Below, piece by piece: positions 1 through 64,000 of a stretch of 64,000 nucleotides of DNA (position 1 is its first letter; the number at the start of each line of letters is the position of its first letter). The stretch is from Xanthostigma xanthostigma (lineage: Eukaryota; Arthropoda; Insecta; Raphidioptera; Raphidiidae): the NCBI GenBank assembly GCA_963575645.1, contig OY754466.1, positions 19,756,001 to 19,820,000 of the forward strand, read 5' to 3'. The notes under the pieces are model-generated. The model worked only from the letters and a program-made list of their open reading frames with translations, had not been told where the DNA came from and did no database searches. Both the position numbers and the translations under genes were made by a program.

Positions 1-1008
1 ATACAGTTAATTGAAAAAATGTTTAAAAAATGTGAAGTTAAAAAAAACATTACGTTTTCATTTTCAAAAATAAATTATTATTTATTTTTAATTTCTGTAC
101 TTCTGATGGCAGTTTTATATCAGTAGATCACATTTTTGAGAACATTACAAAAAGAAACACGGTCTGGTGAGGTAATTTTCATTTCTGAGTTATGATTTTT
201 GGTGCCTCCTGAGACGTGATGCCCTACGCAGTTGCTTATTAATCCAGCACTGTTTATACCGGTTAAAAACAACGGAGGGTAGGGGGTCCCAAAATATTTT
301 TTCATACTCGATCCATGAAAAAGATTGAAAAACACTGATGCAGACACTTGAAATCTCAGGTCACTAGCGTTCACTTAAAATTTGTCGTAGCTTTTGATTG
401 ATCAAGCAGACGCTTATGATCTCAGTTATCGAGCGTCTGCAATCAATTTAAGTCTTGGCAAGTTTAAAATCGATGTTTGGAATCACTAATTTCGACACTT
501 TTATTATTAAAAAACAAACAAATAAGCAGACATACCAACGCGGTTACCGTCGCATTCCACACCACCAAGATCACTATCAGTTTATTAAAAAAACTCGCGG
601 CGTTCATAATTAATCACTTCGCATTTGACTCGACTTGAAATACAAATTTATTATTTTTGGAGAGGCAGTTTTTAAAAACACCGGACGTGTTCCGTGGAAT
701 GAATTAGGTAGTAATACAGCGTTTTTCTTTTTACATGTTGTTATTTACGTTTTGTGTCGATTAGCCCCCAAGTAGGTATCTGAGCCGCGCTCGTTGCTTG
801 AATAATTGATTAGAAGTCAATAACCTGATCTCGATGTTTGCGCATCTGACGTTCAGCGACGTTTACCGCAGGTAAGTAAGCTCGATGTCTGTTTATAAGG
901 AACCCAATGTTTCATCGACGTTTATATATAACACTGCGGGGATAGAATAATGAATAAATAATACCTGTTCTTGTTCACTTTTTACTAAGAGTTTCAGAAC
1001 TGAAATAT
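1..1008. other. Intergenic, no gene seen
   Basis: No open frame with family features, no RNA gene and no clear repeat boundary. A short inverted pair GCAGACGCT...AGCGTCTGC lies near 406-448. Base composition is AT-rich like the rest of the window. Confidence 0.5.
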
Positions 1009-1177
1009 CTAATGGCGTTTTCGGCATCGAGAACTATCCCGGGGCAGGGCAGGCCGAATGGGTAACTTTTGGCTAAATAATTATATTATGTAAACAATAA
1101 ACCAATTTCTTTAATCAATAGTTACCCATTCAGCCTGCACTGCCCCGGGGCATTTCTAATGCCGAAAACGCCATTAG
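1009..1177. repeat. MITE, family M1, copy 1
   Basis: The two ends are inverted copies: CTAATGGCGTTTTCGGCAT at the left and its complement at the right, followed inwards by imperfectly inverted CCGGGGCAG and GGGTAAC segments. A second copy, split by a hAT insertion, lies at 44826-45339 and shares the inner text around GCTAAATAATTATAT. No coding capacity; a non-autonomous DNA transposon. Confidence 0.8.
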
Positions 1178-1314
1178 ACACTGTTTTGTATCTGAGATAC
1201 TTTTTGTTGTGATTATCTGATATCTAAGAAATGTGTTGTGTATTTTACACAACACAGTGAAACTTCTATGCAAAATTTTAATTAAGAGGAAAAAGTTGTG
1301 TGCTTTGATAAGGG

Positions 1315-1418
1315 TCATCGATTAAACATAAAAAACACCGCCCCCTGCGTGGGGGTGGAGGTGACTGAAATTTTTAATGAGCGCAGGGGGCGGTGGTTGT
1401 TTTATGTTTAATCGATGA
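1315..1418. repeat. 104-bp palindromic MITE
   Basis: Inverted ends TCATCGATTAAACATAAAA and the complement enclose CACCGCCCCCTGCG and CGCAGGGGGCGGTG, so nearly the whole unit folds into one hairpin with a short loop. No coding capacity. Confidence 0.75.
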
Positions 1419-1546
1419 CACTTCCCAAACCAAACAACTTTTACCTCTCGTATTTTTCTGCGCAGTTGTTTAGGCATAAAAATTGAGTGGAGTTTCGCGA
1501 AACCTATTTTTGACATGCATTTTAGGGGATGAGGGAAACTTCGTAT

Positions 1547-2116
1547 AAAAAAATTGGTTGTCTGTAAAGTCGGTTTAAGGACGATAGTTTTACGTGATAA
1601 CGTCATAAAGAAACATTGATGAACTCTCTGACGTCACGCGAGAAGAGAGAGAAATGCGTACAAGCCGACGCTTGGGCCGATCGTGCCTCTCTATCGCTTA
1701 TACCGCGCTCTCGCTTGCACGCTCAGGCTCAGGCGGAACGTGACACTTTTTCGTGCGTGCAGCCGGTGTTTCATCAATTTATAAGACGTTATCACCAGTG
1801 GCGGATTTACACATTTCCCAAGTATAGGCTTTTAAATTCTTGCCGCCCTTGCCTCTACAATTGTCAGTTCCTAGATTATTTTAACAATCCAACAATTTGG
1901 TTGAAATTACATAAAAAATAGTTTTTGGGTATATTTCTATTTTCTGAGCTAATCAAAGCTTAATCATGTACGACAAATAAGGCGGGGTACTTACACAATA
2001 ATGTACATTCGGTAAACGTAATAAAATAATCTTTATTTGCCGCCCCTAAAATCTGCCGCCCTAGGCTTAAGCCTACTTTGCCTTCTGGTAAATCCGCCAC
2101 TGGTTATCACGTCAAA
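1547..2116 (-). repeat. Repeat family A, copy 1, interrupted by a hAT MITE
   Basis: Shares its constant ends with copies at 14616-15048, 17812-18013 and 22231-22394: one end reads AAATTGGTTGTCTGTAAAG, the other GACGTTATCACGTCAAAA. The core holds the long variant also seen in copy 2, with GACGTCACGCGAGAAGAGAG and a CGCTCTCGCTTGC stretch. A hAT element (1796-2102) sits in the terminal GACGTTATCACGTC box and has duplicated GTTATCAC. Confidence 0.85.
1796..2102. mobile_element. hAT-type MITE with 8-bp target duplication
   Basis: Terminal inverted repeats CAGTGGCGGATTTAC and GTAAATCCGCCACTG are flanked on both sides by the identical 8 bp GTTATCAC (1788-1795 and 2103-2110), the hallmark of hAT insertion. 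It is 307 bp with no transposase. The right subterminal GCCGCCCTAGGCTTAAGCC matches the 955-bp element at 60928-61882, so both belong to one family. Confidence 0.92.
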
Positions 2117-2708
2117 AATCGAACAAAAATATGATACATTTCTTCGGAGAATCATAATCCGTGAAAAAAAAAATGTGGGTTGCCATTTTAATTTTTATAT
2201 TCACCCTCACCCCCTGCTGAGCTTTGTGTGCAAACGATTAAACCTTCCAAGTTAAGCAACTTTTGATCGAAACTTTTTTCATGAAAACCTACCCTTCTCG
2301 AAATTTGCCGGACTTTTGTATACATATTATATTATTAATATTGACTTTGTAATTTACTAATAATAATTGTTAGTAGAAGTTTTGTTCCAAAAATATGTAT
2401 TGAAGGAGATTTATTTGGTTGAGGAACAATTGAAAAATAAGTTTTACCAGAGTATCGCTTGTGACCAACGTTTCGAAAAATATATTTTCATCATCAAGGC
2501 AAATGCCCTGATGAAAATGTATTGACAACATCAAGCTGAGACGGCAGCTTGATGTTGTAAATCCGGTTTTTATAAGTATAATATACTGTATAATATGATT
2601 AACGTACATCGCAACCATTTCCGTTATATTTTCAATCTGAAGAATCCCTATAGTTTTCTTTCTATGTCTATGGAAGAATCAAATTTACAACACCGGGCCG
2701 CGCCAAAG

Positions 2709-3221
2709 GTGCGTTCACAAATTACGTTAGGCAAATTTAGCGATTTTTTGACTTCCCCTTGCCATTTGGTGAGATGCCGTGAGATTTTTTCGACGACCCT
2801 CCCCCCATTTTACGTGATATTTTTCAAAATCCGTATTAATTTTAATGTAAATACGTAAATCTGTACTTTATTGCGTTCGATTTTTTTAAGAAAACATAAA
2901 TTGCTTAATTCTTTTTAATTAATAATACTCTATAGTTAACTGGTATTTTAAAGATTTCTTAAAGGCGTAGTCTAGAATTATAGAAACATATTATAAACCG
3001 CGATAAATATATATTATCGCATACGATTTAGCCATATTTTGGTGGAGAAACATTTTTTACTTAATATAACCCAGTTTTCTCGCAATTTTACACTGTTTCT
3101 TTCGAAAAAAAATTTCATGATATTTGCCGAGAACCCCCCTCTCTCCCACGTGAGATTGGGTGAGGTTCGTTTCGAACCCCCTCCCACCCCTAAACGCCTC
3201 ACGTAATTTGTGAACGCCCAC
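2709..3221. mobile_element. TIR element of 513 bp
   Basis: The left end GCGTTCACAAATTACGT is mirrored at the right as ACGTAATTTGTGAACGC. G-rich and C-rich blocks lie just inside each end (CCCTCCCCCC near 2801, CCCCCTCCCACCCC near 3176). No clear target duplication and no coding region. Superfamily unassigned. Confidence 0.75.
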
Positions 3222-3626
3222 AAAAGAACTTTTACTTCAAAAACAAATTAATTAGAGTGTTATCATCATCAGACGAGTGAATAAAGCAAAGCTGATAATT
3301 TCTGAACTAAGCATTACAAAATGAATCGCCTGTGAAGCAGGCAATCTAACATACATCGCTGTTCATGTTGTGTCTGAAAATTTTAAAGCATTAAATTATA
3401 CTTAACTGCCTAGAATTGTATTTAGATCTTTTTCAAAATAGGTACACTTATAGAACAACACAGGCTGACTTCAAAAATTAAAAGAAAACTTGTCTATCTA
3501 TTTTGGCTTAGAAACTACGCGTGTTTTAAATTTTCAAAATGTTTTGTACTCATTATGAATTTAGAATATCATTTTCTAAAAGTACTCGATAAGACGTATT
3601 CCAAACTTTCGAGAAATTCATTTCGA

Positions 3627-3942
3627 CAGGGCCGGCATCACCCTAAGAGGGTATAGAGAGGACTCCCCACTCGGAAAAATCTCATTCGGAAATTTTAAGC
3701 AATTCTGATATTTATACCCTGTGTATATCGCCTGGAAGCAAAAACGAGACTAATCCCATGTTCTAATGTAAAGTTGGTCTTGTTTTTACTTCAAGTATTT
3801 AGCACGAAGAAATAGATTTTTGAAAATCGCGCGCTGAATCGATAGACACAATTCCAATTTTTTGTTGGTGCGGAAGAGGGGGGAGGGGGCTTTTTTCAAA
3901 ATCAAACTACCCACTCGGGCTGAGCCTGTTCTGCCGGCCCTG
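3627..3942. mobile_element. hAT-type MITE with 8-bp target duplication
   Basis: TIRs CAGGGCCGGC and GCCGGCCCTG are flanked by identical CATTTCGA (3619-3626, 3943-3950). It is 316 bp and non-autonomous. A different family from the CAGTGGCGG elements. Confidence 0.9.
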
Positions 3943-5107
3943 CATTTCGAATAGCTCTGTATCTGAAACGGTAATAGATACAGATCTCCAGATGTGCTAA
4001 TTGAATTTAAAATGTCGTTCCTTGTCAGTATACCGAATTTGGAGTATTCGATACATTCCATAAATTACTAAATTTAGCTTATGTAATACTTGAATGGCCC
4101 CTTAATACAGAGGATGATAGGACATTTGTGATTAAATTAATAGACGTACTTCACAGTTAATATAATCATTTATTGTCTATTTAAATTCAAAATAAATTTT
4201 TAATACAGACAACATATTGAGTACATTTTAACCAGCCCTGAGTTTTCATGTTTGTGCGTATATTCGATTATCTGGTAGGAGGGAAAGACATCACAAAAAA
4301 TAAATGGCAAAAGTTCACCGCACTGACTTCTAACTGCATCAGCCGTCGATTTGAATTTTTTCTGAAACAAATAAATTGCGGCATATTGTAGCATCATTAA
4401 TGACATATCGATACATGAAATATGGTCGAAAATTATAAAAAAATCATAATTTTTTATTTTCTTTTATCAAAACAACTACCTTTAATTGGCAGAGGGAAAA
4501 AAAAGAAAAAAACTTGCGACATCACTTAAAATTTGGTATCGATCCATCGCTATCATAAAATATATGTGGAAAGAACGGACATTCAAAATTCACTTTTCAC
4601 ATGAAAAAACATCAAATTCCGTCAAACCACGAATTTGATTTTTTTTCGACATTAGAAGAATTTTTTCATATCTATTCTCAGTCACAAGTAAAATGTTTTC
4701 ATCATTGGTGACTTTTTTCAGCGGCCATTTAAATAAATAATATAGACTTCATGCAGAATGACTGTTAGCTCCAGCGTGGCTAATTTCAAGCTTGCGTTGT
4801 GCGTTTTCTAACAACTCTGTTCGCGCAACGATTTTAAACCGTCTACAAACTGACGACGCATGCGCATTTGCCTAAAAACGTTCGCAGAGCTATTGTTTAT
4901 ACGTGTCATTAGTTATTTTCAGTTTTAACAATTTTTCAATAAATGGCATCATCGAAATTGCTGTTGTCAATAAAAATTCACTATTTCTTAAGTCATAAGT
5001 ACGAATTTTCTTCGTGTTCACTGTTTTTTTTTTTTTTTTTTTTTGACAAAATGATATTGTTTTGGATCTGTTATAATTACCGTTATATGTTTCGGTCATT
5101 TATTTCC
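3943..5107. other. Intergenic, no gene seen
   Basis: AT-rich DNA with a 21-nt T run at 5024-5044. The open frames are short and show no family features. Confidence 0.5.
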
Positions 5108-5355
5108 AGACTAGCGGTCCCGCTCGGTTCGTTCAAAAGTTTTTGTCGGACGGACAAATTTTGAGTTATATTTTGCAACATTTTTCATTGATGCTCCGCT
5201 CCTATTGGTCGTAGCGTGATATTATATAGCCTATAGCCTTCCTCAATAAATGGACTATCTAAAAAAAAATATCAATTCGAACCAGTAGTTCTTGAGATTA
5301 GCGCGTTCAACCAAACAAACAAACAAACTCTTCAGCTTTATACATTAGTATAGAT
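5108..5355 (+). mobile_element. RTE-type retroelement 3-prime tail, copy 1
   Basis: The text from TTTTGTCGGACGGAC through CCTATAGCCTTCCTC, GATTAGCGCGTTCAA, a (CAAA)n run and the end TTAGTATAGAT recurs at 31561-31745 and 60030-60230. 5-prime truncation and the microsatellite-like terminus are typical of RTE-clade LINEs or SINEs that use an RTE tail. No reverse transcriptase is present. Confidence 0.75.
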
Positions 5356-6305
5356 TTATGACACAGCACACAAATCAGAATAAAAATAACTATTTGCACT
5401 GTTACAACGATAAGTTACTGATTTGCCACTGCGATCGCTATTACAATATTAGCTCCGCCTTTCTGCACGTAGTCTATAATCTGTGTTCAAAATATTTCTT
5501 TTTTATGAATGTTATTCAAATTAAAAACTAAACTGTTATAAAAGTGATGTATTTAATTTTTGATCACAGAATACCGGAAGTAGTAGGTTTCAAAATATAC
5601 GCATTTCCCAATTTCTACATAGTATTTAACACTATACATAACATTTTTTTTCCTCTACAATTCTAAAATATTTTTCAAGCAATACAAACATTTTAACATT
5701 TTTTAAAATCTTAAAAACGCAATCTACAAAATATTTACAAAAACATTGTTTTATTTTTTAACAATTTTTTGGCATCTAAATCAGCTGTTTGTTTTTAGGC
5801 AAGATTATAATAACATATGGACAATGATTATTATTAATTGCTAAGTCTGCAGTTTGAATCCGGCAACAGATGAATGATGCAGTGAAAAAATAAAAACCAT
5901 TGCGGATCTGCCTCCAAAGTCGGAAGCCGACGCCTCACATCTCTGTTGGCCGTCAAAGAATGCGGTTACGCAAATTTCCACATTCCTCGGAGCTGTATCT
6001 TAATAGAACGTCCGAGAAAATTTTCAAACGATTCGAAAGCAGTTATCAAAAATAATGTTTATGACATTTTTATTTTATACGGCTATAAATCTACTTTTTA
6101 CGTATTTATTTTTAAAAAAAGTTTCAATAGAAACTTTAATAAGCAATAATTATATCTCTAAAAACAAAATAGCATCGCTCATATGATGTGGTTTTGTTAT
6201 TTTAAATTACTCATCTATATAATTTAACGTCTATCTGTCTGTCTTTATACAAATTACTTACATAATTATTTTTAATGTTTCAAAATTAACAACCATTAAT
6301 AAGAA
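5356..6305. other. Intergenic, no gene seen
   Basis: AT-rich sequence without a recognisable element boundary. The small frames are uninformative. Confidence 0.45.
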
Positions 6306-6666
6306 ACCGGTCAAGTGCGAGCCAAATTCGTATGGAGAGTTCCATGCCATTCAGTTTTCCGTGATAACTTTAAGACTTAGGATTTTCGTTTAGGCTTTCC
6401 TGTAAACTATGAGTGAGGCCCTATATTCCCCATTTTTTTCAAAATTTTAGACTCAGTAGTTTCGGAAATGGGGGGGGGGGGGTATGCTCGATTTCCGTAT
6501 ATTTGTTTTAATATCTTTTACACTAGTTACCTATGCATTTCAAAATTACAAAAAAATATATTTGTATTTCTCATAACGTGACAATTAACTAGGATAGACA
6601 GACAGACACGAAAGTGCTCCTATAAGGATTCAGTTTTTTCATATCAAATGTACGGAACCCTAAAAA
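6306..6666 (+). repeat. Dispersed retroelement-like repeat (GTCAAGTGCGAG type)
   Basis: Begins ACCGGTCAAGTGCGAGCC and ends in the motif pair GACAGACAGACACG and GTACGGAACCCTAAAA. The same end (GACAGACACGAGGGGTATCC ... GGAACCCTAAAA) is seen at 56066-56140. A run of 12 G lies near 6470. The structure resembles the 3-prime parts of abundant insect non-LTR elements. No coding region. Confidence 0.65.
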
Positions 6667-7490
6667 ACAATTTTTTGCGGCTTTTAGTAAATTATACAAT
6701 TCAAATCCTCTGTTTATTTATCTACAGTTTCAAAGTTTTGATTTGAATTAATATATTTATTATTATTTTGTGAATTTATAATATTTAACGAAGTGATACC
6801 TACTTATTTTATATTAATTATAGAAAACATTATTAAATATAAATCTATTTCAACTATTTCTATTTTTTGATGCTACATCTGCCAAAGGTTTTAATATATC
6901 TATACAAAAGTCTTTTTTACGTAAAATTATTTGTAGCTACCGGTTATAATTATCTTGCTATTTCGGTGTTATTTTTCTTTTATAAATACTACGCAGAGAT
7001 TTATTGTGAAATAATTTTAGTTATTTGCAAAATGATTTTTCAATATTTTATCATAATATAGGCACTCGTAAAACTTCAGTGGTGATGGAAATACGGCCTG
7101 CCATTTTCTTTTTTTTTGTTGCTTCTTATTCATCTATTGCCCCGATTCAAACGAACAATATAATATTTCATAATAATATACTTTTATCAAGCAAAATTTC
7201 AGTTTGATAGAAAGTTTCAGGTTCTTATACATTCTGTTCGCAAGCCTCTTTTACCCTGTTTTCAAATCCATTATCTTGATGAATGATTGTCAAATTATTA
7301 TAGACTCCCGACAGCTAACTAATTACTTTTTAGTTTTTTTGTGAAGCTGTCATTAATTATTATTAGCGTGTCGAAACGCACATTTAATAAACGCTTTTAC
7401 ATTCAAATCACTGCTACAAAGAGTCATATGTTTTTACTGTGACAACGAGCTGTCATTCATAATGTTTAAGTATAACCGGGATATAGTACG
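6667..7490. other. Intergenic, no gene seen
   Basis: Very AT-rich; nothing assignable. Confidence 0.45.
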
Positions 7491-8185
7491 AGAGCTGGCT
7501 ACGGAGAAAATGGGTGACTCGGTGCAGAGCTGAAAATTTGCAGAATAATAGGAGATAGTACAAGTAAGTAGGGAAAAAATTGCCAGAAGGCTAGGCGGAA
7601 GATAAAGAGCCGCCAGAAGGATGTTGCGAAAAATCAGTGCACTTCTGGCAATTTGTATACTTATTCTGTAATTCAAAACTAGATTATATATTATACATTA
7701 TATAGTTATAAGGGCATACTGAAAATTCAAACATGATATAATAATTACATTCGACAAATATTTAAAATTATTATTGACATTTTGATAGAAATAAAATTAA
7801 TCGTCATATATTTTCATTAATAAAATTACGTTGTTATAACAACGTAATTTTATTAATTTATTTAATTTTATTTCTATCAAAATGTCATTAATAATTTTGA
7901 ATATTTGTCGAATGTAACTATTATATCATGTTTGAATTTTCAGTATGCCCTTATAACTATATAATGTATAATATATATAATATATAATCTAGTTTTGAAT
8001 TACAGAATAAGTATAGAAATTGCCAGAAGTGCACTGATTTTTCGTAACATTAGTGCCTTCTGGCGGCTCTTTATCTTCCGCCTAGCCTTCTGGCAATTTT
8101 TTCCCTACTTACTTGTACTATCTCCTATTATTCTGCAAATTTTCAGCTCTGCACTGAGTCACCCATTTTCTCCGTAGCCAGCTCT
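7491..8185. repeat. 695-bp foldback element
   Basis: Two arms of about 345 bp are near-perfect inverted copies. They start AGAGCTGGCTACGGAG, end with its complement, and meet at a centre around ACGTTGTTATAACAACGT (7830-7847). The arms differ by small substitutions and a few-bp gap. Open frames on either strand are mirror copies of arm sequence and are not genes. A transcript through it would form a long hairpin. Confidence 0.9.
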
Positions 8186-10332
8186 CAGCCAATACTTTCA
8201 AAAACGATTATTGTTATGTTGAAATGTTCTAGAATTTTAATAACCGTAAATTATCAGTTTGAAATTTATGTTTTTAAAATGAATTTACTATCAACAAAAT
8301 CAAAATGGAACTTTACTTGAATTATTATTAATTGGCAAAATTTATTTAAGTAATTAACACCGCTGTTTAATTTTTATCACTTTCCAACTAGTTGAATATT
8401 GCCTTAGCTAAAGTGAGAGACAAGAATTTAAAAGCGCTGTTAATTTTTACAGAATCACATCCATAATTTTTATTTCACTAGTATAATACGCTAACGACCC
8501 ACATCAGACCTAACGGAGAGGGAATTCCAATGCTACGATGATACGGAACACTGAGGGAGCATCCTAAAAAAAACAAATCGAAAATACTCTCCCAAATCAC
8601 AAATCTTTTACACATACTAAGCTCAGGGATTTTTTTGCATTTATTTTGTTATCGCTGCATCGATGTCTTGGATTTCCAGCTCCGTAAATAGGCTGCTGCA
8701 GACCGCCATTTTGTATTAATTTTAGTGTTATTTAAGTACAATAGTTACTACATAACATTTTATGATACGAATAATTAATTAATAAGTACTTTTTGTAACC
8801 ACTTACAAACCTTACTCAGAGCCATCTGTAGGTATAAAAGATACCTACACAAAGCGACAAATGCAAAACGATTTTAGATATTATTTTATATGTACACATT
8901 TCTTTTACAACAACACGAATCAAAATATTTCCATATGATTATCAAACCACGGTTGGTAGAAGCGGCAAGCATTGTTCGGACTTAGTAAGTCGCATTTGAA
9001 CGCCTGCTTCCCTGTCGCAACGAACACTTTCGGTTAAATTGGCAAAAAAGAACGTTTCAAAACGCTCATTCACATATTTAATAAATTGCGTAAATTTATT
9101 CGAAAACAATGTACACGCTTATATTAATAAATTGAGCCGGACTGTGATTAAAATGTTTTTATCACAAATTAAAAGTCGCCATGAAACAATCAGCATAAAG
9201 AAAAGCATTTCCAATTAGTAAAACATTGTTGCTTAACAAGTAACAGTACCTGAAAAGAATCAGATGAGTATTTTTTTCTTTTGATATATTTTTGTTTATA
9301 TTTCTTACATAAATGAATTTCTGTGATTCGTTCTAAGGCTTCGTTCGATTTGTGAATGGAACATTTAATTATTATTAAATAATCTAAAATCTACACTAAA
9401 ATTACGAAAGCTTTGCTACTTAAACTACAGTTGCTACAAAATAGCATACGTATTGCGGATTTTTTCATGAACTATTTTAATTTTGAAAAAATTCGTTACA
9501 GCCATAATTCAATAGGTAATGCAATTGTTTCGACCATAGACATCTACAATAATATTATGTCTATGTTAAGAGCGTATACTTTTGTTTACCATAAATAGTC
9601 AAATAATATACAATGCCTTTTGAAACACAAAAACGGTTAAAAGTACTTAAGAATCGATTATTTATTATTTAATTAATTAAGGCGTATGCATATATTTTTT
9701 TAATTTAAAATACTGAAATGAACTTTTAAAATACACCACCATTTATATACGAAAATGAAAAGAAACGTGAACCTATCTTAACGAAGACTGACAGAATGCT
9801 TAAATTCAAAAGACTGTCATTTTGGACTCTATGTTGCATCACAAGACTGCATTCTGATTATTTTATAAAATGTGACAATAGTATTACAAAAAGAAAGGCA
9901 TTGTATACTATCTTTCTATATAGGCAAAAAAAAAAAAAAAACAAAAACAAAAGATAACAGCTATGCAAAATCGTAACATTTAACCGCCATATTTGACCTT
10001 GATAATGAAAATCAAAGAATTTTCTCAGTGATAATTCTATTTTTATTACCTATTTAACAAACATACGCATATTAAGGCCACAATTTATTTAAAAATAATT
10101 TAAAAAAGCACACTTTTTCGTATAGTAACTTGCTGTCTTTTTTTATATAAAGAAAGACGAAATGCTGACAATTTGTAAAAATAATCAATTTTTAATAAAG
10201 TTCTACTACAGTAGGTTCTACTTAAAAACTATATACTATTTAAATATACTAGAACTAGATTATTATCTTTAAAACCATGATTACTACAGCAGATTCGTCT
10301 CAAAGCAATGAGCATTGGCGGCGGAAAAAACT
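8186..10332. other. Intergenic, no gene seen
   Basis: About 2.1 kb of AT-rich DNA with A-rich simple sequence near 9926-9955. I see no element boundaries or genes. Confidence 0.45.
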
Positions 10333-10672
10333 AAAACCTCCTACACACGACATACTATTATGGTTGACTCGACTCATCACTCCAACACACTGCAAGTTGG
10401 GTCTATCTGTCATAATTTCTCTTTTAATTTGTCTTGAAAAGTACAACTAACAGTTTCTTAATATTTGTGTGGCTACGATTCTTCCTTTGTAGTTAGCAGT
10501 TTTTCGTCTAACATTTTCGTTTTTGCGTCGGCGGAACGTTTTGTAACAAAAACAATAAAGTTTCCACTTATTGACGTCTCGGAATTAAAGTAGCCATGAG
10601 TTATCATAGCATACCGCCGGGTTAGATCGTGTGGGGAATAGCACCCGATTTATGCGTCGTGTGTAGGGGTTT
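10333..10672. mobile_element. TIR element of 340 bp
   Basis: Left end AAACCTCCTACACACGACAT and right end ATGCGTCGTGTGTAGGGGTTT are inverted copies with few mismatches. Target duplication not visible. No coding region. Confidence 0.65.
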
Positions 10673-11667
10673 CAAGCCCTCTCCAAAACTGCGTCCAGCT
10701 CTTCCCCCAATTTTAAACTAGTACGTTTAATACTCTTTACAATGTAAGTTTTCATAAATGATCATGGGCCTATTGCACCAAAAGTAGCCAGATTGAGTCA
10801 ATGAATTTGTAAAAACTGTAATAAATGAAAATCTAATCGAATAAACAATAAAAAATAATTGATTGTCAAAAGAAGAGCGTATTTTGAAAATGAGCATTAT
10901 TTGATTAAGTTTTGTCGTCTACAATGAGTAACACAGACAGGTAAAGTGTATATTTTGGACGTTAGACAAACCAAGTTATTAACGTCACAACTATTACTAA
11001 TTTGATATAATACGCTAAGTATAGAACAAATGATTGAAGATTTATTTATGATTTGAAGACAACTAATTATTTATTTATTTAATCAGCCTTCCAGATTCGA
11101 AAATATAATCGCTATTATGACTCTTTCCCGTTTAAAGTCTTAATTCAGAAATAATATTATGTACATACTTTTAAAATAATGCTTCGAAAAAACTTAAAAA
11201 ATCAATTATGGGCGGAACCACGAGGCCAAATATTATATAATTACGATCGCAAAACAAGACAACAAAATGTTATCTACAGACTTTCTTAAATAATTAGGCA
11301 CCCATATAATTATTTGATTATGATCACAACACAGTGCGTGAATAATACTCCTATAATTATAACAAAAATAGGGTACTTTTTACTTGGCTATATTTTTTTG
11401 TATCGTCGAACGAAAACTGACTGTTATCAAGGATTTGTAGCTAAAGCAGTTTCTCAATAAAATTTAGCTATTTTCGACTAATCACTGTTCACTAATAAAT
11501 TGCTAATCAATTATTACAACTTATTTGAGCATTAAAGCAACTTTGCTTTTTAGTTTCTTAATGATGTTTGCACAGAGCTAACGAGATCCTAAAAAGGGAC
11601 ATTTGAAAGTTATTTCAATTTGTTGTAATTTCATCAACATTGATTGTCTCGTCTGTCTGTTGAGCGC
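10673..11667. other. Intergenic, no gene seen
   Basis: AT-rich; nothing assignable before the hAT target duplication TTGAGCGC at 11660-11667. Confidence 0.45.
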
Positions 11668-11872
11668 CAAGGCCGTAGGCAGGGGGTGAGTTTTGGGTGT
11701 TCAAACCCTCCTCCGAAATTTCCACTTACAGTTTTATACATACTAAACCAGAGACTTTGTCACGCGCTTTATTTCTGATGATCACCCACGTCGGTTACCT
11801 TTTAATTAAATTTGTATTTGTATAAAATTGTTAAAAGCTCGATTCAAAAGTAAATTCCTGGCTACGGTCTTG
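11668..11872. mobile_element. hAT-type MITE with 8-bp target duplication
   Basis: TIRs CAAGGCCGTAGGCAGG and CCTGGCTACGGTCTTG are flanked by identical TTGAGCGC (11660-11667, 11873-11880). It is 205 bp and ends only 14 bp before the larger element at 11887. Confidence 0.9.
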
Positions 11873-12115
11873 TTGAGCGCGACATATTGGGTATGTTCCG
11901 AAATATAACCCAGTATACTGACCAGTACTGTAATGGCGTCATGAATCCGACGCCATAATAGGGTTATTGACAAAATCTCAAAAAATATTTAAAATTAAAG
12001 AATAAAGGTATATGTACCCGTAAAAAATATTTTTCTCATAAATATAACAGATTTGACTCATTATTAGTTGTTTTTTATTTTGACTTTAAATTCTGCGCCA
12101 AAACGTCAATTGACA

Positions 12116-12399
12116 ATGGGCGTGTTTGGCCGAACTAAATCTAGTAAGTCACTCACTATACTTACAAAATTTTCGGCCGGGACACAAAATAAGTGCTAAC
12201 GCAGTAAGCATGGCTTAATATAAGACGCCATTTTGCTTATTGTTGACGTAAACAAAACAGACAAACGGTGTTTTGTGTTATGTTAAGCCAATAAGTCTTC
12301 CTGGCCGAAAAGCGCTATAGTCAGCTTGCAAAATTTTAATTTTTTTATGCTAACTGGCTTACTAAGTTTAGTAAGTACTTACTTCGGCCAAACACGCCC
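12116..12399. mobile_element. TIR element nested in the 11887-13083 element
   Basis: The ends ATGGGCGTGTTTGGCCGAA and TTCGGCCAAACACGCCC(AT) are inverted; inside them GTAAGT/ACTTAC blocks are also inverted. ATTGACA occurs directly outside both ends (12109-12115 and 12400-12406), a plausible 7-8 bp target duplication. Confidence 0.78.
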
Positions 12400-12861
12400 A
12401 TTGACAGCCATGTTTACTGATTGCCTACGTCACAGTAGGCAATCAGTAAACTCTAAGCAAGCGGGTACAACGTGACATATAGCATTATAACCAACAAAGT
12501 GTTGCATTTAATATGATTGACAGAGTACAATGAATACACCAGAGAACATACACTGAACAGAGATAACGAATACACATGGCAGTCAGTGGCACACAGCTAC
12601 CGGTCATGTTGACTGATTAATGACGTCACGCGCTGTGATTGGTGTTTGAAATCACGTGACACATAGGTTAAAATCGTGATTTTATTTATTTATTTTAATA
12701 TATTTAATGCACTTATTTAATAAAAATAATAATTCTAAACGATATTTTAGACCATAAACTTTCATTATAACACAGTTTTATATTTAATTTTAATCACGTT
12801 CAATAAACCCTATTGTACTGGTATACCAGCATATTGTACTGGTGAGACAGATATGATTTAG

Positions 12862-12901
12862 TATAAATATTTAACCAGTGCAGACGTGTGTTCATCAGAC
12901 T
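12862..12901 (+). promoter_or_regulatory. TATA box and initiator inside the TIR element
   Basis: TATAAATA at 12862-12869 is followed about 33 bp later by TCAGACT at 12895-12901. An ATG at 12941 opens a short frame after an AT-rich leader. Spacing fits a Pol II core promoter; function is inferred. Confidence 0.5.
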
Positions 12902-12940
12902 TTGTGCAATTTTTTATTTTATTATTTCTTATTTGCAATA

Positions 12941-13015
12941 ATGTCCGATCAACAAAGTAAACAATTACTTTTGGTGGACGAGGAAAATAATACGTCCACG
13001 CGCTGGCCAGTATAG
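12941..13015 (+). pseudogene. Truncated 24-codon frame, probable transposase N-terminus relic
   Basis: The frame reads MSDQQSKQLL and then an acidic stretch LVDEENN before it runs straight into the right TIR and stops at a TAG (13013-13015) within it. The position 40 bp downstream of a TATA/initiator pair suggests that the rest of an element-encoded gene was removed by internal deletion, leaving promoter, leader and start codon. The protein is not recognisable from so few residues. Confidence 0.4.
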
Positions 13016-13335
13016 TACAGAGTCGATTCATGACGTCATTAGCACTGGCTAGTATACTCGGTTATATTTCGGAACACACCCAAAATGTAACAATTTTAAA
13101 CAAATTATGTATGTGGCATTTATCACTGTTAAAACAGTGTCGCCATCTTAATTTCGCTCAGTTTCGTAAATGCTTGTGCAATATTTTCGAATGAGCTAGG
13201 CGTTACGAATTTCAATAACTTACTCTCGACATCTAAGGTCATTAGTGTCTGTTAAATGGTGATACTTTTTACTTATTCTTTTAATATACAATGATCAACA
13301 TATTTAAGCTCAGTTCGTTCTTTATCAGGGCTTTA

Positions 13336-13668
13336 ATAGTTAAAGGACGGTGACAGAAATGGTCAAGGAGCACTTGGTGGCAGAAATGCTCTCTTTCGTG
13401 TAGTCGGAGTCCCCCTCTACAAATCCGCTTAGTAGAGTAGGCAAGTTTGGTAAAAAAATGGGAAAATTGAAAATTCCTCTACTAAATGCCAGAAAAAGGA
13501 ATTTTGAATTTTGTCGTTTTTTTTTAAAGTGCCCCAACGTCGTATTGCAACGCGCTAGATCCCTACTCCACTAAGCGGATTTGTAGAGAGGGACTCAGAA
13601 TACACGAAAGAGAGCATTTCTGCCCCCAAGTGCTCCTTGGCCATTTCTGTCACCGTCGTTCTAACTAT
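13336..13668. mobile_element. MITE with about 90-bp terminal inverted repeats
   Basis: The arms share GACGGTGACAGAAATGG, CTCTTTCGTGTA and AAATCCGCTTAGTAGAG or their complements, with 10-15 percent mismatches, around an AT-rich centre. No coding region. Confidence 0.8.
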
Positions 13669-14048
13669 AATATAATTGTTTCAAATGTTTTCTATTTGAA
13701 GAAAAATCATGCGCCCAAAATTTTTTTTAAACATTACTTTGATGAAAAAAAACAATGGGAATTCAAAAATATATTAAAAGAATAAAAAAGAGTTACTAAA
13801 ATATCACCATCTTGTTTTGTATTATTATTTTATATGATTCGTTAACAATATCGTTATTTTAATAATAGCGGTAACATGTACCTACTGTTTTGCAGTTATT
13901 CATAATGTTTAAACAATCACCACGGGAGGAGCTGCTTTCACATTAAGATACCTGAGCTGTTATTACTTGAAGGTTGATTGTATTTTGCACGCCGTTATCA
14001 GGAACTGATCGATTGCAACATTTTAGTGTACCTGGATAACAGCACCGA

Positions 14049-17000
14049 CTATCGAGTACTGTTAGTTCTACTGGACCTAGACTCACTGTCGCTTTCACTG
14101 CCGTACACTTGGGGAACTTGAAGCACGAGATTTTCCGGCATCGGCGGAAGCACGTTCTCCTGAAAGCCGCCACTCGTATTTCCCGGAGGCGAATAGTAAG
14201 CTACCACGATTACCTTGCCTGAACGGGAACGCGCCTTGCCGACGCCAAAGCGTCGAGAATTTGCCCACACTAACTGCGTGAAGTGACCTGTTAAGTTGAG
14301 GAGAAATTTTCATCAAAACATCATTAACGTGAGCTATTCCGCGAGTACAGGTTAGTTTAAGTAAAACATAAAACGTTTATTTTGGGCTTCGCGTTAGTAT
14401 AAAGATTTTATAGGTATATTTTTCAAAATTCTGTAAAGGCAACTATCGGCGCTATCAAAATCTTAAATTAAACGGTTACCTGCATTGACATTGGCGTGAA
14501 GAACGTCCGATTCCTTATCGAAATCATATTGTCTTACTGCGCCATACCAATATGACGCTACTTCTTGTCCTAAAATTGATACAAAAACACATTTAATACA
14601 AAAAATAAAAGATAATTTTTTTGACGTGATAACGTCTTGTAAATTGATGAAACACCGGCTGCACGCACGAAAAAGAGTAACGTTCCGCAAGCGAGAGCGC
14701 GATATAAGCGATAGCCTCTCTCTTCTCGCGTGACGTCAGAGAGTAGTGTGCGTTCAACATTTTTTTCGGCTGTTCCAGCGAAAGCTACATCTGACAGATG
14801 GCCAGATAAATTATACGGTTTGTTAACAAATATATAATATACATATATATACATTCTTTTAAATGTCTTTTATAATTGCTTAAAAATATGTATTTTGCTT
14901 TGGTTGATCAAATTATTAGTCGGTAAAAATATAGTTTGACAGCTACTAAACTTTAGGTTATGTATTATTAAATATGATATTCAAGCGGAATACGTTATCA
15001 CATAAAACTATCGTTCGTAAACCGACTTTACAGACAACCAATTTTTTTATATCGAAAGCGATGCTCTTTAATACTTGAAGTGAAAAAAAGATTCAATTAA
15101 TTTTAACATTAAAAAATTCATACTGAATGTTGTAATCGTTCCTCTTGTGTTTTAAATATTATACTAACGGGAAAATGGAACCTTTAGCCTGTACAATTTA
15201 TTTTTATTGCCAACTTCTTCAGGGCTCTACAATCGATAAAAATACAAATACATGGTTAATATATTACGTATTAAAAAAATTTGGATTGATCATATTTATT
15301 TTAAATTAGAAATTCTAAAAGAAAAACTATTCCAAATTAATTTACTTAATATTTATTAAAAGCGCTTTCGACATTCAGTTATCTTCAGATATTATTTTAC
15401 AATAAAAATTAAAATTTTCCCGTTAGTAGATACATTGTTAAAAAAAATAGGTGACACTTTTTTCAGTTAATAGTTATTGGCGTAACTAGTAGTCTAAGTC
15501 ATTCATCGCGCTGACAGGTCATGACTTAGCCTACAAGTTGCGCCCATAATTTTATTCAACAATTGCGCGTTATTCATGTTTTAATTATAATGAGATGTTG
15601 TAAATATCTATTTATTTCTTTATAAAAAAAAACTGTCAATACTAACAGCACCAAACAGCACGATTCAATGTTTTGGTTTGAGGTTAGCCGGTTATGAATA
15701 AACTCCATGTCGAAAACATTCGGCCTCTCAATTTTAGTTTCAATGGGTAACAACGGAGTTGTTGTTACCTACTATTTCGTTACGACTCAGAAAATACTAA
15801 TAGTTACGTTTATTTTCATTACTCCACAATGGCCGAGCTAGTAGGAATCTTCATTGAGTTATGACAAGTAATTGTCACCAGTCGGTAAATGGCTATTTAG
15901 GGTTCGGTTTTTAGGCACGATAAAACATAAATAACGCGCATGAGTTGAATAAACGGTTTTATTGTACAATCAATGGTGTACTAAAGGCTAGAAAATAATA
16001 ATATTGTAAGTCAGCAATATTATCTGGCGTTGATCAGATTAAAAAAATATCGCGGAGCCCATTTAACAGAAAACTTTCTTTTGATGTAGATAGGAAATCA
16101 TTTCTGGCTTTCGACTATTTTCTTCGACCTTAATATAAGTAATTTGGGCCCCTTCTATTTTAGTTCAGTCTGATCAAAGCTTCAGATTGCTGGCCTACAA
16201 TTATTTCCTAGCTTTCAGACATGATCGAATATATAATTTAAAATCAAATGCAAAATTTAAAATCAATTGGTAAACGAGAAATGAGATTTGCTCCTAGACG
16301 AAAGCGCGGCCGATCAATTTTATACCATAAATGCTTAAATATTGTCATTGAAACAACACACGTGCGCAAAATTTCAATTCAAACGGATAACGGGAAGTAG
16401 GTGAAAAATCGATCGCCAGATTTGAAATAAATATATAAACAAACAAATATACAAGACATGAAGTTAAATAAAACCGTTAAAAAACAATTCAATACCTGTA
16501 AAATCGCTCTGAAGTGCGTTCGTTGGCCTACAGAAAAGATTTTGACCGACATCTTTATCGATTCGATAATAAAAAGTGTTGGTATGCGCCAAATGATTTG
16601 CCCAGGTTTGCGCGTAATCACACAACTATAATAAAAATAAGGGGGGGAAGTAAGTTGAAGTCGACGAGAAGAAGAACACCCGACATTATATTAATTATCA
16701 ACAGGAATTACGGCATACCTCCGGAGACATTGTCAACGGTTCGGATCCATGTCTCTGTCGGTAGACGTTGTGCCAGCACAAGCAATCCGTTATAAAATCG
16801 CTGTCCTGCCACGCTGTCTGCAATTCTTCTCTGTCCAGAACCATACTCACTGGCCTCTGTACTAATTTCTGAAACACGAAAAACAACAAAACTTCATCTT
16901 GATTAATTCATTGACTCCAAAACTCGCTTTAAAAGATTATTATTATTGAACATGTACAATGATGTTCAATACATTAAATCGTTCTTTGTTGTTGTTTTTT

Positions 17001-20000
17001 TTATTTTTTTTAAGCGGAACTTCTCTAGCGATGTATCTGTTTGAAATTTTCTGTAATGTTAAAGGATTAAAGGAGAAATGATTCAACGCCGGGGAACCTT
17101 AAACACAAAATGAATAAAATTCATGGAACGAGTACATAATAAAAATAAGTATAAATTAATATTTAATGTAATAAAAATGAAAAAACAACTAAATAAATAA
17201 CACAAACGGCTACAGAAAGTTGCACTTATCTCCGTGAGTTTATGTGAATAAGGCTCACACGTTTTTTCTTAAGAGAACAATGGAAAATAAAAATTCACGT
17301 TTTTGGTACAACTTATAACAAATTTAAGTAGTGCAATATAATAACCTTTTCTCATAAAACAAGAGTACATTGGTACGAGGCATATGTGGTACGAGTAACG
17401 AGGTCTCTGGCGATGCTATGAAAAAGCGGGACAGTCCAATATTTCGGGTAAAAAGATTTTATCCTTATTTATTATATTATTATTTATTATATACAGAGTG
17501 TTGGAAAAGTTCTGGAATCCCGAAAAATCTCGCAGATGATGCATGGAATCAAAAAACGTGAAACACGTAAAAATATTTTTTGAGAGCTATTTAATGACAC
17601 CGCACATTTCGAGAAATAATTGACTTTTTTTATTTTTCGTGATGTCGCGGATAAAACAAAAAGAGTTCAATTAAAATTTACGTATTTTTTGTAGTAAAAT
17701 CCGAATCTGCAATAAAAATTTAGGGTTTCCATTTAAAATTGCAAAGTTGTCCATCGCCCCAACCGCTGGCTGGGGGTGGGAGGTCATGTGTGGTCTCATT
17801 AAATAGCTCTCAAAAAAATTGGTTGTCTGTAAAGTCGGTTTACGGACGATAGTTTTACGTGATAACGTATTCCGCTCGAATATCATATTTAATAATACAT
17901 AACCTAAATTTTAGTAGCTGTCAGGCGGAACGTGACACATTTCGGAACGTGACACTTTTTCGTGCATGCAGCCGGTGTTTCATCAATTTATAAGACGTTA
18001 TCACGTCAAAAAATATTTTTTACGTGTTTTCAGGTTTTTTGATTCCATGCATCTGCGAGATTTTTCGGGGTTCCGGGGCTTTTCTAACATCCTGTATAAG
18101 CAATAGTAGGATAGCCATAGTGTGCTACAGTTATTAAGAAGCACACATCACTACAATGTTATGTTAGGGAAAAATATTTCTAATCTTTCTACTATGATTT
18201 ATCATTTAGTCAACAGTGAGTAGTGAAATACCCAAACAGTCAATCTTTCTAATATTTAAATCATATTTGTAACAGTTTTTCCTACACTATGCGAGAGCTA
18301 ATGATCTTGGGCAACACTACACATGAACATGATATGAACGTTCACAATAGCCGAGATAACAATAGTGAGAGTTGATTAACTTCATATAATATTATGATGA
18401 ATTTAAAGGTGGCACTTCACATGGCTATTTGTGTTCGCTATTGGGTGTTTGTTGTATTTGGCAAAATATATGACGTTCAAGACAAACATGCAAATAGAGG
18501 CAAATACGACCATCCACACATGGCAGTCAAATAGCAAACATACAAACATTTGGCAGCAGAACGCAAGGTTCAAAATTTCAAGAATTTTAGCACTGTTTCA
18601 TTGTCCCAATTCATTTTCAATAGTAATTGTTCCAGTTCTCGCTCACAGCACAGACACAAAAATACTGCACGTCCGTATAGGTTCACGGCGCGTGCGCTTC
18701 TGAATATGGCCATTGTGTGGACGGTTTATTTGCCGTATTTGCCTATTTGGCTCCTTTGATGTGCCTCGAAAAACCGACAAGCGCACGGTAACGCGTATTT
18801 GGTATTGGCCTTATTTGTCAAATAGGCAAATAAGGCCAACACTTTGTCAAATAGACCCTCCACACTTGGTAATTGTTTGCCAAATATGCCAAATACACAA
18901 ATACAAATAGCCATGTGAAGTGCCGGCATAATAACTATACCGTAGTGAACATTAATAGTACTAACAGACGGTCGAACTTGGTTCGAAGCGGACAGCGGAT
19001 CTGGTCCGCTCCGTACCAAATCTGTTCATCTGTACAGTAGTCTGCGTGTCCGCCGGTTCGATGGGAACAGATTCGGTCGTCTGTTGCAAGATCCGCCGTA
19101 CCATGTCCGTTGTCGGACCGGACCAAGTTCGACCGTGTGTTAGCACTATTACTATAATTTATTATATAATTTATGAGTCACACTGTATACAAATATTATG
19201 CAAAGTAGTTGCATAATATTATGTCGCATGTCGCGACGGAATATAAAATAAATATAAAGATACAAATGCAAGAAAACAGTAAAAATGCATGATATTTTAC
19301 TTCCATATTATAATACTTCTAGCGTGCATTTTAATGATTTTAGGTATACAAATGCAAACGAAACATTTTCATAGCTTTCGTAATACATGTAGTTGCGTGC
19401 TTTTCATTGTTTCATGATTTATAGGCTTACGGGACCTATGTGCAATGACCTCCCCCCCCCCGCCACAACAGCGAATGATGTATTACGAAAATACTGCGAC
19501 GTAGCTGAATTTAATTGTTGTATAATTGCAGATCTCGAAATGATTATTATTTTTTCTAAACTTGATCAATATGCAAAATACTGTACAACTTACGTAGGTA
19601 TTTCATTTGCTTAGACTTTTGCGGGACTGATTTTGAGAGATGTTGAGAAAAAAATAAGAAGCGGTAACTTAGATATTTCTTCACTCCTTTGCAAAATTTC
19701 TACAATCTTTCAAATCAAGCTTACGACTAAAAAAATACGCTGAATCTATTTCGTTTGGTTTAAAACTATGGATATTTGAAATTTTCAAAAATTATCATCC
19801 GTAGTTTCTAAATAAAAAGACGCCATACAAGTTATCTTCGTCTTTTTTAATTTAGCATGTCGTTTTCTATAAGTTGTCACGTGGTGCTGTAGCACCGCGA
19901 CAAATTACTTAATGCTAGTATAAAATTATTAATAAAATAAAGAAAACTTAAGTCGTGGATTTCGCGGGTATTTGCATGTGCGGTACGATTTGGATCGCAT

Positions 20001-23000
20001 GGCTTGGACATATAACTGTCTAAGTTGTTAGTTAGGTACGCGGTGACAAAAGTGCCTTGCAACTCCCAAACGGATGATAAGCACGTTTTTGTATAGTTCG
20101 AGTGTCGTTCTCGAAATCCGTGTTGTCGAGTAGGGATCTGGCGTCCGGCGTTGAGCGGCTATAGTATTTTTTTCCGAATTTTGCCCAGCGGTTCCAAAAA
20201 TCATTTCCCAAACGGATGAAAATTACTGGAGGGCATCTACGCAAACCCCCAATTACCGGAAAAATATTTTCATCCGATTTGATCCTTGCCGTAGCCTGCA
20301 GTACAATTAAATGGACCCAGACTCCGAAATGAAAAAAATCATCAGCCGCATGCATGCAACCGGACTGATATGAATGGTTATTATTTATGTTATTAGAAAA
20401 AAAAGTTTTCATCCAAAATGCGCCTGGCTAAACTATGCCAAATAATAAAAAACCCCGCCAGCGCGCGTGATTTTGATCCCGGAGTTCTCCGTAAATTTTC
20501 TGATAATATGTGGCTATACATATATACTTTGGTATCAATCGGCCTATATAATAACCAAATTTAATTCACGAGCAAAGCGAGTCAAACGCTAGTAAAGAGA
20601 TACTAGCTAATTTGTGGATGAAGTATGCGCTTGGAGCGTTCACACGGTCCAAAAGTCGGAGTGTTCCCTTCATAATCGTCAAATCAGGGGAAAATAGTCT
20701 CATCAATGTTTAGGACAATAATACACAATTTGATTGTAATCGGCCTTTCCACATTAAAGATTGAACATTCAGATCCTGCAGTTTCCCGTGATAATGAATA
20801 TATCGGAGCATTATTATGGATGACCTGGACTTGACCGCAACAAATTTGGATGAAAATAATTTTTCGATGTTCTGTAGGTGTCAAAGAGCCTGTGGGCAAA
20901 TTTTCATCCATTTGGGAATTACTTTATCAAATTTGGCCCATTTAAATTTTGGAAAATTGTTACAAAGCGATCGCGATACATAGAGCAAAAAAATTTTTTT
21001 TACATATTCTCAGACACGAACTATATCTCCCTGCCAAATTTCAAGTTCAAATGAGGAAATTTTTTTCCCCCCCTTTTTTCCATTTTTTTTAGAGCTTCTG
21101 GAAGAGCTCTTTGCAAATATCAAATCGGATGAAAATATTTTTCCGGTAATTGGGGGTTTGCGTAGATGCCCTCCAGTAATTTTCATCCGTTTGGGAAATG
21201 ATTTTTGGAACCGCTGGGCAAAATTCGGAAAAAATACTATAGCCGCTCAACGCCGGACGCCAGACCCCTACTCGACAACACGGATTTCGAGAACGACACT
21301 CGAACTATACAAAAACGTGCTTATCATCCGTTTGGGAGTTGCAAGGCACTTTTGTCACCGCGTACCTAACTATGTGATCAAGTCGGCGGACGCTAGATAC
21401 GCGGTACTTGTGAAACAAGGAGTGAATAAGTGACAAACAATAGTTGTTAAGGTTTTTAAATAATTAAAATAAATATTGATTAGTTACGGAAAAAATAAAA
21501 AACAGTAAGTTGTTTTTCCGGGTTTGATGAAGACGCACGTAAAAAGGACGCTCATGGAAGAAATTATTAAATAACTATTTAATCAACACTTCCAAGTCAT
21601 TTTTTGGACTTCACCTTCAACAATGAAGTGGTCCAATCACCAGTCATCCTCGTCAACACGCTTGTAACGTATAATTAGGGTAAATTATACTTAGTTGTAA
21701 GTACGGTAACCGGCGTCCAGGTATGAAGTTCGTTCATTAGTTCTTGTCTTGTAGTATTTAAGTAGTTAATTTAATTAATATGTAATTTCCCTGTCCTTGT
21801 CTTTTCTATGTTAATTAAGCTTGATCTCTCCTTCTTCCGGGTTCCAACCCCTGTTAATTGTTAAATGCAATTCTTGACCTATTTGTAAATATGAAAATAC
21901 TGATTTGTAATTTAACCCTATATTGTACAGTAAAATCTTGTTCACGCATCTAAGTGATTTGTAAATATAATAATGGTATCGACCTACAGTGTTTTCTTTC
22001 CGTAGTTTTTTGATTCACAAATTTTTCGGAATAGTAGAGGAAAATTGTGAGGTACATTCTCTGACTACTATGGGCCCGAAATAACACCTGTACCGACCAA
22101 ACAATCTATTATTTTGAGAAATCTGTTCGTTTTTTCTTTCTTATTTCCTCACAGGTGGGAATGGACCTACGTTTCCAAGAAAAACTTCCACTGCCGTGCT
22201 ATAAAGTGTATTTAATTTAATAAAGAATAGTTTTTGACGTGATAACGTCTTATAAATTGATGAAACACCGGCTGCATGCACGAAAAAGTGTCACGTTCCG
22301 AAATGTGTCACGTTCCGCCTGGATATTCGAGCGGAATACGTTATCACGTAAAACTATCGTCCGTAAACCGACTTTACAGACAACCAATTTTTTTCAGTTT
22401 TTTTCAAAATGCAGGGTATGGAAATTAATTATTGAAATACTAATGTTTTTTGTGGTAGTAGTTATTGTATTTGTTCAATTCATATAAAAAAGCAATTTTA
22501 ATAATGCGTCAACACCATCCTACAGACGCATAAAAATGACACAGTTACTCTAAAAACGCCTTTGCGGTATGCAACCCGAGTACATATTGGTATAGGGGAT
22601 TGCCTACTGGCAGGCGTATTCAGATAAGTACCTATATTACACACTTAAAAAAAAACAATACGTTGATTTCAATATGTCGAAAACACTCGTCTATCTATCT
22701 CTTTTGGTTTAGAAACCACGTATCACATTCACACATGTTTTAAGTTTTCAAAAATAAAAAAATAACGCCCCTCGTTTCTACATTTTTTCGACTATTTAAA
22801 TTTATCATGTCGTTTTCTATTAAATGTGCCAAATTTGAAAAAGAATATTGCGCACAAAATATATTTTTAAAATGATGCTTTTTTTTCTCTTTTATGTAGG
22901 TACTGACGATAACAAGGGCGCTAGTGCGAGAAAATTTGCATAAAAACGTATTGAGAAAGCTGGCACCGCTTTCTTATGATTTTCAATTCTCGATATTTTG

Positions 23001-26000
23001 ACTGTGCATTAACAGAGACAGCTATAGTATTAGAAAGAGAGAGAAATCAACGACCCGCCCGCACACCTCCCGATCGATACCCTCAAACGTATTATGCATG
23101 TAATATTATTACGAGGGGCGGTTGTTGAGGGCGGCAGATAGTGCGGCGGATATCGGATGACCGATACATTTTAACAAAAAGCACTTAAACAGAAACAAGT
23201 GCTTACTTACGCCTGTTCAAGATAGCTACAACGCAACAAATAAGACATATAGATTACGATTAATCACTATTTATTGGTTGTAAAAGGACTTGTTGTAGCA
23301 ACTTCTTTATTTCAGTTATTGAAAGATATATTTAGGACGTCTAAAAAAATTATGGAAAATAAAAAACCCAACCAACACATTGGTACCAAACAAGTTTTCA
23401 ATATAAAAAGTAGTCCGGTATTAAATAGATTGAAGTTCCAGCCACATTGTAATCATCAGTAGACAAAGCTGCCCACAAAAAATTTTAATTTTGATAATTT
23501 TTCACTAATAACTTAAATAGTATAATTAGTATTAATAGAATAAATTAAAATGTCATTCGGCGGATATTTGGAATCATACCTTATTTGTGGGGTATTTATT
23601 CAACACGCGTGAGTAATATATAATTTCGGGGCCCTATTAAATTGGGGAGAAATAATAAATTACTTCATGTTGACGCGTGCTAATAAATAATGAGCCGAAA
23701 CTGTACGATAATGTATTACTGCATAGTCTCTGGACCAATAGGAACGCGGTAGCGAGCCGAAACTGTACGGTAATGAATTATTACTGCATAGTTTTTGGAC
23801 CAATAGGAACGCGGTAGCGATTTGTATATATAAAAACAGCATCGCAATTCAGCGAAAGTCAAGGCCATCTTGTGTGCATCGAGGGCGGTGGGTATGTCAA
23901 TCAATGAAGTGATTTATTATTTTTCCCTCTTTTATCAGGGCCCCGATTTCATATTACTCGTGCTAGTTGAATAAAGTATTATGTGCGACCATTGATCGTA
24001 GGAGAATATTCCACTCGCGTGTTACCGCACTCGCTACGCTCGTGCGGCAAATTTCACGCTCATGGAATCTTCTCCTTCTCTCACTAGTCGCACAATATTG
24101 GTACTATTATTATCGTCTTATTTCACGAAAATAATCTCAGAAAAAATATGTCCTTATTAATATTCAAGACGGACGAGACGTAATAGAATTTAACCATAAA
24201 TTCGCAAGTTGGATAAAAACAAAACGATTTTTCGCGAAAAAATTTTCATTTGTATTCAAATACTGTTTTCTGTTATTCTGACATTCACAATTTAAACATA
24301 AATATTTGCTGTCGCAATGCGTGTGTGCATTATTTTATTTTCTTCCGGTGTAATATTTTATTCGCGTTGAGAACCCATATATCTTCAAGTTTTAGATTTT
24401 TGAGAGGTTATTATAAATACGTATCACAAATTACAAAATTAAAATAACAAAGCATTGATAACTCCCAAAAATTTGAAAAAAAACTTTTTTTAGTAGTTCT
24501 AACGGTAGGTCTCATTCCTGCCATGTTTTTAAGTTAGGTAATTTTAACGTAACAGTAGATTATAAACGTTCGACAGCTAAGGTCATCAACGATAACGTAA
24601 CGAAATCTCGCATACCTAAGACCCAGTATATTCTCAATATGAGGGTCGTCACCCCCTAATTGGAGTCGCAACAACAAGTTTTTGCAGATGAGTTACGAAG
24701 TGTTAATTTAATTTTCTGATATTAAACATCTATTGGCGCCTTAGTGCGATTCGTATGCCATATGGTATGCCGTGACGCTTCAGGTCGTCATGTTCCCTCT
24801 ACGCCACCGCTCTCGACTCCCTTATGTGTGCACGCTTAGGTATACCATACACTTCGTTGCTTCTCTGTGTAAGTGTGTTGTAATATATTGGTAAGTTACA
24901 TTACAGGGCGAAATTAAGTTACTAGAATTTCGCTTAAATTTTTGTTTCACATCTGCCAAGCGTCCTACGACAGTTCATTATCTGTTTTAATTTTGGATAG
25001 TCGTTGGACTAAAAATGTTATGAAGCGCTGCACTAAATAAAACAAAATATCCAATATTCTGAATTCCAAAGATTGGCATGCTTTTAATGGATTCTCCTTA
25101 TCTAAACATTTAATCAAACAAATATATTCGAAAACACGACATAAGAATGCCTATATAATTTAAATCACGTCAGGAAATAAAAACTTTATATCTAATTATT
25201 AGTTGTATATCTTAGTAACAATAAACATGATATTTCTATTTTATGGCTCACCTGTCATACATTATAGACGCCCGACAACTAAGGTCATTAGCGTTGGCTC
25301 ACGCAAAAGGAAATTTTTTATCAACGAATCTCTTGAAGAGGGACGGAAGTGGAACTTTTGGTGTGAAGACACTGAATATTAAACCGTGTATTTTACACTA
25401 CACACTACAGAAGTAAAATTGGATTAATTGTAAAAAAAAGTGTTGATGGTACCGATCATTGGTACCGATTTTTAGTTGCGAGGCAAGTGTTCTACTTCGT
25501 TGCCAATTTAGTTTATTTAGCTTTATTTATAGCTTGTCTTGTTTGTGTTAAAGCTACTAGCTAGTAATTGAAATTTTGCACCCTTCCTGTTGACCGACTG
25601 ATCTGAAATTTGGTACACATGTTTAGTTCTGATGACAACACAATATTATAATAACTAACTGACCGGACCGGCTTTCGTCAGGATCTAAATCGCAATTTTA
25701 ATAAAGCACACTAAAAACTTAAAAATGAAATAGGTAAAAAGCTTTTTAAGTTAAACGGTTTTTAGTTCCGATGATAATATTATAATAACCAACTGACCGG
25801 TCCGGCTTTTGTCCGGATGCAAATCGCACTTTTAATAATGCACACTAAAAAATATGTAAGAAAGCTTTTTAAGTTACACGGTTTTACTGTATACTCGATG
25901 ATGTATTAAAAACTAGAAAATAAAAAAGCCACCATAAGGAGCTTTGATTAAACTAAAATAAAATCGTGGGGGGGGGCATTTATAGTTACATTATGGTTGA

Positions 26001-29000
26001 ACAAGACAGTCGAAAGCTAAATATGGTTTCCAATCTCAAACAAATGAAAGTTTTCTATCCTAAATGCCCCCACGATTTTAATTTAGTTTAATCAAAGCCC
26101 CCTATGGTGACTCATATTTATTTTCCAGTTTTTACTTTTTAATACATTATCGGTTGTACAATAAAAGCGTTTAACTTAAAAGTTTTTTTACCTATATTTT
26201 ATAGTAGGTATCCGGTATATAATGTACACTATGACACGTTCGTCATTCCTTACATTTTCAATCTTAACAATCAGTTTTACCCTACCGTGCTAATAGAAGT
26301 TTTTAAAATCTGTTTTAAAAAATCAGTTTACTCGTTTTTAACAAATTTCAAAAAAGATTTGTTTTATATAGGTATGTTACCTCGAATCTAGCATTTGTGA
26401 ACTGTTTTTAATGATGTTTTTTTCTATTTGATAGGGTATTCTTTGATGGTGGTTTCACATTTTTACTTAAATAGGTTCAGCAGTTTTTTAAAAGGTTAAT
26501 AATAAATTATTAAGGAACAAGGCGATTAATAAAGAAAAAAAGAGGGGTTTGGTTTTTTGCGAATATCTCAAAAACTAATGCAGATATCTGAAATCAAAAA
26601 AAGATTCTGGAAGAGCAGGAAATTTCCTACAAAAAGTTCCATCTCCCGGAACTCTACCACCAATATTTCTAATTTTAATTTAGAGGTGAAAATGGAGTTA
26701 AAAAATGTCTATCAATTTTTAAACGACAAGCAAAAGGACACGAAAATATTGAAAATAATATTACCTACCTAAAAAATAGAAAAAAAAATTTTAGTCGTAT
26801 TTTCACTTCCAAATTAAAATTAGAAATATTGGTGTTAGAGTTCCAGGAGATGGGACTTTTTTGTAGGAAATTTCTGGCTCTTTCAGAATCTTTTTTTGTG
26901 ATTTCAGATATCTGCAAAAGTTTTTGAGATATTCGCAAAAAACCAAACCCCCCTTTTTTATTTTAGTATAATGTTTATAACCTTTTGCCATTTTTTCGCC
27001 CCCCACTTCAATTTTATCAAAAGTTTCCGAATCGAATGATCACAATTTTCGGTGAAAGAGGCCTGGGATTCATCAAAAAGAGGCATGTGAACTAGATTAA
27101 AAAAAATGTAAAAAAGTTTTGAGGTCTGCACCAATTTATGAAGAAGTACATCTTATACAAGTACAAAATTATATAGGTACAAAAACGTTATAGTAATTAA
27201 TTTGACGTGGACCTCAAAACAGAGATTTTACACTTTTTAGTGGTCTTGTTTGAAGTAGGAGCATTGTTTTAAACGGTTTTTTAAAATTATTTTAAACCAT
27301 TTTATCTGAGAGAAACTGCGTCATCATTTCGCGATATTCGCAGCAGGTTAAAGCACAAACTTTAACATATTTCATATACTTTTATTCTATACTGAGCAAT
27401 CGCAATCGAACTATTAGGGTGCAAACATATACTTCTGTCTTTTTTTACGCCGTAAGAACTGGCGTATCCAGGAGGGCAAAACAAGCACGGGGGATCCGGC
27501 TTAAGAAATTTCTAATTTGCCCCCTCCTGAGCAAAAAGCAGGGTACGCCCATGTTAATGTCATAGAAAAAGACAAAGTTTTTGAAACAGAGATACTTTAT
27601 TCAGATTGAATGCAAGTACATCAACCAATCCTGTCATCGGAGAAATCAGGGAATTACATTGAAGAAAGAGACGCAGATATATTTTCGATACGCTTTGTTG
27701 CGTTCACTCACCGCACAATGAGTAGATAAATAGTTAATTAATAGATATATGACATATTTCCACGTTACACAATTTTATTAAACATGCTGAAGCCCGATTA
27801 GAAGAATGACTAATGGCAAGCACGCAAATTTTAGATAGCAATCAACATTAAGATTTTATCAGTTGCCATTTCGACAGTTATAGATAAGAACTGATTACCG
27901 ATAAGTTTATCACGAACCTTCAGTTTTCTAATTTTTTGGGGTCTTTCAATTCCCGAACAGAGAAAGATTTACTCATATCCACCCTATGTGATAGATTTTC
28001 CACAAAGTGTAAAATTACGTACGGCGCAACCACGAAGTCTTTAATCAGGAGACCTAGCTTCCTATGCTTGCTGTGTTTCGAGATGGACCGTTTTCTGGCG
28101 CACGCGAGATGGCGCTGTTATCACTACCTGAGGTTCTTTCAACCTGTTTTTGCCATAGTTACCAAAGTTGTATGTTCTCTGTTTAGTGTTTAACTTCACA
28201 GACACTACACATATGTAAGCCATGAACGTGTGTGCGTTAACCAGTAGCTAACGCCATATTAAGTTCATACGACATATCGGTCCACCGCTACGCTCGAGCT
28301 GGCTCTCTTGGTTATGACCAGAGAACATGTTATGACTTCGTGGGCGCAGCATATACGCTGTATGTTTAAGCAGGCTTAGAAAATGGGTAGGGTTCCATTT
28401 TTTCTTACATTCAAAGGGACAGTGTCATTGACTCATCACTAGCATTTTAAGCGCCCGGTGCTAGCTTCTATAACTGCGCCTTTGAAAAATGTTCTAATCT
28501 TAAAACTTGGTCCTGATCTAGTCATTTCTGGTCCCCTCCGTGGTCTGCGCCTTGTGCCTACGCACCACCCTAGTTACGGCACTGGAAAGGGAGTAGGGAG
28601 ATATTATGAATGTTTAATTTAGATGTTTCTCGCCAAAAAACGGTAATTCCTATATCGACTATCTTGTTGAGGTTTTCCATGGTTTCCCTCAACAATTCTC
28701 AATTTTCTTATATTCTATTATGCCAAGTAGTTTAGTCAATGAGTGCTCATAAGGGGCATCTAGATGGAAAAGTCGAAAGCAGAACATTTGACTTAGGAAC
28801 TTTGTTTGGACTAGTTAGGAGATAAACATACTAAAAGTCCTTGCCCCTCTGAGGTACGCCCGAAGGGGGGGAGCACAAAGAAGGTCCCGTTTTTTGGTTT
28901 TTTGCTTTCATCTCGAAAACGGTACGTCGTACGAAATTTTGTTGTAATACATAATGAAAGCTGATAAAATTCTCTACAACTTTAGCTTTCACACTTTTTA

Positions 29001-32000
29001 TCTATCTCCAATCTTTGCCTAGCTATGAGCTCCGAAAAATGGTCGATTTTCAAAAATGTGTTAAATTCTCTGTAGCACATTGTAACAATACGAATTTGTC
29101 AAAATCATTTCGTATCGCTCATCCAAACTATTAAAAACACCCACACACTATTAAAAAATAACATAAGCTTTAACCTATTGAAGGCCCTGGGCACATTAGG
29201 ATTATGGGGCCCCTATGACCTTAACAGAGCACTATTTTGTTAGAATAGACAAAGCAAATAGATAAACAAGGTTCTAGATTCTAAGTCGAGGAATGTGATA
29301 TAAAATGCATATATTTAAAAGGATCACGTTCCCAATTTTAACATGAAGGACACAAAAAAAATAAGTATATGAAAAATAGTTCACTGATGATTTTTGTTTA
29401 AAACAGTTTAGGTACTTAGTATACCATTAAACTAGAGGGTCCCTATCGATCGCGGGGCCCTGGGCACGTGCCAGAGTGCCCAGTGGGAAAGAGGGCCCTG
29501 TGTGGAGGTACTCCTAGCTTATGTTATTTTTTAATAGTGTGTGGGTGTTTTTAATAGTGTGGATGAGCGATACAAAATGATTTTGACAAATTCGTATTGT
29601 TACAATGTGCTACAGAGAATTTAATACATTTTTGAAAATCGACCATTTTTCGGAGCTCATAGCTAGGCAAAGATTGGAGATAGATAAAAAGTGTGAAAAC
29701 TAAAGTTGTAGAGAATTTTATCAGCTTTCATTATGTATTCCAACAAAATTTCGTACGACGTACCGTTTTCGAGATGAAAGCAAAATACCAAAAAACGGGA
29801 CCTTCTTTGTGCTCCCCCCCTTCGGGCGTACCTCGGAGGGGTAAGGACTTTTAGTATGTTTATCTCCTAACTAGTCCAAACAAAGTTCCTAAGTCAAATG
29901 TTCTGCTTTCGACTTTTCCATCTAGAATTATTCGTTGCTTAAGCTAAAGGGGGTCAGGGTGTAAGAATGTTCACTGCAGCATAATAATAGATATGTCTAT
30001 CTTTAATAAGCAATCTACAAATCCGAGCGAAGCCGAACGTGTTTGACACGACATAAAGGACCGGTCCGTGTCCTAAAGTTCCGAGCCGACCTTTTTTATC
30101 CGTCCAGGCCTGACTCGAGCGAAGCCAGGCCGGACAGGTAGCAAATCGTTTAAATGAAAACGAGACAGCCACATTCATTTCTTTGATTGAAATACGTACT
30201 TAGATTGCATAATATATGGAAGCAAGGTCTCCGTTTCGTTTGCTGATAAGACGTCACAAAACAGTATTTTAAGTACAGGTGGTACGAAAGCAACAACACA
30301 AGTTCGTGATGTGCATCTAGTTATACATATTATGTGTGTTCATTCCTCAACGTGGTACGGGGTTGATTTTAGTAGACGCAGATCACGCGATCCATTGCTT
30401 CCCCAACACTGCATAATTTTTAAAAACAATTGTTTATAACCCTGTTTATAGTTTTTTGCATAGACAATAGGTCATATGCATGAGACTCCAAATTGGTTTA
30501 AATTTTTATTTTGAAATATATTTTAGTTCCTGATCATATCGTAATGGTTATTTTATTAATCTAATCACTGAAAAAAATACAAATAATAAAATAGAAACGT
30601 AGAAAATACGCGCTATTTTCGAATTTTCAAAACGCAGCGTGACGTCAGAGTATATATCAATAACAGTTTCCATGGCGACTGGGTCGTCTCACAGTAAGAT
30701 TACGTCAGTATTTAGAGAAAACAACAAATAAACTTCATTTAGAACATTGACAATTTGACATCAAAGTTGACATGCATCATATATCGTGACGTCACATAAG
30801 CCCGCCAACATGGCCGATTGTTTAAACTGTCTATTTTTGAATGTGAAATTTCATATTTTTTTTCTTGTGATAATATTACATTTTTAAATGATTATCAATT
30901 TTTTTCCGTATTATAGTTGACTAAATAATCTATTAAAAATATAAAAAAAATACATGCATATGACCTATTATTATATTGTCTGTTTTATTTAAAGAAATAC
31001 GCGCAAGCCGCGCCGCATTATTTTATTTTCAAGTTTTTGTGATAACTGTTTTCTGCAGGAGATTCAGTGTCTGGCGATTGACGTTGTCACACTATAACTG
31101 ACACCAAAGTGTCTGTTATCTGCTGACTCCATTTAGCGGTTCCGCCCGGTTTCACCCGGGTGCAAAAGAATGAATGGGGAAGGAAGGGACATGAGTACAC
31201 ACATTCATCTTAGTTTACCGAGATGAATGTTGTGTCCAAATTTCATGATGATCGGAGTTACTGTTCAAAAGTTTTTGTCGATAAAGAGCAGTATTTAAAC
31301 TTTTTTTAACGAATAATTTTTTTAAAATGAATTATATAAAATTAAAATAAATTTAAATGTAAGCCTTAGAAGAAAGCAATGTAAAAAATAAAAATATATT
31401 CACCCAATGTGGGGCTCGAACCCACGACCCTGATATTGACAGTGGCATGCGCTACCGATTGATCTACCAGAGGTCGTGTTCTTTCATCACTAATATGGGT
31501 ATATCTAGTTAGTGCATTTCACATGAATAGAAGCTTATTATTAAGATACTTTTTGCAACTTTTTTCATTAAAGCTCCGCTCCTAATCGTCGTAGCGTAAT
31601 ATTATATAGCCTATAGCCTTCCTCGGTAAATGGGCTATCCAACAAAAAATTTTTATTCAATTTGAACCAGTAGTTCCTGAGATTAGCGCGTTCAAACAAA
31701 CAAACAAACAAACAAACTCTTCAGCTTTATATATTAGTATAGATGACATTGGCAAGTTCGAGAAAAACTATATACAGTCAAATCTGGATGAGTGAAAACT
31801 GGGTAGCGAGAAAGAAAAGTGCCTTTTAGAATGGATAAAACAAACCCTCGATAAGAACATTCCCATAGATGAATCCTTGTTGAAACAAAAATCTAAGAAC
31901 TTTGCTACAAAATTGGGAATTCAGAACTTTTCAGTAATGGCTGGTTAGAAAGTTTTAAAAAGCGTCATGACATATAGCTTTCAAAAAAGCAGCCGGGGAA

Positions 32001-35000
32001 AGTATACGTAAATCTGCGGACAAAGGCACATGTAACCAATGGACTGAAGATATAAGTGAGAAAGACCACTCCTCTATAAGCGAGAAACTCGCGTTAGTGA
32101 GAAACCATAAGCGAAACAGAATTCGCAGTCCCTTAAACTCTCGCTTATCCAGGTTCGATTGTACTTCAAAGTTCAAATTTATACAACATTCTTGCTATGT
32201 TATTTCGGCCTATCTAGCAGTGGCGGCCCGGGGATTCCAAGGTTGGTGAAGTGCAAGGAGAAGATTTGTTCTTATAATCAGGGGTATAAAGAAAGTTTGC
32301 GTAAATTTGGACTACTGCACAGCCACGTGTATTCAGAAAACCAGATTTTTTAAGTTTTGTAATATATGACCTGCCGCTTTTTTAAACTTCTTTCGTCAGT
32401 TTAAATCTTTTTTATCATCTTTCCGTTGAGAATGTTGAGATAATGGCGTCTGAATCAAATCACATTCGACATCGTTGATCGTATTCATTGTTGATATTTC
32501 ATAGGTATAACCGAATAAAGCAAGCAGCTATCGGTTGAGCACCGCATGAGTGAATATTTTTAAAATGCGATTGTCTAGCTATGCATACTCGAATAGTTTT
32601 ATATTATGTAATATTATGTTATACCTATGTAAAGAATCTAAAAGAAAGGTGAATGTGTAATTCACTTACTTTACCTGAATAGCCGACACTGCTATCTGGC
32701 ATGGCTTTTAGTCATAATTAGATTGAACGCTGGAAAAATATTTTTATCACCGGTTCAGTTATCGATAATAACAATTGATGTAAGTAATGAATTATTGAAA
32801 TTATGATTTATAGTAGTGTACTCGTGTTTGTTTTCTTTAAAAATTAATTTTCAAAAGTAAGTATTCTCAAGTGGGTACTACATAAAATCAAAAGAGTATA
32901 CAGTTAGAAATTCACTGCAACAAACGGATCATCCGTTTAGATAAGACCACCTTCTTTCAATTTAAAACTAACAACTCGAGAATGAAAGTCAACTCTAATC
33001 TTTTAGATTTTGCTGGTTTATTCATTATTGTTACCTACACGTGCGAATATCGAACCGATTTAAATGAAACCCAACCCAGCTGTCAGCATTGACTAATGGC
33101 CATCGTTCTTCCAAAACGGGAGCGATTTATTTGCATTTAATTTAGGCCAGCAAACGTGAAGTTAACTGTATCGATTTTGTAACTGCTTAGGTGAAAGAAC
33201 ACTTAGATTATCATAATATATTGTTTTCCCTTCCTTAACAAAATAAACATATCAGTGAATATATATAGGTACTTTTCCTTTATTACTTAAATAGATTGTC
33301 AGGGGAGTTATTTTAAATTAAAAACGCTGCGTAAACGTGTTATTTCTGTCACGACTATTTAAAATAAATTACCATTAATTAGTAAAGTTTTTTTAAGTAC
33401 ACAGTAACGTCCAAGGCTCGATATAAGGTACTACATAATATACATGAGCTGAAAAGGACCGCGTGATGAAGTAACTAAAGTACACCAGTAAAGCTTCGTT
33501 TCCATTTTAATATATCGTGATTTGCAATAAAGCTGTAACGAATATTTGGCCTCGAATAAGATTTAACTGAAACCTCTTTTACTTTTAGATGCATGGTAAG
33601 CACTTAGTTTGTGCAAAAAACTAGAGATATTGCAGACGGCTGCATTCCCGGAGTATTTGCATCATTTTTGTCATCTGCATTTTATATTAAAATTAGAGTT
33701 TAAAAACACTCTTTTGTAGAAATGTGGACAAAAAGTAAAAAATTATATTTAAATTTAAAGATTTTGTTGATAACCCTAAAAACCAACACTCAAATGACTA
33801 TGTTTATATAAATTATTTGGATATTTATAAATATTTATATAAGTATTGTATTGTCATGAGTTCTTTAAGACATGAGAAAAATTTCAAATTATTCAGACGT
33901 CTGGAAATAGGTGAAAAATAAATTGAAAGATTCCATTAATACATACATACGAGTGAAGTTAATAATAGTGTTAAAAATGATTTAATAAAATACAATCTCT
34001 TTGATTTAGCTTCACGAAAATTTAGTATTTACCAATCAGAAGTCACATTTATTGTAAAAAAAATTCTTGTTCTTATTATTTATATTATTATAAGGGCGTA
34101 GATATTTTTTTCTGGGGAGGGAGGGGGGGTAAATTACCCCCTTTACCCACCGCCTTATCTACGCCCTTGTTATTTTCACATCCGCATCTGCAGATGTCAC
34201 TAAAACCCACATCTGTAAGTGTAACACCTCGACCACAATATTCTGGCTTTAGGCACGCCTATCTTTCAGTATTCGATAAAAATAAAATAACGCTCACTTT
34301 AGTAGGAGAATTTTTATATACCAAGATGGTAATTGGTATTATTAAAAACAAAACGAAGGTACATAATATGTAAAACATGTATTTCAAGTTGATTTCTGAA
34401 CCATTTTTTAAACGCTTTATATTAGTTTGGGTTGTAACTAACTATGTATGTATGTAACTAACTATGTATGTATGTCCGTAACGGAATCTTTGAGCATAAT
34501 TTTCACCAATTTCCCGAAGTCTGATTAATTTGAAACTTTGCATACGTATCAAGGACCGATGACAATGCAATAATTTGATAACAGTTTCCCATTATCCTTA
34601 TTAGGACCCCCAGGATTAATAAATTCTTTTATAGATCCTCTGTAGTAAACGCTTTATTTTCACCAATTTCCCGAAGTCTGATTAATTTGAAACTTTGCAT
34701 ACGTATCAAGGACCGATGACAATGCAATAATTTGATAACAGTTTCCCATTATCCTTATTATTAAACGCTTTATATTAGTTTGGGTTGTAACTATGTATGT
34801 ATGTCCGTAACGGAATCTTTGAGCATAATTTTCACCAATTTCCCGAAGTCTGATTAATTTGAAACTTTGCATACGTATCAAGGACCGATGACAATGCAAT
34901 AATTTGATAACAGTTTCCCATTATCCTTATTAGGACCCCCAGGATTAATAAATTCTTTTATAGATCCTCAAACTAAAAAGTGAAAAATAAAATATAGTTT

Positions 35001-36271
35001 AAAAAAAACTAAAAAACACGCTTTATATCGGACTAAAAAGTAAAAAATAATTGTTTTAAAATAAGCTTAAAAAGCGTGGGGCGCTTTGTTCCACATTTTC
35101 GTACATCGAGCGCCCAACGCTTTTTAAGCTTATTTTAAAACAATTATTTTTTACTTTTTAGTCCGATATAAAGCGTGTTTTTTAGTTTTTTTTAAACTAT
35201 ATTTTATTTCTTTGTAATCCAATAGTAAATACTATTCGGCATTCGGTCGAATAAAAAGCTTGAAGTCAAATATACATAATTCGTTCCGCATTTTTAGTTG
35301 ATTTTGAACTTACCTGCGGCTCTTGTGCGTTTTGAAAGGAGCCTTACCTTTGGGTATCAATTATTGAAACTGAAACTGTCCAGCCGTTGTAAAACAAAAA
35401 ATTAAACGAAATTACAGGTAGACGTCTATAATATTATATCAGTTATCTTATCTATTTGTGCGCATTACATTCTGATGTGAATTGCATTTTAACGTGTAAA
35501 CATAGCTTAATAATATCCTATTAATATTATTGTTGTATGACACGAAATAATGTTTCTGTTTATGGCCAATACCATGTAATCTTAAAATTCTAGCGTAGCA
35601 GATTTTATTAGAGAAACAAAAAATTCGTTATACTAAATGTCTCCCAAATTAATCGTATATTATCTAGAATTTCTTTCAAGTTTCATATTATAGATTTGGT
35701 TTTTAGAAAAAAAAATTGATTCCGTACCAGTAAACATCTAAAGCTTTTGTTATATTTCACGCGAATTTCTATTTTTTTTTGTCATAAATCAAATTTCTTA
35801 ATCAAGAAACGAGGTCCCAAATTGTAAATAAAAATAATAATATTTGGTTTTAAATTAAGTACTCACTTTTTGAAACAGCAGAGGCTTGTTGTCAGTTTCT
35901 GGACTCTCTTTGGGCACAGCTCCCACAGCACTATCGTTCGAAAACTGCTCGTTAGCTTTGACAATTCTTAATTGTTGTACACGTTTCTTCAAGTTCTGCA
36001 AAGCACAGGCTTCCTCTCTTTTTCTGCTCAACGGTAAAGTGCTCGGTAAAATTGATATCTGCGGGATGTTCACCGGGATGTTGTACTCTTTGACGTTGTT
36101 GTTCGACTGGTTGGAGTTGGTTATGCTCAATAATCTTTTGCTCGCCGACTTCCTGGGCTCCTTCAGAAGTGTGTCTTCGTCACTGTTATTGTCGATATTG
36201 TGGTTATAATTTAACAGTTCAATATTAGGCGTTAACAAGGACGTATGGGATGCAATACGAGGTAGATCCAT
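14049..36271 (-). CDS. CAP-superfamily protein, GAPR-1/GLIPR2-like, with long N-terminal extension
   Basis: Five exons by my reading: 36271-35867, 16868-16719, 16625-16496, 14569-14480 and 14287-14049, all with GT-AG borders and matching phases, giving 337 residues. The start is fixed by an in-frame TAA two codons upstream of AACCATGG. Residues 1-135 are polar and probably disordered (NSNQSNNN, LKEPRKSASKRLLS), with a short basic helix-like stretch near 86-110. The CAP domain follows: HNVYR at 168, AQTWANHLAH in exon 3, GQNL at 212-215, WYGAVRQYDF in exon 4, GHFTQLVW at 259-266, YYSPPGN and NVLPP, then a serine/acid-rich tail. In GAPR-1 a His/Glu/Glu/His tetrad lines the pocket. Here the GENL glutamate is Gln, the WYxEI glutamate is Ala and the LxHS histidine position falls in FYYR; only His260 remains. 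No signal peptide, which suggests an intracellular protein like GAPR-1. Exons between 35867 and 16868 could be missing. Intron 1 is 19 kb of repeats. Confidence 0.85.
14616..15048 (+). repeat. Repeat family A, copy 2 (long core), in CAP intron 3
   Basis: Runs from TTTTTGACGTGATAACGTC and ATTGATGAAACACCGGCTG to CCGACTTTACAGACAACCAA plus a T run. The core carries CGAGAGCGCGATATAAGCG and CTCTTCTCGCGTGACGTCAG, the same long variant as copy 1. It ends about 50 bp upstream of the acceptor of CAP exon 4. Confidence 0.85.
15955..16215. repeat. Degenerate palindromic MITE in CAP intron 3
   Basis: The ends resemble those of the inverted-repeat element at 25860-26190 (ACGGTTTTATTGTACAATC, CTAGAAAATAA, and GATCAGATT mirrored as GTCTGATC). 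The arms are strongly diverged, so an older relative of that family is likely. Confidence 0.4.
17490..18098. mobile_element. 609-bp TIR element carrying repeat A copy 3, in CAP intron 1
   Basis: The inverted ends begin TATACAGAGTGTTGGAAAAG and, read inwards from the right, TATACAGGATGTTAGAAAAG. They continue through the pair ATCTCGCAGATG and GATTCCATGC. The centre holds family A copy 3 (17812-18013). Both flanks read TATA, compatible with a TA target. Confidence 0.8.
17812..18013 (-). repeat. Repeat family A, copy 3 (short core)
   Basis: The constant ends match copies 1, 2 and 4. The core is shortened to the CGGAACGTGACAC repeats and CATGCAGCCGGTG, as in copy 4. It is nested inside the TIR element 17490-18098. 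Confidence 0.85.
18411..18924. mobile_element. 514-bp TIR element rich in CAAATA subterminal motifs
   Basis: TIRs GGCACTTCACATGGCTATTT and AAATAGCCATGTGAAGTGCC. The inner sequence repeats CAAATA/TATTTG-type words many times on both strands (for example AAATAGGCAAATAAGGCC near 18818). Iterated subterminal words are typical of hAT and P elements, where they bind transposase. Short open frames here reflect the repeats. Confidence 0.78.
18961..19143. mobile_element. 183-bp MITE
   Basis: TIRs CTAACAGACGGTCGAACTTG and CAAGTTCGACCGTGTGTTAG with one mismatch; the interior is GC-rich for this window. Open frames across it are by-products of the inverted structure. Confidence 0.8.
19144..20030. other. 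CAP intron 1, no gene seen
   Basis: AT-rich with a C run near 19452-19461. Nothing assignable. Confidence 0.45.
20031..21370. mobile_element. 1.34-kb foldback TIR element with iterated TTCATCCGTTTGGGAA motif
   Basis: The inverted arms are about 247 bp (20031-20277 and 21121-21370), starting GTTAGGTACGCGGTGACA, with few mismatches. The motif TTTTCATCCGTTTGGGAA or close variants occurs on both strands near 20067, 20212, 20897, 21180 and 21322. Mirror open frames of about 90 residues (20032-20412 minus, 21158-21433 plus) are the two arms read outward or inward, not independent genes. No transposase. Confidence 0.85.
21371..22230. other. CAP intron 1, no gene seen
   Basis: No gene or clear element boundary. 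A small frame follows the foldback but has no family features. Confidence 0.4.
22231..22394 (+). repeat. Repeat family A, copy 4 (short core)
   Basis: The most compact copy: TTTTTGACGTGATAACGTC, CACCGGCTGCATGCACG, two CACGTTCCG words, then ACGTTATCACGTAAAAC and CCGACTTTACAGACAACCAA plus a T run. Closest to copy 3. Confidence 0.88.
22395..23596. other. CAP intron 1, no gene seen
   Basis: AT-rich, with a GC-richer patch at 23040-23160. The open frame at 23274-23462 has no recognisable domain. Confidence 0.4.
23597..24099 (+). repeat. Promoter-bearing 500-bp repeat, copy 1
   Basis: Two abutting inverted structures. TATTCAACACGCGTGAGTAA is mirrored by TTACTCGTGCTAGTTGAATA at about 23955-23974. 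Then TGTGCGAC...GGAGAATATTCCA is mirrored by TGGAATCTTCTCC...GTCGCACA. The first part carries ACCAATAGGAACGCGG (a CCAAT box) and TATATATAAAAACAGC. In this copy a segment of about 75 bp (GCCGAAACTGTACG to AACGCGGTAGCGA) is tandemly doubled. A second copy lies at 51091-51584. Confidence 0.85.
24100..25629. other. CAP intron 1, no gene seen
   Basis: Contains copies of a short dispersed word (GACAGCTAAGGTCATCAACG near 24573; GACAACTAAGGTCATTAGCG near 25272) that also occurs near 13230 and 40415. No gene. Confidence 0.45.
25630..25885 (+). repeat. Tandem duplication of about 125 bp
   Basis: Two diverged units share GACCGGNCCGGCTTTNGTC, AAATCGCANTTTTAATAA and AAGCTTTTTAAGTTANACGG in the same order. 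The second unit runs into the inverted element at 25860. Confidence 0.75.
25860..26190. mobile_element. Palindromic MITE of 331 bp
   Basis: Arms of about 120 bp share AAAATCGTGGGGG/CCCCCACGATTTTA, GATTAAACTAAA/TTTAGTTTAATC and ACCATAAGGAG/CCCTATGGTG around a short centre. The ends resemble AAGCTTTTTAAGTTAAACG. No coding region. Confidence 0.82.
26530..26965. repeat. Inverted-repeat element of about 436 bp
   Basis: Arms of about 160 bp share GGTTTGGTTTTTTGCGAATA, CAGATATCTGAAATCA and TAGAAATATTGGTG or their complements. A single diverged arm of the same family (ATATCTCAAAAACTATAAGC, CATCTCTCGGGACTCTATC) stands at about 53290-53450. Frames within it mirror each other and are not genes. Confidence 0.8.
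26966..28758. other. CAP intron 1; small hAT-like MITE near 27461-27550
   Basis: GGCGTATCCAGGAGGGCAAA and GCCCCCTCCTGAGC...GGGTACGCCCA look like the inverted ends of a 90-bp MITE. The rest shows no gene; the open frame at 27936-28193 has no family features. Confidence 0.45.
28759..29926. repeat. 1.17-kb foldback element with about 410-bp arms
   Basis: Left arm 28759-29168 and right arm 29515-29926 are inverted copies with only scattered differences, starting TCTAGATGGAAAAGTCGAAA. A 350-bp loop holds a CCCTGGGCAC/GTGCCCAGTGGG pair suggesting a further small insert. No coding region. The arms are similar enough to fold over their whole length. Confidence 0.9.
30462..30981. mobile_element. TIR element of 520 bp with CRE-like sites
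   Basis: The ends AGACAATAGGTCATATGCATG and CATGCATATGACCTATT...TTGTCT are inverted. The interior has two TGACGTCA sites (near 30640 and 30787), the second followed by GCCCGCCAACATGGC. No coding region. Confidence 0.7.
31130..31745 (+). mobile_element. RTE-type tail copy 2, split by a tRNA-derived SINE
   Basis: The left part (TTTACCGAGATGAATGTTGT, TTCATGATGATCGGAGTTAC) and the right part (GCTCCGCTCCTAATCGTCG to TTAGTATAGAT) match continuous copy 3 at 59925-60240. The extra 250 bp in between (about 31300-31550) contain an antisense tRNA-like head, so a SINE has inserted into an older retroelement copy. Confidence 0.75.
31401..31475 (-). repeat. tRNA-derived SINE head
   Basis: Read on the minus strand: GGTAGATCAATCGGTAGCGC (A-box-like) and GTGGGTTCGAGCCCCAC (a perfect T arm with B box). 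The anticodon arm does not pair well and no 7-bp acceptor stem forms, so it is a SINE head rather than a tRNA gene. An AT-rich body continues towards 31310. Confidence 0.65.
31775..32161 (+). pseudogene. pogo/Tigger transposon fossil with CENP-B-type HTH remnant
   Basis: TIRs CAGTCAAATCTGGATGAGTG and, from the right end, CAATCGAACCTGGATAAGCG are flanked by TA on both sides, as for Tc1/mariner-pogo elements. Between them a broken plus-strand frame (31825-31970) translates to CLLEWIKQTLDKNIPIDE, then KNFATKLGIQNFS and ESFKKRHDI. This is the pattern of the second CENP-B/Tc5-type helix-turn-helix found in pogo/Tigger transposases. Frameshifts and an in-frame stop disrupt it and the DDE catalytic region is absent. 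Confidence 0.8.
32162..34091. other. CAP intron 1, no gene seen
   Basis: A one-sided hAT-like end CAGTGGCGGCCCGG occurs at about 32218 without a visible partner. A diverged copy of the retroelement-like text repeated at 34411-34970 lies near 33840-33960. Otherwise nothing assignable. Confidence 0.45.
34092..34168. mobile_element. 77-bp MITE
   Basis: AAGGGCGTAGATA and TATCTACGCCCTT are perfect inverted ends around purine- and pyrimidine-rich G/C blocks. Confidence 0.65.
34411..34970 (+). repeat. Tandem array, three partial units
   Basis: CCAATTTCCCGAAGTCTGAT, GCATACGTATCAAGGACCG and TGATAACAGTTTCCCATTA recur three times. Units 1 and 3 also share the TATGTATG run and the end GGACCCCCAGGATTAATAA, while unit 2 lacks these. 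The text resembles a retroelement 3-prime region; related single copies lie near 33850 and 37740. Confidence 0.88.
34985..35209. repeat. 225-bp near-perfect palindrome
   Basis: Arms of about 98 bp (AAACACGCTTTATATCGG, AAAATAAGCTTAAAAAGCGT) pair almost without mismatch around a 30-nt loop. A shorter cousin with ACGCGTTTTT...AAAAGCGTGC stands at about 50790-50870. Confidence 0.88.
35210..35866. other. CAP intron 1, proximal part, no further gene seen
   Basis: AT-rich; the donor GTGAGT of CAP exon 1 is at 35866-35861. Confidence 0.5.
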
Positions 36272-36394
36272 GGTTGATTAAACGAGCGCGGTAATTTATT
36301 GTTCGTTTTGGCATTTAGATTATTGCATTTTGTTTGTTTATGCTGCGTTTCACGGCTACCGCTTCACGTGCTTTTGCGCCGGTCGCAGAATGCA

Positions 36395-36430
36395 CACTGA
36401 CCTGACCAGGCATTAACCACACTGTATATA
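36395..36430 (-). promoter_or_regulatory. Core promoter of the CAP gene
   Basis: On the minus strand TATATA (36430-36425) lies 32 bp upstream of the A of a TCAGTG initiator (36400-36395; predicted +1 at 36398). An E-box CACGTG occurs about 30 bp downstream. This would give a 127-nt 5-prime leader ahead of the ATG at 36271. The local sequence is more GC-rich than its surroundings. Confidence 0.55.
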
Positions 36431-38172
36431 GTGTAATAATATGATTGATAAAAAGTCCGCGAAGCGCCGGAGTTTCGCGACGGCTTTTTCTCGATTGTGG
36501 GTGGCGCCACAGCATCCAATAAACTGGCGCCGAGTTCCAACGCAGACGCTGCCTCAATGTCACATTTTTATCATTGCTAAGTTGAACGATGTGAGACTGA
36601 TACGATAATATTGGTTGACAGACAAAGATGTACAGAAGCTTATTTAAGACTGAAACCATTTAAGACAGGTCGTTTTGCATTCATTTTTTAACGCATGGGA
36701 TCTCGCAAAAATCATGGTTACGGCCTACGGGGTCGCTGCACCCCTTAACACACGTGAATGTGTTATGTATCAGTTATTAAATTTAGCGTGTTTTATTTAA
36801 ATTCACATTGTCTAAATATGTGTGTACAAAAGAACATACAAATTTTTTATTACTATTGTAAAATCTTTCATAACTTTTTCAAATTAAATATGCTTTTAGA
36901 AAACATTGAAGTTAACTATTACAGGAAAACCTGTGAGTGTGTACACTGACCAATTGCGGTTCTCGAAAATAGTTGTCATTGTAGGTACAGAGAATGTGTA
37001 GTAATGTAAGAGTAATTAGACCGGTTCCTATAGAAATTATTGGTCAATGTAGAGAGGTGATCAGGTTACAGGATGGTCATTTTTACAGGTTTCACTGTAC
37101 CTACATCAAACTGCGTAATACTGCAAAGTGTAATGCATCTAAGTCCGCTGTTTGAATTCTAGGAATGGTTTGATCGCGCACCCTGAGATGAAAATAAATA
37201 GTTGAGGATGTGGATAAAACATGGATAAAATGACAGTGAAAATAAATAAATAAATAGTGAAAATAGCGAGTTGTATTTGGAACGTATAGACAGAAGTGTT
37301 TCGATTTAATAGTGATAACTAAGAGTTTTATAAGTTATAAATACGAGATATTAATGAACAAATTGATAAACAATAATTGTTGAAAAGTTGCATTAGTGGA
37401 ATGTACCGTTGTCCTGCATCGACATAAAAGAAAGATTTTGTTTCACCGTACGGTTTTATTACAAGCGTTAATCAATCGACACTAAATAATTAAATCCCAT
37501 GTAGGTAGGCAAGCAAATGTTCTCTACAATCGATAGCCAACCGCATTGAAATTAGTTATAATGGAAATATATATTAATTAATTGGCACCCCACGCTTTTC
37601 TTAATTGAATTATCTTGTTAATAATTGTTTTAGTCTCAAACCGTCATCAAAAGTAATTTTTTTCAAAATTTTCGAATTCAAATTTTTCTCGACATTTTTA
37701 AATTCAAAATTATTTTGATGAAATAATTGTATTGTCATCGGCCCTTGACAGGTGTGCAAATTTTCAAGTTAATCAGACTTCTGGAAGTTGGCGAAAATTA
37801 CGCTGAAAGATTCCTTTACATACATACAGGTCAAGCTAATATACCCAAGCATGTTGTTGGGCAAACTGGATTTTTTTTAATTACCAGCACTAATAATAAG
37901 CGCTAAAATTTTTTTTATAGTTCTCAAACGTACAATCTCATTCTCTCATCCAATATAGAACCAAACAGTTCTTTATATTCAGTTTCTTAATCAACGAATC
38001 TATTTTCATGATGAACATGCAGGTAACGACATATCATGGTTCATTTGTATTTTATAAACTGGTATGAAAATGAATTGACAAATTTTGTTTAAAATATTCA
38101 ACAAAATAAAAAAGCCATTGTGAGTATATATCAGACTTTATTAACTCTGATAAATACCTATTTACATTTTTT
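36431..38172. other. Intergenic between RpS23 3-prime end and CAP promoter
   Basis: The GC-richer first 250 bp belong to the CAP upstream region; an open frame there (36315-36659) overlaps the predicted promoter and is not a gene. The remainder includes one copy of a dispersed retroelement-like text near 37720-37850. No gene seen. Confidence 0.5.
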
Positions 38173-38196
38173 TTTATTAAACAAAGTAAATAGAAA

Positions 38197-39717
<1,521 letters not shown>

Positions 39718-40095
39718 CTTTTCTACTTCACGATGTAAACCGGAAAGAATTTGTCGATACTTTACGCTGAAACGACGGCAGCGCACAAACGAATTAACTA
39801 ATTTGTGAACAGAAAAGAGCTGGAAAAGGAGTATAGTTTAATACATTACCATAGAGGTATAACATTTTAAAGGAGGAGCCAAATTGAAAAGATAGATCGG
39901 AGATTGAATATTAATACTGGTTGTATTGTAGTCGAATAAATTGTAGATCTCTACGATTGAAGATTGTAGATGGTTTAAATCGTTATAAATGGGAAATAAT
40001 ATTGTTTATGCAGTGTTTTAATCATTGAAAAAAGTACTTACATTTTATAATACAACCAGCACAACTCATACCTGTTTTAGGACGCAGGGAGATAA

Positions 40096-40178
40096 GTCAG
40101 GTTGGCCGAGTGGTCTAAGGCGCCAGATTTAAGCTCTGGTTCCCAACAGGGAGCGTGGGTTCGAACCCCACACCTGAC
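40096..40178 (+). tRNA. tRNA-Leu(UAA)
   Basis: 83 nt with a 7-bp acceptor stem (GTCAGGT pairing with ACCTGAC), A box TGGCCGAGTGGTC, anticodon stem CCAGA/TCTGG around loop TTTAAGC (anticodon TAA), the long variable arm of class II leucine tRNAs, and T arm GTGGGTTCGAACCCCAC. No intron. A T6 run at 40194-40199 serves as Pol III terminator. Confidence 0.96.
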
Positions 40179-40193
40179 AATATGGTTCATAAA

Positions 40194-40199
40194 TTTTTT
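40194..40199 (+). terminator. Pol III terminator of tRNA-Leu
   Basis: TTTTTT 15 nt after the mature 3-prime end, followed by C and a second T run. Confidence 0.75.
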
Positions 40200-40205
40200 C
40201 TTTTT

Positions 40206-41115
40206 TTCTTACAGATAAACCTGTAGAGTGTAATATGCGCTTATTATATTAATTTTGTATTTACTATCTATTATCACTTATTTTTATTCGAACTAGATAC
40301 TGCCATTTAAATGTAAACAATTTACCCCGGAGTTGGTATTGTGGATATCATTAGCTTATAATGGACTGCGAAACGGGGCAGAATACATATACATATTATA
40401 AATTATAGACGTTTGTCAACTATAACCATTAGCGTCTATTAAACGGTAAAGACAAAATAATAAATTAAACAAAAATCACTACTGAAAACTCTTAATAAAA
40501 ACAACACAAAAAAATTCTACTGCCCCTTTGGAAAAAAGGGCCAAAAAGCGATATAATATTGTGCTGTTAATTTTTTCAAATAATCGTTGCAGATACCTAG
40601 TATTCAAATTGGTTTTTCCATTCATTGAGATATAGTTTTGCACTAACTGAATCTTTTTACACTTTTTTAAAAATATTTATTTTTGTGTATATTTTTAATA
40701 GCAATTTACATAACAACGAACGTAGATCTTTTTCAAAAAATGTACGAATATGACATGCTGATTTCGTTATGTCTATGCAAATAACTGATATGCATATATT
40801 TAATAATGCTCATATGTAAGAATGTATTAAGAAACAATTGATTTATTTGTTGTCGTTGCTTCACAACAACCACTTGAGATTGTAGTAATTTTCACATTTC
40901 AAATAATTACTAGTAAATTATTATCGCCAGCCACTTTAAAATTGTAGAAATGTTCTACAAAAACATTTCGTGGATAGAGACGCATTATTTAAAGAGACGG
41001 GCGACAATTTGCGGGCAAATCCGTAACATATTTAAAATATAATCATTCGAATACTTATATGGCTAATTTTTATAAACCTATGTCTTTGTACTGTAGCTCA
41101 ATATATGTTTAATAG
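40206..41115. other. Intergenic, no gene seen
   Basis: Holds one copy of the short dispersed word near 40405-40450 (GTCAACTATAACCATTAGCG). Otherwise AT-rich and featureless. Confidence 0.5.
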
Positions 41116-41552
41116 GGGCTATGTGCAAGGAGGCGGAGTTACACATTTTTTGACGCGAGCGTTTGTAGTGAGCACTAGGGGAAACTTCAAACTCAAATTT
41201 TCCATATGTCAGTGAGCAATGTTTTATAAAAAGTGAAAATAGTTATAATTTTATGAAGTTTTTTAATTACAAAGAAAACATGGGCAAAACTAAGCGATCT
41301 GGAAATGCTTGTTGTGTTCCGGGCTGTTGCGCTGATGGCGATTTAAGTAAAATCAAGACCATTAGCGCCATAATTTGACGCTCTGCTGTCAGTGTAAACA
41401 AATTAACGTCAGTTTTCCTTATTACATTTATCAAGGCCAACTAAAGTTTTTCACTTATCACTTTAGAAGCATGTCGCGATTTCCATAAAAAGTGAGTTCA
41501 ATAATTCGCTATTACCCAGTAGCGGCGCTAGTAGGCCTTGTGCACGCAGCCT
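41116..41552 (+). mobile_element. P-like MITE with THAP-like start, copy 1
   Basis: The ends GGCTATGTGCAAGG and GCCTTGTGCACGCAGCC are imperfect inverted repeats. The interior has an ATG (41280) opening a 32-codon frame that begins MGKTKRSGNACCVPGCC and stops at 41378. A closely similar copy lies at 57967-58412, in which the ATG is ATA. The CCVPGC start resembles the first cysteine pair of THAP domains, which head P-element transposases. The rest of any transposase is missing. Confidence 0.7.
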
Positions 41553-41661
41553 TGAGATTTGATCTTGTTAGGATTTTTTCTGGTGAGATTTTTGTCAGGA
41601 GTATTTTCAGGATTTATAATATAAGAAATACTTCGTTTATAAATTTTTAATGATCGTTACG

Positions 41662-44600
41662 TTATAATCCTCTTAATTTAAACATCTGAGACCATGTGAA
41701 AGGCTTTATTCTAATAGGACACTTTTCACAATTGACTTGTAAACTAACAAATGCTTGTGTTTTGTACGGTCTCAAATTCGTGACCTCAGATGACTGAAAA
41801 GGCGACTTTGAGAAATCCATTTTAATCGCCTCTTCCACTTTGAGACTGTCTGATTTTAAATTTATGTTACAACACTCTTGTACTGTTTCCGATAATTTTA
41901 ACAATATTGGGCTAGTTTCCGTAACATTAATTTCTGAATTGCTCGTTATTTGAGCTAAATGCACATCAATATTTTTCGATTTTTTTATATTAGCCGTTAA
42001 GACACCATCGAATCCAGCTGTAAAACAATTTTTAAAATAAATCATCTATTAGAATATAAACATAATAAATTGTGCAATTTTGTCGTTCATGGCAAGAAGT
42101 CTAGTATTATTCGTTCATGGCATGAGCATTGACGCAGGAAATGAAGGGCTGGAGGAGGGGATCTATCCCAAAATAGCGTCATGGTATTAAAATTATTTTC
42201 ATCAGAGCGCCATACGACGCAGGCATGTAATTAACCATGACACTCAAAACATTCGCAATGAGAGTTTCGAAACCAAATATTGAAAAGATGCTAACTTTCG
42301 CATATTGCAAATGCTGATATTCGCGTTACAACCTTATTCTAGACAAAGCAATTAGCAATTGCCAGTTTTTCTCAGTCAGTTTGGCTGTTTCGTGCAATCC
42401 AGGCATGTTTGCAAAAATACTTTCAGGCGATAGCTCATACGTTTAACAATTTTTCCACACTGCGTTATAGCCTATCTTACTCCCTAATATAATACAACAA
42501 ACATTAGTGAAAGTTTGATTCAAATCGGTTAAATAGTGTTTGAGTTAGCCCCGGAAAAATAAACTATCAGACAGACAGACACAAGTAGAAAAACAGGTAG
42601 ATCTAGGTAGGTATCCTATTTCAAAAGTTGCAATAACAAAGTTACGATTTTATTATTTTGTACAATGATTGATAATAAAAAAAATAGTACTTACTCATAG
42701 TCAAATTTTTTAAATTCTGCCCTGTTACCATACAGGTTTTGTGAATATTATTTAATTTTAAACTTCCCGTTTGTGAATCTATCCGAGATAACTGACAATA
42801 GCATGATCCTATTTCAATATTGCCGGCTTTCGTAATTATTTGTAGATCTTTGCCTTGTAAACGATTTGTTTTAACGTTCTGTGAAAGTTGAAATTCATAA
42901 CCCATTTCAAATATCTAAAATTTACATCTGATAATCTAGGGGCCGCACATAACATATCGTAAATTGGCGTATACGCAGTTTCTATTTTAGAGTATTTTGT
43001 AACTTGGTGTCACAAGATTTGGATTCCGCTTTTTTTTTGTAGCTACGAAATTTGTTAAAACATTTTAAGCAAGTTTTGTAACAGCACTTTATCCTGTATG
43101 ACCAAAAAGTTACCCGTTTTCAATAAAAAAAAAACTATTTTTTTTGTAATTAATACTCTAAAAATAACAAAAATATCAAAAAATTAAAATAGTTTTTATC
43201 ATAGATATAGTTTTTATACGCTAGGAAAGTTTCTTTGACATGCGATCTTTGCGCCCCCTCGTATTTGATTTTGATTTTTAGTTGGTGTATCTTTACCATT
43301 CGTTACCATCAACAACACAGCACTTCCGATTTGATAGCTTTTTTCCCATTTTATTCAACAATTAATTCTTATTAAAATGCACGTACTATACATACGACAC
43401 TAAGGTTTTGACTTAACCAGAATTAAAAAAAAAAAAAAACACGAGAGGGCGCAAAGATCGCGTGTAAAAGGTACTTTCCCAGCGTTTTTTTTATAGCGCA
43501 AACATTTTTAGACACAGATATTTCCTTAAAAAACGGTTAACTTCAGAATAATTTTTCGTTAAATTAGAAACAATTATTTAAATAAATATTGGCACTCACT
43601 TTGAAAAAAATCTTGACAGGCTCCCAAACCTTGTGATCAAGTTAAAAATTATAAGAAATATCCATCACAACCTCAAAAAAAGAAAATCCAGAAGAGAAAC
43701 CTGTTTACGCTGATTTTTCTAAACATGTTCTGACTTTAGACTGTTGGGATCTGACATATGGACGAAGTTTCGGCTAAATGTAATGTCGAATCCACCATTT
43801 TTCATATATATAGTAATATACTAACAGCATGTAAAATGTCACGCGATAATGGTTAAAATTTCTGTCACAGGATGTCGTATCCTTTATGCCAAATCTCAAT
43901 AAAGAGACCTTTGGGAATAGAAATTTTTTTATTTCTAATAGAATGCATTGTTGGAACATAGTGATCCAACACTATGTTCCAACAATGCGTTTTGTGATTT
44001 ATTAATCATCAACGTTTTCCCATCACATTTCGTTAGCAAAATTAGTGCAACGCAACAATTCTTTTGAATATGATAATTATTTCTCTGAAATGAGAAAGTG
44101 CATGGTACCTTAAAATATTTATGCTCGGATTACTACAAATTTATTAGGTGTTTGTAGATCGGCTCAAAAGTCGAAAAAGTATATTTAAATCACTTTTCGC
44201 TTCTATTTAAAAATATTGAAAGTCTGTCAGACTGCAGTTCTTCTAACTTAAAGTGGTTATTCTGTGGCCCCCGCAGAGTTCTGAAAAAAATTGCGAAGCC
44301 CGCTACCTCCAAAGGCATGTGTCTTCGGTCGAAACTGCAGGATGGTGCCTTGGACGAGCTGGATATTTTTTTGTAATTTTGTTCAGACCCCTGGGTACTG
44401 TTACATTTTCGGTAACTGGGATTGTGGACATAAGATGGCCATAAAATCACAAACGTAAAAAAATCTCCCGACTGTTACATTTAGGTCAACTGAGTTTGAA
44501 TTTTTCAACAAAAATTGAAAGCATTTATTGAGGCAGCAACGCTACAGATCAAATCATTGTTGGAAACAATAACTACACATGAATTTTTCATGCACTTCCT

Positions 44601-46129
44601 TATTGCATAAATTAATCTAATTTTGAAGAAAAGTTGCATGGTATACAAGGAGCACGAACTCAAATGGGAGAAATTGGTAGAATCTGTTCAATAAATCGCA
44701 CATATTAGGTTTTCTTTTTTACCACTTGCATCGCTAATTTCCCCTTTGTACTTACGTGAATTTTTTTTTTAACTAATTTCCATTCGTCATTTTGTCTCAA
44801 GCTAAGTTTAGTAAAAATAGTTTAACTAATGGCGTTTTCGGCATCGAGAATGGGTAACTATTGGCTAAATAATTATATGTAAACAATAAACAAATTTCTT
44901 TAACTAATTGTTACCAGGGGCGGATTTCCCTATAGGCCAAGCAGGCCCGGGTCTAGGGCGGCAAAACTTGGTGAGATTTTTTTTCCTAGTACTTTTTAAT
45001 ATCCAATGGCACCCAACTACAAAACAAACGAAAAAAACTGTTTTGTTGTGGAAATGAAAAGATTTTTTTTGCTCTCCTATTCTGTGCCGACACACGATAA
45101 AATTTGTCAAGAAGTTAGGTTGTTAAAAAAAGCCATTCTTTTTTTTTTTTGCTCTTCAATTGTGCACACAACAAAATTTTTTAAGCTAGGTTGTTAAAAA
45201 AAAGGTTATTTGCAGGGAGTAGGGAGGGCGGCAATCTTCCGTAGGCCTAGGGCAGCCAAGGTATCAAATCCACCCCTGATTGTTACCCATTCGGCCTGCT
45301 CTGCCCCGGAGCAGTTCTCGATACCGAAAACGCCATAAGCTATTAATGTTTACGTAGATTTGGTTTTTACTATAAAGCCGTTCGTATAAAAACACTCGTA
45401 TAATATGTCAATTCAGCTCAACCTACTTACACCGTTTTGTGTTTCTATTTTGATTGAAGCTGCTTGAACTAGACCTTTACAATAAATATTTCCACTATTG
45501 GTTCTTAGGATCACATGCTCACATAATAAACTGTCAGTTGTAATATTACCCTTATTGTTTTCGACAATTACAATATCACCATTGAATTTGCCAATTGTAA
45601 CATCTGATTGGCTATTTACATTAATATCTACAAAAAGATAGACAGTTAATACATTTGACTATCATTTCTCATACCGATTCTGCTTAAGTACTATCAATAT
45701 TCTGTGTATTATGTATAATGCTCGAATATAATTTTGTAAATATTCAAAAACTTCCTTGTTAGTTTTAAATAGATTTAATGATTAAATACCAGATTTAATA
45801 GGTACTTGAATTAAAGCTGTAACTGCATTCAATTTTTCGGACTTCCCAGTTATTGTGAATTTATCAATGTCGTTACTACATTCGACTGTAGCCTTAGTGC
45901 TCTCACTTTTTCCAGTCACTTCTAATAATATTTTATCGCTGTTCTGATATTCATGCACATCCAGCGGTTGTAATGCAATCGGAAACGAACAATCAATTGA
46001 CAGTTTCACAAAAGGGCTAACTGTGTATTCTTCTTTCAAAATTACATATTTCTTTTGCGAAAATCCTCTGCGTAGAAAATTCTGCGCAAATTTCACAGTT
46101 CTCAACATATTTAACTTACTTGTTAACAT
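41662..46129 (-). CDS. FAM185A-like protein, DUF4097-type beta-repeat, probably mitochondrial
   Basis: Four exons, 46129-45790, 45627-45431, 42914-42695 and 42017-41662, all GT-AG and phase-matched, encode 370 residues, close to the length of vertebrate FAM185A. The start follows an in-frame stop without an intervening ATG. The first 30 residues (RTVKFAQNFLRRGFSQKKY) are basic and amphipathic without acids, as in a mitochondrial presequence. The body shows repeated beta-strand turns typical of the DUF4097 adhesin-like fold: VTIGKFNGDIVIVENNKGNI, LRTNSGNIYCKG, IITKAGNIEIGS, IDSQTGSLKL. The biochemical role of the family is not established. Intron 2 (42915-45430) contains the M1 MITE with a nested hAT and the 43219 TIR element. 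ATTAAA lies 11 nt past the stop. The family call rests on pattern recognition. Confidence 0.8.
43219..43484. mobile_element. TIR element of 266 bp in FAM185A intron 2
   Basis: CGCTAGGAAAGT and ACTTTCCCAGCG ends, with inner pairs GCGATCTTTGCGCCCCCTCG and GAGGGCGCAAAGATCGCG. The interior is AT-rich with a 15-nt A run. Confidence 0.8.
43945..43988. repeat. Perfect 17-bp hairpin
   Basis: GCATTGTTGGAACATAG and its exact complement flank a 10-nt loop. It lies within intron 2 of the FAM185A-like gene. Could be a very small transposon relic. Confidence 0.7.
44826..45339. mobile_element. M1 MITE, copy 2, split by a hAT element
   Basis: Ends CTAATGGCGTTTTCGGCAT and ATACCGAAAACGCCATAAG match copy 1 (1009-1177). 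The middle is interrupted at 44915-45278 by a hAT element that duplicated ATTGTTAC. Confidence 0.88.
44915..45278. mobile_element. hAT-type element nested in M1
   Basis: TIRs CAGGGGCGGATTT and AAATCCACCCCTG, with identical 8-bp flanks ATTGTTAC (44907-44914, 45279-45286). The inner GGTCTAGGGCGGC and GTAGGCCTAGGGCAGCC make it a relative of the CAGTGGCGGATTT hATs at 1796 and 60928. Confidence 0.92.
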
Positions 46130-46915
46130 TCTTATATGCTTGGCTCTAGAGTAATAAATGGAAATATTTTTGTTAGGTTAAAAATTAATAATCTTACGTG
46201 AACGGGAGAACATTTAAAAAACAAAACATGTCGTTCCTCGCCTGACAGGCAGTTAAAGTAAGATTCGAGATTATTATTGGAAAATTTTATTTTACTCGAC
46301 CATTTTTAAACTATTAAAATTTTGATTGCGCATTTTTCCTAGATAGAAACTACCTAATATGCCTTTCTTTTCTATGTACCCTATGCCTATATCTAGAGCA
46401 CACAAGTCACAAATAGGTACAGAAGAATAGGCTAGTGATGGGGCAACATAAACATTTTTTTAATATGTGAACGATGTGAACCATATTTTAGTGTTGGCAC
46501 AGCCTTTAGGCCCCATAAGCGTGATTCATATTTTAAAATTATCAATGTTAAAATAAAGTTATACTGATTGAACGCTAAATTAAAGGCTTATAATAAATTC
46601 CACTCATTGTCGCTATTTTCGTTCACTGCTCATTCTGTGTCACAACATAATTACGTTGATTTAATATCACAAGCTATGGAATAAAAAATTGAATTAAAAA
46701 AATCGAAATATTCTATGTTTTTGTTACACCTCATATTATTATTGCTTTTAACTCTTCAGGCAACATATAGGTAAAAAAAGAATAAGTACAATAAACCTAA
46801 TTATATTAGTACGTGTCATTGTAATTATAAACATAAATTTATAATATTCTCAAACGCAGCACTTAAATAAATAAACTTATATCTTCGAATATTTTAATAC
46901 ACTGAAGTGTATTCG
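46130..46915. other. Intergenic between the FAM185A-like start and the zinc-finger 3-prime end
   Basis: Both neighbours are on the minus strand. Nothing is recognisable in the 0.8 kb beyond possible zinc-finger 3-prime untranslated sequence at the right and the FAM185A-like promoter at the left. Confidence 0.5.
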
Positions 46916-49900
46916 TTATAATTGTTCAATGTGCGTATGTTTATGTTTATTGTAGTGGCATAACTGCTTGAACTGTTTACCGCAAATCTGACACTCGTAT
47001 GGCTGTTTTCCTGAATGCAACCTTTTGTGCACTGTCAGATGACTAGGTTGAACAAAACATTTTTCACACACATTGCACTTATGTGGCCGATCTCCTGTGT
47101 GCGATCTACGATGAGATGACAGGTGACCAATTTGAGAGAAACACTTATCGCATTCGTCACATCTAAACGGCTGTTCCCCGGAGTGAATTCGCTTGTGTAC
47201 GAACAGATGACTCATTTGAGTAAAACTGGAAACCAAATAGTACCTTTTTATTATCAGTTGCATTCACGTCAATTAACAAGACTAGAGAGTAGAGAATATT
47301 ATAATTTTGGATGTTAACATAAAAAAAAATTAAGTGAGATAGCAAAATACCTCTCATTTGATATATATCCTACAGTTTAAATTCAGTAATAGGCAACTGG
47401 GCGACAGATTCAGTATTCTGTCTATTTGATAACGTATTTACTGTTCGGTCAAATACTGAATCTTATTCAACGCTTAAGAATTGGAATTTTTAATTAACAC
47501 TAAACTTGATAAATAACAAATGACTACACAATGACTGTAGATACAAGAAAAATGACAAGCAAAAGCAAACGTATGATATGTATAATTGGGGAGTTCTTTT
47601 TTGTAACAGGAATTTAGCAATTGTTTAGCAAACGAAACAATAAGATATTGTAACAAGATCTGAAATAATAAAATAAATTTAAAAAAAATTAATATACGAA
47701 CTAAAAAGTATAAAAATATTTTTTTTAACTTGTAGGATTTGAAACGAAAATCGTGGGGCGCATTATTCTTTTAATCTCATAAATAGATTTTTTTCATTGA
47801 TAGCTACTCTCTACACTTCTTATATAACTGTAGCATGCGCCCCACTTTTTCGTTTCAAATCCTACAAGTAAAAAAATTATTATGGTGGGTTGAACCCGCG
47901 ACTTTCGCGTTGTTATCACGACGCTCCACGCAACTGAGCCATGACGGCTGATAGCCAGCTGTCGTATAACGGTAAGTAAGTAAGAATGAATTATATGTAT
48001 TTATTAAAATTTCCTTATTATTTTTACTACTTTCTTCTTTATTTTAGTATTTTCTCGTAATGTTATCTAATACTGAGTTATGTTAAAAATTTCAAGTCTC
48101 TATGTAATCAGGAAATTAGTTTAAAATCAATTACAAATTCTGCCCGACATACACTAAAAGCAAGCTCATATAAGAGCGTGGTAAAATAGATGTTACTGAA
48201 GCCAAGGTATAACAGAGAATGAAACAGATCGCAGATAACAAAATAGTATTCTAAAATATGCCAGTAACTGAAATTACATCACGGTGTTACGTGCGTTACG
48301 ATATCTGTTTACTTGGTCATACTTAGCAGTCTAGTCAGTTTGACTTCAAATTTGTTTTGAATCTCGAACTGGGAACAAAATGAAAGTAGTAAGCACCGAT
48401 CGGCTGGACGTGCGATTTCTACAGCATATTGACACGTCACAAAAGAAAAAGGTAATTTTTCTATAAGCATATTACAATATGTAGACATAATATTCGATAA
48501 TTTTCATTTTTTTTTTACATTAAAATGAAATAGGACTTTCCAAAGCCTCCTAGTTATACCGGATATGTTAATTAATAATCTCTAAATTGATTGGTCCGAT
48601 GAACAAACAATCACTACGCGATTGACCGGTTGATATAATATATCAAATGATATATTATATCCTTGACCCTTGTGCTCTGGTGATCGGGTAAAATATAATA
48701 TGAAAAAAAAAATATAATGGTGGAAAAAACAAATTATCTAATTCCACGTTCAGATCAATGTTTTTCAACCGTTACGTCCAGTTCCACAGATAATTTCCGG
48801 AATCATTCCTCTTGATCAAAACAGTTGCACTATTTGCATTAAAAACAATACAGTTGTAGATGTCTTGATCAAGAAAAACAGTCCCGGTAAAAGGAAAACG
48901 ATGGGTCAAAGTCACCTCTTGTCGCACACCTCACAACTGTGGGGCTTCTCTCCCGAATGCGATCGCTTATGGCACATTAGGTGACTCATTTGAGCGAATG
49001 CCTTGTCGCACGTGGCGCAACGATAAGGTTTCTCGCCACTGTGAAGTCTTCTGTGTGCCGCCAAGTGGCTGAGCTGTTTGAAACATTTGTCGCATTCCGT
49101 ACACTTGTAGGGCCGTTCACCGCTATGTAGTCTGCTATGGGCTGACAAATGAGACATCTGTGAGAATTGTTTACCGCATAGCTCGCATCGAAACGGTTTC
49201 TCTCCACTGTGGAGCCGTTTGTGTGCAATCAAATGACTAGTCTGCAACAATTAGAGGTGTTAGTTATTGGCTTGAAACTTATCTAATGTAATCCCACGTA
49301 GCGAGTTAAAATATTCTATGTATTAAGGAAGTACCCTCGATAAATGAATTAACAAACAGAAAATTACGAAAATTTGCAAATATGTCAAAACCTTTTCAAA
49401 AATGACTCAGTTAAATTTTTGTGATTTTTTGTTGACTTTGAAAAAAGATATTGATAATTTTATTTCGCTGCACTTAACATGGAGTCTTATGGAAGTCTGT
49501 GATTTTGACGCACTCCATCATTTATTACGTTGGAATTGACAAACAGATTTTGATAAAATTTTCAGGAAATATAAACGAATATTTTATGAACATTTTTCTT
49601 TTTCCAAAACGTATAAAGCTTGCTTATGTTAATAGAAATTACTAAAACAAAGCCGAGCTTTTTAGCAATTCATAAACATGGCAACACCGTAATATTATAG
49701 TTTGTGGCGCGTCATTCAAAGGAAAGTTACGAAACTGCAGCAGTTTTGATTTCGTAAAAACATACGTAAATTCAGTAAATTCTAAAAGCATAGTATTCCA
49801 AATGATAGTATATTATTATTTCCGAAATGACAGGAATAAAGAAAAGCATATTCTTAAATTAATGCGAATTTGACACCGCGTGCTGACTTATGCTGCGTAC

Positions 49901-52030
49901 ATAAGCACTTGTAACTATGGCAAGGCATGCGGTGTTGCCAAATTATAAACTACGTTACTCAAGTGGAAGACTGAAATTCTTTGACTTACTGCGTACCGAG
50001 GGTACTTCCTTAAAGCCATAGAGATATTACAATAGAGTACGCGAGAGAGCAGTGAAAGTGTCTGCAATTAAGAGAGAGAACATTTTCTTATCTCTATGGT
50101 AACTAATGATGCAAAACAATGCTGAGTAAACAAATGTCTGGTTTTCTGCAGCGTTCTCTCTTTTAACTGAGGCAGAGAAGAGAGACTGTATAGAAGTTTA
50201 TTTCTAATGGAACAGTGTGGCCGGAAATTTTAGTTTGACTTGTTTCTGTTGATGACAGAACGATCGGTGTACAGATGTGGGGGACGTATATTTCCATCTC
50301 TCATCTTCAGAAGTAAATTTGAGCGTTTATCTAAACACCGTAGAAAATAAAAATGCAATAATTAAGGTGTGAAGCTGAAATTATTAATTATTATCGCCAC
50401 CTAGCGTTGCGGTTCCGAAGCTTGAGTGCGCCGCAAGGCCATTTTGACAATTGGAGTGGGAACTGCGCTTTGGGGTGATCGCCAAATATAATACAGGATT
50501 TAACTTCTATACAGTCTCTCTTCTCTGACTGAGGACAGTTTCTTTTATGGCAAGCATACGCACTAACGTACTCTAGTTACTGTATGAATTTGAAAAGAAG
50601 ACTGGTCTATGGAATGTACTATGACCTTATTGCAGAAGAGCGCACATGCATTTTATATTAGTAAAAGGTAATGATCCTGGAACCGCTTCTATGCAATAAG
50701 GTACACATCAGCGACTTCTCGCCCTTTCCCCACCGGTCTTCTTTAGCCGAGCGCACTGTACTTATCTCTATGATTAAAGCTCATTCTTAAAAAACTAAAA
50801 AAAACGCGTTTTTCTAGCAATGTGCATTAAAAGCGTGCTTTTTTAGTTTTTTAAAACTATAGTTTTAATTATTAAAACCACGCCTATGGAGTAGGCAACG
50901 CGGCGTACATCGCTGTACGGCATGTTAGCCCGCTTACAGTTAAGAATTTAAATGTAGGTGGGAACTTTGGAGAGAACTCACCCCGTTCAAAGAACGGTTA
51001 TCTCAGCCAGTAATAAATAAAAATAGATTTTTCTTACGGTTTATAACGGGCGTTAAATTTATTAAATTCTTATAGTAAATAAAACTATTTTATTCAACAC
51101 GCGTGGGTAATATGTAATTTCGGGGCCCTGCTAAATTCGGGAGAAATAATAAATTACTTCATGTTGACGCGTAGAGTGCTAATAATAAGCCGTACTGTGA
51201 GATAATGAATTTTCTGGATCAATAGGAACAAAGTAGCAAGCCCAAGCAGCTAAATAATGAAAAAAAACTGCACAGCTTCTGGACCAATAGGAACGTGGTA
51301 GGCGGTATTGTATATATGAAAACAGCATCGCAATTCAGAGAAAGTCATGGCCATCTTGTGTGCATCGAGGGCGATGGGTACGTCAATCAATGAAGTGATT
51401 TATTATTTTTCCCTCTTTTATCAGGGCCCCGATTACATATTAATCGTGCTAGTTGAATAAAATATTATGTGCGACCATTGATCGAAGGAGAATATTCCAC
51501 TCGCGTGTTACCGCACTCGCTACGCTCGTGCGGCAAATTTCACGCTCATGGAATCTTCTCCTTCTCTCATTAGTCGCACAATATACTATTCTTCATAATA
51601 ACAAATATTTCCCCTCGCGTTTAAAGATTTCTGAGCAGAAAATGTCTTTTTCTGTTCTTATGAAAAATGGACACCGATGAATTTTATTGTATGTACGCCT
51701 GCTTAAACTTGCCTGTTTAAATGATTTGGAGCACACGTCGCAGCGAAATGGCCGTTCTCCGGATGTAGTGTATGGTCGAGGTTTATGAGTCGTCGTAGCA
51801 TTGGTTACGTTGAATTGTGTCGACGGTGAATCCGTCGTCAGGTTTGGCTTTGTATCAGGAGTGCTAACAAAATCAGCATCGGCTTGGTTCAGTATCGCGT
51901 AAACATTTTTTAAACTAAACTCACTTTTTTTATCGTCTGCAGTTATCTCTTGAATATTGGTATATGGGTTAAAAAATATATTCTGAATTCCATGCGACAA
52001 ATAACTGTATGCAATGTTTTTGTCTTCCAT
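46916..52030 (-). CDS. C2H2 zinc-finger protein with eight tandem fingers
   Basis: Three exons, 52030-51713, 49241-48916 and 47225-46916, encode 317 residues. The start is the first ATG after an in-frame TGA. Residues 1-90 are acidic/polar with no known domain. From Cys97 onwards there are eight fingers of the C-x2-C-x12-H-x3-H type, spaced every 28 residues and joined by SGEKP/SGERP/TGDRP linkers, a pattern typical of sequence-specific DNA binding. All eight keep their four zinc ligands. Both introns fall inside a finger: intron 1 after KSFKQ in finger 1 and intron 2 after CDK in finger 5; finger spacing is exactly restored by splicing. Intron 1 starts with GC (CAG|GCAAGT), supported because the join gives KSFKQTSHL in frame and no nearby GT does. 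The finger set resembles conserved multi-finger factors but I cannot name an orthologue. Confidence 0.93.
47727..47877. repeat. Inverted-repeat MITE in zinc-finger intron 2
   Basis: TTGTAGGATTTGAAACGAAA...GTGGGGCGCA is mirrored by TGCGCCCCAC...TTTCGTTTCAAATCCTACAA around an AT-rich centre. A tRNA-like sequence abuts its right end. Confidence 0.8.
47883..47950 (-). repeat. tRNA-Ile-like SINE head or tRNA pseudogene
   Basis: Minus strand: CCGTCATGGCTCAGTTG (A box), GAGCGTCGTGATAACAACGC (anticodon arm with loop ATAACAA, formally AAC) and GTCGCGGGTTCAACCCACC (T arm). The order resembles tRNA-Ile, but the acceptor ends do not pair and the T stem is imperfect. Confidence 0.55.
48380..48451 (+). 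CDS. Candidate first coding exon on the opposite strand, unidentified
   Basis: An ATG at 48380 opens MKVVSTDRLDVRFLQHID, then TSQKKK, ending at a good donor AAG|GTAATT (48452). A TCAGTTTG initiator-like word lies about 45 bp upstream. It falls within intron 2 of the zinc-finger gene, antisense to it. I could not find a convincing second exon, and no family is recognised, so this may be chance. Confidence 0.25.
50173..50527. mobile_element. 355-bp TIR element with 7-bp target duplication
   Basis: The ends CAGAGAAGAGAGACTGTATA and TATACAGTCTCTCTTCTCTG are perfect inverted repeats. ACTGAGG stands directly outside both (50166-50172 and 50528-50534). It lies in intron 1 of the zinc-finger gene. 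The 7-8 bp duplication suggests hAT or a relative. Confidence 0.85.
51091..51584 (+). repeat. Promoter-bearing 500-bp repeat, copy 2
   Basis: Matches 23597-24099 along its length, best in TATATATGAAAACAGCATCG, GGCCATCTTGTGTGCATCGA and the second hairpin unit (GCACTCGCTACGCTCGTGCG). The upstream tandem block is degraded. It lies in zinc-finger intron 1, about 130 bp from the GC donor. Confidence 0.85.
51707..51712 (-). other. Non-canonical GC splice donor of zinc-finger intron 1
   Basis: On the minus strand the exon ends ...AAACAG and the intron begins GCAAGT, matching the U1 consensus except for T to C at +2. The acceptor is TTGCAG at 49247-49242. Joining restores the C-x2-C-x12-H spacing of finger 1. 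Confidence 0.85.
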
Positions 52031-53950
52031 TCTGCGAGTTTTTCATTTCACAGAGATAACCGTAATTTACATTTCAGTTTATAGGTATTAGAGTTCATCT
52101 CTGCTCTTTAGAAATTTTAAAACAATTACAAAAAACTCACTATCTAAAATGTAACATATATTATTGTACACTTAAATTAAAGCCTTTCAATAATCAGAAA
52201 AATAACACGACGAAAGTAGTTTCCCTGTTTTTACACTAGCATATTCATCTCAGATTTCACTTACATTAACGGAATATCACTTCTACCCCATTTTTAAGTA
52301 GAACAGAACCTTCTATTCGTTATTTTCGAACTTTTATTTTTTATCTAAATACAAAAGTAATAAATTAACATTAAATAACAAAGGATTGGTCATCTTTGAC
52401 GTTAAAAAAACTTGAAAATCCACGATTTTTCTACACGTAGGGTCCTCACTAAAGATTGAACAGTGAACTCGTCACTCGTGAGTCGTGAACTGAAATTGGA
52501 AAAATGTTCTAAAAGTTTGACAGGTTGTAGTTGTAATATAATATTTAGGTAGATATATTTGTTATCAAATTGCGTTTAATCATTTAATAATGGAAATGGT
52601 CTTAAGTTAAGGACTAATGAATTTGAAATCCTTAGGAAGATTATGGTCAGAGAACAAATGTTGTAACCAGTGATTAGAGAACAGGTAATTATTGTAGCGC
52701 CTAGCGGTGGCGACTGGCGGCAAAGTCACAAACGTGTTCTTTTGGAACAATATTATTGTACAGTAACAGTTGATTTTATTAACTTTCCAGTACATTGGGA
52801 AGCTATTGTTGGTTCGAAAATCGAAATAAAAATTTGTAACAAATTTTTATGTTTCAAGGTTTTAAACTAACTGTTTTTAAACTAACTGTTTTTAAACTAT
52901 TTTTACCCGACTGCGACGCAGCCAAAAGGAAAGGTTATGAGTTTAGCAGTCTATCAATGTTTGTATTTACGCATATTTCACCGTAGCGCCTAAACTATTC
53001 ATCCGATTTTGATAGAATAGAATAGAATAAATAGAATAAAATATAAGGTGTCAATCGATTCTTTATTATGATCTGGGTAACAAAGGCTATATTTATTTTT
53101 GAATTTTGGTCCCAGGGGTTAGCAAATTGGAAACAAAAAAAAAACCGACTATTAGTGTAGTACACAAGTTTAAAAAAAATACTCGTAAAAAATTACCCAT
53201 GGCTCATTGGACTCGGAATGACGTCTAGAAAAATGTACTAAAATATTTTAAAAGTTGTAAACAAATTATGATGAAAGAAAAAATATATTTATATAGTTTT
53301 TCGCTGATATCTCAAAAACTATAAGCGATAGCCAAAATCGGAAAAAAGATTCTTAAAGAGAAGGAAATTTCCAATAAAAAAGCCCCATCTCTCGGGACTC
53401 TATCTCTATTGTTTATAGTTTTAATTTAACGTTGAAAATAGGGTGTCACGCAGCCGTTACAGCTCGAGCGCACAGCCCTATTGAGAGAGTACTATATATA
53501 AAATAATTGTTTTGTAGTATTAAATAACAATTTAAAAATTTAAATAAATTATGGTGTCATCTTAACACTTGAAAGAATAAAGTTACTTAAAGAATAAAGT
53601 CACCGTTAACGAGATTTTCATGAAGACCCGTTTTTTGTGACTTCTCATCCCGCGTAATATTTTTAGCGGCAAATGTATCGGTGGGGACTTCGGGTATATT
53701 GTTTAGAGCCTCGAAAGGAAGGTTCATGAAAAAAATCTAGCTTTCCCCTAATTTTTTCACAATAAAATGTCTCTATTCCCTGCATTATTAACAATATTGT
53801 AAACTCAAAAATACCTAGTGAAAGTCTATCATAAATAAATCAACTGAATATATTGGTTAACTTTGTTATGGTAACGCTATTTTGAAAACGTACCTATTCA
53901 TTTTTTGTAATTTGAAGTGACAGCTCAGATAATTATTTTAAAAATAACTT
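52031..53950. promoter_or_regulatory. Head-to-head intergenic region, zinc-finger and V-ATPase e genes
   Basis: The two genes diverge from this 1.9-kb stretch, so both promoters should lie within it. I see no clear TATA/initiator pair. The right half contains dispersed repeats: a CCGACTGCGACGCAGCC stretch at about 52910, a microsatellite-like (GAATA)n at 53016-53040, and a lone arm of the 26530 family at about 53290-53450. Confidence 0.4.
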
Positions 53951-56900
53951 ATGGCGATAGAATGGGTTACCTTTGGTATATTTAGCGGTTTTTGGTGGAC
54001 TATAGGAATTATAGGACCTTGCATAGTTTCCTATTTTTCTAAAGATTGGGATGTAGGGTAAGCATATTCTCATTTTTAGATTTATTGAAGTGAAAACTTC
54101 TATAGGTGTTACCGGACATGTTAACGTTAACAGTATATCTGTAGAGTGCTGTATACAGAATGATTCATGAGGAAATGTTAATAATGTACGTTTTTGGGGA
54201 CCCAAAATAAACATAAAAGTTCCTATAAACATAGGTCCTATTCTCAAACCCTTACAGAGATACGGGGGTAAACAAAATATTCAAATTAAAATTTTTATTA
54301 AATTACAACTTTCCAAACCGGTGGATTGGTCGAGGTGGTCCGAATAATTGGCCATCTAGTTTGCCAGACCTGTATCTCCGTAACGGTTGAGAATAGGACC
54401 CATGTTTAATGTTTATAGGACCTTTTATGTTTATTTTGGGTACCTAAAATATTGACATTCCTCTTGAATCATCCCCTGTAAGTAAAGTTAAATTCACTAC
54501 GTTATTTCATATAGTTAGTTTTAAGTTTTCATTTCCGTCGTCAGTTCTCAATGACTGCCTATTTTAATTTTTTTTCTGCGTATATTCAGTATTACTTTAT
54601 TGATGTAGGTCATACAAAGTATGTTACATAAGTCAGAAAAATACATAAGTCAGAAAATATTAAGAAAAATTTAAAAATTCCTCAATGCTATAGAATGCGT
54701 TTTAACATAGAAATATCTTTATAGCGTTTTTAAAAGTTTTTATTTCCATACATTTATAATGATCTGGAATTTTATTATATAGCTTGGGTGCAAAGAAGTT
54801 TATCGAAAATTCTGATTTCTTGAGTCTTAGTAAATCAATAACTAAGTGGTGCCTGTTCCTGGTTGCATAATTGTGCACATTTGAATGGATATCGTAGTTT
54901 TCACTATTAGTCTTAGCATATAATAAGCATTCATAAACATATCTGCTGGGGAGAGTCATAATGTTATACTCAATAAACTTGTCTCTTACATCAGCTCTGT
55001 AATTTATGCCTGACAGAATTCTCAGAGCTTTCCTCTGTATTTTAAAAAGGCGTTGGGCTTAGATCCTATAGTAATTTGTTTTTCTGTGAGAACAATCTAT
55101 CAAGCTCTACATAATATAGTTTCCACGTAAATATAAAATGTGATTTTATGGTCACAAACTGACGTACTGTCAAATCAGTTTTTCTGACGATGCTTTCTGC
55201 AACCCGACATTGTACTCGTTAGCGTGATAAAATTAAGAGCTCGGCCGTTCGAAATTGCAAAGATTTCTAATCTATACTAATATTATAAAGAGATAAAGTT
55301 GGGATGTAGGAGGTAATCTCCGAAACTACTCATGCGATTTCAAAAATTTTTTCACCAATATTTAAAAGGACCTTCAGGCTGGACGTAGGCTATATATTAT
55401 CACGTTAAAATAAAACCGCTTTTCGTGGAGACCAATTTTCCAACGTGAGTCGACGAAAATTAACGGTGGCAATCTACAAATTCGGACGAAGCCAGACCGG
55501 GCCGCTAGTTAACGATAAGTTTTAAAAAAAGCTGAATGTTTGTACCTGTAGGCTGGGTAGGGTGATGGCGGGTTAACGGTAGCGGCTAATTCTAGCTTCG
55601 TGTAGCTTTCTTCGATCGGATTGAGCACGTCGGTGACGCTGAACGGCGTCGTATGAATCGCACTCTGCGGTGCAAATGGTGTAAATGCAGGAGATGGTGT
55701 TTGGGGCCAGCTCGACCCCGCTCAGTTCTGACAGTCCTATTCATTCCGTTGCTGTCACCGTCACCGCCGCCACTACCCGGTGCGGAATGTTCGTCACCCG
55801 ACGCACCAGTCGCTATAGATACCTACCCTTTAGGCTATGTCCTACGTAAATTGATTCTGCTCATACGGTAAATAAATTAAAGCTGAACATAACCTGCTTG
55901 TCTTGTTTGGTCGAGTCCATGGACGATCGAGTCAAAACTGAATCTTCGCTCGTTCAGCTCGGTTTTTGTTTCCCAAAATCGAAATTCGTTTATTTTCGCT
56001 ATACGTCCGTGATTGGGTCACCTAACTCTATATATGTACCAAATTTCAAAATGTTTTAAGTTGTGACACACGGACAGACACGAGGGGTATCCTATATAAG
56101 TATTTCATTTTTTCATCGGATGTTTGGAACCCTAAAAACTGAAGGGTTTTACGCAAAAATTGAATTGACTTTACTTTTTGGAACGAAGTTTCTTATGGGA
56201 CGTTATAGATATAAACGGAGACCTAGCCCTCTCCATTTATATCTATATAATAAAATATCTATAAAAAATCGTAAGAAAAAAGTGCAAGAAAAAAGCGTAA
56301 AAAACATAAAGAAAATCTACATATATAATTACTTATTGTATGCCTGTCTGTAGACATAGATAGTTGAAATTTGGCACACTTACAATATAGGGCATGGGAC
56401 AGATCCCAACGGAGTCGAATTTTTGAATTTTGGTCCTAAAGAGGAGCAAATTGAAAACAAAAATGTTTTTCGCTTGTAACTCGCTCAATTTAAATCAGAT
56501 CGGTTCTAAACCTGCCTTAAACGAAAAAGAAGAAAATTTTACATAGATTTCGTATAATAGAATTCGCGCAAATAGTTTTTTTATACATAAAAAAACAGAA
56601 ATAAACACTGTATAAATTCGATTTTGCCTAATACATCGCGCACGCGGATTGGTTATCCTTTTCTGGTGTTTGGACATTTAAAGATTGCGTATGTTCTGTC
56701 TTAAAATTAAAAAAATTGCATTTGTTCAAAAACGAACTTCACGATTTGTTATTAAACCTATATAAATAGCGATATATAGGCAAGGTCAATGGCTCAGTAG
56801 TAGAATACTCATCTGCCATGCGGGTGTCCCGATTTCGATTCCCGATAGATGCGCAACAAATGTTATTTTTATATTTTTAGAGTTGCAAATCACACGATTA

Positions 56901-58881
56901 AATTTTGTTTAATAATCATATTATATTATAAATAAAATTTTCGAATAATTTATCAGACTTTGTAAAAATATTATATGACACATAATAAATAGCGAAAAGA
57001 ACTTCGTTCCAACCAGGTGTTTCACGACACCTCTCGTCTTTTTTAGAAGATTTTGGTAATTTTTCGGTGTATTATAAAATGGGAAGGAAATAATTAACCA
57101 TATTTTTTTTCTTTTTTAGATTGATTAACCTATGTATTGTATTAGCCGCATTTTTGGGATGGTCGTTGTAAGTTCATATTAGTATTCTTCAATAAATATA
57201 ATTATCGACCAATTTTTCAGACAAATATAAGTATTAACAAAAAATATATATTAGTGTTGATACATATACTCAAGAAGTTATTATATTTTAACAATAAATT
57301 AATATTTTTATAAATAATCATATTTTAGGTTTTGTAATTTTATTTTATAACACTTGTTTCGTACAACACAATGAATTGGTCAGACAAATAATCGTTGACT
57401 GACGAACAGTAATTCAAAACGCTGTTTTTTTCTGACCAAATTTTCTCGAAGTTTCATACCCTCCTGAACGATTTTCCACCATTTATACAGAATGATCCAT
57501 TTTAATCTTACCAGGCAGATATTTGAAAACAATGGGGTTAAAAAAAAGTTTCCAACAAAAGTTGTATAGAGACCAAATGGTGACCGCGGTTCGTATCCGG
57601 ATAGCAAGCAAGTTTTTCACGGTCGACTATGGTGCAATTGTTTATTTTCAGAACATAATAAAGAGTCATTCTCAGAAAATAATTAGAAATTAAGACACCA
57701 AATATCATAATAAAAAACTTGATTCGATATTTTATCCATTTCATTTCCTGGTATTGATTGTGTTTTGCACATAAGATAACAATAGATTTCAAAGAAAAGT
57801 TTTCTAAACAAAGCAAGTAGTCTAGTAGTAGATGGGCTAATAAAATGGTGAAAGACGGTAGCAGAAGGAGTTAAGGGGAAGGAGGCTTAAGTTTTCTGGA
57901 ACCCGAAAATTCGACAGTGTTTTGAAACGGACCCACAGGAAAAATAATTGAAGACAATTGATATATGGGCTATGTGCACGGAGGCGGAGTTACAAATTTT
58001 TCGATGCGAGCGTTTGTGGTGTGCACTAGGGGAAACTTCGATCTTCAATTTTCCGTATGTCAGTGGGCAATGTTTATTAAAAGTGAAAGTAGTTATAATT
58101 TTATAAAGTTTATTAATTACAAGGAAAACATAGGAAAACTAATCGATCTGGAAATGCTTGTTGTGTTCCGGGCTGTTGCGCGCTAATGGCGATTTAAGTA
58201 AAATAAAGACCATTGGCGCCCTGATTTGACGTTCCGCAGTCAGCGTAAACAAATTAACATCAGTTTTCCTTATTACATTTTTTTTACACATCATGGCCAA
58301 CTAAAGTTTTTCACTTACCACCTTAGAAACATGTCGCGATTTCCATAAAAAGTTAGTTCAATAATTCTCTATTACCCACTAGCGGCGCTAATAGGCTTCG
58401 TGCACACAGCCTATAGAGTGTACTTGTATAGATATTAGATACAATTGGAAACACGTTTTTCCACCATCAGTACCGTCACTGCCACCACCTATCATTTGTT
58501 CCATTTTTTTAAAACTTTTTATACAAATATTGTTATAGCCAAAATATAATAATATTTTATTGTCTTTATAACCACATGCTCTTCTCGATTTCGAAATTAT
58601 AAGTTCCGAAATTCTGGAATTGTGAAACAGATATCGATATCGGTTCCGGAATTGAGAATAAATTGATCTTAGACTAATAGAGGCCCCAGTGGCTGTTAAA
58701 ATCACAACCACACTTTCTTGCACATAGCACAGACCCTAGCAAACGTTAACTTATTTCCATAAATGTTTTACACATTTTACAATTTATTTTCAGTTGGCTA
58801 TGCTGTTATCTAGGTCAAGCGAATCCTCTGATAGGACCGAAATTGGGAAACCATACTTTATTGATAATGGCTAGAGAATGG
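53951..58881 (+). CDS. VhaM9.7: V-type proton ATPase subunit e (VhaM9.7 family)
   Basis: Certain coding exons 53951-54057, 57120-57167 and 58794-58881 (GT-AG, phases match) encode 81 residues. The ATG follows an in-frame TAA two codons upstream. Subunit e is a small two-helix membrane protein of the V0 sector. The first helix lies in VTFGIFSGFWWTIGIIG, the second in LINLCIVLAAFLG. The family signature WLCCYLGQANPLIGPKL is followed by a luminal NHT glycosylation sequon and MAREW. The 3-prime end is ambiguous after the donor GTAAGT at 58882. One reading uses TTTACAG at 59776 and adds QVNNIPGSFC (stop 59809, 91 residues in all). The other uses TTTTTTCTAG at 59238, puts TGA first in the exon and has AATAAA at 59369. 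Intron 1 (3.1 kb) holds a LINE fragment, an antisense TN-domain exon and a tRNA-Gly relic. Confidence 0.88.
54148..54482. repeat. Inverted-repeat element of 335 bp in V-ATPase e intron 1
   Basis: Arms share ATTCTCAA/TTGAGAAT, GACCCAAAATAAACATAAAA with its diverged mirror, CCTATAAACAT and ATGATTCATGAGGAA/TTCCTCTTGAATCAT. No coding region. Confidence 0.75.
54702..55060 (-). pseudogene. C-terminal fragment of a jockey/CR1-type LINE reverse transcriptase
   Basis: On the minus strand the frame reads IQRKALRILSGINYRADVRD, IMTLPSRYVYECLLYAK, NYATRNRHHL, FFAPKLYNKIPDHYK and a final FKNAIKIFL. This is the pattern found after the catalytic domain in jockey/CR1/I-clade LINEs (LPSLYIYE, NYxTRN, KLxNxLP, FKxxLKxxL). 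The catalytic YxDD core is missing upstream, so this is a 5-prime-truncated, dead copy, antisense in intron 1 of the V-ATPase e gene. Confidence 0.85.
55268..55512 (+). repeat. Retroelement-like repeat tail, copy 1
   Basis: CTCCGAAACTACTCATGCGA, GGCTATATATTATC, CTTTTCGTGGAGACCA and CGGGCCGCTAG recur in inverse order on the other strand at 62300-62558. The end pattern resembles the other RTE-like tails. Confidence 0.7.
55546..55720 (-). CDS. scro: Exon with Nkx2-1/scarecrow-type TN domain (partial gene)
   Basis: Minus strand, frame starting CAA at 55703: after a proline-rich lead (TPSPAFTPFAPQSAIH) it reads TTPFSVTDVLNPIEESY, then TKLELAATVNPPSPYPAYR. TPFSVxDIL-x-PxEESY is the TN (tinman) motif at the N-terminus of NK-2 class homeodomain proteins, and this version is the Nkx2-1/scarecrow type; the motif recruits Groucho corepressors. 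A donor CAG|GTACAA follows at 55545. No in-frame ATG lies between an upstream TGA and the domain, so the exon must be entered by splicing, with CGAG at 55711 or TGAG at 55721 as possible acceptors. The homeobox exon was not found at lower coordinates. It is GC-rich compared with its surroundings and antisense in intron 1 of the V-ATPase e gene. Domain call firm; intact gene status uncertain. Confidence 0.65.
56066..56140 (+). repeat. Short copy of the 6306-6666 repeat 3-prime end
   Basis: GACAGACACGAGGGGTATCC and GGAACCCTAAAA reproduce the end of the element at 6306-6666. Confidence 0.6.
56780..56853 (+). pseudogene. tRNA-Gly(GCC)-like relic
   Basis: GGCTCAGTAGTAGAATACTC (A-box/D-arm), TCTGCCATGCGGG (loop with GCC) and TTTCGATTCCC (B box with a mismatch) follow the order of tRNA-Gly(GCC), but the acceptor and T stems carry mismatches. 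Pseudogene or SINE head in intron 1 of the V-ATPase e gene. Confidence 0.65.
57967..58412 (+). mobile_element. P-like MITE, copy 2
   Basis: GGGCTATGTGCACGGAGGCG to TTCGTGCACACAGCC; matches 41116-41552 throughout with scattered substitutions. The THAP-like start is damaged (ATG to ATA, and a frame change after the CCVPGCC codons). It lies in intron 2 of the V-ATPase e gene. Confidence 0.75.
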
Positions 58882-59924
58882 GTAAGTACGGACGTATTTA
58901 AAGATTTTTTTAGGACATCGTGAAGTTTTAGTCTTACTTTTGAATGCATATTTGGCATATTCATGAAAAAGTATACTTTAAAGGCAATATTGTAATGATA
59001 AATATATTTTTTTTATAATAAATTCCAAATGATTGTTTCCAATACGATCCACTACAATTTTATGATTCCTACCGGCAACAACTTTTTTCAACTGGCTACT
59101 TACTAGTCTTCGCGTTCAAGAAAAATAAAGAACACCATGCATCTAGAGCGGCCAACAAACACATAATTAAAAAATTTATTTACCGAGCTTTTTAACAGTC
59201 CTTATAAGATATATTTTAACGTTGAATCTTTTTTCTAGTGAAACCACGCACCCCATAATTATTCTTAAAAACATACTCATCACGATACAGAAAATGCAGG
59301 ATATATCACATTTATAATATTAATTATAATAATGCAAACAATACATTTTGTTACTTTGTATTGAGAAAAATAAAAATATAGAAATGTTGAACAGTCCTTT
59401 ACTCGAAGCAATTTGGCGTAACTTTAGTAACTTCAGTCAGGATAATACTTCAGGTCTGATATTTTCAGAATAGAATGAGGTTACCAAACTTATGTAATGT
59501 ACCGTATTTTATTTTTATAGTCGTGCCACTTTAGATTTTATTAATGTTTATAAAAAATGAATTTTACTTTCGTTACATTTTAAAGAAACTCGCCTGTCAC
59601 ATAACATAAAAGTGTTTTTCAATAGCTCTGAAGTTGGTTTCGTAGTATCCATCAGTAAATTATTATACCTCTTTTAGTTTATAATAAAATGGCTGATCAT
59701 ACAATAATTTATCTACATGATTCTGATATCTTTTATTGCTGAAATGCTCCTTAAAATGAATCATCCGTGTTTACAGCAAGTCAATAATATTCCAGGAAGT
59801 TTTTGTTAGCTGGTTTACTCGAACACTATAGCGTAAACAATCTATTTCAAAATTTAAAAATAGCAACAATGTTGCAAACAACGAAGGTAGATGAGGGTTG
59901 CATTTTAGATTTTACTAGCAAAAG

Positions 59925-60240
59925 AACGAATGGGGGGGAGGGACATGATTACGCACGTTTATCTTAGTTTACCGAGATGAATGTTGTGTCCAAATTTCAT
60001 GATGATCGGAATTACCGTTGGAAGGTTTTTGTTGAACGGACAAATTTTGAGTTATATTTTGCAACATTTTTCATTGATGCTCCGTTCCTATTGGTTATAG
60101 CGTGATATTATATAGCCTATAGCCTTCCTCGATAAATGAACTATCAAAAAAAAAATTCAATTCGAACTAGTAGTTTCTGAGATTAGCGCATTCAACCAAA
60201 CAAACAAACTCTTCAACTTTATACATAATATATTAGACTA
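59925..60240 (+). mobile_element. RTE-type tail, copy 3
   Basis: A continuous copy from GGGACATGATTACGC through TTTACCGAGATGAATGTTGT, CCTATAGCCTTCCTC and GATTAGCGCATTCAA to the (CAAA)n run and a degraded TATATTAGA end. It serves as the uninterrupted reference for the SINE-split copy at 31130. Confidence 0.75.
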
Positions 60241-60378
60241 TTAATTGAGATTAATTAATTTAACAATAGCATATGTTGCCTTTTTAACCGACGAAAAACA
60301 AAAACGGAGGAGGTTCTCTATTCGACGCGTATATTTTTTTTTTTTTTTTTATTTTTTTTTATTTTTTTTTTTTTTTAT

Positions 60379-60695
60379 TTATGTATGACCACGCATAACT
60401 TTTTACAGAGTAGTCCGATTTTGATATTTATTTTTTTGTTTGAAAGGGTATACCCCGAAGTTGGTCCCATATAAATTTGGTAAAAAAATTCCAACCCTAA
60501 GGGTAGGAAAACAGGGGATGATTGATTGTTTACTCACTGATTGTAATGTATGACGACACATAACTTTTTACAGAGTAGTCCGATTTTGTTAATTATTTTT
60601 TTATTGGATAGGGTATACCTCGAGGCTGGTCTCATATAAATTTGGAAAAAAAATTCCTTCCCTAAGGGTGGGAAAATAGGGGTGATTTATTGTTC
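60379..60695 (+). repeat. Tandem duplication of about 160 bp next to a T-rich tract
   Basis: Two units share CATAACTTTTTACAGAGTAG, GGGTATACC, CATATAAATTTGG and CCCTAAGGGT. A 50-nt tract of T runs separated by single A (60330-60376) precedes unit 1. Confidence 0.85.
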
Positions 60696-60764
60696 TCTCA
60701 CAGATTTTCATGCTGTGTTGTGTATTACAATTATAAATTATATAGCCACAAAAAATTATAAAAT

Positions 60765-62224
60765 AAAAACTTTTTAACAAAAAAATTAAACCGCCGAAAA
60801 ACTGAAAAGCAAAAAATAATAGATCTGTTTATTTAACTAAGTTCTAATTAAGTAGTCGAACGTATGTGACAGTCTAGTATATCTAAGTAATTTTGAGTCG
60901 GCGTCAAACAATCAATTAACAAAGATCCAGTGGCGGATTTACAGATTTGCCGCCTGTAGGCTATTCAATTTTTGCCGCCTCTGAATTTTGATATCTTAGT
61001 CCACAATCGTATCAATTACATTTTCTATCAATGAAATTCCAACTTTATGATTTGTGTTCCAACTTTTCTCGTATGGTTAGTATCATTGAGAATTAATAGT
61101 CCAAGAGACGGCTGCAGAAAATGTGTCGTCATAAGGTGGACGAACGAAAAAATTAGAGATGATAGTTAAGACCATAATTAAGAAAGATCGCTAAGGTTGC
61201 CTGCGAAAATCCTGCCGAAACAATGTTTTTTTAATTTGTTTATCAGTTAATAGACCAGTGAAGTTAGCTTTTGACAAGGACAAAATTAATAACAGAAAAC
61301 GAATGATGAGGAAGGGAAGAAACTGCCGTCAGAAATACAGAAACCAAAAATTCAAATGCGTAAAAGGCCGGAGGGCTGTGGGGGGTGCATTTTAGGGGTC
61401 AAACGCGGTTTTTCGTTATTTCCGGCGAAAGTTGACCCCCAATCGAAAAATGTTGTATGGCAATGTTGTAGGTATTAAAAGGATCTGCAACTTTTATGAA
61501 TATAACTTTTTCACATAACCTTAAAGATTTAAAGAAATATTGAAAAAACCGTGTTTTTTGTTTTTAATTTTTTTATCGAATCGCTATTGCGATATTCTAA
61601 AATTTCATGATCATTAAAGGATATTTTACAAAGCGCTTAGCAATTGTTCATGTAGAGATGTTGAAATATTTAGTATTTAGCACTGTATATAGGACTATAT
61701 TTCGATTTTTGTTAAATATTTTGATTTCTCTTTAATTTTCGAAATTCGTATTTTGTGTGGATAATAATTTTTTGTTTAATTTTGTAAATCGAAATAAAAA
61801 ACTTATAAACTAAATCTGCCGCCCCTTAAAATTTGCCGCCCTAGGCTTCAGCCTACTCAGCCTGCTGGTAAATCCGCCACTGCAAAGATCACTAAAAGAA
61901 ATAACCAAATCAAATTAACAATGATACGTGAAATCTCCGGCGATAAACATTAACATTCTAAACATGCGCTCTCCACACGACCACTCGCAAAGACGTGTGC
62001 CCTCAGGGTGTGCCCGTTCGGGTTGCTCTGTCGCTGACATTAACTTCGTGAACTCTCAGAGATTTCCGGCGAAGGATTGTTGACGCCGACTCAAAATTAC
62101 TTAGATATACTAGACTGTCACATACGTTCGACTACTTAAATAGAACTTAGTTAAATAAACAGATCTATTATTTTTTGCTTTTCAGTTTTTCGGCGGTTTA
62201 ATTTTTTTGTTAAAAAGTTTTTTT
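60765..62224. mobile_element. TIR element with about 150-bp ends, carrying a hAT insertion
   Basis: Left arm 60765-60915 (AATTAAACCGCCGAAAAACT, ACGTATGTGACAGTCTAGTA, ATTTTGAGTCGGCGTCAA) is mirrored in 62078-62224 with few changes. The hAT element 60928-61882 accounts for two thirds of the length. The remaining interior (61891-62077) is GC-richer and non-coding. Confidence 0.88.
60928..61882. mobile_element. 955-bp hAT-type element with 8-bp target duplication
   Basis: CAGTGGCGGATTTAC and GTAAATCCGCCACTG ends, flanked by identical CAAAGATC (60920-60927, 61883-61890). The right subterminal GCCGCCCTAGGCTTCAGCC matches the 307-bp element at 1796-2102. Longer, but without a transposase frame. Confidence 0.93.
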
Positions 62225-62299
62225 AGAAAAATTACTTGTTCGGCGAAGGTTTCTTGTGGTAAAACACAAAAACAAATGTTGCACTCTAATCTTTACCTA

Positions 62300-62558
62300 T
62301 ATAGTTCGACATAGCGGCCCGGTCCGGGTTTGCTCGAATTTGTAGATTGTCACCGTTTTTTCGTCGACTTGCGTTGCAAAACTGGTCTCCACGAAAAGCG
62401 CTTAACGCGATAATATATAGCCTATGTCCATCTTGAAGGTTCATTGTAGATATTAGCGACAACATTTTTAAATCGGATGAGTAGTTTCGGAGATTACCTC
62501 TCCTACATCCAAACTTACAAACCTTACCTTTTTGTAATATTGGTATAGGTAGATTGTC
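62300..62558 (-). repeat. Retroelement-like repeat tail, copy 2
   Basis: Opposite-strand counterpart of 55268-55512: AGCGGCCCGGTCCGGG, TGGTCTCCACGAAAAGCG, GATAATATATAGCC, GAGTAGTTTCGGAGATTACC. Confidence 0.7.
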
Positions 62559-64000
62559 GAATGAATTTGTTAATACATGACTATAAAGTTTTAATATAAT
62601 GACAAAAAATTCTCTTTAAAAATTACTTGTCTGTTTTAAACGACAAATAATTATATATATAATAAAGTTTCTTTTAGAAGTTTTTCGATTTTATGCTTCC
62701 TTTTTATTTTCATTACTTCTTTTGCTTTCACAAAACACATTTTCCGTTTTTACTTTACAAAACAGTTTTCTATTCATATAAAAATAACTTTTAATCACAA
62801 ATTTACATTGTATAGTTTATTACAGTCATTTTTTGTTGCAATCAACTTTCATAGAGGACACAATTTCCCTAAGTACCTACATTAATCAGTTTTATTCATC
62901 TTTTAGTAATCAGACACGTCTCAACACACATCATAGAAAGTCAGCCAACGCCTATCTTTTACTATTCCGACTCCACAAGTGAATGGTTACTAATTTAGGT
63001 CAAAATTCACTTTTCAAAATTTTACAATATTTTTCGTTTTGAGGTCACCCGAATCCAAAAAACATATTTTTGAAAAAAGTCTGTGCGCCTGTTTGTCTGT
63101 ATACTACACAAGTCAAACGGATGAACGGATTGAAACCAGATTTTGGTAGGATGTTTGATATGCAAATATGAAGAGCCCTGTTGTTTTTGGGTAAAATCGG
63201 CGCATGCGCAAAAGAGATATATGCTATGATAATATTTTTTTATATAATAATGTTATACTTTTCATAACGGTTTATTATTCTATTTATTTTTACAAGAAAG
63301 ATTTGTAAAATTTTTTTTCTCCACTTTATAGACTCGGAAATATTTTGAAAGTAAAAAAAAAATTGGAACGAAGTTTGACCCTGCAGGCCATCTTTGAAAC
63401 TTCGCGCTATTTTCGAGTTCACAACACTCAAAAATATATAAATTATAGCAAAAAATATAGCTCAAACAAAAAATCAATTTCTTACGAATTTTTCGTTATC
63501 GATATCTCGTGAACAAATGAACCGATTTTGATGCAGTTTGTGGCAATCGACGCAGTTTTTTTAACCTAAGAAAGTAATTTTGACAAAAAAATTAACCTAA
63601 TAAGAATTTTACGAGTAATTAAAAAAAAACATTTTTTTACTAATTTTTCGTTTACGATATTATGTCTTGAATAAATGAACCGATTTTGATGCGGTTTACG
63701 ACAATCAACGCAGTTTTTTGAGGAGAAGAGCTGATTAGATTTTGGAATTAATCGGTTTAGTAGCTTAGAAAATATTAAAAAAAAATAATTTCTGAAACTT
63801 GCATTTTTAAAATTTCTCATAATCTATTGGACCGAATCATTCCAAATTTTCAGGAAATCTAAGTTCATCAAAGTCATGTCAGATGCCACAAACTGCGTTT
63901 CAATCGGACACTCTTCAAAAGTAATAAGAATTTTACATACACATACACACTGCACACACCCACATACAGCCCAACAGACATTATCGCCAAAATAGCCAGA
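62559..64000. other. Intergenic, repeat-derived; two diverged direct units at 63480-63720
   Basis: AATGAACCGATTTTGATGC with GCAGTTTTTT downstream recurs at about 63517 and 63674. The surrounding words (GTCAAACGGATGAACGGATT near 63113) are of the kind found in LINE 3-prime regions. No gene. Confidence 0.5.

Follow-up and report, generated by a model that had tools for sequence, protein, structure and literature searches.

The locus lies on contig C3 of a 623 Mb genome assembled in 28 contigs, which gene content and repeats mark as probably that of an insect, within a window (the whole stretch of DNA that was analysed, 64,000 nucleotides, C3:19756001-19820000) whose minus strand encodes, at 55546-55667, the peptide TTPFSVTDVLNPIEESYTKLELAATVNPPSPYP, a TN motif of the kind that defines the NK2.1/scarecrow family. 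Elsewhere in the window there are an exon of the ribosomal protein S12/S23 family (38331-39465, minus strand; PF00164, RpS23 by eye), C2H2 zinc-finger exons (46919-52042, minus strand) and a tRNA-Leu (TAA) predicted by ARAGORN (40096-40179, plus strand). Around the motif, the features are as follows, C8 being the contig that carries the homologous gene.

53951-54057, plus strand: candidate exon 1 of V-ATPase subunit e, its frame and donor recognised by eye
54650-55060, minus strand: young fragment of retrotransposon type, probably a LINE end (name by eye), up to 98% identical to places elsewhere in the genome (40 candidates scored)
55271-55508, plus strand: short non-autonomous Helitron, A/TC...CTAG/T, 238 bp, abutting the copy; genome copies 87-90% (11 rows), ends compared with 10 other copies
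55510-55823, minus strand: partial copy of a scarecrow TN exon, with the TN codons, the part upstream of them, the donor and ~36 bp of intron; from blastn to C8, own-genome DNA search and global alignment
55544-55545, minus strand: GT splice donor, retained at the site homologous to the C8 donor (CTACAG/GT)
55546-55667, minus strand: TN-motif codons (QSAIHTTPFSVTDVLNPIEESYTKLELAATVNPPSPYPAY plus two bases), stop-free, with a single 9-bp in-frame insertion relative to C8
55664-55666, minus strand: potential acceptor predicted from sequence (AG at 55666-55665, exon start 55664), beside a 2-bp insertion relative to C8
55668-55823, minus strand: decayed upstream part of the copy, from alignment to C8
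55894-55920, minus strand: short frame MDSTKQDKQ with GTTATG after it, not part of the C8 homology (blastn to C8 at E 0.001 gave nothing here)
55972-56140, strand unassigned: older dispersed repeat, right of the copy (best 40 of 500 candidates)
56175-56600, strand unassigned: very abundant dispersed repeat (best 40 of 3468 candidates)
58794-58881, plus strand: V-ATPase subunit e, last exon (PF05493, 29.8 bits, cut-off 25; splice sites by eye)

Much of the initial annotation of this place, namely a TN motif of Nkx2-1/scarecrow type with a splice donor, in a GC-rich island and antisense to a V-ATPase gene, is borne out by our data. In frame after TTPFSVTDVLNPIEESYTKLELAATVNPPSPYP the minus strand reads CTACAG/GTACAA, with the exon end at 55546 and the donor at 55545-55544, and GC content amounts to 0.553 in 55550-55849, to 0.38-0.48 in intervals that overlap the island and to 0.20-0.43 in the remaining intervals of 50000-62000, an AT-rich region. 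Searches of Pfam at E up to 1 matched neither this TN frame nor its C8 counterpart. As for the host, described before as subunit e with the TN exon in its intron 1, the last exon stands through PF05493; candidate exon 1 had no Pfam match (E up to 1) and no middle exon of the gene was found. The copy runs antisense to V-ATPase subunit e, lies before the last exon of that gene and probably within one of its introns, 'intron 1' being the likely location.

A genome search with the 40-aa TN peptide returned two places (2 candidates, both scored), which are the window itself and C8:46875131-46875241 on the minus strand, the latter with 92% identity over 37 aa and E-values of 2.9e-16 (protein) and 1.7e-55 (DNA); likewise, an own-genome DNA search gave two places. 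Judged by these scores, homology between the two TN exons is far beyond chance. On C8 the motif belongs to a scarecrow gene whose exons follow each other in order on one strand over ~44 kb: a TN exon with an ATG, exon 2 and three exons that share the homeobox. The succession of TN exon, second exon and homeobox exon is typical of NK2.1 genes, and MSLSPKH is the usual start of NK2.1 proteins. The C8 TN exon reads MSLSPKHHPHLHHLHQSAIHTTPFSVTDILSPIEESYRKLELAATVNPPSPYR and ends in CTACAG/GT; its frame stays open farther upstream and its ATG is a candidate start. Exon 2 (46872089-46872349) is a single match in the genome, exon 3 ends in RRKRRVLFTQAQ, exon 4 lies at 46856899-46857006 (94% identity) and the last homeobox exon was matched at 46831741-46831812 (92%, E 1.9e-7) by a query whose letters are in part provisional. 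The junctions are in phase by eye, both between TN exon and exon 2 (PPSPY-R/STSSGSSINSP) and between exons 2 and 3 (DPRFA/ISRLMG). From its sequence, then, the C8 parent gene is apparently intact, its last exon being known there from the search match alone. About 5 kb upstream of the C8 TN exon sits a retrotransposon (C8:46880150-46884014, minus strand, locus L021) that looks copia-like by eye and carries a 990-aa frame and others.

The window exon was previously left with two options, either the 5' end of a scarecrow gene with an intron of more than 55 kb that holds at least four other genes, or a copied or displaced 5' exon, and a complete scarecrow gene with its own TN exon elsewhere, combined with a lack of transcripts from the window exon, was named as the sign of a pseudogene. 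Such a gene exists, on C8, and it contradicts the first option while the second is supported. To take the window exon for the genuine first exon of scarecrow, spliced across a very long intron past other genes, would agree with the intact donor and TN codons. However, the scarecrow gene with its own TN exon sits on C8 and no NK2.1-like homeobox was found on C3, which together make a giant intron unnecessary and leave this reading with practically no chance of being right; given the C8 gene, and barring a misjoin of C8 and C3, we reject it. In fly, the scro locus contains several large introns, as stated in an excerpt of a report on it (PMC12060249).

Searching the genome with an NK2.1 homeodomain yielded 44 matches, five of them on C3 and each of these 40-50% identical to the query; among these matches and those of the PF00046 profile, no NK2.1-like homeobox was found on C3. 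A second NK2.1 paralogue on C3, which we considered as well, was not found, the five C3 rows being only 40-50% identical to the query. Nor do any of the 95 genome matches of PF00046 fall within C3:19756001-19820000, and an earlier scan of the minus strand below 55546 for KIWFQN-like codons had found no homeobox exon. Six of the eight C3 homeobox places were inspected: five are homeobox frames of non-NK2 type by eye, and at the sixth no homeobox emerged from a motif search. C12 (78%) and C10 (75%) carry the closest of the other NK2-like homeoboxes. The second scarecrow exon was not found on C3 either (a genome search places exon 2 on C8 only), and no partner exon for the window TN exon was found on that contig. 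Elsewhere, four homeobox matches lie inside one 1124-aa open frame (G000 C11:13107603-13110371, plus strand), which we take to be perhaps a multi-homeodomain gene of ZFHX/zfh2 type.

Window positions 55510-55823, an unspliced copy of ~314 bp, align with C8 ~46875087-46875431 at 73% identity over the gapped DNA match, a level that argues against an assembly or haplotype duplicate. Divergence differs along the copy. In the upstream part (55668-55823), the copy departs from C8 at 27 of 151 aligned bases, with G/C on C8 and A/T in the copy at 22 of these; relative to C8 it lacks 23 and 13 bp at two points and has 3 and 2 extra bp at two others, while three further 1-bp gaps at the alignment edge depend on the aligner, another alignment giving an 8-bp gap there. 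The 13-bp gap removes the ATG of the homologous exon, the homology to C8 is spread over three window frames, and in the homologous window exon the TN motif is preceded by no in-frame ATG; an upstream one might be joined to it by splicing. The TN part differs at 11 of 113 aligned bases and has one 9-bp insertion, the only indel in the TN codons and a multiple of three; three amino-acid replacements, I>V, S>N and R>T, affect the TN motif region. In the intron part, 4 of 36 aligned bases differ, and the alignment is interrupted by one gap of 2 bp and one of 3 bp, plus one of 4 at its edge. Because donor and intron are retained, the copy is not a spliced retrocopy, and we rule out processed retrocopying on the ground that the donor and ~36 bp of intron were kept and exon 2 was found on C8 only.

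Are the TN codons under constraint? We compared 35 aligned codons, leaving out the insertion, and counted 10 base differences and 3 amino-acid differences, which averaged over paths correspond to 5.5 synonymous and 4.5 non-synonymous steps. Simulations started from the C8 sequence, with synonymous changes only on one branch and neutral changes on the other, and were retained at 10 differences (3851-3934 runs per setting). The neutral expectation is a mean of 5.4-6.0 amino-acid differences against the 3 observed, and at most three were seen in 4.1% of runs at kappa 1, 6.0% at kappa 2 and 9.4% at kappa 4; the frame stayed stop-free in 72-84% of neutral simulations. The TN codons thus have marginally fewer amino-acid changes than neutral decay would leave (P 0.04-0.09), which is no more than a hint of constraint. 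Better preservation than neutral, an indel that is a multiple of three and an intact donor together leave room for past or present use, and if the TN codons were in use, this would be a lone regulatory motif exon living by itself.

Such use could take the form of a live exon, which would encode a short TN-motif peptide or serve as 5' exon spliced to another gene, and compete with Scarecrow for partners. In line with this, the frame is open, the donor intact and the number of amino-acid changes somewhat lower than neutral, and a join from the upstream ATG frame to the candidate acceptor would be in phase 0. That frame, MDSTKQDKQ with a GT after it at 55920-55894, is present as initially annotated; the statement that its phase would not fit a direct join turns out to be wrong, since it would join exon start 55664 in phase 0 (AAG CAG / AGT GCG). 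The putative peptide would read MDSTKQDKQ followed by SAIHTTPF..., end at a TAA stop (55511-55509) and count 60 aa. Moreover, an isolated TN peptide of NKX2-3 can act alone in bEnd.3 cells: excerpts of the respective study report that in vitro a 24-aa TN peptide kept partners from binding and that a TN-only construct lowered Madcam1 in these cells, and cite the tinman domain as recruiting Groucho (PMC9718832). Against a live exon, however, the P value is marginal, 72-84% of neutral simulations are stop-free as well, the upstream donor (CAG/GTTATG) looks weak by eye, no partner exon has come to light, and I>V, S>N and R>T lie within the motif region. The phase-0 join itself may well be chance, as joins of this sort can arise easily. 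So to our minds, a live exon is very unlikely. Even less probable is that the copied exon now acts as a separate TN-motif micropeptide or as an antisense regulator of scarecrow. In the former case, the 60-aa peptide spliced from MDSTKQDKQ would titrate Scarecrow's partners; in the latter, the V-ATPase e pre-mRNA would contain the complement of a segment of the scarecrow TN exon and might give rise to small RNAs that target scarecrow. The longest identical run between the window copy and the C8 TN exon measures 23 bases.

In our opinion, the window very probably holds a dispersed, unprocessed scarecrow pseudo-exon that was copied from C8 to C3 and is decaying among mobile elements. On this account, ~314 bp made up of a part of the scarecrow (NK2.1) exon that is the first one recognised as coding, of the donor and of the adjoining intron bases would have been copied from C8 into C3 at the level of DNA or unspliced RNA and would have landed antisense to V-ATPase subunit e, before the last exon of that gene. 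There it would have decayed neutrally, as a pseudo-exon of the unprocessed kind, with mobile elements settling on either side. With no in-frame start codon and neither an NK2.1 homeobox nor a second scarecrow exon found on C3, the copy should not make Scarecrow protein, and since the full gene persists on another contig of this genome, the copy is most likely a dead remnant. While the copy itself, its source gene, the broken upstream frame and the neighbouring repeats are shown by the sequences, we infer that the copy is not expressed and that neutral decay extends over all of it. The copy shares with the first coding exon of C8 scarecrow the TN motif (92% over 37 aa) and the position and phase of the donor. 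Unlike that exon, it has no in-frame ATG, a broken upstream frame, the 9-bp insertion, three amino-acid changes and no other scarecrow exon found on C3; of the features of a functional NK2.1/scarecrow gene, it has the TN motif, and no exons for an NK2.1 homeodomain were found to follow on its strand. Like unprocessed (duplicated) pseudogene fragments it keeps intron and donor and is truncated, with a decayed upstream part, yet in contrast to typical ones it is short (~314 bp), single-exon and on another chromosome, with TN codons that are still open. The apparent anomaly of a developmental gene split by a huge gene-containing intron is thereby resolved as a dispersed exon copy, one at which annotation by homology could place a false first scarecrow exon on C3. 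Among the literature titles listed none concerns this locus, which is a weak negative; for general background we refer to excerpts of two further sources (PMC9616798, PMC6466738).

The repeat surroundings bear on how the copy reached C3. The right end of the copy (~55823) is a sequence break, and for the ~150 bp beyond it no second genomic place was found in own-genome DNA searches (in one of them, the best 40 of 500 candidates). On the left, the limit of the duplication is concealed by repeats that adjoin both copies: the Helitron in the window and a different one on C8. Flank searches for a wider copy gave repeats or nothing (40 candidates scored in each). Left of the Helitron there is old repeat sequence at ~55064-55221 (40 candidates scored), preceded by the LINE-like fragment, whose lower end was sought no further than 54650 and whose frame had no Pfam match at E up to 1. 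By eye, the Helitron starts with TC in 10 of 10 other copies (preceded by A in seven) and ends in CTAG/T in eight of the 10, in CTAA/T in one and in a diverged sequence in one. The C8 repeat (C8:46874850-46875086, ~240 bp; best 40 of 2943 candidates) borders the scarecrow intron at nearly the same point; its terminal sequence, CACATCACTA, is found at the end of all 10 aligned copies, and its left side is truncated compared with 10 other copies.

One conceivable route is that a Helitron read past its own end, picked up the exon and carried it to C3. The Helitron adjoins the copy with its 3' end facing it, close to the C8 exon its family is represented by a 127-base piece (85%) that is oriented alike, and Helitrons with captured gene fragments are reported for silkworm in excerpts of PMC3789558. 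Still, the element, 238 bp long, is a regular member of its family that has a CTAG/T end itself, the far end of the copy is not CTRR/T (by eye), on C8 it is a different repeat that directly borders the exon's intron, and a later insertion into the copy would explain the contact equally well. While the window copy resembles the silkworm fragments described in those excerpts in being a gene fragment beside a Helitron, it differs from them in lying outside the element's 3' end, with no new CTRR end seen (PMC3789558); that is, it lies beyond the CTAG/T end and not between the TC and CTRR ends of one element. With no new Helitron end visible beyond the copy, read-through capture is unsupported, and we regard it as very unlikely. 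Lastly, two unlike repeats, the CACATCACTA-ending one on C8 and the Helitron in the window, stop at almost identical positions next to their respective TN exons, which may be coincidence.
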